DNA of 64,000 nt from Mycobacterium sp. 050128 (GTDB lineage: Bacteria; Actinomycetota; Actinomycetes; Mycobacteriales; Mycobacteriaceae): assembly GCF_036409155.1 (NCBI RefSeq), contig NZ_JAZGLW010000001.1:248001-312000 (forward strand). Direction: 5' to 3'. The notes below the pieces were generated by a model. The model was not told the DNA's origin, did not search any database, and saw nothing but the letters and a program-made list of their open reading frames with translations. Positions 1-64,000 of this stretch are shown one piece after another. The position numbers and the translations under genes were made by a program. Position 1 is the first letter of the stretch. Every line of letters starts with the position of its first letter.

Positions 1-1169
1 ACGCACTGCGCGGCGTCGGCCACCTTGAAATTGATCTCACCGGACGCCTCGTAACGCTGATAGTCCGCGGTCAGCTCGGACAGCGGCCGGTCCTGCTCGC
101 CGAGCGCGGCCAGTACATACAGCGCGGCCAGCATCCCTGAGTCGGCGCCCCAGAAATCACGGAAGTAATAGTGCGCGGAATGCTCGCCGCCGAAGATCGC
201 ACCGGTTTCGGCCATCAGCGCCTTGATATAGGAGTGTCCGACCCGCGAGCGCAACGGAGTACCGCCGCGCTCGGCGACCAGCTCGGGCACCGCCCGCGAC
301 GTGATCAGATTGTGGATGACGGTGGCGCCGATTTCCCGGCCGATCTCGCGCGCGGCAACCAGGCTCGTCACCGTCGACGGAGAAACCGGCATCCCGCGCT
401 CGTCGATCACGAAGCACCGGTCGGCGTCGCCGTCGAAGGCCAATCCGATGTCGGCGCCGGTTTCGCGGACGTAGAACTGCAGATCCAGCAGGTTAGCCGC
501 GTCCAGCGGGTTGGCCTCGTGATTCGGAAACGACCCGTCGAGCTCGAAATACAACGGCAACAACGTGATCGAGTCGATCGGGCCGAGCACCGACGGTGCG
601 GTATGACCGGCCATGCCGTTGCCGGCGTCGACCGCCACCCGCAGCGGCCGTAAGCCGGACGTCGCCACCAGGGACCGCAGGAACTCGCCGTAGTCGGAGA
701 GCACATCGCGGTCGGTGCTGGTCCCCGGCTTCCCGTCGTAGTCGGCGACTCCGGCGATCACGTGTTCGGAGATCACTTTCAGCCCGGTCTCCGCACCGAC
801 CGGTTTCGCGCCGGCCCGGCAGAGCTTGATGCCGTTGTAAGCGGCGGGGTTGTGGCTGGCGGTGAATATCGCGCCGGGGCAATCGAGTGACCCCGAGGCG
901 AAATACAGCTGGTCGGTGGAGGCCAACCCGATCCGCACCACGTCCAGGCCCTGGTTGGTCACCCCGGCCGCGAAGGCAGCGGCGAGCGACGGCGAGCTAT
1001 CGCGCATGTCGTGTCCGATCACCACGCGTTGCGCGCCCTCGCCGCGCATCAACGCGGCGAACGCTGCCCCGACATCGGCGACCAGCGACTCGTCGATCTC
1101 TTCGCCGACCAGCCCACGGATGTCATAAGCCTTGATGACACGGTGGACAGTCGCGGCGGGCCGAGACAT
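1..1169 (-). CDS. pmmA: Phosphomannomutase/phosphoglucomutase, C-terminus cut by the window edge
   Basis: This enzyme interconverts mannose-6-phosphate and mannose-1-phosphate in the cytosol, supplying GDP-mannose for lipoarabinomannan and other mannosides. About 389 residues are present, starting MSRPAATVHRVIKAYDIRGL; the end lies outside the window. Seen motifs: the phosphoserine loop TASHNPAAYNG near residue 100, the metal loop DGDADR near 250, and a sugar-binding GGEHSAH near 320. The ATG at 1169 has an AAGGAGG ribosome site about 6 bases upstream. GDP-mannose pyrophosphorylase, the next pathway step, is at 7505-8584. H37Rv homologue by memory is Rv3257c. The family is certain; sugar preference is inferred. 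Confidence 0.93.
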   Translation of the reverse strand, partial: MSRPAATVHRVIKAYDIRGLVGEEIDESLVADVGAAFAALMRGEGAQRVVIGHDMRDSSPSLAAAFAAGVTNQGLDVVRIGLASTDQLYFASGSLDCPGAIFTASHNPAAYNGIKLCRAGAKPVGAETGLKVISEHVIAGVADYDGKPGTSTDRDVLSDYGEFLRSLVATSGLRPLRVAVDAGNGMAGHTAPSVLGPIDSITLLPLYFELDGSFPNHEANPLDAANLLDLQFYVRETGADIGLAFDGDADRCFVIDERGMPVSPSTVTSLVAAREIGREIGATVIHNLITSRAVPELVAERGGTPLRSRVGHSYIKALMAETGAIFGGEHSAHYYFRDFWGADSGMLAALYVLAALGEQDRPLSELTADYQRYEASGEINFKVADAAQC

Positions 1170-1235
1170 GCGGGCCTCCTTGACGCCATGGATTGATTTG
1201 CCTCTTGGCGTCAGCCTATCGGCCCGAGCGGTCCC

Positions 1236-1718
1236 CTAGTCGGACGGATCGGGCAACACCCGCAGATGCCCGCGACGGCGACCGGACCGTTTATCCGGCG
1301 GCGCGAACAGATGGCTGCTCGGCGCGGTGGCCTGGGCTCCGGTGTGGTGCAGATGCGGTTCGGCGGAGACATTTCCCGCTCGCGCGGGGAAGCCGTTCAA
1401 CGGCATGCCGGTGCCGCCGGCGTGCGGCAAGGACGCCGCTGCCGCACCGCCTTCGCGCACGGCGTCGGCAAGCGCGACCAAGTCGTCTTCATCGGGATTC
1501 GTGGGCTCCGAATTCAGGGGGCCGGCATGGCGCACGAGATCCCAGCCGCGGGGGGCCGTGATGCGGCCGGCGTGGCCGACGCACAGGTCCCACGAATGCG
1601 GTTCGCGCGCGGTCGCGAGCGGGCCTACCACTGCCGTCGAGTCCGAATAGACGAACGTCAAGGTCGCCACGGCGTAATGCGGGCACCCTGGCCGGCAGCA
1701 GCGACGGGGAACGTTCAC
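1236..1718 (-). CDS. DUF3499 family cysteine-containing protein (Rv3258c-like)
   Basis: Conserved actinobacterial protein of 160 residues with no known function. It begins VNVPRRCCRPGCPHYAVATL and has cysteines early (CCRPGC) and again in SWDLCVGHAGR, a pattern that could bind zinc. The C-terminus is polar and ends in a basic RSGRRRGHLRVLP stretch. The GTG at 1718 is preferred over longer readings because a TAGCCT -10 element sits 7 bases upstream, giving a leaderless start, and because it matches the length of homologues. It is divergent from the 1808 gene across a 90-base interval that holds both promoters. Confidence 0.85.
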   Translation of the reverse strand: MNVPRRCCRPGCPHYAVATLTFVYSDSTAVVGPLATAREPHSWDLCVGHAGRITAPRGWDLVRHAGPLNSEPTNPDEDDLVALADAVREGGAAAASLPHAGGTGMPLNGFPARAGNVSAEPHLHHTGAQATAPSSHLFAPPDKRSGRRRGHLRVLPDPSD

Positions 1719-1725
1719 GTCGGAA

Positions 1726-1731
1726 AGGCTA
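1726..1731 (-). promoter_or_regulatory. -10 element (TAGCCT) for leaderless DUF3499 gene
   Basis: On the minus strand TAGCCT fits the mycobacterial TANNNT consensus and ends 7 bases before the GTG at 1718, so transcription would begin at or next to the start codon. No ribosome site precedes this GTG. Confidence 0.55.
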
Positions 1732-1795
1732 TCGTGGACAAACGCCACCGAAGCGCCGGACACGCGCATCCGTTCGTGCCACGATGTCCAACCGT

Positions 1796-1801
1796 TACCA
1801 T
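1796..1801 (+). promoter_or_regulatory. -10 element (TACCAT) for leaderless metallopeptidase-family gene
   Basis: TACCAT fits TANNNT and is followed by exactly 6 bases and then GTG at 1808. This is the usual spacing for a leaderless mycobacterial mRNA and decides the start of the downstream gene. Confidence 0.55.
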
Positions 1802-1807
1802 CGGCGC

Positions 1808-2314
1808 GTGGGTGATTCGCGCAGTTTCCCGCGCAACGGACGGCCGTCGGGCCGAACGCCTGGGCACCGGGCAACTCGGCGCGGGCGCGATATGCGCGGT
1901 CCTTTGCTGCCGCCGACGGTGCCGGGGTGGCGCAGCCGGGCCGAGCGATTCGACATGGCGGTGCTCGAGGCCTACGAACCCATCGAGCGGCGCTGGCAAT
2001 CACGAGTGTCGGAACTCGACGTGGCGGTCGACGAAATTCCGCGCATCGCCGCCAAGGACCCGGACAGCGTGCAGTGGCCGCCCGAGGTCGTCGCCGATGG
2101 ACCGATCGCGCTGGCCCGCTTGATCCCCGCCGGGGTCGACGTCCGAGGAAATTCGACGCGGGCGCGAATTGTCTTGTTCCGCAAGCCCATCGAACGACGC
2201 GCTAAAGACACCGTCGAACTGGGCGACTTACTGCACGAGATCCTGGTGGCGCAGGTGGCCATCTACCTCGACGTCGAACCGACTGTCATCGACCCGACGA
2301 TCGACGACGAATAA
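1808..2314 (+). CDS. Metallopeptidase-family (DUF1025-like) protein with degenerate zinc motif
   Basis: Protein of 168 residues, homologous by memory to Rv3259. A basic N-terminal tail (about residues 1-28, many Arg) leads into MRGPLLPPTVPGWRSRAERF, then a domain resembling the minimal zincins of PF06262. In that family a HExxHxxG-like helix binds zinc; here the matching segment reads LLHEILVAQVAIYLD, so the first His-Glu pair is kept but the second His is Gln-Val. Catalysis is therefore doubtful. The GTG at 1808 is chosen because of the leaderless -10 at 1796-1801; an ATG at 1784 or 1892 is possible but less well supported. Confidence 0.75.
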   Translation: MGDSRSFPRNGRPSGRTPGHRATRRGRDMRGPLLPPTVPGWRSRAERFDMAVLEAYEPIERRWQSRVSELDVAVDEIPRIAAKDPDSVQWPPEVVADGPIALARLIPAGVDVRGNSTRARIVLFRKPIERRAKDTVELGDLLHEILVAQVAIYLDVEPTVIDPTIDDE

Positions 2315-2332
2315 CCCAAGCGGGTTCAGCGG

Positions 2333-2704
2333 TCAGATGATGCCGCGCTTGAGGCGGCGGCGCTCACGCTCGGAGAGGCCACCCCAGATGCCGAAGCGCT
2401 CGTCATGGGCCAGCGCGTACTCCAGGCATTCATGACGTACCTCGCAACCCAGGCAGATCTTCTTGGCTTCGCGAGTCGATCCGCCCTTCTCCGGGAAGAA
2501 GGCCTCCGGGTCGGTCTGCGCGCACAGCGCGCGGTCCTGCCATTGGTCCGGAGTGAGTTCGGGTTCCGGCAACGGCTCGGGCTCGAATGCGATTGGCGCA
2601 TCAGGGACCACGGTCAAGTATGGCCGTGCAATCGGCGCCGGCGCGGAGCTGATCGTGGCGCGCTCAGTGCTTGGCATGACGCCCCGTAGGTGCTCGTAAG
2701 ACAT
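2333..2704 (-). CDS. whiB2: WhiB2 iron-sulfur transcription factor (WhmD orthologue)
   Basis: WhiB-family regulator that carries a [4Fe-4S] cluster and in mycobacteria is needed for septation and cell division. The four cluster cysteines are at 61, 84, 87 and 93 (spacing C-x22-C-x2-C-x5-C), followed by the family turn GIWGGL and a basic tail RERRRLKRG for DNA contact. As read the protein is 123 residues, from an ATG with an AGGAGG site 10 bases upstream; the H37Rv annotation, as I recall it, is shorter and lacks most of the proline-rich N-terminal 35 residues. A LexA-like box lies 72 bases upstream. Confidence 0.93.
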   Translation of the reverse strand: MSYEHLRGVMPSTERATISSAPAPIARPYLTVVPDAPIAFEPEPLPEPELTPDQWQDRALCAQTDPEAFFPEKGGSTREAKKICLGCEVRHECLEYALAHDERFGIWGGLSERERRRLKRGII

Positions 2705-2775
2705 GCGTCGTACGCCTCCTCAGCTTGGTCTTTGAGAGAGTGGTTGTGTCCCGCTGTTCTGATGTAACAGACAAT

Positions 2776-2791
2776 TCGAACAAGTGATCGA
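2776..2791. promoter_or_regulatory. LexA (SOS) box upstream of whiB2
   Basis: TCGAACAAGTGATCGA matches the mycobacterial SOS box TCGAAC-N4-GTTCGA at 11 of 12 fixed positions. The flanks extend it to a perfect inverted repeat ATTCGA-N8-TCGAAT (2774-2793). It lies 72 bases before the whiB2 ATG and about 205 bases before fbiA, so whiB2 is the likelier target. Confidence 0.6.
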
Positions 2792-2981
2792 ATCTCGGTC
2801 TGCGACACCGGAACCGGCCGGCCAACCGGGAAATGACACTGATGTGATTAGACACGGGTTGATCTGCCGGGTCAAGCGTTTCGGCGTATTTCCATACCAT
2901 CTCGTGATCAATTTCCGGCGTTTCTGTTATTTCGGCCCTTCGGCGTGTCCATCACAAACGCTCGCCAAAGTCCCCGGCCGG

Positions 2982-2987
2982 TACTGT
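2982..2987 (+). promoter_or_regulatory. -10 element (TACTGT) for leaderless fbiA
   Basis: TACTGT fits TANNNT and ends 8 bases before the GTG at 2996. No Shine-Dalgarno sequence precedes that GTG. The -10 supports the GTG over an upstream in-frame ATG at 2945. Confidence 0.5.
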
Positions 2988-2995
2988 CGTCCGGT

Positions 2996-3997
2996 GTGAA
3001 GGTCACCGTTCTGGTCGGTGGGGTCGGCGGCGCCCGGTTCCTACTGGGTGTTCAACAATTACTCGGGCTGGGTCAGTTCGCAACCGGGGGAGAAACTTCC
3101 GACCACGAGCTGACCGCCGTCGTCAACATCGGCGACGATGCCTGGATCCACGGGGTTCGGGTTTGTCCGGATTTGGACACCTGCATGTATACCTTAGGTG
3201 GAGGCGTAGACCCGGAGCGCGGTTGGGGCCATCGCGACGAAACCTGGCACGCCAAAGAGGAATTGGCGCACTACGGCATGCAGCCAGACTGGTTTCAACT
3301 CGGCGACCGCGATTTGGGGACGCACCTGGTGCGCACCCAGATGCTCAACGCCGGCTACCCGCTCTCGCAGATCACCACGGCGTTGTGCGACCGCTGGCAA
3401 CCCGGCGCACAGTTGGTGCCCGCCAGCGACGACCGTTGTGAAACCCATGTGGTGATCACCGATCCGGCCGACGACAGTCGGCGCGCGATCCACTTCCAGG
3501 AGTGGTGGGTGCGCTACCGGGCCAACGTGCCAACCCACAGCTTCGCGTTCGTCGGCGCTGAAACGGCCAGTGCCACAACTGATGCGGTCGACGCGATCGG
3601 CAACGCCGATATCATCATGCTGGCGCCGTCCAATCCGGTGGTGAGCGTCGGCGCGATCCTGGCCGTGCCGGGGATCCGCGGCGCACTGCGGGCGGCTCGC
3701 GCACCGATCGTCGGCTACTCCCCGATCATCGGTGGAAAACCGTTGCGCGGCATGGCTGATGCCTGCCTCGAGGTGATCGGGGTCGAGTCCACCGCCGAAG
3801 CGGTCGGCCGATATTACGGCGCGCGCACTGCCACCGGGATATTGGACTGCTGGCTGGTGCACGACGGCGACTTGGAAACCTTCAAAGAAGAAATCGACGG
3901 CGTCGCGGTGCGCGCGGTGCCGCTGTTGATGAGCGATCCGAAGGCGACGGCAGAAATGGTTCGGGCCGGACTGGACATTGCGGGCGTGGCGCCGTGA
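2996..3997 (+). CDS. fbiA: FbiA, phosphoenolpyruvate/lactyl transferase of F420 biosynthesis
   Basis: FbiA joins the phosphoenolpyruvyl (lactyl) phosphate moiety of an activated guanylyl donor to the deazaflavin Fo, making dehydro-F420-0, in the cytosol. The protein is 333 residues (usual length about 330) with the N-terminal nucleotide loop [11 protein letters not shown] at 6-16 typical of the CofD/FbiA family, and internal NIGDD and GGVD segments. It starts at GTG 2996 behind a leaderless -10. Its last four bases (GTGA) overlap the start of fbiB, so the two are translationally coupled. F420 serves many mycobacterial oxidoreductases. Confidence 0.96.
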
Positions 3998-5355
3998 CCG
4001 ATACCCCGAGGGAGCACGGCTCCGCCGCGACGATCGAGATCCTGCCCGTCACCGGACTTCCCGAGTTCCGCCCCGGCGACGATCTCGGCGCGGCAGTCGC
4101 CGCTGCCGCCCCGTGGCTGCGCGACAGCGATGTCGTCGTGGTCACCAGCAAGGTGGTGTCCAAGTGCGAGGGCCGGCTGGTGGCCGCTCCCGAGGACCCC
4201 GAGGAGCGCGACGAGCTCCGGCGCAGACTGGTCGATGACGAGGCGGTGCGGGTGCTGGCCCGCAAGGGCCGCACGCTGATCACCGAGAACCGGCTCGGGC
4301 TGGTGCAGGCCGCCGCCGGCGTCGACGGATCCAACGTCGGCCGAAGCGAACTCGCGCTGCTGCCGCTGGACCCCGACGGCAGTGCCGCGGCCCTGCGCGC
4401 CGCGCTGCGTGAGAAGCTCGGCGTCGACGTCGCGGTGGTTATCACCGACACCATGGGCCGGGCCTGGCGCAACGGTCAAATCGACGCCGCGATCGGCGCG
4501 GCGGGATTGGCTGTGCTGCATGGCTATTCGGGTGCGTTCGACGAGCACGGCAACGAGTTGGTGGTCACCGAGATCGCGGTGGCCGACGAAGTGGCCGCCG
4601 CTGCGGATCTGGTCAAGGGCAAGCTGACCGCAATGCCGGTGGCCGTGGTGCGCGGGCTGACCGTCGTCGACGACGGCACCACTGCGCGGCAGCTGCTGCG
4701 GCCCGGACCCGAAGATCTGTTCTGGCTCGGCACCGCCGAAGCCCTCGAGATGGGCCGCCGCGAGGCCCAGCTGCTGCGCCGGTCGGTGCGCCGGTTCAGC
4801 GCCGAGCCGGTGCCACCGGAGCTGATCGAGGCGGCCGTCGCCGAGGCGCTCACCGCGCCCGCCCCGCACCACACCCGCCCGGTGCGGTTCGTCTGGCTGC
4901 GTACCACGGCCACCCGGACCCGGCTGCTCGATCGGATGAAGGACAAGTGGCGCACCGACCTGGCCGGCGACGGAAAGCCGGACGACGCGATCGATCGGCG
5001 AGTGGCGCGCGGCCAGATCCTCTACGAGGCACCCGAGGTCATCATCCCGATGCTGGTGCCCGAGGGCGCCCACACCTATTCCGATGCTGAGCGCACCGAT
5101 GCCGAGCACACCATGTTCACCGTCGCGGTCGGCGCGGCCGTGCAGGCATTGCTGGTCGCGCTGGCCGTTCGGGGAGTGGGCAGCTGCTGGATCGGCTCGA
5201 CGATCTTTGCCGCCGATTTGGTCCGCGCCGAGCTGGAGCTGCCGGCCGACTGGGAACCGTTGGGCGGCATCGCGATCGGCTACGCCTCCGAAGAGGCAGG
5301 GCCCGGAGGGTTGCGCGGACCCGTGAATCCCGGAGATCTGCTGATCCGCAAGTGA
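3994..5355 (+). CDS. fbiB: FbiB, bifunctional F420:gamma-glutamyl ligase / FMN reductase
   Basis: FbiB adds the poly-gamma-glutamate tail to F420 and, through its flavin domain, reduces dehydro-F420-0. The 453-residue protein has two parts: residues 1 to about 245 are the CofE-like GTP-dependent ligase ([16 protein letters not shown], then [10 protein letters not shown]), and residues about 250-453 are a nitroreductase-fold domain beginning [14 protein letters not shown] and containing GVGSCWIGS. Fusion of both domains is the normal actinobacterial form. It overlaps fbiA by 4 bases and is followed after 10 bases by the methyltransferase gene, suggesting one transcript. Confidence 0.96.
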
Positions 5356-5365
5356 TACTGACCGG

Positions 5366-6955
5366 GTGAAAACGTTCGCGGGCAAGGCGGCCGCATCGGC
5401 CGACAAGGTTCGCGGCGGCTACTACACGCCGGCGTCGGTGGCACGATTTCTGGCCCGCTGGGTGCGCGAGGCCGGACCCCGGATCCTGGAACCCTCGTGC
5501 GGCGACGGCCGGATCCTGCGCGAGCTGGCCGCGCTCAGTGCGCAAGTACGGGGCGTGGAACTCGTGCCACAAGAGGCGCTCAAGGCACAGCGATTCGCTC
5601 CGGTCGACGTCGCGAATCTGTTCAGCTGGGTCGCCGAAATCGAGGCGGCCGGCTGGGACGCGGTGGCGGGCAATCCGCCCTACATCCGCTTCGGCAATTG
5701 GGCGTCCGAGCAACGGGAGCCGGCGCTGGAGCTGATGCGACGGGAGGGGCTGCGCCCCAGCAGGCTGACCAATGCCTGGGTCCCTTTCGTCGTCGCGAGC
5801 ACGGTAATGGTGCGCGACGGCGGGCGGGTGGGTTTGGTATTGCCCGCCGAATTGCTGCAAGTCAGTTATGCCGCACAATTGCGCGAATTTCTGCTCGCGC
5901 GCTACCGCGAAATCACTCTGGTCACATTTGCCCGCCTGGTTTTCGACGGCATCCTGCAGGAAGTCGTGTTGTTCTGCGGGGTGGCCGGTGCGGGGCCCGC
6001 GCGAATTCGGACGATCAATCTCGCCGATGCCGACGCGCTCGCGCACGCGGACCTCGACGGCGAAGCCGCACCCGCGCTACTGCACGAGAAGGAGAAGTGG
6101 ACCAAGTATTTCTTGGACCCCGCCGCGATCCGGCTGCTGCGCACGCTCAACCAGTCCGCCACGATGACGCGGCTCGGGGCCGTCGCCGACGTCGACGTCG
6201 GCATCGTGACCGGCCGCAACAGCTTCTTCACCTTCACCGACGCACAAGCCCACGAGCTGGGCTTGCGACCGCATTGCGTCCCGCTCGTCTCGCGCAGCAG
6301 CCAGCTGTGCGGTCTGGTCTACGACACCGATTGCCGGGCAAGCGATATCGCGGCCGGGCAGCGGACCTGGCTGCTCGACGCCCCGCAGGAGCCCGCCGAT
6401 CCCGCGCTGACCAGCCACATCGATGCCGGTGAGGCCGCCGGGGTTCACCTCGGCTATAAGTGCTCGATCCGCGTGCCGTGGTGGAGAACCCCGTCGCTGT
6501 GGGTTCCCGATCTGTTCCTGCTGCGCCAGATTCACCTGGCGCCGCGGCTGACCGTCAACGCCGCCGCGGCGACCAGCACCGACACCGTGCATCGGGTGCG
6601 GCTGGTGGGACCCGCCGAAAGCCGGGCGGACCCGAAGGCGTTCGCGGCGGTGTTCCACAACAGCGCGACATTCGCTTTCGCCGAGATCATGGGCCGTAGT
6701 TATGGTGGTGGCATCTTGGAACTGGAGCCGACCGAAGCCGAGCAGCTGCCCATTCCCGCCCCGGCCCTGGCCGGCGCCGAACTGGCCGCAGATGTGGATC
6801 TCCTGCTGAAGGCCAACGAAATCGAGAAGGCACTCGACGCCGTCGACCGTCACGTCCTGATCGACGGGCTCGGCTGGTCACCCGATGTCGTCGCGCAGTG
6901 CCGAGCGGCATGGCACACGCTGCGCGACCGCCGGGCCAGACGCGGCGCCCGATGA
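5366..6955 (+). CDS. mamA: MamA-type N6-adenine DNA methyltransferase
   Basis: Orphan DNA methyltransferase of 529 residues; the H37Rv homologue (Rv3263, MamA) methylates adenine in CTGGAG/CTCCAG. Seen motifs: the SAM-binding motif I LEPSCGDGRIL at 41-51 and the catalytic NPPYIRF at 103-109, which is the (N/D)PPY class of amino-methyltransferases. The C-terminal half, about 300 residues, is the likely target-recognition part. No restriction endonuclease gene lies nearby, so it is a solitary enzyme. It starts at GTG 5366, 10 bases after fbiB, with a GATACT sequence 6 bases before the start that might give an extra leaderless promoter. It overlaps the Nudix gene by 4 bases. Confidence 0.88.
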   Translation: MKTFAGKAAASADKVRGGYYTPASVARFLARWVREAGPRILEPSCGDGRILRELAALSAQVRGVELVPQEALKAQRFAPVDVANLFSWVAEIEAAGWDAVAGNPPYIRFGNWASEQREPALELMRREGLRPSRLTNAWVPFVVASTVMVRDGGRVGLVLPAELLQVSYAAQLREFLLARYREITLVTFARLVFDGILQEVVLFCGVAGAGPARIRTINLADADALAHADLDGEAAPALLHEKEKWTKYFLDPAAIRLLRTLNQSATMTRLGAVADVDVGIVTGRNSFFTFTDAQAHELGLRPHCVPLVSRSSQLCGLVYDTDCRASDIAAGQRTWLLDAPQEPADPALTSHIDAGEAAGVHLGYKCSIRVPWWRTPSLWVPDLFLLRQIHLAPRLTVNAAAATSTDTVHRVRLVGPAESRADPKAFAAVFHNSATFAFAEIMGRSYGGGILELEPTEAEQLPIPAPALAGAELAADVDLLLKANEIEKALDAVDRHVLIDGLGWSPDVVAQCRAAWHTLRDRRARRGAR

Positions 6956-7488
6956 GCATCCGCGATTCGGCCATCTCGGTGCTCGCCGACTGGCGGGCAC
7001 CCGACCCGACGCAGGAGTCGCTGCGGCACGCCGTGCTGGCCTTCGTGCACGCTCGCCCCGACGCCTGCCGCCGCGAGTGCGAAGCCGGCCACGTCACGGC
7101 GTCGGCGATCGTGCTCGACGACACCGGCACCCGGGTGCTGCTGACCCTGCATCCCCGGCTAGGCCGCTGGGTCCAGCTCGGTGGCCACTGCGACGATGAC
7201 GACGCCGACATCGTGACCGCGGCGCTGCGCGAAGCCGTCGAGGAATCCGGCGTGCCCGACCTGCGCATCGCACCGGAGCTGGCCGCGATTCACGTCCACC
7301 CGGTCACCTGCTCGCTGGGTATCCCGACCCGGCATCTGGACCTGCAATTCGTCGCGCACGCACCGTCGGGTGCCCAGATCGCGATCAGCGAGGAATCCGA
7401 CGACTTGCGGTGGTGGCCGGCCGACGCGCTGCCACCCGGCACGGATTACGCGCTCGCACACCTGGTTTCGCGCGCACTGGCGTTGTAG
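6952..7488 (+). CDS. Nudix hydrolase
   Basis: Cytosolic pyrophosphohydrolase of 178 residues that would cleave a nucleoside diphosphate linked to another group; the substrate is unknown. The Nudix helix core REAVEESGV is intact near residues 91-99, preceded by GGHCDDDDAD, which departs from the classic G-x5-E spacing. A WVQLGGH segment fits a subfamily with GGHxE. The ATG overlaps the methyltransferase stop (ATGA), so translation is coupled. It ends 16 bases before the convergent GDP-mannose pyrophosphorylase gene. Whether it serves DNA modification or is merely carried in the operon cannot be told. Confidence 0.85.
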   Translation: MSIRDSAISVLADWRAPDPTQESLRHAVLAFVHARPDACRRECEAGHVTASAIVLDDTGTRVLLTLHPRLGRWVQLGGHCDDDDADIVTAALREAVEESGVPDLRIAPELAAIHVHPVTCSLGIPTRHLDLQFVAHAPSGAQIAISEESDDLRWWPADALPPGTDYALAHLVSRALAL

Positions 7489-7504
7489 CGCCGACGATGC
7501 AAGC

Positions 7505-8584
7505 TCAGACGTCGCTGGAGTAGCGGATCCCGCCGTCGGGAATCGAGACACCGGGCCAGACCCGGGCGCCGCGCAACAGCTCGCAGCGCGCACCGATGTC
7601 GGCGCCGTCGCCGATCACCCCGTCGCGGATCAGCGCGCGCGGACCGATGCGCGCCCCGAAGCCGACGATCGAGCGCTCGACCACGCTGCCCGCCTCGATC
7701 TTGACGCCGTCGAAGATCACCGCGCCGTCCAGCCGCACCCCGGGACCGATCTCGGCGCCGCGCCCGACGACGGTGCCACCGATCAGCACCGCACCGGGCG
7801 ACACCGCCGCGCCTTCGTGCACCAGCTTCTCGCCGTGATGACCATGCAGGGCGGGAGACGTGACGATGCCGCGCACCAGGTCCGACGAACCGCGGACGAA
7901 ATCGTCCGGGGTGCCCATGTCTCGCCAGTAGGTGGCGTCGACGTAGCCGCAGATCTTCACGTCGGGGTCCGACAACAACGCTGGGAACACCTCGCGCTCG
8001 ACCGACACCGGCCGCCCGCGCGGAATCCGGTCGATGATCTTGCGCTCGAAGACGTAGGTGCCGGCGTTGATCTGATCGGTCGGGGGATCCTCGGTCTTCT
8101 CCAGAAAGGCCAAGACGCGGTTGTTCTCGTCGGTCGGCACGCAACCGAAGGCACGCGGATCACCCACCCGCACCAGGTGCAGCGTCACGTCGGCCTGGTT
8201 GGCCCGGTGCGACTCCACCAGCTGGCCGAGATCGGCGCCGGACAGCACGTCGCCGTTGAAGATCAGCGCGGTGTCGTGGCGCAACTTGTCCGCGATGTTG
8301 GCGATGCCGCCGCCGGTCCCCAGCGGCTCGGATTCGGTGACGTAGTCGATCTCCAGACCCAGCGCAGACCCGTCACCGAACTCCGCTTCGAACACCCCGG
8401 CCTTGTACGAGGTGCTCAGGATGACGTGCTCGACGCCCGCCGCGGCGACGCGCGACAACATGTGGGTGAGAAACGGCACCCCGGCCGTCGGCAGCATCGG
8501 CTTGGGCGCCGACAACGTCAGCGGCCGCAGGCGAGTGCCCTTGCCGCCGACCAGAATCACCGCATCCACTCCGGCAATCGCCAA
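7505..8584 (-). CDS. manB: GDP-mannose pyrophosphorylase (mannose-1-phosphate guanylyltransferase)
   Basis: Makes GDP-mannose from mannose-1-phosphate and GTP, the donor for phosphatidylinositol mannosides, lipoarabinomannan and protein mannosylation. The 359-residue protein has the nucleotidyltransferase signature GGKGTRLRP at 13-21, FNGDVLSG near 90, and a C-terminal left-handed beta-helix of hexapeptide repeats (for example ARIGPRALIRDGVIGDGADI). The start is an unusual TTG at 8584, one base after the stop of wbbL, implying coupled translation; the length agrees with Rv3264c. The H37Rv literature calls this gene manB although it is not a phosphomannomutase. Confidence 0.93.
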   Translation of the reverse strand: MAIAGVDAVILVGGKGTRLRPLTLSAPKPMLPTAGVPFLTHMLSRVAAAGVEHVILSTSYKAGVFEAEFGDGSALGLEIDYVTESEPLGTGGGIANIADKLRHDTALIFNGDVLSGADLGQLVESHRANQADVTLHLVRVGDPRAFGCVPTDENNRVLAFLEKTEDPPTDQINAGTYVFERKIIDRIPRGRPVSVEREVFPALLSDPDVKICGYVDATYWRDMGTPDDFVRGSSDLVRGIVTSPALHGHHGEKLVHEGAAVSPGAVLIGGTVVGRGAEIGPGVRLDGAVIFDGVKIEAGSVVERSIVGFGARIGPRALIRDGVIGDGADIGARCELLRGARVWPGVSIPDGGIRYSSDV

Positions 8585-8585
8585 C

Positions 8586-9482
8586 TCAGTGTCGCCCTTC
8601 TGCCGACTTCTCCGAACGCTGCCGGCGCGAGCTGCGGACCATCAGAGCCGAGCGCAACGCCAACGAGGCCCGCAACACCCAGCGCAGCGGAGCCAGCCAC
8701 CAACCGGTATGCCGATCTGCCAGAAAGATATAGGTGCTGCGGTGGTGGGCGGCGAGGTGGCTGGCCGGATCGTCCCCGGTGGAATGGCCCTTGTGGTGCA
8801 GCACTTCGGCCGACGGCACGTAGACGTTGAGCCAGCCGGCCTTGCCGAGCCGGTCGCCGAGGTCGACGTCCTCCATATACATGAAGTAGCGCTCGTCGAA
8901 TCCGCCGATCTGACCGTAGGCCGATCGGCGCAGCAGTAGACACGATCCCGAGAGCCAGCCCACCGGCCGTTCGCTGGGCTCGAGCCGCTCCTGGCGGTAG
9001 GCCGCCGACCAGGGATTGCGCTTCCAGAACGGCCCGATCACCGCGTGCATGCCGCCGCGGATCAGGCTGGGCAGGTGGCGCGCCGACGGATACACCGAGC
9101 CGTCGGGGTCGTGGATCAGCGGGCCCAGCGCGCCGGCCTGCGGCCAGCGGGTTGCCGCTTCCAGCAGCGCGTCGATGCTGTTCGGGCCCCACTGCACGTC
9201 CGGGTTGGCCACCAGCACCCAGTCGTCGATCTCCCCGCGCTCGGACAGGTGCTCGATCGCGCGGTTGACCGCGGTGCCGTAGCCGAGATTGCCCCCGGTG
9301 CTGAACAGCCGCACGTTCGGATAGCGCTCCACCGCCGCCTGGGGCGCGCCATCGGTGGAACCGTTGTCGGCCATCAGAACGCTGACCGGACGCTCGGTGG
9401 CCAGCGACAGCGAAGCCAGAAAACGTTCGAGGTGGTGGCCCGGCGAATAGGTCACCGTCACGACCGGCAGGACGTCAGTCAC
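8586..9482 (-). CDS. wbbL: WbbL rhamnosyltransferase of the arabinogalactan linker
   Basis: Transfers L-rhamnose from dTDP-rhamnose to decaprenyl-diphosphoryl-GlcNAc, making the linker that ties arabinogalactan to peptidoglycan; essential in mycobacteria. The 298 residues form a GT2 fold with VTVTYSPG at the start, the nucleotide motif MADNGSTDG near 37, the DXD-like VANPDVQWG near 92, and a FDERYFMYMEDVDLG metal/acceptor motif near 197. The GTG at 9482 overlaps rmlD by 8 bases, so rmlD-wbbL-manB act as one operon that makes dTDP-rhamnose, uses it, and makes GDP-mannose. Confidence 0.93.
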   Translation of the reverse strand: MTDVLPVVTVTYSPGHHLERFLASLSLATERPVSVLMADNGSTDGAPQAAVERYPNVRLFSTGGNLGYGTAVNRAIEHLSERGEIDDWVLVANPDVQWGPNSIDALLEAATRWPQAGALGPLIHDPDGSVYPSARHLPSLIRGGMHAVIGPFWKRNPWSAAYRQERLEPSERPVGWLSGSCLLLRRSAYGQIGGFDERYFMYMEDVDLGDRLGKAGWLNVYVPSAEVLHHKGHSTGDDPASHLAAHHRSTYIFLADRHTGWWLAPLRWVLRASLALRSALMVRSSRRQRSEKSAEGRH

Positions 9483-10398
9483 GCGTAGAGATTATCGGTC
9501 GTTCGGCTGGAGCCGGCCCCCCCGAGGCGGCGGGCGCGGCCAGCGCCGCGACAAGCGCAGGGCGCCAGGGCCGCAGCGGCGTCATGCCCGCCGCCGCCGA
9601 CTCCCGGCTCGACAACGCGGAGTAGGTCGGACGGGGCGCGGGACGGGGAAATTCGGCGGTGCTCACCGGGTGCACCCGCTCGGGGTCGGCGCCACACTCC
9701 TCGAACACCGCGCGGGCCAGGCCGAATCGCGAGACGGCGCCCTCGTTGGCGGCGTGCAGGATCGGCCCGGGCACGCGGTCGTCGGCGATCTGCAGCAGTG
9801 CGTCGGCCACGTCGCCGACGTAGGTGGGCGAGCCGACCTGGTCGTCGACGACCTTAACCGGGCCTTGGGCATCACCGCCGGCCGCGAGCTTGCGCATGAT
9901 CGCGACGAAGTCTTTGCCGGTGCCGCCGGTGTAGACCCAGGCGGTGCGGACCACGGTGCACTGGGCCTCCGGCAGCGCCGCCAGCACGGCGACTTCGCCG
10001 GCGCGCTTGCTGCATGCGTATACGCCGCGCGGCGTGGTCTCGTCGCTGGGTTCGAACGGATGGGGATCGGCGTAATCACCGGCAAAAACGAAGTCGGTCG
10101 AGACGTGGATCAGCCGGGCGCCGACCCGCGCGCAGGCCCGCGCGATGTGCGCCGGCGCGGCCTCATTGACCGCGTACGCCCGCGCTTGGTCGCTCTCGGC
10201 GCCGTCGACATCGGTGTAGGCGGCGCAATTGATAACGACGTCGCCGCTCGTCACGATCGCCTCCGCGGCGGCCGGGTCGGTGATGTCCCACTGCGCGGAC
10301 GTCAGCGCCAGGACGTTGCGTCCCTGCTCAGTGCCGTGGGCCGCCAAACGCCCGCCCAGCTGTCCACCGGCTCCGGTGACGACGATCCTGCCCGACAT
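9475..10398 (-). CDS. rmlD: RmlD, dTDP-4-dehydrorhamnose reductase
   Basis: Last step of dTDP-L-rhamnose synthesis, reducing dTDP-4-keto-L-rhamnose with NADPH. The 307-residue short-chain reductase has the Rossmann loop VTGAGGQLGGRL at 7-18, the STDFVFAGD segment, and the catalytic YxxxK as YACSK. The C-terminal 30 residues are Ala/Pro-rich and less conserved. It starts at ATG 10398, 84 bases from the divergent LCP gene; a CAGACT element 6 bases before the ATG is one base off the TANNNT consensus. First gene of the rmlD-wbbL-manB operon. Confidence 0.95.
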   Translation of the reverse strand: MSGRIVVTGAGGQLGGRLAAHGTEQGRNVLALTSAQWDITDPAAAEAIVTSGDVVINCAAYTDVDGAESDQARAYAVNEAAPAHIARACARVGARLIHVSTDFVFAGDYADPHPFEPSDETTPRGVYACSKRAGEVAVLAALPEAQCTVVRTAWVYTGGTGKDFVAIMRKLAAGGDAQGPVKVVDDQVGSPTYVGDVADALLQIADDRVPGPILHAANEGAVSRFGLARAVFEECGADPERVHPVSTAEFPRPAPRPTYSALSSRESAAAGMTPLRPWRPALVAALAAPAASGGPAPAERPIISTRD

Positions 10399-10473
10399 GG
10401 TTCGAGTCTGGCATGTCCGGGAAAGCTCGGGCCACGCCGCTGCTGGCTACCCGAGAAGCGGGTGTGTCGCAAG

Positions 10474-10479
10474 TAACCT
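10474..10479 (+). promoter_or_regulatory. -10 element (TAACCT) for the LCP gene
   Basis: TAACCT fits TANNNT and ends 6 bases before the ATG at 10486, the spacing of a leaderless message. A GTG at 10483 lies only 3 bases away and is less likely as the start. Confidence 0.45.
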
Positions 10480-10485
10480 AGTGTG

Positions 10486-11949
10486 ATGCTTGTGCAGCGT
10501 GTGGTTCGTGTTGTTGCCACGGTGCTAGCCGTCGCCGTCGTTCTCGGCACCGGCGTGGCGTGGAACAACGTCCGGGCATTCGAAGACGGCATCTTCCACA
10601 TGTCGGCCCCGTCGCTGGGCAAGGGCGGCGACGACGGCGCGATCGACATCCTGCTGGTCGGCCTGGATAGCCGCACCGACGCGCACGGCAACCCGTTGAC
10701 CCCCGAGGAGCTGGCGACGCTGAAGGCCGGTGACGAGGAAGCCACCAACACCGACACCATCATCCTGGTCCGGATACCGAACAACGGGAAGTCGGCCACC
10801 GCGATCTCGATACCGCGCGACTCCTATGTGATGGCGCCCGGTCTGGGCAAGACGAAGATCAACGGGGTCTACGGCCAAACCCGGGAAGCCAAGCGGACCA
10901 ACCTAGTGAAGGCCGGCGATTCGGCCGAGGACGCCGCCACTCAGGGAACCGAGGCCGGCCGCGAGGCCTTGATCAAGACCGTCGGCGACCTCACCGGTGT
11001 CACCGTCGACCACTACGCCGAGATCGGGCTGCTGGGCTTCGCCTTGATCACCGAAGCGCTCGGCGGCGTCAACGTGTGTCTCAAAGATGCTGTATACGAA
11101 CCCCTTTCGGGTGCGGACTTCCCGGCCGGTCCACAAAAGCTGGACGGCGCAGAGGCGCTCAGCTTCGTGCGTCAGCGCCACGACCTGCCGCGCGGTGACC
11201 TCGACCGGGTGGTGCGCCAGCAAGTCGTGATGGCTTCGCTGGCCCACCGGGTGATCTCCGGCCAGACGTTGTCGAGCCCCGGCACGCTGAAAAAGCTGGA
11301 GGCCGCGGTGCAGCGCTCGGTGGTGATCTCCCAGGGTTGGGATGTGATGGATTTCGTCCAGCAGCTGCAGAAGCTGGCCGGCGGTAACGTCGCCTTCGCC
11401 ACCATCCCGGTGCTCGACGGGGCCGGCTGGAGCGACGACGGCATGCAGAGCGTGGTCCGCGTCGACCCGCACCAGGTTCAGGACTGGGTCGCCAGCCTGT
11501 TGCACGACCAGGATCAGGGCAAAACCGAGCAACTGGCCTACACACCCGCCAAGACCACCGCCACCGTCGTCAACGACACCGACATCAACGGACTGGCGGC
11601 CGCGGTGTCAGATGTGTTGAGCTCCAAGGGATTTACCACAGGCGCAGCGGGCAACAACGACGGCAGCCACGTCAAATCCAGCCAGGTGCGCGCCAACAAG
11701 TCCGACGACATGGGAGCCCAGGAAGTCTCCAAGGAACTGGGCGGGTTGCCCGTCGTCCCCGATGCGTCACTGGCGCCGGGATCGGTCCGGGTGGTGCTGG
11801 CCAACGACTACACCGGACCGGGCTCGGGCCTGTCCGGTGGCACGACAGCACCGGCACGGGTGACCAACCAGTCGGCCACCGATCCGAATGTTCCTGCGCC
11901 TTCCCCGATCCTGACGGCCGGCAGCGACAAGCCGGAGTGCATCAACTGA
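10486..11949 (+). CDS. lcp1: LytR-CpsA-Psr (LCP) family arabinogalactan-peptidoglycan ligase
   Basis: LCP proteins transfer polyprenyl-linked arabinogalactan to peptidoglycan at the outer face of the membrane. The 487-residue protein has one N-terminal membrane anchor (about residues 5-28, VVATVLAVAVVLGTGVA), then the LCP domain with DILLVGLDSR, TDTIILVRI, ISIPRDSYV and FVRQRHDLPRGDLDR, the arginine- and aspartate-rich phosphate-binding motifs. The C-terminal third (about 330-430) resembles the LytR_C domain. It is divergent from the rhamnose operon, which supplies its substrate linker. The homologue by memory is Rv3267 (Lcp1). It overlaps the next gene by 13 bases. Confidence 0.93.
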   Translation: MLVQRVVRVVATVLAVAVVLGTGVAWNNVRAFEDGIFHMSAPSLGKGGDDGAIDILLVGLDSRTDAHGNPLTPEELATLKAGDEEATNTDTIILVRIPNNGKSATAISIPRDSYVMAPGLGKTKINGVYGQTREAKRTNLVKAGDSAEDAATQGTEAGREALIKTVGDLTGVTVDHYAEIGLLGFALITEALGGVNVCLKDAVYEPLSGADFPAGPQKLDGAEALSFVRQRHDLPRGDLDRVVRQQVVMASLAHRVISGQTLSSPGTLKKLEAAVQRSVVISQGWDVMDFVQQLQKLAGGNVAFATIPVLDGAGWSDDGMQSVVRVDPHQVQDWVASLLHDQDQGKTEQLAYTPAKTTATVVNDTDINGLAAAVSDVLSSKGFTTGAAGNNDGSHVKSSQVRANKSDDMGAQEVSKELGGLPVVPDASLAPGSVRVVLANDYTGPGSGLSGGTTAPARVTNQSATDPNVPAPSPILTAGSDKPECIN

Positions 11950-12668
11950 CCACGCTATCCGGGGCGATCCTCGATCCGATGCTGGCCGCCGACCCGGTCG
12001 GTCCGCGCATTACCTATTACGACGACGCGACCAGCGAGCGCATCGAGTTGTCCGCGGTGACCCTGGCCAACTGGGCGGCCAAGACCGGCAACCTATTACG
12101 CGACGAGTTGGGCGCGGGCCCGGACAGCCGGGTGGCGATCTTGTTGCCCGCGCATTGGCAGACCGCGGCGGTCCTCTTCGGGGTGTGGTGGATCGGCGCC
12201 GAGGCGGTTCTCGACGGGCCGGCCGACCTGGCGCTGTGCACCATCGAACGGCTCGACGAGGCCGACGCGACGGTCGAGCCCGGCGGCGAGGTCGCGGTGT
12301 TGTCGCTGGATCCATTCGGTCGTCCCGCAAACCTGGGGGGATCCGATCTGCCGATCGGCGTCACCGACTACGCCACCGCGGTGCGGGTGCATGGCGACCA
12401 GATCGTCGCCGAACGCCATCCCGGCCCCGCACTGGCCGGCCGTTCCGTCGAAGAAGTCCTGGCCGACTGTGAAAGCTCGGCGGCGGCAAGGGGTTTGACG
12501 GCCAAGGATCGGGTGCTTTCCACCGCCTCGTGGCCGGGCCCGGCCGAATTGGTCGACGGCCTGCTGGCGATCATGTCCGTCGGCGCCTCGTTGGTCCAGG
12601 TGGCCAACCCGGATCCGGCGGCGCTGCAGCGCCGCGTCGAGACCGAGAAGGTCACCCGCGTTCTCTGA
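11937..12668 (+). CDS. TIGR03089 family protein (Rv3268-like), truncated AMP-ligase fold
   Basis: Conserved mycobacterial protein of 243 residues, function unknown. It resembles the N-terminal part of acyl-CoA synthetases (AELGAGPDSRVAILLPAHWQTAAVLFG-like segment) but lacks the P-loop and the C-terminal adenylation subdomain, so it is not expected to activate acids. It starts at a GTG inside the end of the LCP gene, overlapping by 13 bases, which indicates coupled translation. A 6-bp-stem hairpin follows the stop by 6 bases. A link to the LCP enzyme is suggested only by this arrangement. Confidence 0.8.
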   Translation: MHQLTTLSGAILDPMLAADPVGPRITYYDDATSERIELSAVTLANWAAKTGNLLRDELGAGPDSRVAILLPAHWQTAAVLFGVWWIGAEAVLDGPADLALCTIERLDEADATVEPGGEVAVLSLDPFGRPANLGGSDLPIGVTDYATAVRVHGDQIVAERHPGPALAGRSVEEVLADCESSAAARGLTAKDRVLSTASWPGPAELVDGLLAIMSVGASLVQVANPDPAALQRRVETEKVTRVL

Positions 12669-12674
12669 TGACAT

Positions 12675-12690
12675 CGCGAGGTTTCTCGCG
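12675..12690. terminator. Hairpin between convergent genes (CGCGAG-GTTT-CTCGCG)
   Basis: A perfect 6-bp stem with a 4-base loop begins 6 bases after the stop of the TIGR03089 gene and lies 50 bases beyond the stop of the convergent acyl-CoA synthetase gene. There is no T tract, as is common for mycobacterial terminators. It could act on both strands. Confidence 0.5.
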
Positions 12691-12739
12691 GCGGCCGCCT
12701 CGCCTGGCCTGGCCGGAACCGCGGGAATTCAACCGCAGC

Positions 12740-14401
12740 TCAACGTCGAGGGACTGATTCAATGGGCCGAGGGTCTTTCGGCCGGCTAGGCCGCGTGTTG
12801 AGCATCCGTTTCAGCACCTTTCCGCCCGCGTTGCGGGGCAGCTCGTCGACGAACAGCACATCACGCGGAATCTTGAAGCGCGCCAACCGGTTTCGGATAT
12901 ATTCCTGGACATCGCGCTCGGTCAGCGACGCGCCCGGGCGCAGCACGATGTAGGCGCGCAGGCGCTGGCCGAACTCCTCATCGTCGACGCCGATCACCGC
13001 GACGTCGGCGATATCCGGATGCTGCGCGAGTGCCTCTTCGACCTCGCCCGGGTATACGTTCTCACCCCCGGACACGATCATCTCGTCGTCGCGGCCATCG
13101 ATGAACAACCTGCCGTCGCCATCGAAATGGCCCACGTCACCGGTAGCTATCAGGCCCTGGATCGAGTCCCTGGTGCCACCGCCGGTGTATCCCTCGAACG
13201 CCAGCACGTTGCCGACGAAGATCCGGCCGGGGGTCCCGGTCGGCGCCTCGTGGTCGGCGTCGGCGAACACCTTGACGACCGATCCAGGCACGACTCGACC
13301 GACGCATCCCGGCTCGACAACCAGATCCGCAGGCGTGGCGATGGTGGCGTAGGCGACTTCGGTGGTCCCGTACATGTTGTAGACGACGGGTCCCAACTCT
13401 TCGGCCGCGCGGGTCGCCAGCGCGGCACCCAGCTGGGACCCACCGACGAACACAATGCGTAGGTTCGACAAATCGCGGTCGGCCAGCGCTTGCGGGCCCA
13501 GGTCCAGGATGCGCCGCAGCATGATCGGCACCACGATCAAGGCGCTGGCACGATGTGCGGCCACGCTCGCCACGGCCCGCTCGGGATCGAAGTGGCGGCG
13601 CAGCACCAACGTCGAGCCCAGCACCATCCCGAACATCGCGTGGCTGAACCCCAGCGAATGAAACAGTGGCACACAACATTCGGTGACTTCTCGGCCCCTG
13701 AACGGCGCCTTGCCGAGCAACGCCCCCACCGGTATCAACGAGTACGGCTCGGAGCGCGCGGCCCCCTTCGGGGCGCCGGTCGTCCCGCTGGTCGAAATGA
13801 CGATCTTGGGTCTACCACCGGACGCGGGTGGCGCCGAGGTATCGCCATGCTCGATCAGCGCATCGAGAGTGTCGGTACCCGGCGCATGTGCCCAGGCCCG
13901 GATGCGCCCCAGCCGCGGTTGGACGTCAGCGACGATCGGGCCGTACTCGTCGTCATAGACAAGCAGATCGATGTCCTCGCGGCTGACCATGTCGGCCAGT
14001 TGCTGCTCGCCAAATCCGGTGTTGAGCAGAACCACCCCGGCTCCGCACTTGGCTGCGCCGTAGACCGCTTCGAGAAAACCTCTGTGGTTGGCGGCCAAGA
14101 TCGCCACGTTGGCGCCCGGGCCGAGTCCGCGCCCGCGCCACTCGTTGGCCAACGCATTGGTCCGCTCATTCAGCTCGCCGAAGGTCAGCGCACCCCGCTC
14201 GTCGATCAGCGCCACCCCATGGCAATCTCGGCCCGCGGCGATCACCGTCGCCGCACCCAACAGCCCGTAGCGGTTCAGCGCCGCCAGCACCGCGAATACG
14301 CGACGGCCGCGGATCGGGTGCAACCCCCCGGACTTCGCAAAAAGAAGTAGTGACCAGCCTTCAAGGCCGAGGCGCCGCAACCATCCCGCCAACGTCTGCA
14401 C
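12740..14401 (-). CDS. Acyl-CoA synthetase (FadD family, AMP-forming)
   Basis: Activates a carboxylic acid as acyl-AMP and then acyl-CoA; the chain length is unknown. The 553-residue protein has the P-loop ISTSGTTGAPKG near 205, the YGTTE motif, the hinge aspartate region ATGDVGHFDGDGRLFIDGR and the C-terminal catalytic-lysine segment LPRNAGGKVLKR. It most resembles the FadD2/FadD12 type. The start is GTG 14401. In H37Rv I recall Rv3269-ctpC-Rv3271c at this point, so this gene and the next look like a lineage-specific replacement. It converges on the TIGR03089 gene. Confidence 0.88.
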   Translation of the reverse strand: MQTLAGWLRRLGLEGWSLLLFAKSGGLHPIRGRRVFAVLAALNRYGLLGAATVIAAGRDCHGVALIDERGALTFGELNERTNALANEWRGRGLGPGANVAILAANHRGFLEAVYGAAKCGAGVVLLNTGFGEQQLADMVSREDIDLLVYDDEYGPIVADVQPRLGRIRAWAHAPGTDTLDALIEHGDTSAPPASGGRPKIVISTSGTTGAPKGAARSEPYSLIPVGALLGKAPFRGREVTECCVPLFHSLGFSHAMFGMVLGSTLVLRRHFDPERAVASVAAHRASALIVVPIMLRRILDLGPQALADRDLSNLRIVFVGGSQLGAALATRAAEELGPVVYNMYGTTEVAYATIATPADLVVEPGCVGRVVPGSVVKVFADADHEAPTGTPGRIFVGNVLAFEGYTGGGTRDSIQGLIATGDVGHFDGDGRLFIDGRDDEMIVSGGENVYPGEVEEALAQHPDIADVAVIGVDDEEFGQRLRAYIVLRPGASLTERDVQEYIRNRLARFKIPRDVLFVDELPRNAGGKVLKRMLNTRPSRPKDPRPIESVPRR

Positions 14402-14530
14402 TCATCGATATTGCGCGCGGCCACAGCTCGTCGATAAGGGCGCAATGCCACCGCGCCCGAGGTCTTTGGTCACCGCCGCCGCGCTCGTAGTTATTGTGTC
14501 TAACCAGTGGTTCGAGAGAAAGGCGCATCC

Positions 14531-15457
14531 GTGGCACGCAGCGACGACGACACCTGGGACCTGGCGACGAGTGTGGGAGCCACCGCCACCATGGTGGCCG
14601 CCGGACGGGCCCGGGCCACCAGGGACGAGCTGATCGACGACCGGTTCGCCGAGCCGCTGGTGCGCGCCGTCGGCGTCGACTTCTTCACCCGGTGGGCCAA
14701 CGCCGAGATCGACGCGGCCGAGGTCGACGAGCCCGGTGCACCATGGGGCATGCAGCGCATGACCGACCTGCTGGCGGCGCGCACCCGCTACATCGATGCG
14801 TTCTTCGCCGACGCCCAGAAAGACGAAGCCGCCGCGGGCATCCGCCAAGTCGTGATCCTGGCCTCCGGCCTGGACGCGCGCGGATACCGACTGCCCTGGG
14901 CCCCGGGAACGACGGTGTTCGAGATCGATCAGCCGGAAGTCATCGAGTTCAAGACCACCACGATCGAAGCGCTCGGTGCCAAGCCCACCGCCGAGCTCCG
15001 GGCCGTCGCGGTCGACCTGCGCCACGATTGGCCGTCAGCGCTGACGCGGGCCGGGTTCGATACCGGCCAACCCGCCGCGTGGGCTGCAGAGGGCCTACTC
15101 GGCTTCCTGCCACCCGACGCCCAGGATCGCTTGCTGGACAACATCACCGCGCTGTCCGCCGACGGCAGCCGGCTGGTGGCCGAGGTGTTTCTGAATACCG
15201 GCTGCAATCAGAACGCGTTGAACGGCGCCAGCCAGCGGTGGCGCGATCACGGGCTCGACGTCGTGCTCGACGATCTGGGCTTCCCGGGTGAGCGCAGCGA
15301 TGCGGCCACGTATCTGGCCGATCGCGGCTGGCATCCGGTCAGCACCCCGCTGAATCAATTGTTGGCCGACAACGGATTACCGCAGCAGCCCGATGGTGAC
15401 GACGCCCCGTTCGCCAAGAATTACTACTGCACCGCAGTTTTGCACCAGGCAGGGTAA
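14531..15457 (+). CDS. SAM-dependent methyltransferase, TIGR00027 family
   Basis: One of the large mycobacterial family of putative S-adenosylmethionine methyltransferases related to leucine carboxyl methyltransferases; substrates are mostly unknown. The 308 residues begin [20 protein letters not shown], the typical N-terminus of the family. The SAM loop is [14 protein letters not shown] near residue 115, followed by [12 protein letters not shown], and [11 protein letters not shown] near 195. GTG 14531 is chosen over the upstream GTG at 14507 because AGAAAGG lies 7 bases before it and because homologues start with this peptide. It is divergent from the fadD gene over 129 bases. Confidence 0.88.
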
Positions 15458-15471
15458 AGGAAGGCTCCATT

Positions 15472-16659
15472 ATGCCAAACAGCCAGCCGCCCAAGCCACT
15501 TGACGGATACCGGGTTCTCGATTTCACGCAGAACATCGCCGGCCCGCTAGCTGGACAGATCATGGCCGACCTCGGTGCCGAGGTGATCAAGGTCGAGGCG
15601 CCCCACGGCGAAGCGGCCCGGCAGATCGTCGCGGTGCTGCCCGGCCGGCCGCCGCTGCCCACGCTGTTCTGGCCCCACAACCGGGGCAAGAAGTCGGTCG
15701 CGGTGGACCTGACCAAAGACGAAGCCAAACAACAGATCTTGCGGCTGGTCGACACCGCCGACGTCGTGCTCGAGGGTTTCCGGCCCGGGGTGATGGAGCG
15801 TATGGGGCTGGGCCCCAATGAGTTACAGGCGCGCAACCCGAAGCTCATCTACGCGCGTTTGTCCGCCTACGGCGGCAACGGCCCGGAGGGCAACCGGCCG
15901 GGCGTCGACCTGATGGTCGCCGCCGAGTCGGGCATGACCACCGGAATGCCCACGCCGAGCGGCAAACCACAGATCATTCCGTTCCAGCTCGTCGACGCGG
16001 CCAGCGGCCACGTGCTGGCGCAGGCGGTGCTGGCCGCGCTGCTCAACCGCGAGCGCCATGGTGTGGCCGATGTGGTCCGGGTCGCAATGTACGACGTCGC
16101 GGTGGGCCTGCAGGCCAGCCAGCTCACGATTCACCTGAACAAGCCTGCCGAGGCGCCCAAGCCGAAGCCGGACCCGGCGCCAACTACCAAGAAGCGCAAG
16201 GGTGTTGGCTTCGCCACCCAGCCGTCGGATGCCTTCAAGGCCGCGGATGGGTACCTGGTGATCAGCGCGTACGTGCCCAAGCACTGGGCGAAGCTGTGCG
16301 AGATCATCGGCCGGCCCGACATGTTGGAAGACGAACGGTTCATCGACCAGCGGTCCCGTGCGATGAACTACCCCGAGTTGACCGAGGAACTCGAGTCGGC
16401 GCTGGCCGCCAAGACCGCCGCCGAATGGGTTGAGCTGCTGCAAGAAGGCGGCTTGATGGCCTGCCTGGCCTACACCTGGAAGCAAGTCGTCGGCACCCCG
16501 CTATTCGCCGAAAACGAACTCGCGCTAACGGTCGGCAGTGGTGCCGATGAAATCACGGTGATCCGCACTCCGGCCCGCTACTCCAGCTTCGATGCGGCAG
16601 CCACCGATCCCCCACCCGCTGCGGGCCAGCACAACGACATGTTTCTGGCCGAGTCCTGA
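15472..16659 (+). CDS. Family III CoA transferase (CaiB/BaiF type, Rv3272-like)
   Basis: Cytosolic enzyme that moves CoA between acyl-CoA and a free acid. The 395 residues contain the family N-terminus LDGYRVLDFTQNIAGPLAGQ, MADLGAEVIKVEAPHG (the GxDxxKVE region) and the nucleophile-region sequence PGVMERMGLG and RPGVDLMVAAESG; the catalytic Asp is probably in GVDLM near 146. It starts at ATG 15472, 14 bases after the methyltransferase stop, with AAAGGAAGG upstream, so both may be co-transcribed. The substrate cannot be told from sequence. Confidence 0.88.
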   Translation: MPNSQPPKPLDGYRVLDFTQNIAGPLAGQIMADLGAEVIKVEAPHGEAARQIVAVLPGRPPLPTLFWPHNRGKKSVAVDLTKDEAKQQILRLVDTADVVLEGFRPGVMERMGLGPNELQARNPKLIYARLSAYGGNGPEGNRPGVDLMVAAESGMTTGMPTPSGKPQIIPFQLVDAASGHVLAQAVLAALLNRERHGVADVVRVAMYDVAVGLQASQLTIHLNKPAEAPKPKPDPAPTTKKRKGVGFATQPSDAFKAADGYLVISAYVPKHWAKLCEIIGRPDMLEDERFIDQRSRAMNYPELTEELESALAAKTAAEWVELLQEGGLMACLAYTWKQVVGTPLFAENELALTVGSGADEITVIRTPARYSSFDAAATDPPPAAGQHNDMFLAES

Positions 16660-16972
16660 TTTCGCGCACCGGCTTTCTTTGAATCGCCGATGAAACGACT
16701 TGTTGTCAAAGCAGGGACACCTGGGTTTCTTTGAGTTGTCGATGAATCCGTGGGCGTTTATCCCCGTGATCAGGCGGTCGCGGAAAGCTTCCTCACACGA
16801 ACTAGCCGCAGGCGGCACGACGTCTTGTCGTCCGCTTATCTGACTTGTCTTGGTTGCCAAGGCTGGTGAGCGCATGATTGACACACGACGTTCTACCGGT
16901 CATAAAGAGTCGTCAGCTTCGGGGTAGCGGACCGCCGCTTGCCGACTTCCTAACCGCTGGAGGAGTCGACGT
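16660..16972. other. 313-base intergenic stretch before the SulP-carbonic anhydrase gene
   Basis: No credible coding sequence. It holds an imperfect 21-base direct repeat (16674-16694 and 16726-16746), an inverted TCAAAG/CTTTGA pair between them, and at its end a strong GGAGGAG ribosome site for the gene at 16973. That ribosome site contains CTGGAG (16957-16962), the MamA methylation motif. I see no clear -10/-35 pair or SigF promoter. Confidence 0.5.
16674..16746. repeat. Imperfect direct repeat, two 21-base copies 52 bases apart
   Basis: Copy 1 is TTTCTTTGAATCGCCGATGAA and copy 2 (16726-16746) differs at three positions. The phase of 52 bases is close to five helical turns, so both copies face the same side of the DNA, as expected of a regulator's binding sites. 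Function unknown. Confidence 0.55.
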
Positions 16973-19261
16973 ATGAATGCGCTTGTGGAAACGGCCAAAT
17001 CCGGGTCGCTTCTGAAGAACCTGCGCCACGACGTTCCCGCATCGCTCGTCGTCTTCCTTGTGGCCCTGCCACTTTCGCTGGGCATCGCGATCGCCTCCGG
17101 GGCCCCGCTGGCCGCCGGCTTGATCGCCGCGGTAGTGGGCGGCATCGTCGCCGGCACTTTCGGCGGGTCGTCGGTCCAGGTCAGTGGCCCGGCCGCGGGC
17201 CTCACGGTCGTGGTCGCCGGGCTGATCGACGACTTCGGGTTCCCGATGTTGTGTCTGATGACGATCGGCGCCGGTGCGCTGCAGATCGCGTTCGGGCTGA
17301 GCCGGCTGGCACGCGCCGCGCTGGCTATTGCTCCGGTGGTCGTGCACGCAATGCTGGCGGGCATCGGTATCACGATCATTTTGCAGCAGATTCACGTACT
17401 GATGGGGGGATCGTCACACAGCTCTGCTTGGCAGAATCTGGTGGCGTTGCCCAACGGGATTCTGCATCACGAACTACATGAGGTGATCACGGGTGCAACG
17501 GTCATCGCGATCTTGTTGGTCTGGTCGAGGCTGCCCGCCAAGATTCGGATGATCCCCGCCCCACTGGTCGCTATCGTCGCGGCGACCGCGCTGGCGATCG
17601 CGGCGGGGCTGGACACCGATCGAATCTCCTTGTCGGGCAACTTCTTCGACGCGCTTAACCTGCCTCATATCTCGGGAGCGACCCCGAAAGGCAAGCCGTG
17701 GCTGGACGAGACCGAGGACATCGCCATCGGTGTGCTGACGATCGCCCTGATCGCCAGTGTCGAATCGCTGCTGTGCGCGGTCGGTGTCGACAAACTGCAC
17801 GACGGGCCGCGCACGAACTTCGACAAGGAGATCATCGGGCAGGGCACCGCGAACGTGGTATCCGGATTGCTTGGCGGCTTGCCGATCACCGGTGTCATCG
17901 TGCGTAGTTCGGCCAACGTGGCCGCGGGCGCCCGCACCCGGATGTCGGCGGTGCTGCACGGCGTGTGGATCCTGCTGTTCGCCTCGCTGTTCACCGACCT
18001 GGTGGAACTCATCCCGAAGGCCGCGCTGGCCGGACTGCTGATCGTGGTCGGCGCCCAGCTGATCAAACTGGCTCACATCAAACTGGCCTGGCGCACAGGC
18101 AATTTCGCAGTGTACGCCATCACCATTTTGTCGGTGGTGTTCCTGAACCTGCTGGAAGGTGTGCTCATTGGGCTCGCCGTCGCCATCGGCTTCCTGCTGG
18201 TCAGGGTGACTCGCGCACCTGTCGCGGTGCAGCCGATCGGCGGCGAACAGTCTAAGCAATGGCGCATCGATATCGACGGCACGCTGAGCTTCCTGCTGCT
18301 GCCACGCCTGACCAAAGCGCTCGCGTCGGTGCCGCAGGGTACCGAGGTGACGCTGAACCTGAACGCGGACTACATCGACGACTCCGTATCCGAAACGATC
18401 GAGGATTGGCAACGCACGCACGAAGCGCGCGGCGGCGTGGTGGTGATCGTGGAGACGACCGGCGCGAAGCTGCAGAACGCGCACGTGAGCCCACCGAAGC
18501 GTCACTTCGCGTCCGCTCCGATCGGGCTGGTGCCGTGGCGGTCGGCGCGCGCCAATCACGAAAACAACGGCGAGGCTTCGATTCTCGACCGCGTCGATGA
18601 GTATCACCGCAACGGCTCGGCCGTTTTGCACCAGCACATCGCGGGGCTCGGCGGCGCCCAGGACCCGTATGCGCTGTTCCTCACCTGCGCGGATTCCCGG
18701 ATCCTGCCGAACGTCATCACTGCCAGCGGCCCCGGCGACCTGTACACCGTTCGCAACTTCGGCAACCTGGTGCCGACCGACTCCGACGACCGATCGGTCG
18801 ACGCCGCAATCGAATTCGCGGCCAGCCAGTTGGGCGTGCGTTCGGTTGTCATCTGCGGGCATTCGTCGTGCGCGGCGATGAAAGTGCTCCTCGCCGAGGA
18901 CGCCCGTCAATCCGCGACACCGATGGGCCAGTGGCTGCAATACGCCGGCGACAGCCTGGCCGCCTACCGGGATCACCATCCGGCGCGCGCCAGCGCCGCG
19001 GCCAACGGGTACTCGCAGATCGACCAGCTGAGCATCGTGAACGTCGCCATTCAGCTGGAAAGACTGATCCGCCACCCGATCTTGGCGACCGCGGTCACGG
19101 CCGGCGATATTCAGGTGGTCGGCATCTTCTTCGACATCGCGACCACCCGGGTGTACGAGGTGACGCCGCGCGGCATCGTGTGCCCCGAAAAACCCCCCGC
19201 TACACGCCCGGCAGACGAACCACCTGCAGGAAGAAGTCATCGATCTGCCTTACCGCACTGA
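16973..19261 (+). CDS. SulP-family anion transporter fused to beta-carbonic anhydrase (Rv3273-like)
   Basis: Membrane protein of 762 residues. Residues about 20-410 form a SulP (SLC26-type) transporter with the signature GGSSVQVSGPAAG near 63 and ten or more hydrophobic segments; about 425-510 looks like a STAS-type tail; about 535-745 is a beta-class carbonic anhydrase with zinc ligands Cys572 and Asp574 (CADSR), His630 and Cys633 (GHSSC). The fusion suggests bicarbonate transport coupled to CO2 hydration at the inner face. The ATG has a GGAGGAG site 8 bases before it. Its 3' end overlaps the convergent response regulator by 62 bases. Confidence 0.93.
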   Translation: MNALVETAKSGSLLKNLRHDVPASLVVFLVALPLSLGIAIASGAPLAAGLIAAVVGGIVAGTFGGSSVQVSGPAAGLTVVVAGLIDDFGFPMLCLMTIGAGALQIAFGLSRLARAALAIAPVVVHAMLAGIGITIILQQIHVLMGGSSHSSAWQNLVALPNGILHHELHEVITGATVIAILLVWSRLPAKIRMIPAPLVAIVAATALAIAAGLDTDRISLSGNFFDALNLPHISGATPKGKPWLDETEDIAIGVLTIALIASVESLLCAVGVDKLHDGPRTNFDKEIIGQGTANVVSGLLGGLPITGVIVRSSANVAAGARTRMSAVLHGVWILLFASLFTDLVELIPKAALAGLLIVVGAQLIKLAHIKLAWRTGNFAVYAITILSVVFLNLLEGVLIGLAVAIGFLLVRVTRAPVAVQPIGGEQSKQWRIDIDGTLSFLLLPRLTKALASVPQGTEVTLNLNADYIDDSVSETIEDWQRTHEARGGVVVIVETTGAKLQNAHVSPPKRHFASAPIGLVPWRSARANHENNGEASILDRVDEYHRNGSAVLHQHIAGLGGAQDPYALFLTCADSRILPNVITASGPGDLYTVRNFGNLVPTDSDDRSVDAAIEFAASQLGVRSVVICGHSSCAAMKVLLAEDARQSATPMGQWLQYAGDSLAAYRDHHPARASAAANGYSQIDQLSIVNVAIQLERLIRHPILATAVTAGDIQVVGIFFDIATTRVYEVTPRGIVCPEKPPATRPADEPPAGRSHRSALPH

Positions 19262-19640
19262 TGAATTGGTCGAGGTCGACCGGCTTGGCGACATAGGCGT
19301 TGGCGTGCAGCTTGTAGCTGCGCAGAATGTCTTCCTCCGCCGAGGAAGTGGTGAGCACCACGACCGGGATACGCGCGAGATCCGCGTCGGACTTCACCTT
19401 CTCCAGTAGCTGGCGACCGTCGTACTTGGGCAGGTTCAGATCCAGCAGGATGAGATCCGGTCGTGGTGCGTCTCCGAACCGACCGCGCTTGTAGAGGAAG
19501 TCGAGCCCTTCTTCACCGTCGTGCGCGACATGTAGCCGATTCTGGAACTTGTTATGCTCCAACGCCTCCCGCGTAATGAGTTCATCTCCCGGGTCGTCTT
19601 CGACGAGCAGGATCTCGATTGCTCTGCTGGCGGGTGTCAT
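19200..19640 (-). CDS. Single-domain response regulator (Rcp1/CheY-like)
   Basis: Stand-alone receiver of 146 residues with no output domain. The acidic pocket is VEDDPGDE (Asp15-16), the phospho-acceptor is Asp67 in ILLDLNLP, the switch residues are in VLTTSSAE, and the lysine is in YVAKPVD. The start at ATG 19640 overlaps the histidine kinase stop by 4 bases. Single receivers paired with phytochrome-like kinases often relay phosphate to a separate partner. Transcribed with the kinase and the PP2C gene. The C-terminus overlaps the convergent transporter gene by 62 bases. Confidence 0.92.
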   Translation of the reverse strand: MTPASRAIEILLVEDDPGDELITREALEHNKFQNRLHVAHDGEEGLDFLYKRGRFGDAPRPDLILLDLNLPKYDGRQLLEKVKSDADLARIPVVVLTTSSAEEDILRSYKLHANAYVAKPVDLDQFISAVRQIDDFFLQVVRLPGV

Positions 19641-21223
19641 TGGTGCGCTCCTTCCAGGGCGGCTGGGTGCTCTGCGTCCACGGCAGCGGGGAGCGTGAAC
19701 TCGAATCGGGTTCCGTCGGTGTAGGTCGTGTCGATCCGGACTGCGCCGTCGTGGTACTCGACGATCTTCTTCACCAGCGCCAGGCCGACACCCGTTCCCG
19801 GGTATACCTCGCGGCCGTGCAGCCGCTGGAAGATCACGAACACCTTCTCGGTGAACTCCTCGGCGATGCCGATGCCGTTGTCCGACACGGTCAGTAGCCA
19901 CTGGTGAGTATCCGGACGCAGTTGGCACTCGATGACGATCCGGGGCGACCGATCGACGTGACGGAACTTGATCGCATTGCCAATCAGGTTCTGCCACAAC
20001 ATCGTCAGCAGTGTCGGATCTCCGAGGATCTGTGGCAGCGGCTGGGCCGGGCGTACGATCTCGGTGTTTGACTCCTCGATGGCGGTGGCGAGGTTGGCCA
20101 CGGCCGCATCCAGCGTCACGTCCAGCCCGACCTCGGTTTGCTTGCCACCCACCCGGCCGACTCTGGAGAAGCTCAACAGGTCGTTGATCAGCACCTGCAT
20201 CCGCTTGGCACCGTCAACCGCATAGTTGATGTATTCGATCCCGCGCTCGTCGAGCTGATCGCCGTAACGCTTTTCCAGCAACTGGCAAAACGAGGCGACC
20301 TTGCGCAGCGGCTCCTGCAGATCGTGTGAGGCGACATAGGCGAACTGCTCGAGCTCGGCGTTGGATCGCTTCAATTCGATTGCCTGCTCGTCCAATCGCG
20401 CCTCGGCCGCCCGCGAATTGTCCAGTGCCGAAACGATTCGCTGCCGCATGTTCTCGACATCGATGGCCATGTCCCGAATATCCTTGGGCCGCCGCGGGAC
20501 CGAGATGGTCTCGGTGAAGTTACCCTCGGTGATCCGCCGGCATGACGCGGCCAGGGCCGCCAGCGGTAGGGTGATAGCACCCCGGGTCAGCAGTCCCAAT
20601 GTGATTGCGAGGCCGAAGAAAACCAGCACCACCGCAGCCAGCACCCGGTCCCGCCAGGCCTTGATGTCGTTCAATTCGTCAGTAGCCTGCGCGGCCGCCG
20701 CGGCGAGATCGGTATTCTGCGTCTCGAAAAGTCCACGCAAATGGTCGAACTCGGCTTTTCCGCGATCCGCCATCCTGCTGTTCACCACGCCGGGGGCGGT
20801 GGGGGTCACGCTCGCGATCAGCGGCTCGGCGGAGCTGGCTCGCCAATTGGCGGCGGCCCGCTCGACGGCGTCCAAATCGTTGACCAGGTCCACGCGCGGA
20901 CCCAGCAGCCGCCGGACGTCCTCGGCAGCCGCCTGTTCGGCGTGTTGCCCGTCGTAGTAGGGCGTGAGGAACTGCCGGTCGGCGGCGATCGCATAGCCAC
21001 GCACACCGGTTTCCTGGTCGCGCAACGCGGCCTGCAGCTGCAGGGCGGCCCGCCGCGCGGGCTGAATCTGTTCGGTCAGGCCGCGCGACACCTCGTCGGT
21101 GCGATTCAGCAATGCCGCGCCTGCTGCGGCGCCGGCGAGCACCAGCACCCCCATGCTCAACAAGACGAGGAACAGCCAGCCCCGGACGGTCAGTTGTGCC
21201 CGCGGATGCCCGTCGGTGATCAT
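19637..21223 (-). CDS. Membrane sensor histidine kinase with CHASE3-like sensor and HAMP
   Basis: Sensor kinase of 528 residues. Transmembrane helices lie at about 15-37 and 194-213; the extracytoplasmic part between them resembles CHASE3 (DQETGVRGYAIAADRQFL). HAMP follows at about 214-268, then the dimerisation helix with the phospho-acceptor His300 in FAYVASHDLQEPL, and the ATPase domain with QNLIGNAIKFRH (N box), DNGIGIAEEF (G1) and GTGVGLALVKKI (G2). It overlaps both neighbours by 4 bases, so phosphatase, kinase and receiver are made together. The signal is unknown. Confidence 0.93.
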   Translation of the reverse strand: MITDGHPRAQLTVRGWLFLVLLSMGVLVLAGAAAGAALLNRTDEVSRGLTEQIQPARRAALQLQAALRDQETGVRGYAIAADRQFLTPYYDGQHAEQAAAEDVRRLLGPRVDLVNDLDAVERAAANWRASSAEPLIASVTPTAPGVVNSRMADRGKAEFDHLRGLFETQNTDLAAAAAQATDELNDIKAWRDRVLAAVVLVFFGLAITLGLLTRGAITLPLAALAASCRRITEGNFTETISVPRRPKDIRDMAIDVENMRQRIVSALDNSRAAEARLDEQAIELKRSNAELEQFAYVASHDLQEPLRKVASFCQLLEKRYGDQLDERGIEYINYAVDGAKRMQVLINDLLSFSRVGRVGGKQTEVGLDVTLDAAVANLATAIEESNTEIVRPAQPLPQILGDPTLLTMLWQNLIGNAIKFRHVDRSPRIVIECQLRPDTHQWLLTVSDNGIGIAEEFTEKVFVIFQRLHGREVYPGTGVGLALVKKIVEYHDGAVRIDTTYTDGTRFEFTLPAAVDAEHPAALEGAHQ

Positions 21224-22404
21224 GTCGCCGTCCGCTCTACCCGCACCACGGCGATGTCATCGGTGAGGCCGCCGCGCGGCTGGGCGAGTTCCTCGGCGCC
21301 GTCGATGAGCGCATCGACGAAAGCCGAACTGGGCAAGCCATCGTGGGTACGCGCCAGTGCAAGCAAGCCATCCTCCCCCAGTCGTTCGTTGCCGGTCCCG
21401 GAATATCCCTCGAAGAGGCCGTCGGTGAGCAACAAGAGCCCCTGCCCCACCGGCAAATCCAGCTCGGACTGCGGCCAGTCGTCGGCACGCAGTCCCAGCG
21501 CCGGCCCGGCCGGCGGCTCGATCCATTCCACCGGTGCGGCGCCTTGGCGCAACATACCCGGATGCCCGGCCCGGATACACGTGATGCCCGGGGTGTCGGG
21601 CGGAATCTCCAGGGACAGCACCGTCGCGAAGATCCCGCTGCCGGCCCGTTCGGCCTGCAGCACGCGCTCCAGCTGACGCATCGATTCGGCGGCGCGCACG
21701 CCCGCGAATGTGAGGGCGCGCCAAGCGATTCGCAACGCGGCGCCCAGGGCGGCCTCGTCGGGCCCGTGTCCGGCGACATCGCCGATCAAGACGTGCACCA
21801 CCCGGTCCGGTGTTTGCACGACGTCGTAGAAGTCACCGCACAGCAGCGCGTCCACCCGACTCGGCCGGTATCGGGCGACGATCTCGACACCCGGGTTGTC
21901 CAGCAGCAACGGCGACGGCAACAGGCCGCGTTCCAGCAAAGCGTTCTCGCGGGCTCGAAGCTGCGTCGCGTGCAGATCCGCGGCGATGATCTCAACCCGC
22001 TTGCGCTCGATCGCGTAAAGCAGCGCACGTCGCAGCATTTCGGGTTCGACCCGGCCCTTGACCAGATAATCCTGTGCCCCGGCCGCAACCGCGGAGGCAC
22101 CGAAGAATTCGTCGTTCAAACCGGTCAGCACCACGATCGGCACCGTGGCGTCGCGTTTGGCGATGCGGTCCAGGGCCTCGATACCGCTGGCGTCGGGCAG
22201 ATGTAGATCCAGCAGTACGCAGTCCGGCCGGGCCGAAGCCAGCTCGCGCTCGGCGTGGGCCATCGACTGCGCCCAGGTCACGCGGATGTCGTCGACCGCG
22301 CTGGAAATCAGGTCTCCGACCAGCACGGCGTCGGCGCGATCGTCTTCGACCAGCAGTAACGACAACGTCTGCCAGTGCGCCGCCGGCGTGACTGGGCTAA
22401 GCAT
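21220..22404 (-). CDS. Receiver-PP2C (RsbU/SpoIIE-type) serine phosphatase
   Basis: Response regulator of 394 residues whose output is a PP2C-type phosphatase. The receiver spans about 14-130 with acidic residues VEDDRAD and phospho-acceptor Asp66 in VLLDLHLP. After a helical linker, the phosphatase spans about 180-390 with metal motifs LCGDFYDVV, LIGDVAGHG and GLTDDIAVV. Such enzymes dephosphorylate STAS anti-anti-sigma factors. The ATG at 22404 is preferred over one at 22437 because AAGGGG lies 5 bases upstream. First gene of the three-gene module, 143 bases downstream of fadE25. Confidence 0.92.
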   Translation of the reverse strand: MLSPVTPAAHWQTLSLLLVEDDRADAVLVGDLISSAVDDIRVTWAQSMAHAERELASARPDCVLLDLHLPDASGIEALDRIAKRDATVPIVVLTGLNDEFFGASAVAAGAQDYLVKGRVEPEMLRRALLYAIERKRVEIIAADLHATQLRARENALLERGLLPSPLLLDNPGVEIVARYRPSRVDALLCGDFYDVVQTPDRVVHVLIGDVAGHGPDEAALGAALRIAWRALTFAGVRAAESMRQLERVLQAERAGSGIFATVLSLEIPPDTPGITCIRAGHPGMLRQGAAPVEWIEPPAGPALGLRADDWPQSELDLPVGQGLLLLTDGLFEGYSGTGNERLGEDGLLALARTHDGLPSSAFVDALIDGAEELAQPRGGLTDDIAVVRVERTAT

Positions 22405-22547
22405 CCGCACCCCTTGCCGCAGTCGTACCCTGCTCATTTGGCGCTACGCGTGGCCGCTACCCTCCGAACGGCACATGCTGAGCTTGGTTGTAGCGCACGA
22501 TCCTATTAGGCAACCTGAGTTTCTGGGCACCGGGTCCCGGAAAACGG

Positions 22548-23717
22548 TCAGCGCAGCAGGGCCCGTGACATGACCACGCGCTGAATCTGGTTTGTTCCCT
22601 CATAGATCTGGGTGATCTTGGCGTCACGCATCATCCGCTCGACGGGAAAGTCGATGGTGTAGCCGGCGCCGCCGAACAGTTGCACGGCGTCGGTGGTGAC
22701 CTCCATCGCGACGTCGGAGGCAAAGCATTTCGACGCCGCCGAGATGAAGCCCAGATTCGACTCGCCACGCTCGGCCCGCGCGGCCGCGCTATAGACCATC
22801 AGCCGAGCGGCCTCCACCTTCATCGCCATGTCGGCCAGCATGAACTGCACGCCCTGGAAGCTGCTGATCGACTCGCCGAACTGCTTGCGGTCCTTGGTGT
22901 AGGCGATCGCCGCGTCCACCGCGCCCTGGGCGATGCCCACGGCCTGCGCCCCGATGGTGGGGCGGGTGTGATCCAGCGTGGCCAGCGCCGTCTTGAAGCC
23001 GGTGCCGGGCTCGCCGATGATCCGGTCGCCCGGGATGCGGCAGTTCTCGAAATAGAGCTCGGTGGTCGGCGAGCCCTTGATGCCGAGCTTGCGCTCCTTC
23101 GGTCCGACGGTGAACCCCTCGTCGTCCTTGTGCACCATGAACGACGAGATACCGTTGGCGCCCTTGTCGGGATCGGTCACCGCCATCACGGTGTACCAGG
23201 TTGACTTGCCGCCGTTGGTGATCCAGCACTTGGCGCCGTTGAGAATCCAGTCGTCCCCGTCTGCCTTGGCGCGGGTGCGCATCGCGGCCGCGTCGCTGCC
23301 GGCTTCGCGCTCGCTCAGGGCGTAGGACGCCATCGCGGTGCCGTCCGCGATCGACGGCAAGACCTGCTTCTTCAGTTCGTCCGAGCCGCGCAGGATCAGG
23401 CCCATGGTGCCGAGCTTGTTCACCGCCGGGATCAGCGAAGCCGACGTGTCGACCCGGGCGACCTCTTCGATGACGATGCAGGCCGCCACGGAGTCCGCGC
23501 CCTGGCCGCCGTACTCCTCGGGCACGTGCACGGCGTTGAAGCCCGAGGCGTTCAGCGCGTCCAGCGCCTCCTGCGGGAAGCGGGCATTCTCATCCACATC
23601 CGCGGCGTGCGGAGCGATTTCCTTTTCCGCCAGTGCCCGAATCGCCGCCCGTAACTCCTGGTGTTCCTCGGGCAACTGGAACAGATCGAAGTCGGGGTGT
23701 CCGGCCCATGCAGCCAT
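22548..23717 (-). CDS. fadE25: Acyl-CoA dehydrogenase FadE25
   Basis: FAD enzyme that introduces the alpha-beta double bond into acyl-CoA in beta-oxidation. The 389-residue protein has the family signatures YALSEREAGSDAAAM and FGGAGYTIDFPVERMMRDAKI, and the catalytic glutamate Glu373 in QIYEGTNQIQ, the position typical of short/medium-chain enzymes. The ATG has AGGAGATT 6 bases upstream. It lies 23 bases after purE on the same strand, an arrangement kept from H37Rv (Rv3274c). The preferred chain length is not evident. Confidence 0.94.
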   Translation of the reverse strand: MAAWAGHPDFDLFQLPEEHQELRAAIRALAEKEIAPHAADVDENARFPQEALDALNASGFNAVHVPEEYGGQGADSVAACIVIEEVARVDTSASLIPAVNKLGTMGLILRGSDELKKQVLPSIADGTAMASYALSEREAGSDAAAMRTRAKADGDDWILNGAKCWITNGGKSTWYTVMAVTDPDKGANGISSFMVHKDDEGFTVGPKERKLGIKGSPTTELYFENCRIPGDRIIGEPGTGFKTALATLDHTRPTIGAQAVGIAQGAVDAAIAYTKDRKQFGESISSFQGVQFMLADMAMKVEAARLMVYSAAARAERGESNLGFISAASKCFASDVAMEVTTDAVQLFGGAGYTIDFPVERMMRDAKITQIYEGTNQIQRVVMSRALLR

Positions 23718-23740
23718 CTTGAAATCTCCTAGCCCTGTTG

Positions 23741-24256
23741 CTACTCGCCGGTAACTTTACCCTGGAGCTCTTGCAGGGCCTCATCCTTCGCCCGCACGCT
23801 GTCGGCCAGCTGCTCCTGGAACGCCACGATCCGGGCCCGCAGCGCGGGGTCGCGGGAGCCGAGAATCCGCACCGCCAGCAACCCCGCATTGCGGGCGCCA
23901 CCGATCGAGACGGTGGCCACCGGCACGCCGGCGGGCATCTGCACGATCGACAGCAGTGAGTCCATGCCGTCCAGCCGGGCCAGTGGCACCGGCACCCCGA
24001 TCACCGGCAGCGGCGTCGCGGACGCGACCATGCCGGGCAGGTGGGCGGCACCCCCGGCGCCCGCGATGATCACCTCGATGCCGCGGTCGGCCGCGCCGCG
24101 GGCATAGTCGAACATCACGCCCGGGGTGCGATGCGCCGAGACCACCCGGACCTCGGCCGGGATGTCGAACTCGGCCAGCGCCGCGGCGGCGTCGGCCATC
24201 ACCGACCAGTCGCTGTCGCTGCCCATGATCACCCCGACGCGAGGCGCGCTAACCAT
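23741..24256 (-). CDS. purE: PurE, N5-carboxyaminoimidazole ribonucleotide mutase
   Basis: Converts N5-CAIR to CAIR in purine biosynthesis. The protein has 171 residues with the class I PurE signatures [13 protein letters not shown] near the start and [16 protein letters not shown], plus [13 protein letters not shown]. The start is set at ATG 24256 (MVSAPRV), which overlaps the end of purK by 8 bases and gives the normal family length; a longer reading into purK is unlikely. Confidence 0.96.
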
Positions 24257-25472
24257 GTGGATCCCATCCGTCCGACCACTGCCCATGTGACAACCAGTGT
24301 GCCGCCAGCTCGGCCCGGGCACGAAGCTTCGGCAAGTCCGCGACCCCGACGCCCTGGCCGCCGAGGAAATTGACGTGCCCGACTTTGCGGCCCGGGCGCT
24401 CGTCCTTGCCGTAGAGGTGTACCCGCGCGTCGGGCATCCGGGCGTACAGGTGATGCAACCGCTCGTCGACGGTCATTTCCGGCGGCTGCGCCGCCCCCAG
24501 CACGTTGGCCATCACGGTCACCGGCGCGATGGCATCGGTGTCGCCGAGCGGGTAGTCCAGCACCGCCCGCAGATGCTGTTCGAACTGGCTGGTGCGCGAA
24601 CCGTCCATCGTCCAGTGCCCGGAGTTGTGCGGCCGCATCGCGAGCTCGTTGACCAGCACCGCGCCGCTCGTCGTCTCGAACAGCTCGACGGCGAGCACAC
24701 CGACCACGCCGAGTTCGGCCGCCAGCCGCAGCGCCAGCTGCTGCGCGGTCGCGGCCACGCCCTCGGGCAGCTCGGGCGCGGGCGCGATCACCTGCACGCA
24801 GATGCCGTCGGCCTGCACCGTCTGGACCACCGGCCACGCCGCACCCTGCCCGAACGGCGAGCGGGCGACCAGCGCCGACAATTCGCGGCGCAGTTCGACC
24901 TTCTCCTCGAGCACCACCGGCACGCCGTCGGCCAGGTAGGCGCGGGCGATCTCGCGCGCATCCGCCAGGTCGCGCGCCAGCTGCACGCCCCGGCCGTCGT
25001 AGCCCCCGCGGGCCGCCTTGACCACCAGCGGGGCGTCGACACGGCCCGCGAAGGCGTCCACCTCGTCGAGGCGGTCGAGGGAATCCAGGCCGAGATAGCG
25101 CGGCACCGCGGCACCGAGGGCCTCCAGCCGGCGGCGCATCACCAGCTTGTCCTGGGCGTGCAACAAGGCCTGCGGTGGCGGTGCCACGTTGACACCGTCG
25201 GCGACCAGCTTCTCCAGCAGCTCCGCCGGGACGTGCTCGTGGTCGAAAGTCAGCACGTCGGCGCCGGCGGCGACCCGGCGCAGGTCCTCCAGATCGGTGT
25301 GCGAACCGATCACCACATCGGGGGTGACCTGGGCGGCGGGCTCGTCGGCGGCCAGCGCCAGCACCCGCAGGCTCTGCCCCAGCGCGATCGCGGCCTGGTG
25401 CGTCATCCGGGCTAGCTGACCGCCGCCGACCATGGCGACCAACGGGCTGCGTGTACTCGGCACGGCCATCAT
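24249..25472 (-). CDS. purK: PurK, N5-carboxyaminoimidazole ribonucleotide synthase
   Basis: ATP-grasp enzyme of 407 residues that makes N5-CAIR from AIR, bicarbonate and ATP, feeding PurE. Motifs: GGGQLARM near 17, the ATP-grasp loop [11 protein letters not shown] near 170, [14 protein letters not shown] near 200, and the metal site [16 protein letters not shown] near 285. It starts with two consecutive ATG codons at 25472 and 25469. It precedes purE with an 8-base overlap. The bicarbonate demand here and the SulP-carbonic anhydrase gene nearby is a coincidence of position as far as can be seen. Confidence 0.96.
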
Positions 25473-25570
25473 GGTGTCACGGCACCCAACGGCGTGTTGA
25501 CCGGCTGTGACGCGAAATCGTTATGTATCATTTTGCGCCGTTTTCGAGTCCGTCCGTACACTCACGTGTT

Positions 25571-26230
25571 GTGTCCTTTGCCGATGCCACAATCGCGCGC
25601 TTGCCCCAGGCCTTTCAGCCCTATGCACAGCGCCATCATGAATTCATCAAATTCGCCATCGTCGGGGGCACCACCTTCATCATCGACTCGGCAATTTTCT
25701 ACACGCTCAAGCTGACGATTCTCGACTACAAGCCGGTGACGGCCAAGGTGATCGCGGGCATCGTCGCGGTCATCGCGTCCTACGTGCTGAACCGCGAGTG
25801 GAGCTTCCGCGACCGGGGCGGCCGCGAGCGCCATCACGAGGCGCTGCTGTTCTTCGCGTTCAGCGGTGTGGGGGTGCTGCTGAGCATGGCGCCGCTGTGG
25901 GTGTCCAGCTACATCCTGCAGCTGCGGGAACCGATGGTGTCGCTGACCGTGGAGAACATCGCGGACTTCATCTCCGCCTACATCATCGGCAACCTGCTGC
26001 AGATGGCGTTCCGCTTCTGGGCGTTCCGGCGTTGGGTGTTCCCCGACCAGTTCGCCCGCAACCCCGACAAGGCAATCGAATCCGCGCTTACCGCCGGCGG
26101 GATCGCCGAGGTATTCGAGGATGAGGTCGAGTCCGGCAACGTCACCCTGCTGCGCGCCTGGCGCAACCGGCGGAGCCGGATCAATCAGCTCGGTGACTCG
26201 TCGGAACCCAGGGTGTCGAAGACTTCGTGA
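25571..26230 (+). CDS. GtrA-family membrane protein (Rv3277-like)
   Basis: Four-helix membrane protein of 219 residues. GtrA proteins are thought to flip polyprenyl-linked sugars or to aid cell-wall glycan assembly. Hydrophobic segments run at about 25-45, 55-75, 90-115 and 130-150 (KFAIVGGTTFIID and IAGIVAVIASYVLNREWSF match the family). GTG 25571 is preferred over ATG 25523 because the segment around 25497-25531 looks like a promoter (TTGACC, then TATCAT) and because homologues start VSFA. The 3' end overlaps the convergent PH-domain gene by 46 bases. Confidence 0.85.
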   Translation: MSFADATIARLPQAFQPYAQRHHEFIKFAIVGGTTFIIDSAIFYTLKLTILDYKPVTAKVIAGIVAVIASYVLNREWSFRDRGGRERHHEALLFFAFSGVGVLLSMAPLWVSSYILQLREPMVSLTVENIADFISAYIIGNLLQMAFRFWAFRRWVFPDQFARNPDKAIESALTAGGIAEVFEDEVESGNVTLLRAWRNRRSRINQLGDSSEPRVSKTS

Positions 26231-26703
26231 TACAGCAGCGCGTGCACCTCGCGCAGCCGCGGAATGTTGTAGAACTCCAACGGATCCTGTGACGCCGACT
26301 CGATAATCAGCGTCCCGGTGCGAAACGGTCGCTCCCAAATCTTGTCCCGGAATTCCACACTATTGATCCGCGCCAGCGGGATATCGATCCCGTTGCGGGT
26401 CAGCAATCCGTGCCGATACATCACCCGGCGATTGGTGACGACGAAATGTGTGGTGAGCCAAGTCAATACGGGCCACAGCGTCAGCCAGCCGACGATCACC
26501 AACCAGATCCCCCAGATGACGCCGTGGATGATGTTCTTGGCCATCTGCTCCCAGTGCGTGGAGTTGACGTAGCCCGACCCGAACGCCGCCAGCCCGGTAA
26601 CCAGGATGAAGATCAGCACCGGCCAGATCAGTCGCTTCCAGTGCGGATGACGGTGTATGACGACCTGTTCGCCGGCGGCCAGGGCGTTATCGGGATAGCT
26701 CAT
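26185..26703 (-). CDS. PH-domain membrane protein (YdbS/bPH2-like, Rv3278c-like)
   Basis: Protein of 172 residues with two close transmembrane segments (about 24-45 and 55-78) followed by a bacterial PH domain (about 85-165; VTNRRVMYRHGLLTRNGIDI, then LIESASQDPLEFYNIP). The role is unknown; such proteins sit at the membrane and may recruit partners. The ATG at 26703 is preceded by TAGTGT with a 6-base gap, a leaderless arrangement, and that -10 overlaps the stop of birA. It converges on gtrA. Confidence 0.85.
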   Translation of the reverse strand: MSYPDNALAAGEQVVIHRHPHWKRLIWPVLIFILVTGLAAFGSGYVNSTHWEQMAKNIIHGVIWGIWLVIVGWLTLWPVLTWLTTHFVVTNRRVMYRHGLLTRNGIDIPLARINSVEFRDKIWERPFRTGTLIIESASQDPLEFYNIPRLREVHALLYHEVFDTLGSDESPS

Positions 26704-26709
26704 GTGGTG

Positions 26710-26715
26710 ACACTA
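26710..26715 (-). promoter_or_regulatory. -10 element (TAGTGT) for the PH-domain gene, inside the birA stop
   Basis: TAGTGT on the minus strand ends 6 bases before the ATG at 26703. Its first three bases are the birA stop codon, so the gene can be transcribed separately from birA although only 9 bases divide them. Confidence 0.45.
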
Positions 26716-27519
26716 GCCCCGCAAATGCACGACGTCACCGGCGGAAACGACGACGGTCTCGTTGCCGGCCTCCAGACACAGCCGGCCCTGATCGTCGATT
26801 CCGCTGGCCGTCCCGACGATCTCCTTGCCGCCGGGCAGCTGTGCGCGCACCCGGGTGCCGATGGTCAGGCTGCGTGCCCGGTAGTCGGCGGCTAACTGCC
26901 AGTCGGCCCCGCGAGCGGCCTGCCACGCCACGATCCGCCCGCCGAGCTCGCGCAGCACCGCGCCGACCAGTTGACCGCGGTCGGGGGCGGCCACGCCCAG
27001 GTCGAACAAGGAGGTCGCCCTCGGACCGTCGACCTCCTCGGGTGCCTGAGTCACGTTGAGCCCCAGGCCAATTACCACGACCGGCCGCGCCACCTCGGCG
27101 AGGATTCCGGCCAGCTTGCCACCCGCGGCCAGCACGTCGTTGGGCCACTTGAGGCCGAGTTCCACCCCGCCCAACAGCGGGGCCACGGCGTCGACCACCG
27201 CCACTCCGGTGGCCAGCGGCAGCCAGCCCCACCCGGTGACCGGGACGTCGACGACGCTCACCGCGACCGACATCGTGATCTGTGCCCGCGGCGAAGCCGA
27301 CCAGCCGCGGCCGTGCCGTCCGCGACCGGCGGTCTGGTGTTCGGCGATCAGCACCGCTCCGGCGATGTCGGTGCCGTCGGCCGCGCGAGCCAGTAGATCG
27401 GCGTTCGTGGAACCGGTCTGCTCGACGACATCGAGCCGCCGCCAACCCAATCCGGTCCCGACGAGCTCGGTGCGCAGCGCGGCCGCATCCAGTGGCGGCC
27501 TCAGTGAGTCGCGATCCAT
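26713..27519 (-). CDS. birA: BirA biotin-protein ligase, without DNA-binding domain
   Basis: Attaches biotin to the carrier lysine of acyl-CoA carboxylases; AccA3 (33223-35019) is the obvious client nearby. The 268-residue enzyme has GRGRHGR at 65-71 (biotinyl-5'-AMP loop) and KWPNDV at 124-129, then a C-terminal SH3-like cap. It lacks the N-terminal winged helix of E. coli BirA, so it is a group I ligase and not a repressor. The ATG has a TAGGCT -10 with an 8-base gap, suggesting a leaderless message. Confidence 0.95.
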   Translation of the reverse strand: MDRDSLRPPLDAAALRTELVGTGLGWRRLDVVEQTGSTNADLLARAADGTDIAGAVLIAEHQTAGRGRHGRGWSASPRAQITMSVAVSVVDVPVTGWGWLPLATGVAVVDAVAPLLGGVELGLKWPNDVLAAGGKLAGILAEVARPVVVIGLGLNVTQAPEEVDGPRATSLFDLGVAAPDRGQLVGAVLRELGGRIVAWQAARGADWQLAADYRARSLTIGTRVRAQLPGGKEIVGTASGIDDQGRLCLEAGNETVVVSAGDVVHLRG

Positions 27520-27527
27520 CGACGTCC

Positions 27528-27533
27528 AGCCTA
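27528..27533 (-). promoter_or_regulatory. -10 element (TAGGCT) for leaderless birA
   Basis: TAGGCT on the minus strand fits TANNNT; 8 bases separate it from the birA ATG at 27519. It lies in the 26 bases between birA and the upstream dehydrogenase gene. Confidence 0.45.
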
Positions 27534-27545
27534 GAGGGCCGGAGC

Positions 27546-29111
27546 TCAGTGACGGCGATCTCGCATGTCCAGCGCCGCCAGGTGGCTGAACAGCATGCTG
27601 GTCCCGATCGGGTTACCGCCGCCGGGATAGGCCAGCCCGCTGGGCGCGGCCATCGTGTTGCCCGCCGCGTACAGACCGGGGATGGGCTTGCCGGAGGTGT
27701 CGAGCACCCGCGCCGCGGTATCGGTGCGCAGGCCGCCCTTGGTGCCCAGATCGGACAGGCCGAACTGCGCGGCGTGATACGGCGGTGAGTCGATGGGCAC
27801 CAGCGGCGACGCGCCCGCCGAGAAGGCGCGGTCGAAGGCCTCGTCGCCGCGGCCGAAGTCCTCGTCGACGCCGGATGCGGCAAAACCGTTGAACCGGGCC
27901 ACAGTTGCGGCCAGCCGATCCCCCGGGACCCCGATCTTGGCGGCCAGCTCCTCGAGAGTGTCGGCGGTGTGCCACAGCCCGGCAGCGACGTACTTCTCGG
28001 TCTCGACGATGGACACGTTGGCGGCCTTGACCGGCGGCACCTCGCCTTCCTTGTCGTCGTAGATCATCCAGTACGGCAACGACATTGAGCCGTCTTGTAG
28101 CTGCGCGATGATCTCGCGCCCGGCCCGGTCGTAGGCCCTCGACTCGTTGACGAACCGATTGCCGTGCTGGTTGACGAAGATGCCGCCGGTGAACCACAGC
28201 GCGAACGCCGAGCGGCCGTCGGGATGGGTCATGCCCGGTGACCACCACGCCTGGTCCAGCAGGTCGGTGTCGGCGCCCGCGGCGATGCCGGCCCGCAGTG
28301 CCAGACCGCGACTTCCCGGGCCGCCCATGGTGTCTCGCGCCACGCCCGGCACGCCGTATTCGCGGCGCAACTCCTCGTTGGCTTCGAAACCGCCGGCGGC
28401 CAGCAGCACGCCCAGCCGGGTGCGGATCGCGCGGCGCTCGCCGGCGGTCTCGACGATCGCTCCCGTGACCCGCCTATGCGGCCCGTCGGACATCACCAGC
28501 TCGACCAGCGCGGTGTCGCGTTGCAGCGACGCGCTGGGGTACTGCTCGATGGCCTTGAGGAAACGCGCGATCAGCGCGCGGCCGCCGAGGTAGTAGTCGG
28601 GCGGGGTTTCGGCGCCGAGCCGGTCGGTGTCCAGCGGCCCGCGAATCGCGTCGCGCAATTCGGGAGCGGCGGCCACTTTCAACGGCTTGGCGGCGATGTG
28701 GCGCTGCCCGTCCAGGCGCGCCTTCGGTGCCTTGCCGTAGTAGTCGGGCCAGGGCAACGGCACGAACTTCAGGTTTGGGTCTTCCTCCAGATACTCGATC
28801 AGCGGCGCGCCACCGCGCACGAACGTCTCCTGGAGGTCGCGGGGGGTGCGGTCGCCGACCACCGCCCGGTAGTAGGTGAGGGCGTCCTCGATGGTGTCGT
28901 CGTCCATGCCGGCCCGGACGAGCACCGGGTTGCAGGGGAACCAGACGCCGCCGCCGCCGGAGTAGGCCGTCGTGCCACCGAATTTGTCGGTCGCCTCGAC
29001 CAGCAGCACCTCGAGTCCTTCGCGCGCCGCGGTGTAGGCACCCGTGACCCCGCCGCCGCCCGACCCCGCGACCAGCACGTCGCACTCTTGGCTCCACTGC
29101 ACCGTGCCCAT
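27546..29111 (-). CDS. FAD-dependent oxidoreductase of the 3-ketosteroid-delta1-dehydrogenase/fumarate reductase family
   Basis: Flavoprotein of 521 residues. The dinucleotide loop is [16 protein letters not shown] at about 14-29, followed by [16 protein letters not shown], which in KstD enzymes lines the flavin. Later come [13 protein letters not shown], a Tyr-rich [16 protein letters not shown] and the C-terminal [17 protein letters not shown], which holds the flavin isoalloxazine. The overall pattern suggests dehydrogenation of a ketosteroid ring or a similar cyclic ketone. I do not recall it here in H37Rv, so it looks accessory. The start is ATG 29111; a TAGGCT element lies 9 bases upstream. 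Confidence 0.85.
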
Positions 29112-29120
29112 AGTCAGCGC

Positions 29121-29126
29121 AGCCTA
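29121..29126 (-). promoter_or_regulatory. -10 element (TAGGCT) for the flavin dehydrogenase gene
   Basis: TAGGCT on the minus strand, 9 bases before the ATG at 29111. It shares the 39-base divergent interval with the accD5 promoter, 10 bases away on the other strand. Confidence 0.4.
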
Positions 29127-29136
29127 TCCCCGCCGC

Positions 29137-29142
29137 TAAGCT
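29137..29142 (+). promoter_or_regulatory. -10 element (TAAGCT) for leaderless accD5
   Basis: TAAGCT fits TANNNT and is followed by 8 bases and the accD5 ATG at 29151. No ribosome site is present. Confidence 0.5.
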
Positions 29143-29150
29143 CGACTCCC

Positions 29151-30791
29151 ATGACGAGCGTTACCGACCACACTGCGGAACCCGCTGCCGAGCACACCAT
29201 TGACATCCACACCACCGCGGGCAAGCTGGCCGAACTGCACAAGCGCCGGGAAGAGTCGCTGCACCCCGTCGGTGAAGAGGCCGTCGAGAAGGTGCACGCC
29301 AAGGGCAAGCTGACCGCCCGCGAGCGCATCCTCGCCCTGCTGGACGAGGACTCGTTCGTCGAGCTCGACGCGCTGGCCAAGCACCGCAGCACCAACTTCG
29401 GCCTGGAAGCCAACCGCCCGCTCGGCGACGGTGTGATCACCGGCTACGGCACCATCGACGGCCGCGACGTCTGCATCTTCAGCCAGGACGCCACGGTGTT
29501 CGGCGGCAGCCTCGGCGAGGTCTACGGCGAGAAGATCGTCAAGGTCCAGGAGCTGGCCATCAAGACCGGCCGCCCGCTGATCGGCATCAACGACGGGGCG
29601 GGCGCGCGCATCCAGGAGGGTGTCGTCTCGCTGGGCCTCTACAGCCGCATCTTCCGCAACAACATCCTGGCGTCGGGCGTCATCCCGCAGATCTCGCTGA
29701 TCATGGGGGCAGCCGCGGGTGGGCACGTGTACTCCCCCGCCCTCACCGACTTCGTGGTGATGGTCGATCAGACCAGCCAGATGTTCATCACCGGACCCGA
29801 CGTCATCAAGACCGTCACCGGCGAGGACGTCACGATGGAGGAACTCGGCGGCGCCCACACCCACATGGCCAAGTCGGGCACGCTGCACTACGTCGCCTCC
29901 GGCGAGCAGGACGCCTTCGACTGGGTCCGCGACCTGCTCGGTTACCTGCCGCCCAACAACTTCACCGACGCCCCCCGCTACGCGGTGCCGGCCCCGGCGG
30001 GCCCGATCGAGGAGAACCTCACCGAAGAGGACCTCGAGCTGGACACGCTGATCCCGGACTCGCCCAACCAGCCGTACGACATGCACGAGGTGATCACCCG
30101 CATCCTCGACGACGACGAATTCCTGGAAATCCAGGCCGGTTACGCGCAGAACATCGTCGTCGGATTCGGCAGGGTCGACGGCCGGCCGGTCGGGATCGTG
30201 GCCAACCAGCCCACTCAGTTCGCGGGCTGCCTGGACATCAACGCCTCCGAGAAGGCAGCCCGGTTCGTGCGGACCTGCGACTGCTTCAACATCCCGATCA
30301 TCATGCTGGTGGACGTGCCCGGCTTCCTGCCGGGCACCGGCCAGGAATACAACGGCATCATCCGCCGCGGCGCCAAGCTGCTGTTCGCCTACGGCGAGGC
30401 GACCGTCCCGAAGATCACCGTCATCACCCGCAAGGCCTACGGCGGTGCCTACTGCGTGATGGGGTCCAAGGACATGGGCTGCGACGTCAACCTGGCCTGG
30501 CCGACTGCGCAGATCGCGGTCATGGGCGCCTCCGGCGCGGTCGGCTTCGTCTACCGCCAGCAGCTCAAGCAGGCCGCCGCCGAGGGCCGTGACGTCGACG
30601 AGCTGCGGCTGCAGTTGCAGCAGGAGTACGAGGACACGCTGGTCAACCCGTACGTCGCCGCCGAGCGCGGTTACGTCGACTCGGTCATCCCGCCGTCGCA
30701 TACCCGCGGTTACATCGGCACGGCGCTGCGCCTGCTGGAACGCAAGATCGCCCACCTGCCGCCGAAGAAGCACGGGAACATTCCGCTATGA
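29151..30791 (+). CDS. accD5: AccD5, acyl-CoA carboxylase beta (carboxyltransferase) subunit
   Basis: Carboxyltransferase that moves carboxyl from biotin to propionyl-CoA (mainly) to give methylmalonyl-CoA for multi-methyl-branched lipids, in complex with AccA3 and AccE5. The 546-residue protein has the two crotonase-like halves: the acyl-CoA oxyanion glycines [12 protein letters not shown] and [11 protein letters not shown], then [13 protein letters not shown] and [12 protein letters not shown] for the biotin side. The ATG at 29151 is fixed by a leaderless -10 and by homologue length. Its stop overlaps accE5 (ATGA). Confidence 0.97.
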
Positions 30792-31069
30792 GTGACGGGA
30801 ACGAGACGAACGGTTCGGCCCCCGCGGGCGAAGAGACCGCCGAGGCCGCCGGGACCCCGCACGTGCCGCACATCCAGATTCTGCGGGGCCGTCCCACCCC
30901 CGCGGAGGTGGCCGCGCTGATCACCGTGCTGGGCAGTGCCGTGGGTGGTGGCGCGCAGCCCGAGCAGCCCGAGAGCACCCGCTGGGGTCTTCCGGTCGAC
31001 AAGCTGCGCTATGCGATCAGCAACTATCAGCGCATCACCCTGCAGGAACGCATCCACATGCAGCGATGA
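30788..31069 (+). CDS. accE5: AccE5, acyl-CoA carboxylase epsilon subunit
   Basis: Small subunit that bridges AccA3 and AccD5 and stimulates the carboxylase. The 93 residues start with an acidic, disordered tail (about 1-28) and then the conserved helix segment [21 protein letters not shown], shown here only as far as [16 protein letters not shown] for identification, ending [11 protein letters not shown]. The N-terminal tail is shorter than in H37Rv as I recall. It overlaps accD5 and maf by 4 bases each, so all three are coupled. Confidence 0.92.
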
Positions 31070-31710
31070 CCCGGGTCGTACTCGGGTCGGCCTCCGGCGG
31101 CCGCCTCAAGGTGCTGCGCCAGGCGGGCATCGATCCCCTGGTCGTCGTCTCCGGCGTCGACGAGGATCGCCTGATCGCCAATCTGGGACCGGACGCCTCG
31201 CCCGGTGACGTGGTCTGTGCGCTGGCCCAGGCCAAGGCCGAGCAGGTGGCCGGCGAACTGGATGCCGCCGTTGCGACGGATTGTGTTGTGATCGGCTGTG
31301 ATTCGATGCTGTACCTCGACGGCGGGCTGTGCGGCAAGCCCGAATCCGTCGAGGCCGCGCGCCGGCTCTGGCAGTCGATGGCCGGGCGCTCCGGCCAGCT
31401 CTATACCGGTCACTGCGTTATCCGTATGCAGGACAACAACATTGTCCATTGCCAAGCGCAAACATCAATCACCACAGTGCATTTCGGAACACCGGAGCCC
31501 GACGACCTGGAGGCCTACCTGGCCGACGGCGAATCGCTGCGGGTCGCCGGCGGCTTCACCCTGGACGGCCTGGGCGGCTGGTTCATCGACGGCGTCGACG
31601 GCGATCCATCGGCCGTGGTGGGAATCGGATTGCCGCTGACGCGTGCGCTGCTGCGCCGCGCGGGCCTGTCCATCGCGGCACTGTGGGCGGACAACACGCC
31701 GAGCCCGTAA
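31066..31710 (+). CDS. maf: Maf-like nucleoside triphosphate pyrophosphatase
   Basis: Hydrolyses non-canonical or modified nucleoside triphosphates (dTTP/UTP type in the YhdE class) and is linked to septum control in other bacteria. The 214-residue protein begins [20 protein letters not shown], has VSGVDED near 28, the catalytic acidic segment [11 protein letters not shown] near 75 and [19 protein letters not shown] near 160. The ATG overlaps accE5 by 4 bases. The link to lipid carboxylation is positional only but is conserved in mycobacteria. Confidence 0.92.
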
Positions 31711-31754
31711 GGAATTACCGGCTCGACGGTGTCGGCCGCGCAGACTCGCGTGGG

Positions 31755-31760
31755 TAGGCT
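31755..31760 (+). promoter_or_regulatory. -10 element (TAGGCT) for leaderless sseA
   Basis: TAGGCT is followed by 7 bases and GTG at 31768. It supports that GTG over the in-frame start at 31729, which would place the -10 inside the coding region. Confidence 0.5.
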
Positions 31761-31767
31761 TTGCCAT

Positions 31768-32673
31768 GTGCCGCTACCTCCCGATTCAAGCCCCACGCTG
31801 TCGGCCTACGCCCACCCTGAACGCCTAGTCACCGCCGACTGGCTGTCCGGCCACATGGGCTCGCCCGGTCTGGCGATCGTCGAATCCGACGAGGACGTGT
31901 TGCTCTACGACGTCGGGCACATTCCCGGCGCGGTCAAGATCGACTGGCACACCGACCTCAACGACCCGCGGGTCCGCGACTACATCTCCGGTGAGCAATT
32001 CGCGGAATTGATGAACCGCAAGGGCATCTCGCGCGACGACACCGTGGTGATCTACGGCGACAAGAGCAACTGGTGGGCGGCGTACGCGCTATGGGTCTTC
32101 ACGTTGTTCGGCCACCCCGATGTGCGGTTGCTCAACGGCGGGCGTGACCTGTGGCTGTCCGAGCGACGCGACACCAGCCTCGAGGTGCCGACCAAGACTT
32201 CGACCGGCTACCCCGTCGTCGCCCGCAACGACGCACCGATCCGCGCCTACAAGGACGACGTGCTCGACATCCTGGGCAGCCAGCCGCTGATCGACGTGCG
32301 CTCACCCGACGAATACACCGGCAAACGCACGCACATGCCCGACTACCCCGAAGAGGGCGCGCTGCGTGCCGGCCACATCCCGACCGCCCGATCGATCCCG
32401 TGGGGCAAGGCGGTCGACGAGAGCGGCCGGTTCCGCAGCCGCGAGGAACTCGAAGAGCTGTACGGATTCCTGCAACCCGACGACAAGACCGTCGTGTACT
32501 GCCGCATCGGAGAGCGGTCCAGCCACACCTGGTTCGTGCTCACCCACCTGCTGGGCAAGCCCGGCGTCCGCAATTACGACGGGTCCTGGACCGAGTGGGG
32601 CAACACCGTGCGGGTGCCGATCGTCGCGGGCTCTGAACCAGGGCAGACACCAGGAGCCGTACCGGCCCGATGA
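31768..32673 (+). CDS. sseA: SseA thiosulfate sulfurtransferase (tandem rhodanese)
   Basis: Cytosolic sulfurtransferase of 301 residues with two rhodanese domains, about 18-140 (inactive half) and 160-285. The active-site cysteine is Cys245 in [14 protein letters not shown], whose loop CRIGERS is typical of actinobacterial thiosulfate or mercaptopyruvate sulfurtransferases. The start at GTG 31768 follows a leaderless -10. It overlaps the SufE-like gene by 4 bases, so donor and acceptor of persulfide sulfur are probably made together. Confidence 0.93.
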
Positions 32674-33092
32674 CTCTGCCCGCCCCCCTCGCCGAGGTGG
32701 TGTCCGACTTCGCCGAAGTGCAGGGTCAGGACAAGCTGAAGCTCTTGCTGGAATATGCCGATGAACTTCCAGCCCTGCCGCCCTTTTTGGCCGAAGCGTC
32801 GATGGAGCCGGTCCCCGAGTGCCAGTCGCCGCTGTTCTTGCACGTCGACGCGCACGACGCGAACCGGGTGCGGCTGTATTTCAGCGCTCCCGCCGAAGCG
32901 CCGACCACCCGCGGGTTTGCTTCGATCCTGGCCGCCGGCCTCGACGAGCAATCGGCCGCCGACATCCTGGGGGTGCCCGAAGATTTCTACAGCGAACTCG
33001 GGTTGGCCGCTCTGATCAGCCCGCTGCGGCTGCGGGGCATGTCGGCGATGCTGGCCCGCATCAAAAGGCGGCTGCGAGATACCGCCGAGTAA
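32670..33092 (+). CDS. SufE-like sulfur acceptor protein (Rv3284-like)
   Basis: SufE proteins take persulfide sulfur from a sulfurtransferase or desulfurase and pass it to the Fe-S scaffold. The 140-residue protein shows the SufE core: the reactive cysteine is Cys51 in [13 protein letters not shown], followed by [20 protein letters not shown] and the C-terminal [15 protein letters not shown]. The ATG overlaps sseA by 4 bases. In H37Rv the pair has been reported to interact, with SseA as donor; here that is inferred from the same arrangement. Confidence 0.9.
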
Positions 33093-33222
33093 CCCCCGAA
33101 TACCGACACCGCCTCATCGTCCCGGCGGCGCGGCGCTTAGACTTCCCCCGAAATCGTTGTAAGAAATTCTCTTAGAGACGACGCAGAATAATCTCTGCCG
33201 ATAGGCCAAAACAGGAGGCGCA

Positions 33223-35019
<1,797 letters not shown>

Positions 35020-35021
35020 CT

Positions 35022-35047
35022 GCTGATCAGGCTTCCTGGGAATCAGC
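35022..35047 (+). terminator. Stem-loop after accA3
   Basis: GCTGAT-CAGG, loop CTT, CCTG, a 3-base bulge, then ATCAGC: ten base pairs in two blocks, starting 2 bases after the accA3 stop. There is no T tract. Its position fits a terminator or a 3'-end stabiliser. Confidence 0.5.
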
Positions 35048-35056
35048 TAAGTAAAC

Positions 35057-35083
35057 GTTGTCGGTCTGCGGCACCCGGGGTAG
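35057..35083 (+). promoter_or_regulatory. SigF-type promoter upstream of the STAS gene (GTTG-N17-GGGTAG)
   Basis: The mycobacterial SigF consensus is GTTT-N15-17-GGGTAT. Here GTTG at 35057-35060, 17 bases, and GGGTAG at 35078-35083 match at 8 of 10 positions. It lies about 130 bases before the STAS ATG in the only intergenic space between accA3 and that gene. Confidence 0.45.
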
Positions 35084-35215
35084 GGTTCGAGTCAGGTTGA
35101 GTTCACAGCCGCCCGGATTACGTCGGCGCCGCGCGGAAGGCGAATTCCCTTCCTTCAGTGTTATCGACCGTTGGCGTAGTCCCTCACACCAATCCTCGGT
35201 TGAGGGAGTGAAGCA

Positions 35216-35638
35216 ATGTCTGTGACCCAATCCTGGCAACAATGCCGAACGGCCCAATTCAGCGCCACCTGGAGCGTGTCGGGCACCGTCATCACGGTCG
35301 ACGGCGAACTCGACGCCGCGAACTCGGATCAGCTCGCGATCTACGTGCAGCGCAATGCCCGCCGTGCCAAGCGCGTGATCCTCGATCTGCGCAATCTGGA
35401 TTTGATTGGTACTGCGGGCTTTTCAGCATTACACCGCATCAACGTGGTGTGCTCGGGCGCCCAGCTGAGCTGGGCGATGGTGCCCAGCCCTGCGGTGATG
35501 CGCCTGTTGCGCGTGTGCGACCCGGACGGCACCCTGCCGGTGACGACGCCGATCGAGGAGCCGCTGCTGGAGCGGGTCGGGTGGCCCGCGGGCCCCGACG
35601 CGCGGCCGCTACTCCAACTGGTCACGCAGACGCGCTAG
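35216..35638 (+). CDS. STAS-domain protein, putative anti-sigma factor antagonist
   Basis: Soluble 140-residue protein made almost entirely of one STAS domain (about 15-110): VITVDGELDAANSDQL, then the core strand-loop LDLRNLDLIGTAGFSALHR. In classic antagonists this loop reads IDSSGL with a phosphorylated Ser; here it is IGTAGF, so the acceptor could only be Thr66 and the preceding Asp is Gly65. The ATG follows a GAGGGAG site. The gene is tail-to-tail with sigF and overlaps it by 30 bases. I do not recall a counterpart here in H37Rv. A role in releasing SigF from RsbW is inferred from position and fold. Confidence 0.82.
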   Translation: MSVTQSWQQCRTAQFSATWSVSGTVITVDGELDAANSDQLAIYVQRNARRAKRVILDLRNLDLIGTAGFSALHRINVVCSGAQLSWAMVPSPAVMRLLRVCDPDGTLPVTTPIEEPLLERVGWPAGPDARPLLQLVTQTR

Positions 35639-36403
35639 CGATTTAGCCAGCAGCCGCGATACGTGCATCTGCGAGATGCCGACTCGCTCGGCGATCTGCG
35701 TCTGGGTCATCGACTCAAAGAACCTGAGCACCAACACCGTTCGCTCTCGCTCGGGCAGGCTCTCCAGCAGCGGACGTAGCGACTCGCGGTCCTCGATGCG
35801 ATCGATGCTGGCGTCGACGTCACCAAGCGTGTCGGCGATGGCGCGCGCGTCCTCTTCGTCGCCGCCGCCCCCACCGCTGTCGATGGACAGGGTGTTGTAC
35901 GAGCTGCCCGCTACCAGACCTTCGACGACCTCGGCGCGGTCCATTTCCAGCTCGGCCGCGAGTTCGGTTGCGGTGGGCGCCCTCCCGAGGCGTTGCGATA
36001 GGTCGGCGGTGGCGCTACCGAGCCGCAGATGCAACTCCTTGAGACGCCGCGGGACCTTGACCGACCAGCTGTTGTCCCGGAAGTGCCGGCGGACCTCACC
36101 CATGATCGTGGGCACCGCGAACGACACGAAGTCCGATCCGGCGTCGACGTCGAAGCGCACCACCGCATTGACCAATCCCACTCGCGCGACCTGAACCAGA
36201 TCGTCGCGTGGTTCGCCACGACCCTCGAACCGGCGGGCGATGTGATCGGCCAGCGGCAGACACCGCTCGACGATCTTGTCCCGTTGGCGCTGGAATTCTG
36301 CCGAGTCGGCCGAGACGGTGGCCAGCTCACGGAACATATCCGGAACGTCGGCGTATTCGTTTGGGCGTGACGAGCCCGAACCGCCGTCAGCCTGCGGTGT
36401 CAC
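35609..36403 (-). CDS. sigF: RNA polymerase sigma factor SigF
   Basis: SigB/SigF-group sigma factor for stationary-phase and stress genes. The 264 residues include region 2 (GLVNAVVRFDVDAGSDFVSF, then MGEVRRHFRDNSWSVKVPRR), region 3 (LHLRLGSATADLSQRLGRAP) and region 4 with its helix-turn-helix (LPERERTVLVLRFFESMTQTQIAE). A glycine-rich linker SIDSGGGGGDEEDAR lies between regions 3 and 4. It overlaps rsbW by 4 bases, so the sigma factor and its inhibitor are co-translated. Its 3' end overlaps the STAS gene on the other strand. Confidence 0.97.
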   Translation of the reverse strand: MTPQADGGSGSSRPNEYADVPDMFRELATVSADSAEFQRQRDKIVERCLPLADHIARRFEGRGEPRDDLVQVARVGLVNAVVRFDVDAGSDFVSFAVPTIMGEVRRHFRDNSWSVKVPRRLKELHLRLGSATADLSQRLGRAPTATELAAELEMDRAEVVEGLVAGSSYNTLSIDSGGGGGDEEDARAIADTLGDVDASIDRIEDRESLRPLLESLPERERTVLVLRFFESMTQTQIAERVGISQMHVSRLLAKSLARLRDQLE

Positions 36404-36837
36404 CGGCTAGCGGCCGCCCGTCGCGCCGTCAGCGTGATACCGAAGACGCTGCCGGTTTCATTGGGCTCACGACCATCGTGGAAAGTCTGGACGTCGTCGG
36501 CCAGCGACGTCAGGACGTGCCAGCTGAAGCTGCCCGGCGACACCACGTCGTGGGTGTTGCAGGTGGCGGATGCCTCGACCACCAATTCGTCCGCGCGCGG
36601 GTCGACCACCACGATCAGCGTCGCGTCGGGGGTGGCCGACCGGATCAACCGCGTGCACACCTCGTCGACCGCGAGCCGCAAATCCGCCACGGCGTCGAAG
36701 TCCAGGTCTTCGTAGGTGCCGATCGCACCCACCAGCGTGCGCAACATCGCCAGGTTTTCCAGGCGCGCAGCAACATGCAATTCGACGGCTCTGTGGCCGC
36801 GTTGACGCTTGTCAGCGCGCAATCCAATATCGGTCAT
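36400..36837 (-). CDS. rsbW: RsbW (UsfX) anti-sigma factor of SigF
   Basis: Binds SigF and blocks it; a GHKL-fold protein related to SpoIIAB/RsbW. The 145 residues contain ARLENLAMLRTLVGAIGTYE, the N-box region LRLAVDEVCTRLIRSA, and the C-terminal GSVFGITLTARR. ATG 36837 is preferred over an upstream start at 36864 because GGGAG lies 6 bases before it and the length then equals H37Rv UsfX. A SigF-type promoter lies 226 bases upstream, so the operon is probably autoregulated. Confidence 0.95.
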   Translation of the reverse strand: MTDIGLRADKRQRGHRAVELHVAARLENLAMLRTLVGAIGTYEDLDFDAVADLRLAVDEVCTRLIRSATPDATLIVVVDPRADELVVEASATCNTHDVVSPGSFSWHVLTSLADDVQTFHDGREPNETGSVFGITLTARRAAASR

Positions 36838-37062
36838 ATGGTCTCCCGGCAACGTTTGGCTCACACTACCCCTCGCTTAAGAGCGCTCCATCGGTCGGGA
36901 CAGCCCACCCGGTTAGCCCTCATCGCGGCCGGGTATGTCACTCGATGTGGACGCGCCAGACACCACCGGCAGCCCGGGGACGCACACACTCGGGCGCGTC
37001 GCTTTGATCGCGTAGGCGCTGCGCGCAAAATCATCACGGGCGCTCATCATGGTTTACACCTG

Positions 37063-37087
37063 ATACCCACTCGACGGGGCGGATAAC
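37063..37087 (-). promoter_or_regulatory. SigF-dependent promoter of rsbW-sigF (GTTA-N15-GGGTAT)
   Basis: On the minus strand, GTTA (37087-37084) and GGGTAT (37068-37063) are separated by 15 bases. This matches the SigF consensus GTTT-N15-17-GGGTAT with one change. It lies between usfY and rsbW, where the autoregulated SigF promoter is found in other mycobacteria. Confidence 0.75.
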
Positions 37088-37117
37088 CTACGAATTTCGA
37101 GCGGGCCGCGCCGGGAA

Positions 37118-37429
37118 TCAGCTGTCGGGCGACTGCCTGACCGCGTCGGGGTGGTCGAGGTACCACCGATCGAAGATCCCTCGTACCCGACGGTGTTCGG
37201 CGGCCAGCCACACCAGGCCCACCACCGTGACGACAATCGCCGTCACACCTGCGGTCATGCCCTCGTGCTGATGTCCGGTGCCGAAGGCGGCGATGCTTCC
37301 GCACACCGCGACCACCCCGGCCACCACCATCAGATATCCGGGCCAGTGCAATACATCGATCAGTGATTCGCCGGCGAGTGGCCGCGTCGTCCGCAAATGG
37401 TCTACCGGGTCGTGATAGGTGTCTCCCAT
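37118..37429 (-). CDS. usfY: UsfY-like membrane protein of the sigF locus
   Basis: Protein of 103 residues starting MGDTYHDPVDHLRTTRPLAG, then two transmembrane helices (about 28-46 and 54-74) and a basic tail EHRRVRGIFDRWYLDHP. It resembles UsfY, which is encoded upstream of usfX in mycobacteria; its function is unknown. ATG 37429 has TAGGAG 6 bases upstream and is much better than a longer upstream reading that lacks similarity. It lies 26 bases after the next membrane-protein gene, so the two form an operon. Confidence 0.8.
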   Translation of the reverse strand: MGDTYHDPVDHLRTTRPLAGESLIDVLHWPGYLMVVAGVVAVCGSIAAFGTGHQHEGMTAGVTAIVVTVVGLVWLAAEHRRVRGIFDRWYLDHPDAVRQSPDS

Positions 37430-37455
37430 GGCTGCTCCTAGGGTCGCACCCCTCA

Positions 37456-37842
37456 TTATGGGACCCCTAGGGCCGGACCGGCAATTGCCGGAACACCCAT
37501 CGAGACCGCGACGATCATCAGCGTCAACAAAAACCAGCCCGCGCCGTGCCATCCCCACCAGCTGCCCTCGACACGCCAGACCCGGTAGGTGCGCACAAAC
37601 GCCCACAGGCCGCCGGCCAGCAGGATGAGCGGCCCCCCGATGGCCAGCAGGATTCGCTGTGGCGCCCCGCAGGCCGCCGTGTCGACACCCGTTGCCGGAC
37701 AGGTGCTGACCCACAAGGCCGCCATCACGATGAATCCGACTCCGGCGGCAGCCGCCAAGACGGCAAAGCGAATGGCGGCGCGCACCTCGCCGTCTTCGGA
37801 ACCCAGGCGATCACCCCGCGATCGCTCATCTGCTTTCGGCAT
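37456..37842 (-). CDS. Small transmembrane protein of the sigF locus (Rv3289c-like)
   Basis: Protein of 128 residues with a charged N-terminus (about 1-22) and three hydrophobic helices (about 26-45, 66-84, 103-123). A loop after the first helix holds two cysteines (STCPATGVDTAACG) that could form a disulfide outside. The second loop has TYRVWRVEGSWWGWHG. No function is known; it resembles H37Rv Rv3289c, which also sits upstream of usfY. The lat/pcd genes that I recall beyond it in H37Rv are absent here. Confidence 0.75.
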   Translation of the reverse strand: MPKADERSRGDRLGSEDGEVRAAIRFAVLAAAAGVGFIVMAALWVSTCPATGVDTAACGAPQRILLAIGGPLILLAGGLWAFVRTYRVWRVEGSWWGWHGAGWFLLTLMIVAVSMGVPAIAGPALGVP

Positions 37843-38112
37843 TGGCGAACCTCATATCCCGCGCTGACTGCGTTAACTGTTTCGTCCGCAACGAAGGATT
37901 AGTTACAGCTTCATAAGAATTTTCTTTCCGCCCCCGGTTGCGGGTCAAGTACCCCCATCCAGGGCCGCTGACACGCCCCCTACCGCGCGACGGCGGCCCC
38001 CTCGTCGGCGCGATCGAACAGTCACACCGCGAATTACTCCAGCGGGCTGCCCTTGGCTCAAGGTGTGGAGTTCGGATAAACGCAAGCTGAATTGTCTGCC
38101 GGTCTTCGTGAG

Positions 38113-38118
38113 TACTAT
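38113..38118 (+). promoter_or_regulatory. -10 element (TACTAT) for leaderless tetR gene, within an inverted repeat
   Basis: TACTAT is followed by 7 bases and the ATG at 38126. It sits between GTGAG and CTGAC, arms that match as an inverted repeat at 4 of 5 positions and could be the operator for autorepression. Confidence 0.5.
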
Positions 38119-38125
38119 CTGACAC

Positions 38126-38797
38126 ATGCCAACGGCTAGGAGGCGGCTGTCCCCCGAGGATCGGCGCGCCGAACTGCTTGCGTTAGGGGCGGAAGTCTTC
38201 GGGAAGCGGCCCTACGACGAGGTCCGCATCGATGAGATCGCCGAGCGCGCGGGCGTCTCCCGTGCTCTGATGTATCACTACTTCCCCGACAAGCGAGCGT
38301 TTTTCGCCGCGGTCGTCAAGGACGAAGCCGATCGGCTCTACGAGGCCACCAACAAAGAGCCGATGGCCGGGCTGACGATGTTCGAAGAGGCGCGGATGGG
38401 CGTGCTGGCCTACATGGCCTACCACGAGCAGAACCCGGAAGCCGCCTGGGCCGCCTACGTCGGCCTGGGCCGGTCCGACCCGGTTCTGCTGGGCGTCGAG
38501 GACGACGCCAAGAACCGCCAGCTCGAGCACATCATGACCCGCATCCACGAGGTCGTGGCCGCGGTTCCGGGAGCGAAGCTGGCGCCGGATATCGAGCGGG
38601 ACCTGCGAGTGATCCTCAACGGCTGGATCGCGTTCACCTTCGAGCTGTGCCGCCAGCGCATCATGGATCCGACCACCAGTGCCGAGCGCCTTGCCGACTC
38701 GTGTGCGCACACGCTGCTCGACGCGATCACCCGGGTACCCGAGATTCCTGAGGAACTCGCCCACGCGATGGCGACCGCTCGTCATCAACCGCAGTAG
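38126..38797 (+). CDS. TetR/AcrR-family transcriptional regulator (Rv3295-like)
   Basis: Repressor of 223 residues. The N-terminal DNA-binding domain spans about 10-58 (RRAELLALGAEVFG, then IDEIAERAGVSRALMYHYFP), the remainder is the ligand-binding and dimerisation part. The ligand is unknown. It starts leaderless at ATG 38126 and is followed after 34 bases by lhr, which has its own damage-type promoter. It is divergent from the sigF-locus membrane gene over 283 bases. Confidence 0.93.
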   Translation: MPTARRRLSPEDRRAELLALGAEVFGKRPYDEVRIDEIAERAGVSRALMYHYFPDKRAFFAAVVKDEADRLYEATNKEPMAGLTMFEEARMGVLAYMAYHEQNPEAAWAAYVGLGRSDPVLLGVEDDAKNRQLEHIMTRIHEVVAAVPGAKLAPDIERDLRVILNGWIAFTFELCRQRIMDPTTSAERLADSCAHTLLDAITRVPEIPEELAHAMATARHQPQ

Positions 38798-38802
38798 ACA
38801 TT

Positions 38803-38825
38803 TTGTCGGTGCCTGTTGGCACCAT
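38803..38825 (+). promoter_or_regulatory. PafBC (RecA-independent DNA-damage) promoter of lhr
   Basis: TTGTCGGTG (38803-38811), 8 bases, then CACCAT (38820-38825). The LexA-independent damage promoter of mycobacteria is TTGTCRGTG-N8-TANNNT; the first element matches fully, the second has C in place of the first T. Six bases later comes the lhr GTG at 38832, so the message would be leaderless. Confidence 0.7.
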
Positions 38826-38831
38826 GACTAG

Positions 38832-41800
38832 GTGAGCACCGAAGCACTCGAGCGATTCAGCGCGATCACCCGCGAGTGGTTCGACAGCACCTTCCCCGCC
38901 CCGACCGCCGCGCAGGCGGCGGCCTGGGATGCTATTGCCGACGGCAACAACACGCTGGTCATCGCCCCGACCGGATCCGGCAAGACGCTGGCCGCATTCT
39001 TGTGGGCCCTGGACTCCTTGGCCCGCTCCCCCGTCGCGGACGAACGGCCGCGCGGCACGCGCGTGTTGTATGTGTCACCGCTCAAGGCGCTGGCGGTCGA
39101 CGTGGAGCGCAACCTGCGCACGCCGCTGGCCGGGCTGAGGCGAATCGCCGAGCGCCACGGTCTGCCCGCCCCCGACATCATTGTCGGGGTCCGCTCGGGT
39201 GACACCCCGCCGGCGCAGCGCCGCCAGCTGATCAACTCCCCGCCCGACGTGCTGATCACCACCCCCGAGTCGCTGTTTCTGATGCTGACCTCGGCCGCGC
39301 GCGAAACCCTGGCCGGCGTCCAGACGGTGATCGTCGACGAGGTGCACGCGATCGCCGCCGGCAAGCGCGGCGCGCACCTGGCGGTGTCGCTGGAGCGGCT
39401 CCAGGATTTATCACGAGACCTCCGCGAAGGACCACCCGCGCAGCGCATCGGACTGTCGGCGACGGTGCGCCCGCCCGAGGAGCTCGCGCGGTTCCTGTCC
39501 GGGTCCGCCCCGACCACGATCGTGGCTCCCCCGTCGGCCAAGTCGTTCCAGCTCACCGTGCAGGTGCCGGTCCCCGACATGGCCAACCTGACCGACAACA
39601 CCATCTGGCCCGACGTCGAGGCCCGCCTGGTCGACCTGATCGAAGCGCACAGCTCGACCATCGTGTTCGCCAATTCGCGACGGCTGGCCGAACGACTTAC
39701 CGCACGGCTCAACGAGATTCACGCCGAGCGCAGCGGTGTCGACCTGTCGACCCCGGACAATCAAAGGGCCAACCGCAAGGTGCCCGGCGGGGCGCCGGCG
39801 CACATCATGGGCAGCGGTCAGACCTACGGCGCCGATACGTTGCTGGCTCGCGCGCACCACGGTTCGGTCAGCAAGGAGCAGCGCGCGCTGGTCGAAGAGG
39901 ACCTCAAACGCGGGCTGCTCAAGGCCGTCGTCGCCACGTCCAGCCTGGAGCTGGGCATCGACATGGGAGCCGTCGACCTGGTGATCCAGGTGGAGGCGCC
40001 GCCGTCGGTGGCCAGCGGCCTGCAGCGCATCGGACGAGCCGGCCATCAGGTCGGCGAGGTCTCCCAGGGCGTGCTGTTCCCCAAGCACCGCACCGACCTG
40101 ATCAGCTGCGCCGTGACCGTGCAGCGGATGCTGGCCGGGCAGATCGAATCGATGCGGGTGCCGGCCAACCCGCTCGACATCCTGGCCCAACAGACGGTTG
40201 CCGCCGCCGCGCTGGAGCCGCTGGACGCCGACCGGTGGTTCGACACGGTACGCCGCAGCGCGCCGTTCTCGACCCTGCCGCGCAGCGTGTACGAGGCCAC
40301 CCTGGACCTGTTGAGCGGCAAGTACCCGTCCACCGAATTCGCCGAGCTGCGACCGCGGCTGGTGTACGACCGCGACACCGGAACGCTGACCGCCCGGCCC
40401 GGTGCGCAGCGGCTGGCCGTCACGTCCGGCGGCGCGATCCCCGATCGCGGGATGTTCACCGTCTATCTGGCCAGTGAAGCCGAAAAACCTTCGCGGGTAG
40501 GTGAACTCGATGAGGAAATGGTCTACGAGTCGCGACCTGGTGATGTGATCTCGCTGGGGGCGACCAGCTGGCGGATCACCGAGATCACCCACGATCGGGT
40601 GCTGGTGATTCCGGCGCCGGGCCTGCCCGCCCGGCTGCCGTTCTGGCGCGGCGACGACGTGGGCCGCCCCGCCGAACTCGGCGCGGCGCTGGGCGCCTTC
40701 ACCGGCGAACTTGCCGGGCTGAACCGCGAGGAATTCGGAAAGCGTTGCACCGCATTGGGTTTCAATGACTACGCGACCGACAACCTGTGGGTGTTGCTCG
40801 ACGACCAGCGGACCGCCACCGGGACCGTGCCCACCGACACCACCCTGCTGGTCGAACGATTCCGCGACGAGCTCGGCGACTGGCGGGTGATCCTGCACTC
40901 TCCGTACGGGCTGCGCGTGCATGGCCCGCTCGCGCTGGCGGTGGGCCGGCGGCTGGCCGAGCGCTACGGCATCGACGAGAAGCCGACCGCCTCCGACGAC
41001 GGCATCGTCGTGCATCTGCCCGACACCGGGCTCTCCAGCCAAGATGGTGCCCCGCTTGGTGCGGAGCTCTTCGTCTTCGACGCCGACGAAATCGACCCGA
41101 TCGTCACCGCCGAAGTGGGCGGCTCGGCGCTGTTCGCATCCCGCTTCCGGGAATGCGCGGCGCGTGCGCTGCTGCTGCCGCGCCGGCATCCCGGCAAGCG
41201 CTCGCCGCTGTGGCAGCAGCGTCAGCGGGCGGCTCAGCTGCTGGAAGTGGCCCGCAAATACCCGGACTTCCCGATCGTGCTCGAGACCGTCCGGGAATGC
41301 CTGCAGGACGTGTACGACGTCCCGGCGCTGGTCGATTTGATGACGGGTATCGCTAACCGCCGGGTGCGGGTGCTCGAGGCCGAAACACCCAGGCCGTCAC
41401 CGTTCGCCGCCTCGTTGTTGTTCGGCTACGTCGGCGCATTCATGTACGAGGGCGACTCGCCGCTGGCCGAGCGCCGCGCCGCGGCCCTGTCGCTGGACAG
41501 TACGCTGCTGGCGGAGCTGCTCGGACGCGTCGAGCTGCGCGAGCTGCTCGACCCGGACGTCATCGCCGCGACCGGCCGCCAGCTGCAGCATCTGACCGCC
41601 GACCGGGCCGCCCGCGACGCCGAGGCGGTCGCCGACCTGCTGCGGCTGCTGGGCCCTTTGACCGAAGACGAGGTCGCCGCGCGATCCGAGGCCGCCGACG
41701 TGGGCGGCTGGCTGGAAGGTCTGCGCGCCGCCCGGCGCGCGCTGACGGTGTCGTTCGCCGGCCGCAGCTGGTGGGTGGCCATCGAGGACATCGGCCGGCT

Positions 41801-43403
41801 GCGCGACGCGGTCGGCGTGGCCGTCCCGCTGGGCATTCCGGCCACGTTCACCGAACAGGTGGCCGACCCACTCGGCGAGCTGCTGGGCCGCTACGCGCGC
41901 ACCCGCACCCCGTTCACCACGGCCGAGGCCGCCGCCCGCTTCGGGCTGGGGCTGCGGGTGACGGCCGACGTCTTGGGTCGGTTGGCCGACCCAGCAAGGT
42001 CTGCCGGCCGACTGGTGCGTGGCGACTTCGTCGCGTCCGGCGGTGTCGGTGGTGTTGGTGGCGAACAATGGTGTGACGCAGACGTTTTGCGAATACTGCG
42101 ACGGCGTTCGCTGGCGGCGCTGCGCGCTCAGGTCGAGCCGGTCAGCACCGCCGCCTACGGGCGCTTCCTGCCGGCCTGGCATCACCTGGGCGCCGCGAGC
42201 GGCCTGGACGGGCTGATGTCTGTGATCGATCAGCTGGCCGGGGTGCGGATACCGGCGTCGGCGCTCGAGCCGCTGGTGCTGGCGCCGCGCGTGGCCGACT
42301 ATGCCCCGGCGATGCTCGACGAGCTGCTGGCGGCCGGGGAGGTCACCTGGTCGGGCGCCGGGTCGATCTCGGGCAGCGACGGGTGGATCGCGCTGCACGC
42401 CAGCGATTCGGCTCCGCTGACCCTGTCGGCGCCCGACGAGATCGACTTCACCGACACCCATCGCGCGATGCTGGAGACCCTGGCCGGCGGCGGCGCGTAC
42501 TTCTTCCGGCAGCTCGAGCAGGACAAGATCGGCGAAACCGCGCTCAAAGATGCGCTGTGGGAACTGATCTGGGCCGGCTGGATCACCGGCGACACGTTCG
42601 CCCCAGTGCGGGCGTTGCTGACGGGCAGCGGGACCCGCAAGCGTTCGGCCCCGGCGCACCGCACCCGCCGGCCGCCGCGGCTGAGCCGGTACAGCGTCGC
42701 GCATCCCCACTCCCGGACCACCGACCCGACCGTGGCCGGGCGCTGGTCGGCGGTGCCGGCGCCGGAGCCCGATTCCACCCTGCGCGCCCATTACCAAGCC
42801 GAATTGCTGCTCAACCGGCATGGCGTGCTGACCAGAGGCGCCGTGGCGTCGGAAAATGTGCCGGGGGGATTCGCCACGTTGTACAAGGTGCTGAGCACCT
42901 TCGAAGAAGCCGGCCGGTGTCAGCGGGGGTACTTCGTCGAGTCGCTGGGCGGCGCCCAATTCGCCGTCGCCTCGACCGTCGACCGGCTGCGCAGTTACCT
43001 CGACGGGATCGACCCGGAGCGACCCGAATACCGGGCGGTCGTGCTGGCCGCCGCCGACCCGGCCAACCCGTACGGGGCCGCATTGCCCTGGCCCGCAACC
43101 GACGGGCCCCGCCCGGGTCGCAAGGCCGGCGCGCTCGTCGTGCTGGTCGACGGCGGGCTGGCCTGGTTCCTCGAGCGCGGCGGGCGGTCATTGCTGACGT
43201 TCACCGACGATCCCGGCGCCCACCACGCGGCGGCCCAGGGGCTGGCCGACCTGGTCACCGCCCGGCGCGTCGAGTCGATCCTCGTCGAACGCATCAACGG
43301 GGTGCCGGCACTGCAGCCGCTGCCCGGCGGCCCGAGTCCGGTGACCGAGGCCCTGTCGGCAGCGGGCTTCGCGCGCACCCCGCGCGGAATGCGGCTGCGG
43401 TGA
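38832..43403 (+). CDS. lhr: Lhr, large ATP-dependent 3'-5' DNA helicase
   Basis: Superfamily 2 helicase that unwinds DNA and RNA:DNA hybrids with 3'-to-5' polarity, used in mycobacterial DNA repair. The 1523-residue protein has the helicase core in residues 1-450 (Walker A APTGSGKT with Lys51; DEVH at 169-172; GLSATVRPPEELARF; QRIGRAGHQ), followed by the Lhr winged-helix and C-terminal region typical of the long bacterial form. It starts at GTG 38832, exactly positioned behind a PafBC-type promoter. Nei follows after 6 bases, so both repair enzymes are probably expressed together. Confidence 0.96.
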   Translation: MSTEALERFSAITREWFDSTFPAPTAAQAAAWDAIADGNNTLVIAPTGSGKTLAAFLWALDSLARSPVADERPRGTRVLYVSPLKALAVDVERNLRTPLAGLRRIAERHGLPAPDIIVGVRSGDTPPAQRRQLINSPPDVLITTPESLFLMLTSAARETLAGVQTVIVDEVHAIAAGKRGAHLAVSLERLQDLSRDLREGPPAQRIGLSATVRPPEELARFLSGSAPTTIVAPPSAKSFQLTVQVPVPDMANLTDNTIWPDVEARLVDLIEAHSSTIVFANSRRLAERLTARLNEIHAERSGVDLSTPDNQRANRKVPGGAPAHIMGSGQTYGADTLLARAHHGSVSKEQRALVEEDLKRGLLKAVVATSSLELGIDMGAVDLVIQVEAPPSVASGLQRIGRAGHQVGEVSQGVLFPKHRTDLISCAVTVQRMLAGQIESMRVPANPLDILAQQTVAAAALEPLDADRWFDTVRRSAPFSTLPRSVYEATLDLLSGKYPSTEFAELRPRLVYDRDTGTLTARPGAQRLAVTSGGAIPDRGMFTVYLASEAEKPSRVGELDEEMVYESRPGDVISLGATSWRITEITHDRVLVIPAPGLPARLPFWRGDDVGRPAELGAALGAFTGELAGLNREEFGKRCTALGFNDYATDNLWVLLDDQRTATGTVPTDTTLLVERFRDELGDWRVILHSPYGLRVHGPLALAVGRRLAERYGIDEKPTASDDGIVVHLPDTGLSSQDGAPLGAELFVFDADEIDPIVTAEVGGSALFASRFRECAARALLLPRRHPGKRSPLWQQRQRAAQLLEVARKYPDFPIVLETVRECLQDVYDVPALVDLMTGIANRRVRVLEAETPRPSPFAASLLFGYVGAFMYEGDSPLAERRAAALSLDSTLLAELLGRVELRELLDPDVIAATGRQLQHLTADRAARDAEAVADLLRLLGPLTEDEVAARSEAADVGGWLEGLRAARRALTVSFAGRSWWVAIEDIGRLRDAVGVAVPLGIPATFTEQVADPLGELLGRYARTRTPFTTAEAAARFGLGLRVTADVLGRLADPARSAGRLVRGDFVASGGVGGVGGEQWCDADVLRILRRRSLAALRAQVEPVSTAAYGRFLPAWHHLGAASGLDGLMSVIDQLAGVRIPASALEPLVLAPRVADYAPAMLDELLAAGEVTWSGAGSISGSDGWIALHASDSAPLTLSAPDEIDFTDTHRAMLETLAGGGAYFFRQLEQDKIGETALKDALWELIWAGWITGDTFAPVRALLTGSGTRKRSAPAHRTRRPPRLSRYSVAHPHSRTTDPTVAGRWSAVPAPEPDSTLRAHYQAELLLNRHGVLTRGAVASENVPGGFATLYKVLSTFEEAGRCQRGYFVESLGGAQFAVASTVDRLRSYLDGIDPERPEYRAVVLAAADPANPYGAALPWPATDGPRPGRKAGALVVLVDGGLAWFLERGGRSLLTFTDDPGAHHAAAQGLADLVTARRVESILVERINGVPALQPLPGGPSPVTEALSAAGFARTPRGMRLR

Positions 43404-43409
43404 TGACCG

Positions 43410-44165
43410 ATGCCCGAGGGTGACACCGTCTGGCACACCGCGGCCGTGCTGCGCGAGCACCTGGCCGGGCAAACGCTGACCCGTTGCGACGTCCGGGTGC
43501 CGCAATTCGCCACCGTCGACCTCACCGGCACCGTGGTCGACGAGGTGCTCAGCCGTGGCAAGCACCTGTTCATCCGCGCCGGGCGGGCCAGCATTCACTC
43601 ACATCTGAAGATGGACGGCAGTTGGCGAGTCGGGAACCGCCCGGTGCGGACAGACCATCGCGCCCGCATTATTTTGGAAGCCAACGATATTCGTGCTGTC
43701 GGCATCGATCTTGGCGTGCTCGAGATTCTCGACCGTGATCGCGACGGCGAAGCGGTCGCCCATCTGGGGCCCGATCTGCTGGGTCCGGATTGGGATCCCG
43801 ACCTCGCCGCGGCGAACCTGGTCGCAAGTCCGGACCGGCCGCTGGCCGAAGCGTTGCTCGACCAGCGGGTGATGGCCGGGGTGGGCAACGTCTACTGCAA
43901 CGAATTGTGCTTCGTCAGTGGACACTTGCCCACCGCACCCGTCAGCGCGATCGCAGATCCGCGCCGTGTGGTGTCGCGAGCCCGGGACATGCTGTGGGCC
44001 AACCGCTTCCGCTGGAACCGCTGCACCACCGGCGACACCCGGGCGGGCCGGCAGCTGTGGGTCTACGGCCGCGCCGGGCAGAGCTGCCGGCGCTGCGGCA
44101 CGCGCATCAACGTCGACGACACCGCCGAGCGGGTGGCCTACTGGTGCCCGTCGTGTCAGCGCTGA
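43410..44165 (+). CDS. nei: Nei2, Fpg/Nei-family DNA glycosylase (endonuclease VIII-like)
   Basis: Removes oxidised bases and nicks the abasic site. The 251-residue protein starts MPEGDTVW: Pro2 is the catalytic nucleophile and Glu3 its partner. The middle has the helix-two-turn-helix region ([20 protein letters not shown]), and the C-terminus is a four-cysteine zinc finger [20 protein letters not shown] followed by CPSC. The ATG lies 6 bases after the lhr stop. By gene order it is the Rv3297 orthologue. Confidence 0.95.
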
Positions 44166-44247
44166 ATCCCAAACTCCGGAAGAACTCTGGAAACACTTTG
44201 TTTAACCCGGCCGGGAAATCCTGCCGAACAATGCGAATCGGCCACGG

Positions 44248-45165
44248 CTAGTCGCGGGCGTGCGCCAGGAAGAATTGCGCGATCGATTCGGATCCGTCCA
44301 ACACTCGCGTGGTCGGCCCGATCACCGCCTTGGGCAGATACTGCTTGCCGCCCGGCCAGGTGTGCCCGCCGTTGTCGATCTGATACAAGACCACCTCGGT
44401 GGCCGCCGCGCACGCCGTCGATTCGATGCGGTGCACGACGGTGCCGTCGCCGACGTTGGGCAATACCTGGGCCACCGGGTCACCCTGACAGCCGTCGGCC
44501 GAACGCCACTTGTCCACCATGCTTTTGACCGAGATGGAGTGACTCAGCCCACCGCGACCACGGACGTCCCCACCGTTGAAATGCACCAGCGGATCGGCGG
44601 TCCCGTGCGCCTCCCACACCGAAACCGGTTGCGACGGATTACACGCCACCCCCACGCCCAGCGTGCCCGCCACCGGCGCGATCGCCGAAAAAACATCAGC
44701 ACGATCGCAAGCCAGCCGGTTGGACATGAAGCCGCCGTTGGACATTCCGGTGACGAACACGTGCCCCGGCGCGATGTTGTAGTCGTTGCGCAGCTTGTCG
44801 GCCAGCCCCACCAGGAAGCCGACGTCGTCGACATGGCGGCGATCGGCGGGGGAGGCTCCTCGCCCGTCGGCCCAGCTCTTGTCGTAACCGTCGGGGTAAA
44901 CCACCAGCAGCTTGTTGGCGTCGGCGACGGCGTCGAAGTCCGTCAGACCCTTCTGGCCCTTTCCGCTGCCGCCGCCTCCGTGCAGGCTGAGTACCAAACC
45001 GACGGGATCGCCGGGCGGCACATGCATTACGTAGGTGCGGTCCAGGCCGCCGGAACGAAACGTTCCGGCCAGGTCGCGCGGCGTGGCCGCCGATACCTGC
45101 TGCACGCCGCAGCCGACAAGACAGACCGCCAGCAGCGCCAGCGATAGCAATCGTCCATACGGCAT
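44248..45165 (-). CDS. lpqC: LpqC-like lipoprotein, feruloyl esterase/PHB-depolymerase fold
   Basis: Exported lipoprotein of 305 residues. Its signal peptide MPYGRLLSLALLAVCLVGCG ends in the lipobox LVGC with the lipidated Cys19. The mature part is an alpha/beta hydrolase of the poly(3-hydroxybutyrate) depolymerase/feruloyl esterase group: SLHGGGGSGKGQ, the nucleophile GMSNGGFMSN, and the catalytic His in NGGHTWPGG. The ATG at 45165 is chosen over a TTG at 45174 because TAATTT lies 7 bases before it (leaderless). The natural ester substrate is unknown. Confidence 0.92.
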   Translation of the reverse strand: MPYGRLLSLALLAVCLVGCGVQQVSAATPRDLAGTFRSGGLDRTYVMHVPPGDPVGLVLSLHGGGGSGKGQKGLTDFDAVADANKLLVVYPDGYDKSWADGRGASPADRRHVDDVGFLVGLADKLRNDYNIAPGHVFVTGMSNGGFMSNRLACDRADVFSAIAPVAGTLGVGVACNPSQPVSVWEAHGTADPLVHFNGGDVRGRGGLSHSISVKSMVDKWRSADGCQGDPVAQVLPNVGDGTVVHRIESTACAAATEVVLYQIDNGGHTWPGGKQYLPKAVIGPTTRVLDGSESIAQFFLAHARD

Positions 45166-45172
45166 GGGGGCC

Positions 45173-45178
45173 AAATTA
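45173..45178 (-). promoter_or_regulatory. -10 element (TAATTT) for leaderless lpqC
   Basis: TAATTT on the minus strand fits TANNNT and ends 7 bases before the lpqC ATG at 45165. Confidence 0.5.
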
Positions 45179-45308
45179 CCTACCGCAGTGACGGTTCGAT
45201 CACCTCGGGCGGGTGATCGCTATGCCGGCAGCGAAAACAGCCATGTTCAACTTCGGGCCAGACTTGCCCACATTGGCAACGATCGCGATTTGAGCGATGA
45301 TGGGAAAC

Positions 45309-45692
45309 GTGAAAATTGCCAAGCCCGGCCCGGCGAAGATTCCGTCGGGTACCCGACTTGTAGTTGCGATGGCCGTGTCGCTTGGCGTGCTTGGCGCAGG
45401 CTTGGCCCCTGCCGCCCACGCCGACGCGAACGATGACAAATTCATCCAGCTGCTGATTTCCGACGGCATCACCCACGAGTCCGTCCCCGCTGCCATCGCG
45501 GCAGCGCGGAAGGTCTGCGAGTACCTCGCACAGGGGATGACGCCCAACGAAGTCGTCATCGACGTGATGAACAGCAGCAGCCTGCCCGACTACGACGCCG
45601 GCTACTTCGTTGGCGCGGCCATCCGCGCCTACTGCCCGCAGTACAAGCCGCCGCCGGAGCCCGCACCTCCGCCGCCGCCTCCGTCGACCTAA
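45309..45692 (+). CDS. Secreted DUF732-family protein
   Basis: Exported mycobacterial protein of 127 residues, function unknown. A signal peptide ends at AAHA-DAND (about residue 37). The DUF732 domain follows (DDKFIQLLISDGITHESVPA, then KVCEYLAQGMTPNEV and a second Cys in RAYCPQY), with two cysteines that probably pair. The tail is PPPEPAPPPPPPST. The start is uncertain: GTG 45309 has GATGAT, one base off TANNNT, 7 bases upstream; ATG 45297 or 45300 would add 3-4 residues. A hairpin follows the stop. Confidence 0.8.
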   Translation: MKIAKPGPAKIPSGTRLVVAMAVSLGVLGAGLAPAAHADANDDKFIQLLISDGITHESVPAAIAAARKVCEYLAQGMTPNEVVIDVMNSSSLPDYDAGYFVGAAIRAYCPQYKPPPEPAPPPPPPST

Positions 45693-45716
45693 CGGAACGG
45701 CCTCAAACCACCACAA

Positions 45717-45736
45717 AACGGCGAGCCGACGCCGTT
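45717..45736 (+). terminator. Hairpin after the DUF732 gene (AACGGCG-N6-CGCCGTT)
   Basis: A perfect 7-bp stem with a 6-base loop starts 24 bases after the DUF732 stop and ends 55 bases before the next gene. There is no T tract. It probably separates the two transcripts. Confidence 0.55.
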
Positions 45737-45791
45737 GCGCCTCCGTCCGTGCGTACACTTTAACAAAAGGTGAACAAACGGAGGACTAAAA

Positions 45792-45998
45792 ATGATCACG
45801 AAGATAATAATCGGTGGTGCGATCGTTCTGGGTGCCACGGTTGGACTGGCCGCACCTGCCAACGCGGACGTGGTGTTCAACCAATTTTCCTGTACCTGCG
45901 GGGCACCGCCCCCATTCGCCAGCCCACTGGCCGCGGATCGCATTAACCAGGGTATTCACGACGCCTTGACCCGCGTGCTACCTGGCGATAACGGCTAG
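45792..45998 (+). CDS. Small secreted protein, hypothetical
   Basis: Protein of 68 residues. A clear signal peptide (MITKIIIGGAIVLGATVGLA) with cleavage near APANA-DVV leaves about 43 residues with the two-cysteine motif FNQFSCTCGAPPP. Short mycobacterial proteins of this pattern are common and uncharacterised. The start is secure: GGAGGA lies 8 bases before the ATG, and a TACACT -10 lies about 32 bases further up. The last 4 bases overlap the end of the convergent sulfatase gene. Confidence 0.78.
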   Translation: MITKIIIGGAIVLGATVGLAAPANADVVFNQFSCTCGAPPPFASPLAADRINQGIHDALTRVLPGDNG

Positions 45999-48889
45999 CC
46001 GGCCGCTCCCTGTCCGACAGCTTGGACAGCGGCGTGCTCGTGCAGCGCCTGCTCGGCGTTCACCGGAACCGGCATCAGGTCGAAAACGACCTCTTTGACG
46101 GTTCCGGTGAACGCGTAGGGAGCCCTGTCCTCGTATTCACGGTCGACGACCAACCCGTTGTCGCGGCCGATGTCCATCCCGGCGTACGACGTGAAGGCCA
46201 GGCTCACCGTTTGAGGCAGTTCGCCCTCGCCGATCAACCGATCGTCGGCCCATAGCGTCACGCGTCCGCCCGAACCGACGACGGGCTGGGCGGATTCGAA
46301 CAGCATCCGCACGGTGAGATCGCCGACGGGCAGTGCCTCGGTCGATACCTGCCGATAGGTTTCGACGCCGAGGAACGAATACGTATGGTGCAGCTTGCGT
46401 TCCTCGTCCACCCACAACGCGTACCCGCCCATGAAATCGGCATTGGCGACCAACACACCTTGGGCCCCCGCGTCGGGGATGTGCAGCCGCGCCTCGATCG
46501 CATAGGAGCGCCCGAAGATGCGCGGCACCATGCCGCGCTGAATGTTCTGCACGCCGCCGGAGAAGCTGAATCGGGCGGTGGTGGGTAGCGGGGGCAGATC
46601 ACCGAACATCACCGCCAGCCCGCCGAGAAGCGGCAGCACCCGGTTGTTTTCGGCTTCCTGCCACCAAAGTTGTTGCAGCTCTGCAAGTTTATCGGGATGC
46701 TCGGCGGCCAGGTCGTTGGCCTGAGCGAAGTCGTCGGGCAGGTAGTACAGCTCCCACACGTCGTCGTCGGGGTTGTAATTGCCGGGAGCGAACCGCTGCA
46801 TGGTCTGTGGCGACAGGTCCCAGGGCGCCTTGTCCAGCCGTGCGCACGCCCACCAGCCGTCCTTGTACAGCGCGCGGCTGCCGAAGTTCTCGAAGTACTG
46901 CACGGTGTGACGCTCTTGCGCCGCCGGATCGTCGAAGGTGTGGATGAAGCTGGTTCCGTCCATCGGCTCCTGCTCGAATCCGTCGACACTGCTCGGCTCC
47001 GGTAAACCGATGGCCTCCAACACAGTTGGCGCGATGTCGATGCAGTGCGTGAACTGGTCACGTACTTGCGCGTCGGGCCGGATCCGGCTGGGCCAGGCCA
47101 CCACCATCGGATCGCGGGTGCCGCCCAGGTGGCTGCCCATCTGTTTGCCCCACTGATACGGGGTGTTGTTGGCGTGCGCCCAGGCGCTCGCGAAATGCGG
47201 TGCGGTGTGCTCGTCGCCCAGCGCTTCGATCCCGCCGTATTGCTCGATGAGCTGCAACTGCTGCTCGGCGGTGAGATCCAGGCCGTTGATGAACGTCATC
47301 TCGTTAAACGAACCGGTGTTGGTGCCCTCCATGCTGGCGCCGTTGTCGCCCCAGATGTAGAAGACCAGCGTGTTGTCGGACTCGCCGAGATCGTCGATCG
47401 CGTCCAGCAGGCGACCGACATTCCAGTCAGCGTTTTCCGAGAACCCGGCGAACACCTCCATCTGCCGGGCATAGAGTCTGCGCTGGGTCTCCGACAGGCT
47501 GTCCCACGCCGGAAACAGATCGGGCCGCTCGGTGAGTTCGGCGTCGGGCGGAATGATCCCGAGCTGCTTCTGCCGTTCGAATGTCTTCTGCCGGTAGATA
47601 TCCCAGCCCTCGTCGAACTGGCCCCGATATTTGTCGGCCCACTCGGCGAACACGTGGTGCGGCGCGTGGGTGGCGCCGGTCGCGTAGTACATCATCCACG
47701 GCTTGGTGGCGTTGGCCGCCCGCACGGTGTGCAGCCACTGGACGGCCTTGTCGGTGAGATCGTCGGGGAAGTAGTACGGCTTACCGTCGTGGCCCTGCGG
47801 TATGCCGAGCACGGAATTGTCCTGGCTGATGATCGGGTCGTACTGGCCCGCGGCTCCCGACGGGAATCCCCAGAAGTGGTCGAACCCCCAACCGAGCGGC
47901 CAGTTGTCGAACGGACCCGCCGCGCCCTGCACGTTGTCCGGAGTCAGATGCCACTTGCCGAAAGCGCCTGTGACATAGCCGTTGTCGCGCAGAATCCGGG
48001 GCAGCGCGGCGCAACTGCGCGGCTTGGCCGTCGAGTAACCCGGGTAAGGACCCGGAAACTCGCACACCGATCCGAAGCCGACGCGATGATGGTTGCGACC
48101 GGTCAGCAGCGCCGCGCGGGTCGGAGAGCACACCGCGGTGACGTGAAAGCGGTTGTAGGCCAACCCGTTGCGCGCCAGCCGGGATAGTGTCGGGGTGCGG
48201 ATAGCGCCACCGAAGGTGTCCGGCCCGCCGAAGCCGGCGTCGTCGATCAGCACGATCAGCACGTTCGGCGCTCCCTCGGGTGCGGCGGCGCCGGGCACGA
48301 TCGTCCAGTCCCCCACCGACTCCGCCACGGTGCGGCCCACGGTGCCGCCGAAGCCGCGCTGCGGTATCGGCAGCCGGGTACGGTCCGGGTTGAACTTGCC
48401 CATCGCCTCCTGTAACGCCGCGCCGAAGCCGCGCAATGTCGAGTGAGCGAGCTCCGCGACCGATTTCATCGGCGATCCGGCCAGCGCCTGCTGGACGGCA
48501 AGCCGGGAGTCGGCGGGCGCCAGGACAACGATCACGGCACTGTCGGCCGCCATCTGCTCGCCGATCTTGTCGGACAGCCCGCCCTTGACCTTCTGGTTCA
48601 AGAAGGTGCCCGCCAGGGCGCCGGCCGCGGCGCCGGCTGCCGCCGTGACCACCGACGCCGGCGAGAACAGGCCCGCAGCCAGGCCCGCGCCGGCCCCCCA
48701 CTTGGCGCCGCGACGGCCGAGGCGATTGCCGCTGTCGACGAACACGCGATCGCCCTCGGCGTCCTTGCCGACCAGCACTGCGTCGCGCAGCTGCAGGCTC
48801 TTGTCCTTGGTTAGGGTTTGAAAGTCGTGGCGGGCAGCATCGAGGCCCTGATAGCCGGCAACGATGACCAGCGCGTGTTCTTCACTCAT
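45995..48889 (-). CDS. atsB: AtsB-like sulfatase with N-terminal DUF1269 domain
   Basis: Large arylsulfatase-family protein of 964 residues. Residues 1 to about 160 form a DUF1269-like segment with a Gly/Ala-rich hydrophobic hairpin (WGAGAGLAAGLFSPASVVTA, then [14 protein letters not shown]). The sulfatase domain starts near 195 (NVLIVLIDDAGFGGPD) and has the formylglycine motif CSPTRAALLTGR with Cys254, metal ligands and HLTPD; about 690-950 is a C-terminal beta-rich part. No signal peptide is seen, so it may be anchored by the N-terminal hairpin. The ATG 48889 has TATAAG 6 bases upstream. Homologue by memory is Rv3299c. Confidence 0.9.
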   Translation of the reverse strand: MSEEHALVIVAGYQGLDAARHDFQTLTKDKSLQLRDAVLVGKDAEGDRVFVDSGNRLGRRGAKWGAGAGLAAGLFSPASVVTAAAGAAAGALAGTFLNQKVKGGLSDKIGEQMAADSAVIVVLAPADSRLAVQQALAGSPMKSVAELAHSTLRGFGAALQEAMGKFNPDRTRLPIPQRGFGGTVGRTVAESVGDWTIVPGAAAPEGAPNVLIVLIDDAGFGGPDTFGGAIRTPTLSRLARNGLAYNRFHVTAVCSPTRAALLTGRNHHRVGFGSVCEFPGPYPGYSTAKPRSCAALPRILRDNGYVTGAFGKWHLTPDNVQGAAGPFDNWPLGWGFDHFWGFPSGAAGQYDPIISQDNSVLGIPQGHDGKPYYFPDDLTDKAVQWLHTVRAANATKPWMMYYATGATHAPHHVFAEWADKYRGQFDEGWDIYRQKTFERQKQLGIIPPDAELTERPDLFPAWDSLSETQRRLYARQMEVFAGFSENADWNVGRLLDAIDDLGESDNTLVFYIWGDNGASMEGTNTGSFNEMTFINGLDLTAEQQLQLIEQYGGIEALGDEHTAPHFASAWAHANNTPYQWGKQMGSHLGGTRDPMVVAWPSRIRPDAQVRDQFTHCIDIAPTVLEAIGLPEPSSVDGFEQEPMDGTSFIHTFDDPAAQERHTVQYFENFGSRALYKDGWWACARLDKAPWDLSPQTMQRFAPGNYNPDDDVWELYYLPDDFAQANDLAAEHPDKLAELQQLWWQEAENNRVLPLLGGLAVMFGDLPPLPTTARFSFSGGVQNIQRGMVPRIFGRSYAIEARLHIPDAGAQGVLVANADFMGGYALWVDEERKLHHTYSFLGVETYRQVSTEALPVGDLTVRMLFESAQPVVGSGGRVTLWADDRLIGEGELPQTVSLAFTSYAGMDIGRDNGLVVDREYEDRAPYAFTGTVKEVVFDLMPVPVNAEQALHEHAAVQAVGQGAAG

Positions 48890-48895
48890 AACCAA

Positions 48896-48901
48896 CTTAT
48901 A
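48896..48901 (-). promoter_or_regulatory. -10 element (TATAAG) for atsB
   Basis: TATAAG on the minus strand is 5 of 6 to TATAAT and ends 6 bases before the ATG at 48889, so a leaderless atsB message is possible. A second, longer transcript carrying the 14-codon ORF upstream is also possible. Confidence 0.4.
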
Positions 48902-48970
48902 GACGCCGAAGAGCTTCGCAGCGGTTGATTGCCACCGAATTCACGGCGTCAATAGGCGGATATCTCATCC

Positions 48971-49015
48971 TCAGTCCGCTACACCAGCAGCGCGAAGATC
49001 ACCGGCGGTAGGCAT
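48971..49015 (-). CDS. Possible 14-residue leader peptide upstream of atsB
   Basis: A minus-strand ORF of 14 codons plus stop, reading MPTAGDLRAAGVAD, has an unusually good ribosome site, AGGGAGG, 8 bases before its ATG. It ends 81 bases before the atsB ATG. No gene occupies this interval otherwise. A short ORF with so strong a site is typical of leader peptides or newly recognised small proteins, but there is no functional evidence and no cysteine codon that would suggest sulfur attenuation. Confidence 0.3.
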   Translation of the reverse strand: MPTAGDLRAAGVAD

Positions 49016-49120
49016 CGGTGAAACCTCCCTGAACGCGAGTTGTCGCGCAGGAGAACGGAAAGCGTGAGTGGCTCGATAACGATGTTCGCCTGATTCGCGA
49101 GCCTCTTGCAAGGGACGAAA

Positions 49121-49136
49121 GCCCCCGAAGGGGGGC
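49121..49136. other. GC-rich hairpin in the atsB/P-type ATPase divergent interval
   Basis: GCCCCC-GAAG-GGGGGC is a perfect 6-bp stem with a 4-base loop. Read on the minus strand it is followed by TTTCGT, weakly terminator-like; on the plus strand it lies just upstream of the ATPase promoter. It could be part of the 5' leader of a long atsB transcript. The role is unknown. Confidence 0.4.
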
Positions 49137-49169
49137 CTTACGCCTCCTCTGATACCGGCCGGCGCCGCA

Positions 49170-49175
49170 TAGTCT
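49170..49175 (+). promoter_or_regulatory. -10 element (TAGTCT) for leaderless P-type ATPase gene
   Basis: TAGTCT fits TANNNT and is followed by 6 bases and the GTG at 49182, for which no ribosome site exists. Confidence 0.5.
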
Positions 49176-49181
49176 AACGAC

Positions 49182-52100
49182 GTGATCACGCCCCGTGGTT
49201 TACCAGGCTTGGCCCTGGTGGCCGGCCCGTTGCGGGCTACCGTCGGCGGCACGCAAATGGCCCTTAGCGCAGGGGTGGTCGCTGCGGCCGGGGCTACCCA
49301 CACGGCCCTCGCCGGCGCCGGCGTGGCAGCGAGAATAAGCAAGTCGTTAACCCTTGCCGCGCCGGATGTTTCGTCGCTGGCACGCGCGACAGCGGGCGTG
49401 GTGATCGAGGCGCTGGGCGGCGCTGCGGCACGCCGCTCCAGCCGCAGCGGGCCGCGGTGCTGGATCGAGGTGCGTGGTCTCGGCGGCGAACACGCTTGCG
49501 CCATCGCCACCGACGTACTGGCCGCGGTCCGCGCGACGCAAGGCGTTCGCACGGCCTTCCTCAACCGCGCCCTGGCACGGGTCGTGGTCACCCTGGACAC
49601 CGAAGCCGCCGATGCGCCCGCACTGACCGAACTGTGCCGGATCGTCGAGAACGCCGAATCGCGCCACCGAATCGGCGTCGCACGACACCGCCCGGCCTCC
49701 CTGCCGGGCGACGATGCGCTACTGGCAGCACGGATGGTAGCGGTTGCGGCCGCCACTGTGGGCCTTGGTCTTTCACTGACCGGCAGCCTGCTCCGCCTGC
49801 CCAGAATGCCCGACTTGATAGCCGTGGCGCCGACGCTGGCCGATCACCTGCCGCGGGTGCGTCGAGAGGTGGAACAACGCCTCGGTCCGGAGGGAACCGA
49901 TGTGCTGTTCGGTTTGGTCAACGCCGCTACTGCCGCGCTGACGGTGTCGCCGACGGCGGCGGCCGCCGAGGCCGCTACCAACGCTTTGCTGGCGGCGGAG
50001 GCGTGGACCTGTCGGCTGGCGTGGTCCCGGCATGAATCCACGCTGGGCTGCCAACCGATTCCGGACGATGCGGCGTTGGCGCCGCGGGTCCGGCCCCCCT
50101 CGCTCGACGGCCCCGCGGAACGCTACGCCAACCGCATCGGCCTGGCCGGCATCGGTGCCGGCGCCGTGGTCGGCGTGCTGTCACGGAATCTCGACACGGC
50201 CGGTGCCGCCGCGCTGACTACCGTCCCGAAGCCGTTGCGCACCGTGCGTGAGGCGTTCGCCTGTGCGATGAGCAGCGGCCTCAACGTCCACCATGACGCG
50301 CTGGTGCTGCACCCTCGCGTGCTGCGGTCGCTCGATCGGATTGACGCGATCATGATCGACCCGCGAGCGCTCTACACCGACGATCTGATGGTCAGTCGCA
50401 TTCTGGGCGTGGAGAATTCGGTACGTTCCCACGCATGGGAAGCGGTGCGGGCCGCACTCGAAAACGACGGCCTGAGGCCGGGATGGCACGACCTGGCCGA
50501 CATCCCCGGAGCCGGCAGTATCGGCGAGGCGCTCATCAGCCCGGTTCGCGATCCGTTCGCTGCGGCGGTGCTGACCGAAGCGCGGCGGTCGCAGCCGCGG
50601 ATCTTCTCGCTCGATGACGACGGGTTGCGTTCTCTGGCAAGGGGATTCGACCAACTGTATCCCACCGACGGCACGATCGACCACGCGGTGGCAGCGGCGG
50701 TGGCCGAACTGAAGGCCGGCGGCGCCACCGTCGCGTTGCTGACTACCGCGGAGATGCGGGCCGCGCACCGGTCCGACATCACGATCGGCGTGCTCCGCGA
50801 CCGACGGCCTCCGCCCTGGGGTGCCGACGTGATCGTGGACGACCTGACCGGCGTCTGGCGGGTGCTGCACGCACTGCCCGCCGCCCGCTCCGCCACCGAG
50901 GGTGCGGTCCGGCTGTCCGCCTCGGCTTCGGCGCTCGGCGCCCTGATGTTGATTCCCGGTGTGCCCGGCCGCAGTTCGACATCGGTCAACATCGGCATGG
51001 CCACCAGCCTGTGGATCGGATACCGGGCGGCCGCCAAGGCGTTTCGCGATCCGCTGCCCGAACCGGAGACCAGCCACGAATGGCACGCGCTGCCCGTGAC
51101 GGAGGTGCAGCGGCTGTTGCCCCGCCCGACCGACCAACGCGCGATCGAAGCACCGACGTGGTGGTCGCAGCGGCCGGCGGTTCGTGCGCTGCACGATGCC
51201 ACCGCGCCGTCGTGGGGCCTGCTCCGTGATTTCGTCGGCGAGATGCGCGGCGACCTGTCGGACCCGATCACTCCGCTGCTGGCCACCGGTGCGCTGGCCA
51301 GCGCGCTGCTCGGCTCCCCGTTGGATGCGGTCCTGGTGGGTAGTGTCCTGTTGTCCAACGCAGCGTTGTCGGCCGAGCAGCAGCTGTATGCCGAACGCAC
51401 GCTGGATCGCCTGCTGGCGGTGCAGGATCCGCCCGCACGCCGACATGTCGGGCCGGTGGAGGAGCAGCGCCACGAGAACGTTGCTACCAGGCGGCTGCGG
51501 CTCGGCGACGTCATCGAAGTCCGTGCCGACGAGGTGGTCCCCGCGGACGCCCGGCTGCTGCACGCGATCAATGTCGAAGTCGACGAATCCACCCTGACCG
51601 GCGAATCACTGCCGGTGGCCAAGCAGACCGAGCCCACACCGGGCGCCCCGCTCGCCGAGCGCACCTGCATGATCTATGCCGGCACCACGATTGTCGCGGG
51701 CACGGCGGTGGCCGTGGTAACCGCGGCGAGCTCACGCTCGGAGATGCGCCGAGCGTTGGCAATGGCCCCGCGGAAGTTGCAAGAGGTCGGCCTGCAGCGG
51801 CAGTTGCGCCACATCACCGGCCGAGCGTTGCCGTTCAGCCTGGCCAGCGGCGGGCTGGTGGGCCTGATCAGCCTCATGCGCGGAACACTGTTGCGCGACG
51901 CGGTGTCCAGTGCGGTTACCTTGGTCGTTGCGGCCATTCCGGAGGGGCTGCCGTTGGTAGCCACACTGGCGCAACTGTCCGCGGCCCGCCGGCTCAGCGG
52001 CCGATCGGTCCTGATCCGCAATCCGCACTCGATCGAAGCGCTGGCCCGGTTGAACGTGGTCTGCTTCGACAAGACCGGAACGCTCAGCGAGAACCGGCTG

Positions 52101-53660
52101 AAGGTCAAATCAGTGCACCCGATGGCCGGTTACACCCCGGCGCAGGTCCTCGACGCGGCGGTGAGCACCAGCTACGCCAGGCACACCCACCGCGTCGACC
52201 ACGCCACCGACGACGCCATCACCCAAGCCGCCGACGACCCGGATCTGCGAGGTGACGGGTTGCCACCACAACCGCGGCGCAGCCGTGACGCGTTCCTGCC
52301 GTTCCAGTCATCCGGCCGGCCGTTCGCCGCCGCGCTGGTGGGCACTCGACTGACCGTCAAGGGCTCACCCGAGGCGCTCTCGGCGGCGTTACGGCACGAC
52401 GACCAGCCGTTGGCACGGCAGGTCGACGAGATGGCGGCCAATGGTCTTCGGGTGCTGGCGGTTGCCGAGCGCGACCTCACCCCGCACCAGGCAGCGGCCG
52501 CCGCGGCCAACCCCGGCTATCTGGAAAGCGTGTGCACGTCCGACCTCATCCCGGTCGGTCTGATCGGCTTGGCAGACACTCCGCGGCCGACGGCCCGCGC
52601 GCTGTTGCAGAGCCTTTCCGAGCGCGATATCGCGGTCCGGCTGATCACCGGCGATCATCCCTGCACCGCGATGGCGATCGCCCAAGAGCTGGGCATCGAT
52701 GTGAACGCCGATCAGGTGATCACCGGCAGCGACTGGGAAGCACTGTCCGCCGACCAGCGGGCCGAGACCGTCACATCCTGTGTGGTGTTCGCACGGATGA
52801 CGCCGGAGGACAAGATCGACGTGGTCCAGACCCTCGAGCGGGCGGGCCTCGTCACGGCGATGGTCGGCGACGGTGTCAACGACGCCGCCGCGATCCGGGC
52901 GGCGAGCGTGGGCATCGGGGTGGCGGCGCGCGGCAGCGATGCGGCGCGCAGCGCGGCCGACGTGGTGCTGCTCGACGAACGGATCGAGGCGCTGCTCGAT
53001 GCGCTCGACGAAGGCCGGCAGTTGTGGCAGCGGGTGCACTCCGCGGTGTCGATGTTGTTGGGCGGCAACCTCGGCGAAGCGTGCTTCGCAACGATTACCG
53101 CCCTGTTGACCGGGCGGTCGGTGCTCAACGCCCGGCAAATGCTGCTGGTCAACATGCTGACGGACGCTCTTCCGGCCGCCGCGCTGGCCGTCAGCCCGCA
53201 ATCGGGCCCGGCCGACGAGGACCGCGACGAGGCCGCGATGTGGCGTGCGATCGGGATTCGTGGTGCCGCCACCACGATCGGCGCCACGCTGGCCTGGACG
53301 ATGGCCAGCGTGACCGGCATGCCGCAGCGCGCCGCGACCGTCGGGCTGATCGCGCTGGTCAGCACGCAACTTGCCCAGACTCTGATCGACTCCCACGCAC
53401 CGATGGTGGTGTTGACGTCGGTCGGTTCGCTCGCAGTCCTGGCGGTGGTGGTCAGCACTCCGGGACTCAGCCAGCTGTTCGGCTGCACCCCGGTAGACCC
53501 GTTGGCCTGGGGTCAGGCCTTGCTCGGGGCCGCGGTGGCCAGTGCACTGCCTGCTATCGCTCCCGGCCCGCTGCGGCGGGCTTCTGACGTAATCCAACGA
53601 CAAATCTCGGGCGACGAGTTGGCCCGACCAACCCAAGGAGTCGAAAGTGGTTGCCGGTAA
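49182..53660 (+). CDS. Long P-type ATPase of the CtpH/CtpI type
   Basis: Cation-transporting membrane ATPase of 1492 residues. The first ~600 residues are a mycobacterial extension, including a ferredoxin-like heavy-metal-type segment near 85-150 (CWIEVRGLGGEHACAIATDV) and a long region with HAD-like pieces. The pump core follows: ESTLTGESLPVAK, the TM4 motif VAAIPEGLPLVA, the phosphorylation site CFDKTGTLSEN with Asp963, RLITGDHP and MVGDGVNDAAAIR, then C-terminal helices. All catalytic motifs are intact. The ion is unknown. It starts leaderless at GTG 49182 and overlaps the next gene by 14 bases. It is absent here in H37Rv as I recall; CtpH and CtpI are encoded elsewhere there. Confidence 0.92.
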   Translation: MITPRGLPGLALVAGPLRATVGGTQMALSAGVVAAAGATHTALAGAGVAARISKSLTLAAPDVSSLARATAGVVIEALGGAAARRSSRSGPRCWIEVRGLGGEHACAIATDVLAAVRATQGVRTAFLNRALARVVVTLDTEAADAPALTELCRIVENAESRHRIGVARHRPASLPGDDALLAARMVAVAAATVGLGLSLTGSLLRLPRMPDLIAVAPTLADHLPRVRREVEQRLGPEGTDVLFGLVNAATAALTVSPTAAAAEAATNALLAAEAWTCRLAWSRHESTLGCQPIPDDAALAPRVRPPSLDGPAERYANRIGLAGIGAGAVVGVLSRNLDTAGAAALTTVPKPLRTVREAFACAMSSGLNVHHDALVLHPRVLRSLDRIDAIMIDPRALYTDDLMVSRILGVENSVRSHAWEAVRAALENDGLRPGWHDLADIPGAGSIGEALISPVRDPFAAAVLTEARRSQPRIFSLDDDGLRSLARGFDQLYPTDGTIDHAVAAAVAELKAGGATVALLTTAEMRAAHRSDITIGVLRDRRPPPWGADVIVDDLTGVWRVLHALPAARSATEGAVRLSASASALGALMLIPGVPGRSSTSVNIGMATSLWIGYRAAAKAFRDPLPEPETSHEWHALPVTEVQRLLPRPTDQRAIEAPTWWSQRPAVRALHDATAPSWGLLRDFVGEMRGDLSDPITPLLATGALASALLGSPLDAVLVGSVLLSNAALSAEQQLYAERTLDRLLAVQDPPARRHVGPVEEQRHENVATRRLRLGDVIEVRADEVVPADARLLHAINVEVDESTLTGESLPVAKQTEPTPGAPLAERTCMIYAGTTIVAGTAVAVVTAASSRSEMRRALAMAPRKLQEVGLQRQLRHITGRALPFSLASGGLVGLISLMRGTLLRDAVSSAVTLVVAAIPEGLPLVATLAQLSAARRLSGRSVLIRNPHSIEALARLNVVCFDKTGTLSENRLKVKSVHPMAGYTPAQVLDAAVSTSYARHTHRVDHATDDAITQAADDPDLRGDGLPPQPRRSRDAFLPFQSSGRPFAAALVGTRLTVKGSPEALSAALRHDDQPLARQVDEMAANGLRVLAVAERDLTPHQAAAAAANPGYLESVCTSDLIPVGLIGLADTPRPTARALLQSLSERDIAVRLITGDHPCTAMAIAQELGIDVNADQVITGSDWEALSADQRAETVTSCVVFARMTPEDKIDVVQTLERAGLVTAMVGDGVNDAAAIRAASVGIGVAARGSDAARSAADVVLLDERIEALLDALDEGRQLWQRVHSAVSMLLGGNLGEACFATITALLTGRSVLNARQMLLVNMLTDALPAAALAVSPQSGPADEDRDEAAMWRAIGIRGAATTIGATLAWTMASVTGMPQRAATVGLIALVSTQLAQTLIDSHAPMVVLTSVGSLAVLAVVVSTPGLSQLFGCTPVDPLAWGQALLGAAVASALPAIAPGPLRRASDVIQRQISGDELARPTQGVESGCR

Positions 53661-54267
53661 CCGTAATTCACGATTGCAGCTCAAGCCTTACCGAGCCTTG
53701 TCGGAGCATCTCGACGGAGCTTGGTGGCCGCGGTCGCAGAATTTGGTCGACGAGTTGCCCGACTTGGTGACGTCGGTGTCCGACCGACTGGGACAGGTCG
53801 TGATGGTGGGTTACCGCCGTAACGGTTGGGACGAAACGCCGCCCCTGGCCGAGATCGCCGGGCACACAATCGAATTGCTGGGCTTCACCAGTAACGAGCC
53901 GACCAGTGTCATCCTGATCGGCGAAGACGGCCGTCACCTCACATTGCACGTTATCCGCCCGGACGCCGACGAAGAGGTTGCTCGAGAAGCGTTGGCGGAG
54001 ACGCAAGTACCCGCCGACGCCGCACCGGCCAGTCTTTCAACGGTTGCGCGATCCGTAGCCGAGGTCGCAGACAAGCTGGCCCGTCACGAGGGGATTGATG
54101 ACGATCGGCGCACGGCCCAGATCAAGGACTGGTGTGAGGAGGCCGCGAAACAATTCGTCACTGCGCCGGTCCAGACCTTTGTTCCGATCCTCGTCGAACA
54201 CATCGTGCGTAACCGCATCATCGAGTCCCGCCGCAAGACCTCGTCAGCCGCCTCGGCGAGCGGCTGA
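53647..54267 (+). CDS. DUF5994 protein with C-terminal three-helix-bundle domain
   Basis: Cytosolic protein of 206 residues lying between two P-type ATPases. Residues about 8-120 match the DUF5994 pattern (LKPYRALSEHLDGAWWPRSQ, then ELPDLVTSV and YRRNGWDETPP). Residues about 130-195 resemble the three-helix bundle dimerisation domain of mycobacterial proteins (RRTAQIKDWCEEAAKQF, then PVQTFVPILVEHIVRNRI). The GTG has AAGGAG 7 bases upstream and overlaps the first ATPase by 14 bases; the second ATPase starts 6 bases after its stop. It may link or regulate the two pumps, which is inference from the operon only. Confidence 0.8.
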   Translation: MVAGNRNSRLQLKPYRALSEHLDGAWWPRSQNLVDELPDLVTSVSDRLGQVVMVGYRRNGWDETPPLAEIAGHTIELLGFTSNEPTSVILIGEDGRHLTLHVIRPDADEEVAREALAETQVPADAAPASLSTVARSVAEVADKLARHEGIDDDRRTAQIKDWCEEAAKQFVTAPVQTFVPILVEHIVRNRIIESRRKTSSAASASG

Positions 54268-54273
54268 TGACCA

Positions 54274-56973
54274 GTGTTTGCCCTGGTCGAGCCTGATCCC
54301 GCGCTGCTGGATCCGGCGGTCGTCGTCCAACGGCTCCAAACGGATTCCGAAGTTGGCCTGACCGCGCGCGAGGCCGCTCACCGACTCGTCGCGGTGGGAC
54401 CGAACGACATCGCGCGTGTCCCGCCGCTGGCGAGGTGGAAAAAGATCATCAGCCAGTTCCGCAGTCCGCTGATTTACCTGCTACTGGCCGCACTCCTTGC
54501 CTCCCTTGCGGTCTGGGCCGTCGAGGGGGCCGCCGAATGGCCGGTCGATGCGTTGGTGATCGGCGTCATTCTGGTGCTCAACGCCGCCCTGGGTTACGGA
54601 CAGGAGGCCCACGCCGAGCACGCGGTCGATGCCTTGGCGCGGATGACGGCAACCACCGCGACCGTCGTTCGCGACGGGATCGAATGCAGGGTTGCCGCAA
54701 GCGAAGTGGTGCCCGGTGACGTGCTGCTGTTGACGGAGGGCGACGCCGTGGCCGCCGATGCCAGGCTGCTGTCGGCGGACGGGCTGGAGGTGCTGGAGAG
54801 CGCGTTGACCGGGGAAAGTGAGCCGGCCCGTAAAGATCCGCGGACCCTGGCCGAGCCGACGGCGCTGGGCGAAAAAGCCGGCATGGTGTTCAAGGGCACG
54901 GCGGTCGCCAAGGGTGCCGGGCGGGGGGTGGTGACCGCTACGGGGATGGCCACCCAGACGGGTCAGATTGCCGGCCTGGTGCGCGCCGTCGACGACAACG
55001 CGACGCCCTTGCAGCGTGAGATCGACCGCGCCAGCCGCGTTCTCGGGACCGCGGTGTTGGTGCTCGGCGTCGTGGTGATCGCGAGCATTTTTGTCGTCTT
55101 CGGCGTCCACAGCGCCCATGATGTGGTCACCGCGGTGCTGCTCGGCGTCTCGCTGGCGGTGGCCGCCGTGCCGGAGGGGCTGCCCGCCATCATGTCGGTC
55201 GTGCTTGCGCTGGGAACGCGGCGGATGGCCGACGAAAACGCCGTCGTCAAACAACTCTCGTCGGCGGAGACGCTGGGATCTGCCTCGGTGGTCTGCTCTG
55301 GCAAGACCGGCACCCTCACGACCGGGGAGATGACGGTCGTGCGCGTCCTCACCCCGATCGGGGAGGTGAGCGTCACGGGTGCGGGATACCGGCCGGAAGG
55401 CAGGTTCGAGCACGACGGGATCCCGCTTCGGGAAGGCGAGAACCTTTGGCGCCAAACCGCACTGGTGCTCGGCGACGACGCTGCGGGCGTAACTGCCTCG
55501 CTGCGAGAACAGGACGGTCAGTGGATTGCCGAGGGTGATCCCATCGAGGCGGCCTTCCTGGTTGCGCAGACGAAGCTCGGCACCCGGCCGGCGACACACC
55601 GCACCTCGACGGGCGTGATCAAGGGTGAGCCCGGTGCCGTGCTGGACCGCTGCACGCATTTGCGGATCGGCGAGCGACTGGTACCGCTCGACGACTCGAC
55701 GAAGGCGACCATCCGTTGCGGTGCCGAGCGGCTCACCCGCGACGCGCTGCACGCGGTCGCGGTGGCCTATCCGGTAGCAGCTGACCAGCCCGGCCAGCCA
55801 CTGGCGTATGTCGGGATGGTCGGCATTACCGATCCCCCTCGGCCGGGAGCCGCGACGGCCATCGCCGACGCCCACCGAGCCGGGGTCCGGGTCGTGATGA
55901 TCACGGGCGACCAACCCCGAGCGGCGGCGCGAATCGCGCGCGAACTCGGAATCGAAGACAACGAGTCGGCGGTATCCGGCGCCGAGATCGCCGTCCAGGA
56001 CGATGATCAGCTCCGGCAAACGGTGCGCCGGCACTCGCAATACACGCAGCTGGGTCCCGCCGACAAATTGCGCATCATCGGCGCCCTGCAGGCCGACCAC
56101 GAGATCGTGGCCGTGACCGGCGAGGGGACCAACGATGCACCGGCCCTGAAATCGGCAGACATCGGGATCGCCATGGGCCGCACCGGCACTGAAGTCGCCA
56201 GAGAAGCGGCGAACATGATTCTCGCCGACGACAACTTCGCGACGATCGTGCGGGCCATCCGCGAGGGCCGCGGCATCTTCTCCAACATCAAGAAGTCCCT
56301 GCGCTACCTGTTGTCCTCCAACATGGGGGAAGTCCTGACCGTGTTTTTCGGGGTGGTGCTCGCCGGCGCGATCGGCCTGTCGCAGGCGCACACCGTGGCG
56401 CTACCGCTGCTGGCCACCCAGATTCTGTGGATCAACCTGCTCACCGACGGCGCTCCGGCCCTGGCCTTGGGCGCGGACCCGCAAACCGAGGACTTGATGA
56501 GCCGGCCGCCCCGGGCGGCGTCCGATCGGGTCATCGACGGGCGGATGTGGAACAACATCGTCGTGATCGGCGCGGCGGTCGCGGCCGCGACACTGCTGAC
56601 GATCCACCTCTATGTCCCGGGCGGTCCAATGCCGTCGTCGGTGGACACGGCCCGCACCGCCGGCTTCACCGTGCTGGTGCTCAGCCAGCTGTTCAACACC
56701 CTCAATGCCCGCTCGGAGACGCAAACCGTGTTCCGTGGCCTGTTCGCCAACGGCTGGCTGTGGGCGGCGATTGCCTTCTCGGCCTTACTACAGGTGGCTG
56801 TGGTGCAGCTGCCGCTGCTGAATACGGCCTTCACCACCGAGCCGCTGTCCCCGGGCCAGTGGCTGGTGTGCGTAGCCATGTCCAGCACGGTGCTGTGGGT
56901 CAGCGAGATCCGCAAGGTCATCCTGCGTCGTCGTGACCGCCGCCGGAGCCGATCTCAATTGTCCGGCGGCTGA
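54274..56973 (+). CDS. CtpF-like P-type ATPase lacking the catalytic aspartate
   Basis: SERCA-like (P2-type) membrane protein of 899 residues close in length to CtpF. Present: an N-terminal cation-ATPase domain, ALTGESEPARK, AAVPEGLPAIM in TM4, VMITGDQPRAAARI, and the membrane ion-site segments LSSNMGEVLTVFF and LWINLLTDGAPALALG. Altered: the phosphorylation motif DKTGT is GKTGT (Gly343 in CSGKTGTLT, codon GGC at 55300-55302) and the hinge motif TGDGVND is TGEGTND (Glu617, Asp621). Loss of the phospho-acceptor should abolish pumping. The reading frame is otherwise full length, so this may be a pseudo-enzyme kept for ion sensing or as a partner of the intact pump. It overlaps the convergent gene by 56 bases. 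Confidence 0.9.
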   Translation: MFALVEPDPALLDPAVVVQRLQTDSEVGLTAREAAHRLVAVGPNDIARVPPLARWKKIISQFRSPLIYLLLAALLASLAVWAVEGAAEWPVDALVIGVILVLNAALGYGQEAHAEHAVDALARMTATTATVVRDGIECRVAASEVVPGDVLLLTEGDAVAADARLLSADGLEVLESALTGESEPARKDPRTLAEPTALGEKAGMVFKGTAVAKGAGRGVVTATGMATQTGQIAGLVRAVDDNATPLQREIDRASRVLGTAVLVLGVVVIASIFVVFGVHSAHDVVTAVLLGVSLAVAAVPEGLPAIMSVVLALGTRRMADENAVVKQLSSAETLGSASVVCSGKTGTLTTGEMTVVRVLTPIGEVSVTGAGYRPEGRFEHDGIPLREGENLWRQTALVLGDDAAGVTASLREQDGQWIAEGDPIEAAFLVAQTKLGTRPATHRTSTGVIKGEPGAVLDRCTHLRIGERLVPLDDSTKATIRCGAERLTRDALHAVAVAYPVAADQPGQPLAYVGMVGITDPPRPGAATAIADAHRAGVRVVMITGDQPRAAARIARELGIEDNESAVSGAEIAVQDDDQLRQTVRRHSQYTQLGPADKLRIIGALQADHEIVAVTGEGTNDAPALKSADIGIAMGRTGTEVAREAANMILADDNFATIVRAIREGRGIFSNIKKSLRYLLSSNMGEVLTVFFGVVLAGAIGLSQAHTVALPLLATQILWINLLTDGAPALALGADPQTEDLMSRPPRAASDRVIDGRMWNNIVVIGAAVAAATLLTIHLYVPGGPMPSSVDTARTAGFTVLVLSQLFNTLNARSETQTVFRGLFANGWLWAAIAFSALLQVAVVQLPLLNTAFTTEPLSPGQWLVCVAMSSTVLWVSEIRKVILRRRDRRRSRSQLSGG

Positions 56974-57811
56974 CGAATATGCGGCGCGAGCCGGTGAATG
57001 GATCGTCGAACTCGATGCGCTGCGCCAGCAACCGCAGCGGAGTGCTGAAATCGTCGGCGGGCACGTCGATCACTTTGGGATACAACGGATCTCCGACGAT
57101 CGGCAACCCCAGCGACGCCATCTGCACCCGCAGCTGATGGGTGCGCCCGGTGCGCGGCGTCAGCCGGTATAGGCCATCCGGCGAAAAGAGCTCCACCAAC
57201 GTTTCCGCGTTGGGCTCGCCTGGCTCACAGATGGCTTGTAAGTGACTGCGGCGCTTGATAATTCGGCTTCTAACCAGACGCGGAAACGCCAGCTCCGGAT
57301 CGACCGCAGCGCCGGCCAGGTAGGTCTTGCGCACCTCGCCGCGGGCGAACAGCATCTGGTAGGCACCGCGCACCTCGCGCCGAGTGGTGAACAACAGCAC
57401 CCCTGCCGTCAGCCGGTCGAGCCGGTGAGCGGGGGTGAGCTCGGGCAGTCCCAGCTCCTTGCGCAGCCGCACCAGCGCGGTCTGCGCGACGTGGCTGCCG
57501 CGGGGCATGGTGGCCAGAAAGTGCGGCTTGTCGACGACCACGATGTCGTCGTCGCGATGGAGCACCGGGATGTCAAAAGGAACCGGCACCTCGTCCGGCA
57601 GATCGCGGTACAGGTAGACGCTGGCGCCGGCGGGCAACACGGTGGCCTCGTCGATCACCGCGCCGTCGGCGTCGACGACCTCACCGGCCAGGACCTTGGC
57701 CCGGGCCTGCTCGCCGAACCGCGTGGTCAGCTCGGCCAGCACCGCCCCGCCGTGCAGCCGTACCCGCGCGGGCCCCAATCCGTCGCGCACCGGAAGCGGG
57801 GCGGGCCTCAC
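56918..57811 (-). CDS. RluA-family RNA pseudouridine synthase (Rv3300c-like)
   Basis: Isomerises uridine to pseudouridine in rRNA or tRNA. The 297-residue protein has VVVDKPHFLATMP near 92, the catalytic aspartate Asp132 in HRLDRLTAGVLLF, and the C-terminal TPRTGRTHQLRVQM. There is no clear S4 domain, although about residues 18-68 resemble one (FGEQARAKVLAGEVVDADGA). The target site is unknown. It overlaps glpD2 by 4 bases and the P-type ATPase by 56 bases at its 3' end. The phoY1 gene that I recall between this gene and glpD2 in H37Rv is absent. Confidence 0.9.
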   Translation of the reverse strand: MRPAPLPVRDGLGPARVRLHGGAVLAELTTRFGEQARAKVLAGEVVDADGAVIDEATVLPAGASVYLYRDLPDEVPVPFDIPVLHRDDDIVVVDKPHFLATMPRGSHVAQTALVRLRKELGLPELTPAHRLDRLTAGVLLFTTRREVRGAYQMLFARGEVRKTYLAGAAVDPELAFPRLVRSRIIKRRSHLQAICEPGEPNAETLVELFSPDGLYRLTPRTGRTHQLRVQMASLGLPIVGDPLYPKVIDVPADDFSTPLRLLAQRIEFDDPFTGSRRIFVSRRTIEIGSGGGHDDAG

Positions 57812-59532
57812 GTCAAAGGAACCGGCTCGAGAATCTCGGCGCGCGCTTCGGGCGCGCTGGCCCGCAGCTCGTCGGCCGACACGTCATCGGGCTGGGCCTG
57901 CGACAGGATCTCGGCCTCCACCCGCGCGGTGTAGTTCGCGACCTCACGATTGACGTCGGAGGCGCTCCACCCCAGCACGGGAGCCACCAGCTCGGCGACC
58001 TCGCGGGCGCAGTCGACGCCGCGGTGCGGGTATTCGATGGAGATCCGCATCCGGCGGGCCAGGATGTCCTCGAGATGCAGGGCCCCCTCGGCGGCGACGG
58101 CATACAGCGCTTCCACCTTGAGGTAGCCCGGCGCGTCCTTGATCGGGGTCAACAGTTCGGGACGATCGGCGGCCAGCGCCAGCACGTCGTCCATCAGCGA
58201 GCCGTAGCGGTCCAGCAGATGACGCACCCGGTACGGGTGCAGGCCGACGAGTTCGCCGACATGCTCCACCTGGTTGATCAGGGCGAAATAGCCGTCGGCA
58301 CCCAGCAGGCTCACCTTCTCGGTGATCGACGGCGCCACCCGGGCCGGAACGAACTGCGATGCGGCATCGATCGCGTCGGCGGCCATCACCCGGTAGGTGG
58401 TGTACTTGCCGCCGGCGATGGCGACCAGGCCGGGCGCGGGCACCGCGACGGCGTGCTCGCGGGACAGCTTGGAGGTTTCCTCGCTCTCCCCGGCCAGCAG
58501 CGGCCGCAGTCCCGCGTACACCCCGTCGATGTCGGCATGCGACAGCGGCGTGGCCAGCACGGTGTTGACGGTGCCCAGGATGTAGTCGATATCGGCCTTG
58601 GTGGCCGCCGGGTGGGCCAGGTCGAGATTCCAGTCGGTGTCGGTGGTGCCGATGATCCAGTGGCTGCCCCACGGGATGATGAACATCACCGACTTCTCGG
58701 TGCGCAGGATGATTGCGGCATCGCTGACGATCCGGTCCCGCGGCACCACGACGTGCACGCCCTTGGACGCGCGCACCTGAAATCGCCCGCGCTGCTTGGA
58801 CAGGGCCTGGATTTCGTCGGTCCACACCCCGGTCGCGTTGACCACGACATGCCCGCGCACCTCGGTCATCGAGCCGTCTTCGGAGTCGCGCACCCGCACC
58901 CCGATCACCCGGTCGCCCTCGCGCAACAACGCGACGGCCTGGGTGGAGCACCGCACGACCGCGCCGTAATGCGCGGCGGTGCGCGCGACCGTCATCGTGT
59001 GCCGGGCGTCGTCGACGACGGTGTCGTAGTAGCGGATCCCGCCGATCAACGAGCTGCGCTTGAGCCCCGGGCTCAGCCGCAGCGCGCCGGCACGGGTCAA
59101 ATGCTTTTGCGCGGGAACGGATTTCGCACCGCCCAGGCTGTCGTAGAGGAAGATGCCCGCCGCGATGTAGGGACGCTCCCACCAGCGATGGGTCAGCGGG
59201 AACAGGAACGGCAACGGCTTGACCAGATGCGGCGCCAGCCGGGTCAGCGACAGCTCGCGCTCATGGAGCGCCTCGCGCACCAGGCCGAACTCCAGCTGTT
59301 CGAGGTAGCGCAGCCCGCCGTGGAACATCTTCGACGAGCGGCTCGAGGTCCCCGAGGCCACGTCGCGGGCCTCGACCAGCGCCACCTTGAGCCCGCGGGT
59401 GGCGGCGTCCAGCGCGCACCCGCAGCCCACCACCCCGCCGCCGATGACGACGACGTCGAACTGCTCGGTGCCGAGTCGCTCCCAGGCCTGGGCGCGTTGC
59501 GGCGGGCCCAACATGGACAACAGGTCACTCAC
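57808..59532 (-). CDS. glpD2: GlpD2, FAD-dependent glycerol-3-phosphate dehydrogenase
   Basis: Membrane-associated flavoprotein of 574 residues that oxidises glycerol-3-phosphate to dihydroxyacetone phosphate and passes electrons to the quinone pool. Motifs: FDVVVIGGGVVGCGCALDAA near 26-45 (dinucleotide loop), SSRSSKMFHGGLRYLE, and the ADIDGVYAGLRPLLAG active-site segment; the C-terminal domain DAO_C follows from about 395. GTG 59532 is chosen because AGGAG lies 9 bases upstream; a reading from 59580 would add 16 unsupported residues. It overlaps the pseudouridine synthase by 4 bases. Confidence 0.94.
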   Translation of the reverse strand: MSDLLSMLGPPQRAQAWERLGTEQFDVVVIGGGVVGCGCALDAATRGLKVALVEARDVASGTSSRSSKMFHGGLRYLEQLEFGLVREALHERELSLTRLAPHLVKPLPFLFPLTHRWWERPYIAAGIFLYDSLGGAKSVPAQKHLTRAGALRLSPGLKRSSLIGGIRYYDTVVDDARHTMTVARTAAHYGAVVRCSTQAVALLREGDRVIGVRVRDSEDGSMTEVRGHVVVNATGVWTDEIQALSKQRGRFQVRASKGVHVVVPRDRIVSDAAIILRTEKSVMFIIPWGSHWIIGTTDTDWNLDLAHPAATKADIDYILGTVNTVLATPLSHADIDGVYAGLRPLLAGESEETSKLSREHAVAVPAPGLVAIAGGKYTTYRVMAADAIDAASQFVPARVAPSITEKVSLLGADGYFALINQVEHVGELVGLHPYRVRHLLDRYGSLMDDVLALAADRPELLTPIKDAPGYLKVEALYAVAAEGALHLEDILARRMRISIEYPHRGVDCAREVAELVAPVLGWSASDVNREVANYTARVEAEILSQAQPDDVSADELRASAPEARAEILEPVPLT

Positions 59533-59612
59533 GGGAACGGACTCCTGTCGGTTACTCGTCAGTAGCGGGTGCTCCACCAAGGCTAGTTCGTCGGGCGCTC
59601 ACAGGCCTGTCG

Positions 59613-61052
59613 TCAGTCCAGATCGTCGTGTGCCATCAGCCGGCGGGCGGCCTCGGTGATCGACCCGGACAACGACGGGTAGACGGCCAGCGTCTGCGCC
59701 AGCTCGTTGACGGTGATGCGGTTCTGCACGGCCACGGCGATCGGCAGGATCAGCTCGGAGGCGATCGGCGCCACCACCACGCCGCCGATGACCACGCCGG
59801 TGGCCTGCCGGCAGAACAGCTTCACGAAGCCCTGCTGCAGGCCGGACATCTTGGCCCGCGCGTTGGTCCGCAGCGGCAGCATGATCGTGCGAGCCGGCAC
59901 CGAGCCGTCGTCGATCATCGTTTGCGGCACGCCCACCGCCGCGATCTCGGGGCGGGTGAACACCGTCGAGGCCACCGTGCGCAACCGGATCGGGCTGACG
60001 CCCTCGCCCAGCGCGTGATACATCGCGATCCGGCCTTGCATGGCGGCCACCGAGGCCAGCAGCAGCAGGCCGGTGCAGTCGCCGGCGGCGTAGATGCCGG
60101 GCACGGACGTCCGCGACACCCGGTCCACCTTCAAATAGTCGCCGCGGCCCAGCTCGATGCCGACGCGCTCCAGACCGAGGCCGCTGGTATTGGGCACCGA
60201 CCCGATCGTCATCAGCGCATGGCTGCCCTCGACGGTCCGGCCATCCGTCATGGTGACCAGGACCCCGGTCTCGGTGCGGACGACGGATTCCGCGCGGGCG
60301 TTCTTGATCAGGTCGACGCCGCGTTCGGCGAACGCCTCCTCGAGGACCAGCGCGGCGTCGGCGTCCTCGTAGGGCAGCACCCGGTCCCGGCTGGCCGCCA
60401 CGGTCACCGGCACGCCGAGTTCGGTGTAGGCGTGCACGAACTCGGCGCCGGTGACGCCGGAGCCCACCACGATCAGGTGCTCGGGCAGCGCCTCCAGGTC
60501 GTAGAGCTGGCGCCAGGTCAGGATCCGTTCGCCGTCGGGTTGGGCCGACGGCAGCACCCGCGGGCTGGCGCCGGTGGCGATCAGGACGACGTCGGCGTCG
60601 TGCTCGGTGACGACGGGGCCGTCGGGCCCCTCAACGGAATGGGTTGCCTTGACGCGATGCCGGGCCAGGCCCAGGGTCGAGTCGCACAGTTCGCCGCGGC
60701 CGGCGACCAACCGCACGCCCTTACTGACCAGATCGGCGGTGATGTCGGCGGACTGCTCGGCGGCCAGCGCCTTGACCCGTTTGTGGATGCGCCGCAGCGA
60801 GATCTTGGCGTCGTCGATGTCGATGTCGAAGCCCAAGCGGGGCGCGCGGCGCAGTTCGGTGCGCAGCCAGGTCGACGCGATGAACGCCTTGGACGGCACG
60901 CAGTCGTCCAGCACGGCCGCCCCGCCGATCCCTTCGGAGTCGATGACGGTGACGTCGGTGGTATCGGGGTGCTCTGAATTCAAGGTGGCGGCCACCAGGG
61001 CGGCTTCGTAACCGGCCGGGCCTCCACCGAGGATCACGATGCGGGTCACCAC
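59613..61052 (-). CDS. lpdA: LpdA, NAD(P)H:quinone reductase of the pyridine nucleotide-disulfide family
   Basis: Flavoenzyme of 479 residues with the lipoamide dehydrogenase fold: FAD loop RIVILGGGPAGYEA at 4-17, NAD loop VVGSGVTGAEFVHA near 205, and YAAGDCTGLLLLASVA near 335. The redox disulfide CxxxxC of true lipoamide dehydrogenases is missing: the segment reads AAVLDDCVPSK, keeping only Cys51, and the C-terminal His-Glu pair is not seen. Like H37Rv LpdA (Rv3303c) it is therefore expected to reduce quinones. It starts leaderless at GTG 61052. Confidence 0.93.
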   Translation of the reverse strand: MVTRIVILGGGPAGYEAALVAATLNSEHPDTTDVTVIDSEGIGGAAVLDDCVPSKAFIASTWLRTELRRAPRLGFDIDIDDAKISLRRIHKRVKALAAEQSADITADLVSKGVRLVAGRGELCDSTLGLARHRVKATHSVEGPDGPVVTEHDADVVLIATGASPRVLPSAQPDGERILTWRQLYDLEALPEHLIVVGSGVTGAEFVHAYTELGVPVTVAASRDRVLPYEDADAALVLEEAFAERGVDLIKNARAESVVRTETGVLVTMTDGRTVEGSHALMTIGSVPNTSGLGLERVGIELGRGDYLKVDRVSRTSVPGIYAAGDCTGLLLLASVAAMQGRIAMYHALGEGVSPIRLRTVASTVFTRPEIAAVGVPQTMIDDGSVPARTIMLPLRTNARAKMSGLQQGFVKLFCRQATGVVIGGVVVAPIASELILPIAVAVQNRITVNELAQTLAVYPSLSGSITEAARRLMAHDDLD

Positions 61053-61058
61053 AGCCCT

Positions 61059-61064
61059 AACCTA
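61059..61064 (-). promoter_or_regulatory. -10 element (TAGGTT) for leaderless lpdA
   Basis: TAGGTT on the minus strand fits TANNNT; 6 bases separate it from the GTG at 61052. Confidence 0.45.
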
Positions 61065-61115
61065 TCCAAGGACCTTCGGAACCGCCGGATGAACACCGCG
61101 TGAGCGTCCGCCGTT

Positions 61116-61121
61116 TAAGCT
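61116..61121 (+). promoter_or_regulatory. -10 element (TAAGCT) for the leaderless cyclotransferase-like gene
   Basis: TAAGCT is followed by 7 bases and the GTG at 61129. It shares the 76-base divergent interval with the lpdA promoter. Confidence 0.5.
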
Positions 61122-61128
61122 TTCACCC

Positions 61129-61608
61129 GTGCCGCTCTACGCCGCCTACGGATCGAACATGCATCCCGAGCAGATGCAGCAGCGTGCACCCCATTCCCCG
61201 ATGGCCGGAACGGGCTGGTTGCACGGGTGGCGGCTGACCTTCGGCGGCGAAGACATCGGCTGGGAAGGCGCGCTGGCCAGCGTCGTCGAGGACCCCGATT
61301 CCAAGGTGTTCGTGGTGCTGTACGACATGACGCCGGCCGACGAGATGAGCCTGGACCGGTGGGAGGGCTCCGAGTTCGGCATCCACAAAAAGATCAGATG
61401 CCGGGTCGAACGCACTTCGTCGGACACCGACACCGATCCCGTGCTGGCGTGGCTCTACGTGCTCGACGCCTGGGAGGGCGGGCTGCCGTCGGCACGGTAC
61501 CTGGGCGTGATGGCCGATGCCGCCGAAATCGCCGGCGCGCCAATGGAATACGTGCACGATCTGCGCACCCGCCCGGCCCGCAACATCGGCCCCGGAACTT
61601 CCGCCTAG
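61129..61608 (+). CDS. Gamma-glutamylcyclotransferase-like protein (Rv3304-like)
   Basis: Protein of 159 residues with the cyclotransferase fold: the substrate loop YGSNM at 7-11, the segment GTGWLHGWRLTFGGEDIG, and DEMSLDRWEG, which carries the acidic residue expected to be catalytic. The family cleaves gamma-glutamyl amides or related substrates; the actual substrate is unknown. It is divergent from lpdA and starts leaderless at GTG 61129. It ends 8 bases before the convergent Esp-like cluster. Confidence 0.85.
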   Translation: MPLYAAYGSNMHPEQMQQRAPHSPMAGTGWLHGWRLTFGGEDIGWEGALASVVEDPDSKVFVVLYDMTPADEMSLDRWEGSEFGIHKKIRCRVERTSSDTDTDPVLAWLYVLDAWEGGLPSARYLGVMADAAEIAGAPMEYVHDLRTRPARNIGPGTSA

Positions 61609-61616
61609 CGAACCCC

Positions 61617-61961
61617 CTAGGCGAAGCCCAGAATGCCCTTGAGAGAGCCGGCAGCGTCGTCCATCAACTCAAAGAACCGCTGCTGCTCGGCCTCGTCCGC
61701 CGCGGTCGCGGCCGCCTGAGCGTTCACCATCGCCTCGTTGACGCGCTGCGCAACCACTTGCGGGCCCAGCCGCAACAGCCCGTCCTGGATGTGCAGGTCG
61801 GTAAGCCGTTGGCGTCCGTCGACGGTGGCGGCGACGGTCTTGGCCTCATCTAGCCCCTGGAATGATCTGGTGTTGAGCTGGTGCAGCTGCTCGTCCATCG
61901 CGGACTGAATATGCTGCGCGTGCCGCAACACCTCGTCCAACTGCGCGTTCTCGGTGCTCAT
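61617..61961 (-). CDS. EspL-like protein (YbaB/EbfC fold)
   Basis: Small helical protein of 114 residues resembling ESX-1 EspL (115 residues in H37Rv): QSAMDEQLHQLNTRSFQGLD, then TVAATVDGRQRLTDLHIQDG and VAQRVNEAMVNAQAAATA. EspL is a cytosolic factor that stabilises EspE/EspF-type substrates and belongs to the YbaB fold. The ATG at 61961 follows the EspD-like gene by 8 bases. It closes a minus-strand cluster of four Esp-like genes. Assignment rests on remembered EspL sequence and shared order. Confidence 0.8.
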   Translation of the reverse strand: MSTENAQLDEVLRHAQHIQSAMDEQLHQLNTRSFQGLDEAKTVAATVDGRQRLTDLHIQDGLLRLGPQVVAQRVNEAMVNAQAAATAADEAEQQRFFELMDDAAGSLKGILGFA

Positions 61962-61969
61962 GGGTGTCC

Positions 61970-62581
61970 TTACGGTGCGGAAAGTTGGTAGCGGGTGGTG
62001 AACACTTCTGCCTGCGTCTCGGCTGCCCGTGTCGCCGAGGTCAAACCCAGGAAGCGCGCTCCCAGGAGTTCGGCCAGGGCGCCGTCGTCCTCTAGCCCTT
62101 GCGCCTGCATGCTGCCGAGCAACAAGGTGTGCAACACCGACGATGCCTTCTGACTGGCCACGTCCGCGATGACGAGGATCTCCGCCGCGAGCTCCGACTC
62201 GGTCATGCCCGCGGCGTCGGCCGCCAGGTCGATCCTCAGCGTCTTGCCGTCCATCAGCGCGGTCACCGACACGGTCTCGGGCGGGTTGGTCACCGTGGTC
62301 CGCTCCCAGGAGAACTCGTCCTCCTCGGCGACGGTGTCCGCGGTATCGCCGGTGTCCGCGGGCAGCGTGTCGGTGGCACGCGGCTCGATCCCGCTCACGG
62401 CGGGCTCGGCCGGCTCGTCGGCGGGCACGCCGTCAAAGGCCCACTCGTCGCTGGTCTGGTAGCCGGGCTCGTCGCCGAAGTCCAGCGCGGCGCTCCTGTC
62501 GTGACCTGACTCGTGGCCGGGCTCGTCGCCGAAATCCAGCGCTGCGAAACTGTCTTTCATAATCTCGTCGTCCCTTCTCAT
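61970..62581 (-). CDS. EspD-like ESX-1 secretion-associated protein
   Basis: Protein of 203 residues. The C-terminal half matches EspD closely: TVTNPPETVSVTALMDGK, then MTESELAAEILVIADVASQK and AEVFTTRY near the end. In ESX-1 systems EspD is secreted and stabilises EspA and EspC. The acidic N-terminal half has a duplicated decapeptide AALDFGDEPG (residues about 13-22 and 31-40). ATG 62581 overlaps the EspC-like stop (TGATG); ATG 62560 with GAAGGG upstream is an alternative. Confidence 0.82.
   Translation of the reverse strand: MRRDDEIMKDSFAALDFGDEPGHESGHDRSAALDFGDEPGYQTSDEWAFDGVPADEPAEPAVSGIEPRATDTLPADTGDTADTVAEEDEFSWERTTVTNPPETVSVTALMDGKTLRIDLAADAAGMTESELAAEILVIADVASQKASSVLHTLLLGSMQAQGLEDDGALAELLGARFLGLTSATRAAETQAEVFTTRYQLSAP
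62463..62546 (-). repeat. 54-base tandem duplication inside the EspD-like gene
   Basis: The 30-base copies at 62463-62492 and 62517-62546 differ at two positions and are 54 bases (18 codons) apart in frame. They encode the decapeptide AALDFGDEPG twice. The near identity suggests recent slippage or duplication. Confidence 0.7.
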
Positions 62582-62895
62582 CAGCCGTGCAGCACTTGTT
62601 GACCGAGAGCGTTACCGGTTTCTTCGTCGGTGGCGGAATAATTGGCGGCCGCCTGACGCAAATTCGCCGCCAGCGCCTCGGACACCGATTTCATCGTGTC
62701 GCCCGTATATTTGCGGTCCCTGAGGAGCGCTTTCAGCGCTTGCGCTGTGTACCCACACAGGACCCCGTGGTCGTACCACAATTTGTCCGAGGTCCCCGCG
62801 ACGTCCTGTGTCGCGTCCGCGATCTCTCCGGAGGCCCGGTCCTGCTGCTTCGCCAGGTCCTCGAGATAATTTGGTGTAACGCTTAAATCCGTCAT
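62581..62895 (-). CDS. EspC-like type VII secretion substrate
   Basis: Protein of 104 residues resembling EspC (103 residues in H37Rv): N-terminal LSVTPNYLEDLAKQQDRASG, a central HGVLCGYTAQAL and C-terminal SEALAANLRQAAANYSATDE. It carries the type VII export motif YxxxD as YSATD at 86-90. EspC is secreted with EspA and has been reported to form filaments. The ATG has AAGGAG 9 bases upstream. It lies 17 bases after the EspA/E-like gene, the same order as in the H37Rv espACD operon. Confidence 0.85.
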   Translation of the reverse strand: MTDLSVTPNYLEDLAKQQDRASGEIADATQDVAGTSDKLWYDHGVLCGYTAQALKALLRDRKYTGDTMKSVSEALAANLRQAAANYSATDEETGNALGQQVLHG

Positions 62896-62912
62896 CGCTT
62901 AATCTCCTTTTT

Positions 62913-64000
62913 CTAAACTCGCCCGACCGGGCTGGGCGCTGGTTGGATGCCATCGGCAGCGACGTCGACGGGCGCCCGCTCGGCCCCCTCGTCGCCCCCG
63001 GCCGCGCCGTGCTCCTTGGCGGGCACCGCCGGCTTGGCCGTCGACGTGACTTGACTAGCTACTCCGGCCCCTGTGGATGCCGGACTCGCCGCCTGGCTGA
63101 CTCCGGCAACCGGGTACGACCCGCGGGAGGTGGTCGGGGCGCTCGCCGTCACACCACCGCCGATGTTTTCGACGCGAGCGGCCGAGGGAGTCGCCGCCGG
63201 AGTGGCAAACGAAGCAGCCGACGGGCTCGCCGCCGCAGCGGCCCACGGGGTCGCCGCCGGAGCGGCAAAGGAAGCGGCCGTGCTGAGTGTTTCGAACTGG
63301 TCCACGGTGGACTTCGTCGTCGGTCCTACCTCCGCCGCACTCTTGCTGGTTGAGGTCAGGTCGGCGAGCGAGGCCGCTGCCCCGGCGCCTTCTGAACGAT
63401 ATGTCTCCCGGAGTTCGTGCAACTTGCCGGCATTATCCGACGAATCATCGGCCGTGCCCTTGACGATGGAGATGCTGGCCAAAACGGCGCACATTACCGC
63501 AGTCACTTGCGTTTTCAACGAAAGTGCTGGATTCGTTTTATAGACCATCGAGCAGATGGGGATCATGCAGGTGAGGCCCGTCTGTTCCCACCCGAGATTC
63601 AGGACGGCCCTTTTGACCTCTTTAGTCTCCTTCGCCAAGATGTCGTAAACATCGGCATCAAGTCCGGACATCGTCGCGGCCCGGGTCTTTTGCAGGTCAT
63701 TCTGCGTGTTGTAGTTGTCCGACCCATCGCCGGTCCATCCGCCCCAGTCCTCGGCGGTGGCGGCATCGAGCGATTGCCCGGCCGCCTCGAAGTCACCCTT
63801 CGCGGTCTTGAATTCCTTTCCGGTATCGGTGGCCTTCATGTAAAGCATCTGCAGGGACATGATGTAGAGGATCCCGTACCAGAGCACCTTCGTTTCTGCT
63901 TTGAAGGCCTCCTGGGTCTCCTTGTCACCTCGGTACCTTTTGGCCGCAAACGCGAGGAATCCGCCGGAGTTGACTAACCCCTGAGCACCTTTTTCGTAAT
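62913..64000 (-). CDS. EspA/EspE-like ESX-1 substrate, N-terminus outside the window
   Basis: The frame is open from 62913 to the window edge, about 362 residues; the start lies beyond. The visible part has an ESX helical-hairpin pattern with WTGDGSDNYNTQNDLQKTRA (a WxG turn), then TCMIPICSMVYKTNPALSLK and a hydrophobic segment MCAVLASISIV. The last ~150 residues are a low-complexity Ala/Ser/Thr/Pro region. The very end, DEGAERAPVD, matches the conserved AERAP tail of EspA and EspE. The sequence between is too diverged to choose between EspA and EspE. Confidence 0.78.
   Translation of the reverse strand, partial: YEKGAQGLVNSGGFLAFAAKRYRGDKETQEAFKAETKVLWYGILYIMSLQMLYMKATDTGKEFKTAKGDFEAAGQSLDAATAEDWGGWTGDGSDNYNTQNDLQKTRAATMSGLDADVYDILAKETKEVKRAVLNLGWEQTGLTCMIPICSMVYKTNPALSLKTQVTAVMCAVLASISIVKGTADDSSDNAGKLHELRETYRSEGAGAAASLADLTSTSKSAAEVGPTTKSTVDQFETLSTAASFAAPAATPWAAAAASPSAASFATPAATPSAARVENIGGGVTASAPTTSRGSYPVAGVSQAASPASTGAGVASQVTSTAKPAVPAKEHGAAGGDEGAERAPVDVAADGIQPAPSPVGRV

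What the first reader, a model, noticed from the sequence alone, without database searches (positions are those of the whole stretch)
54274..56973. Full-length P-type ATPase with Gly in place of the phosphorylated Asp
The invariant DKTGT is GKTGT (codon GGC at 55300-55302, one transition from GAC) and the hinge TGDGVND is TGEGTND, while TGES, PEGLP, MITGD and the membrane ion-site motifs remain. It is established that P-type pumps need this Asp for the phosphoenzyme. A full-length frame with two substitutions in catalytic motifs suggests a pseudo-pump, perhaps an ion sensor or a partner of the intact pump at 49182-53660, rather than a decaying gene.
Basis: partly seen in the sequence, partly recalled or inferred. 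Interest (0 to 1): 0.8.

Follow-up and report, generated by a model that had tools for sequence, protein, structure and literature searches.

The report
Conserved catalytically dead mycobacterial ion pump
A group of mycobacteria keeps a full-length relative of calcium pumps whose energy-coupling amino acid has been replaced by glycine, next to an intact pump, so it is probably a retired pump kept as a sensing or partner protein.

Summary
In detail: 54274-56973 encodes an 899-aa SERCA/SPCA-type P2 ATPase with GGC (Gly343) at the phosphorylated Asp and GEGTND at the hinge. It is not a single-strain mutation. The 55 aligned rows with Asp343 keep the catalytic set. A tree allows one origin of Gly, with intermediates that lost Asp but kept the N-domain stretch. 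dN/dS is about 0.23, like the neighbouring pump and an active clade. In all 17 dead-form genomes found among 297 searched, the gene follows that pump and a DUF5994 gene; 13 chosen genomes have the pump without it. It is a conserved pseudo-P-type ATPase. Best reading: a cation-binding, non-cycling partner or regulator of the neighbouring CtpI/CtpH-type pump. Loss of the phosphoenzyme cycle is near certain; the partner role is inferred from synteny and conservation only.

The parts
54274..56973 (+). Pseudo-P2-type ATPase, 899 aa (P0001)
   Evidence: SERCA/SPCA/LMCA1-type family and fold over the whole length
55300..55302 (+). Codon 343, GGC = Gly in place of the phosphorylated Asp (GKTGT)
   Evidence: Gly in 62 of 62 clade rows; opposite the DKTGT Asp of LMCA1
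56122..56124 (+). Codon 617, GAG = Glu in place of the first Asp of the GDGVND hinge
   Evidence: Glu in 62 of 62 clade rows, Asp in 55 of 55 active rows
55579..55620 (+). Region (about residues 436-449) where active relatives have the FTSERK stretch of the N domain, lost here
   Evidence: in the 62 clade rows the Phe is kept in 0, its Glu in 3, its Arg in 1 (alignment gap in 53-54); in the 55 active rows Phe 55, Glu 54, Arg 55
54808..54819 (+). TGES motif of the A domain (kept in the window; Glu lost in most relatives)
   Evidence: E181 in 10 of 62 clade rows, L/R/Q/A/H in 52
55171..55185 (+). PEGLP of M4 with the cation-site Glu301
   Evidence: Glu in 62 of 62 clade rows and 55 of 55 active rows
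56320..56331 (+). M5 NMGE (Asn683, Glu686), cation-site residues
   Evidence: both in 62 of 62
56434..56448 (+). M6 NLLTD (Asn721, Thr724, Asp725), cation-site residues
   Evidence: all three in 62 of 62
53647..54267 (+). DUF5994 / three-helix-bundle protein, 206 aa; overlaps the pump gene end by 14 bases and ends 6 bases before the pseudo-pump
   Evidence: matched in 17 of 17 cassettes
49182..53660 (+). Large intact P-type ATPase, 1492 aa; several homologs are named cation-transporting ATPase I (CtpI/CtpH-like)
   Evidence: 119 of 119 listed homologs over 1250 aa keep DKTGT and GDG(V/A)ND
52068..52070 (+). GAC, the intact phosphorylation Asp (residue 963) of the large pump
49111..49125 (+). 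DosR-like box AGGGACGAAAGCCCC, 56 bases before the pump start
   Evidence: a lead only, see report

Best explanation
The gene encodes a conserved pseudo-P-type ATPase: a P2A (SERCA/SPCA/LMCA1-like) pump whose line lost its phosphoenzyme chemistry, probably once, and was then kept by selection. Shown: the acceptor Asp is Gly, the hinge Asp is Glu and the nucleotide-binding stretch is gone in the whole aligned clade, while the cation site and the rest of the fold are kept. It therefore cannot run the Post-Albers cycle (inference from the established P-type mechanism). Inferred: it binds a divalent cation, probably Ca2+, and acts as a non-cycling regulatory or structural partner of the neighbouring CtpI/CtpH-type pump, made from one operon with a DUF5994 protein. 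In this model the ion-bound or ion-free state of the dead pump sets the activity or membrane placement of the live one. Expression is perhaps under DosR-type hypoxia control (a lead).
For: Catalytic loss with cation-site retention in 62 of 62 rows, against the full set in 55 of 55 Asp rows. Purifying selection: median NG86 dN/dS 0.226 over 136 pairs, against 0.243 (120 pairs) for the pump and 0.25 and 0.29 for an active clade where the dead clade gives 0.23 and 0.22 at matched dS. Cassette pump-DUF5994-pseudo in 17 of 17 dead-form loci. 21 of 61 pseudo clusters share the exact longest-contig length with a listed pump, 0 of 55 active clusters. An active relative (G185) and a Gly intermediate (G384) also sit divergently beside a pump 67-69% identical to this one, so the association may be older than the full decay. 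The model has a complete P-type fold, pLDDT 86.8, pTM 0.84, nearest SPCA1 and SERCA2.
Against: No interaction, ion binding or expression was measured. Adjacency may reflect co-regulation only. 13 loci chosen for lacking it hold the pump without a pseudo-pump in the fetched stretch, so the pump does not always need it. An Asp relative in G037 (L165) has no such pump in its 19-kb stretch, so the link is not general among active kin. The A and N domains are slightly less constrained than in the active clade (0.276 and 0.371 against 0.264 and 0.361). The TGES Glu is still kept in 10 of 62 rows, the window among them.
Confidence: 0.55

Rival explanations
1. An autonomous membrane cation sensor, buffer or passive conduit that works on its own and has no contact with the neighbouring pump; the shared operon serves co-expression.
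For: Cation-site residues kept in 62 of 62 while the ATP site is gone; the pump occurs without it in 13 chosen loci.
Against: In the 17 dead-form loci examined it was never away from the pump; no attached signalling domain is matched in the 899 aa.
Confidence: 0.25
2. A structural scaffold that only needs the P-type fold, for example to hold the pump or the DUF5994 protein in a membrane platform; the cation site is kept for fold stability.
For: P1 segment and membrane core strongly constrained (dN/dS 0.09 and 0.17); a paper on pump-organising platforms in M. tuberculosis exists (PMC13043812, search listing and start of abstract only).
Against: Retention of all six tabulated cation-site residues in 62 of 62 is more than a fold alone would seem to need (inference).
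Confidence: 0.12
3. It is still a pump, with another phosphate acceptor or another energy source.
For: KTGT, TGD, Lys598 and the second hinge Asp621 are kept in 62 of 62.
Against: Acceptor Asp, hinge Asp, N-domain stretch and, in most, the dephosphorylation Glu are lost; in ERMA/TMEM94, with a very divergent motif, the Asp is still there and its substitution abolished uptake (PMC13322241, passages).
Confidence: 0.04
4. A decaying pseudogene or a sequencing error.
Against: GGC in 17 of 17 genome loci, Gly in 62 of 62 rows, dN/dS 0.23.
Confidence: 0.03

Closest known systems
P2A Ca2+-ATPases (SERCA, SPCA, LMCA1 of Listeria)
   Different: No acceptor Asp, Glu at the hinge, N-domain nucleotide stretch lost
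TMEM94 / ERMA (human)
   Same: P-type architecture with degenerate catalytic motifs and disputed ATPase activity (PMC12134183, whole text; PMC13322241, passages)
   Different: TMEM94 keeps the Asp (DKQGI), lacks TGES and has GSSANL for GDGVND; eukaryotic. Here the Asp itself is Gly and most other P-site residues are kept
Degenerate P4-ATPase domain of an apicomplexan guanylate cyclase (PfGCbeta)
   Same: ATPase-like domain with most signature residues not identifiable; a regulatory role of the ATPase domain on the cyclase is discussed for the family (PMC6592433, passages)
   Different: Fused to a cyclase, flippase type, eukaryotic; the same passages cite work in which the GCbeta cyclase domain acted without the ATPase domain
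CtpF of M. tuberculosis (Rv1997)
   Same: Mycobacterial P2A pump, in the DosR table (PMC4082495, passages); described as involved in calcium transport (PMC9180918, listing and start of abstract)
   Different: Not compared in sequence here. The window genome has another P2 pump with DKTGT and a DosR-like box (L002/L193), which I take, untested, to be nearer to CtpF
CtpH/CtpI, FUPA 24 (the neighbour's class)
   Same: The 1492-aa neighbour has a large N-terminal part and homologs named ATPase I; the class is described as uncharacterised (PMC10654040, passages; PMC3573892, passages)
   Different: It is the proposed live partner, not the finding itself

Membership tests
P-type ATPase superfamily (fold and homology) | Homology over the whole length, with E1-E2_ATPase, HAD hydrolase and Cation_ATPase_C domains | tested here: met
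   (TIGR01494 267.1 against cut-off 62.3)
P-type ATPase, catalytic definition | Asp of DKTGT that forms the phosphoenzyme | tested here: not met
   Gly in 62 of 62 clade rows
P-type ATPase, catalytic definition | GDGVND hinge | tested here: not met
   Glu617 in 62 of 62; GEG then I/T/V, N/S, D
P-type ATPase, catalytic definition | N-domain nucleotide-site residues (FTSERK stretch, R560-like Arg; names recalled) | tested here: not met
   stretch residues lost; Arg to His in 58 of 62
P-type ATPase, catalytic definition | ATP hydrolysis and phosphoenzyme formation | not testable with these tools
   needs the purified protein
P2A Ca2+-ATPase ion site | Glu in M4 PEGLP, Asn/Glu in M5, Asn/Thr/Asp in M6 | tested here: met
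   E301, N683, E686, N721, T724, D725 in 62 of 62
Curated Ca2+-ATPase equivalogs (TIGR01522, TIGR01116) | Score above the curated cut-off | tested here: not met
   587.7 against 798.3 and 577.7 against 703.4 bits; active relatives were not scored, so this alone does not separate dead from live
Pseudogene | Relaxed selection or broken frame | tested here: not met
   open in the window; dN/dS median 0.226, range 0.16-0.31 over 136 pairs; one relative (L147) frameshifted
DosR regulon | DosR box upstream of the operon | tested here: inconclusive
   fits GGGACNNNNGNCCC but not the TT of the stringent GGGACTTNNGNCCCT quoted in PMC6448022
Non-catalytic subunit of a P-type pump | Physical complex with the catalytic subunit | not testable with these tools
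   only synteny

The most novel reading that the evidence does not exclude
A full-length P-type pump has been turned into a dedicated, cation-sensing, non-cycling subunit of a second P-type pump, giving a heteromeric P-type ATPase with one dead and one live pump encoded in one operon.
Probability: 0.4. Interest if true: 0.85.

Novelty: new variant of a known kind. Interest (0 to 1): 0.68.

Why it matters
Pseudoenzymes are well known among kinases and proteases (recalled), but I know of no described P-type ATPase clade in which the acceptor Asp itself is lost and the loss is conserved; searches of an open-access library listed none, judged from titles, abstract starts and the passages I opened. 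If right, these genes are filed as ordinary cation-translocating P-type ATPases (names) in many mycobacteria although they cannot pump. They give a natural series in which Asp went before the N-domain stretch, to ask what a P-type fold does without ATP. They may also supply the uncharacterised CtpI/CtpH class with a partner.

Tried and rejected
Base-call error or single-strain mutation: rejected, since 17 of 17 genome loci have the same codon. Plasmid copy: 213 plasmid records matched, all below 60% identity, 15 listed (their motifs were not read), so no copy of the clade was found there. Several independent losses of Asp: the quick tree needs 2 changes because of P0061 (and again with the two trait columns removed); the tree that holds all 29 Gly rows together then scores 18.9 log-units higher and is not rejected (p-AU 0.816), so one origin is favoured, not proven. 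Kinship of the pump's N-terminal half with the pseudo-pump: weak only (hhalign probability 1.7%). The first structure model (84 close rows) was poor, pLDDT 66; the second with diverse rows was good. Pfam on the pump's N-terminal half gave nothing. The DosR-box test is mixed: 24 sites against 12 control sites in the genome, four of 18 examined neighbourhoods like known DosR targets and the rest not.

Full report
1. Observation. The frame at 54274-56973 (+) encodes 899 aa. Codon 343 (55300-55302) is GGC and codon 617 (56122-56124) is GAG. The protein belongs with the P2A Ca2+-ATPases: best sequence matches in the PDB are LMCA1 (6zhf, E 3.2e-136), SERCA and SPCA, and in the LMCA1 alignment Gly343 stands opposite the Asp of DKTGT. 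It scores below the curated cut-offs of the Ca2+-pump equivalogs (587.7 against 798.3 bits for TIGR01522) but well above that of the general P-type model (267.1 against 62.3, TIGR01494). The window lies in a 6.73-Mb genome whose closest relatives are named Mycobacterium. Of 30 matched places in that genome 20 were fetched; in the 19 loci other than this gene (some are two pieces of one gene) the motif is DKTGT in 19 of 19.

2. The clade. The homolog search scored 7,999 candidates, found 7,937 and listed 120. I aligned these 120 plus the window protein. They fall into 62 'pseudo' rows (window included, each at least 70% identical to it), 4 intermediates and 55 rows with Asp343. In the 62 rows: Gly343 62, Glu617 62, and Lys344, Thr345, Thr347, Thr544, Gly545, Asp546, Lys598 and Asp621 62 each. 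The TGES Glu is kept in 10 and replaced in 52 (L 28, R 14, Q 8, A 1, H 1). The R560-like Arg is His in 58. Of the N-domain FTSERK stretch the Phe is kept in 0 (alignment gap in 53), the Glu in 3, the Arg in 1; a few rows (such as P0016 and P0054) have a segment of full length there, but with other residues. The cation-site residues Glu301, Asn683, Glu686, Asn721, Thr724 and Asp725 are present in 62 of 62. The 55 Asp rows have Asp617, the TGES Glu, the Phe and the Arg of the stretch and the R560-like Arg in 55 of 55. The SERCA residue names are recalled; the positions come from the family alignment. That position 343 is always Gly, while position 181 drifts through six residues, points to selection on Gly itself (inference).

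3. Origin. A quick tree of 57 chosen rows puts 28 of 29 Gly rows in one group (SH-aLRT 95), with P0076, P0083, P0067 and L119 as sister to the 24 full pseudo rows. P0061 stands apart among Asp rows. With columns 343 and 617 removed, the free quick tree still needs 2 changes, but the tree holding all 29 together is better by 18.9 log-units and not rejected (p-AU 0.816). The four listed intermediates have Gly but keep the Arg of the N-domain stretch (4 of 4; Phe position F 1, W 3); 2 of 4 keep the hinge Asp and 2 of 4 the TGES Glu. So Asp was lost before the N-domain stretch; where hinge and TGES changes fall in the order is unclear, and TGES is still being lost within the clade. The L119 codon is GGT, the 17 clade loci all have GGC.

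4. Selection. NG86 dN/dS over 17 cassettes: pseudo-pump median 0.226 (136 pairs, range 0.16-0.31), pump 0.243 (120 pairs, L154 missing), DUF5994 0.263 (134 pairs with dS under 1). By domain: P1 0.090, M5-M10 0.167, P2 0.169, M1-M4 0.171, A 0.276, N 0.371, C-terminal tail 1.46 in the 21 usable pairs. An active mycobacterial clade (14 loci, 90 pairs) gives 0.258 overall, and at matched dS 0.25 and 0.29 against 0.23 and 0.22 for the dead clade; its A and N domains (0.264, 0.361) are slightly more constrained than those of the dead clade, its membrane and P segments less. Overall the dead clade is no less constrained. Limits: a simple counting method, pairs not independent, high G+C, a frameshifted copy (L147) included by its open piece, and an active clade that is a more distant one (about 50% identity).

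5. Surroundings. The large pump (49182-53660) overlaps the DUF5994 gene (53647-54267) by 14 bases, and the pseudo-pump starts 6 bases after that, which looks like one operon (inference). Of 297 genus genomes, 18 matched at E up to 1e-200: 17 with the dead form and G185 with Asp. In 17 of 17 dead-form loci pump, DUF5994 and pseudo-pump lie together in that order; in L154 the pump is cut by the contig end, in L157 and L147 it matches in two pieces, in L155 the DUF5994 match is split. The window and L144-L147 share the RluA-GlpD-LpdA flank; the fetched stretches of the other 12 show no match to it, and in most of them another P-type ATPase-like match lies near. In G185 (Asp) and G384 (Gly intermediate) the relative sits divergently beside a pump of 67-69% identity, without a DUF5994 match; in G037 (Asp) no such pump is in the 19-kb stretch. 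I then chose 13 genomes that had the pump but no match: in 13 of 13 fetched stretches (L166-L178) no pseudo-pump was found, and DUF5994 was matched in 7. In one search the pump's N-terminal half matched 159 of 297 genomes at E up to 1e-60, so the pump class is much wider than the dead form. All 119 listed pump homologs over 1250 aa keep DKTGT and GDG(V/A)ND.

7. Regulation lead. A box AGGGACGAAAGCCCC lies 56 bases before the pump start (49111-49125). The strict core GGGRCNNNNGNCCC was found before the pump in 6 of 16 dead-form loci examined and 0 of 15 others. In the 300 bases before the pump's first matched residue a core with at least 8 of 9 matches to GGGACNNNNGNCCC occurs in 14 of the 16 dead-form loci (not L148, L159; L154 was not examined) and in 1 of 15 others (L176); in L148, L159, L164, L173, L174 and L178 the match starts late, so part of that stretch is coding. 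In this genome AGGGACNNNNGNCCC has 24 hits against 12 for the reversed control. I scanned 20 frames beside 18 of the 24 sites: four neighbourhoods look like DosR targets (pfkB; a baeRF2 protein, Rv2629-like by recall; a nitroreductase; an M50-CBS protein divergent from a P2 pump), the others have unrelated families or none. pfkB, ctpF, Rv2625c and Rv2629 are in the DosR table of PMC4082495 (passages). The stringent consensus GGGACTTNNGNCCCT (PMC6448022, one passage) is not met. I treat this as a lead.

8. Mechanism. Without the acceptor Asp, with Glu at the hinge and without the nucleotide stretch, the protein should not form the phosphoenzyme (substitution of this Asp inactivates SERCA, D351N, and Na,K-ATPase, D369N, as stated in PMC13322241, passage). 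The cation site is untouched. The simplest reading is a protein that still binds a cation and no longer moves it by ATP. The constant company of the live pump makes a partner or regulator role the best guess (about 0.55 for the whole statement; about 0.95 for 'dead and maintained').

9. Known kin. TMEM94/ERMA is the nearest idea: degenerate motifs and disputed activity, but its Asp is retained. A degenerate P4 domain in an apicomplexan cyclase is another. CtpH and CtpI are described as uncharacterised and as the FUPA 24 class; PMC3573892 states that a counterpart of the non-catalytic beta subunits does not exist in the M. tuberculosis complex proteomes (passage). Searches for a described dead bacterial P-type ATPase listed none; the library is open-access only.

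Noticed in passing
window 49182-51251: The N-terminal half of the large pump has no Pfam match but aligns colinearly with the M4-P region of its own C-terminal half (hhalign score 35.5; highest of 20 block-shuffled controls 27.3; reversed 17.7; probability only 11%): perhaps a degenerate P-type half fused to a live one.
   Followed up: partly
window 49111-49125: DosR-like box before the operon, near-conserved with the dead form (14 of 16 loci) and rarely with the pump alone or other kin (1 of 15).
   Followed up: partly
L164 10521-13310 (G384): Intermediate with Gly (GGT) at the acceptor site but with the hinge Asp kept, divergent to a like pump; the genome also has a DKTGT relative (L161/L143).
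   Followed up: partly
   Followed up: no
L146, L148-L153, L155-L159: A third P-type ATPase-like match lies near the cassette; all but L146 lack the RluA-GlpD flank.
   Followed up: no
L002/L193 (G000:C3:553608-555653): Another P2-type pump with DKTGT and a DosR-like box, divergent from an M50 peptidase with a CBS domain; possibly the true CtpF of this species (untested).
   Followed up: no
window 45995-48895: A large arylsulfatase-like gene (name from reading the sequence, no family search) lies divergent upstream; matched also in L144, L145 and L147 and in some pump-only loci.
   Followed up: no
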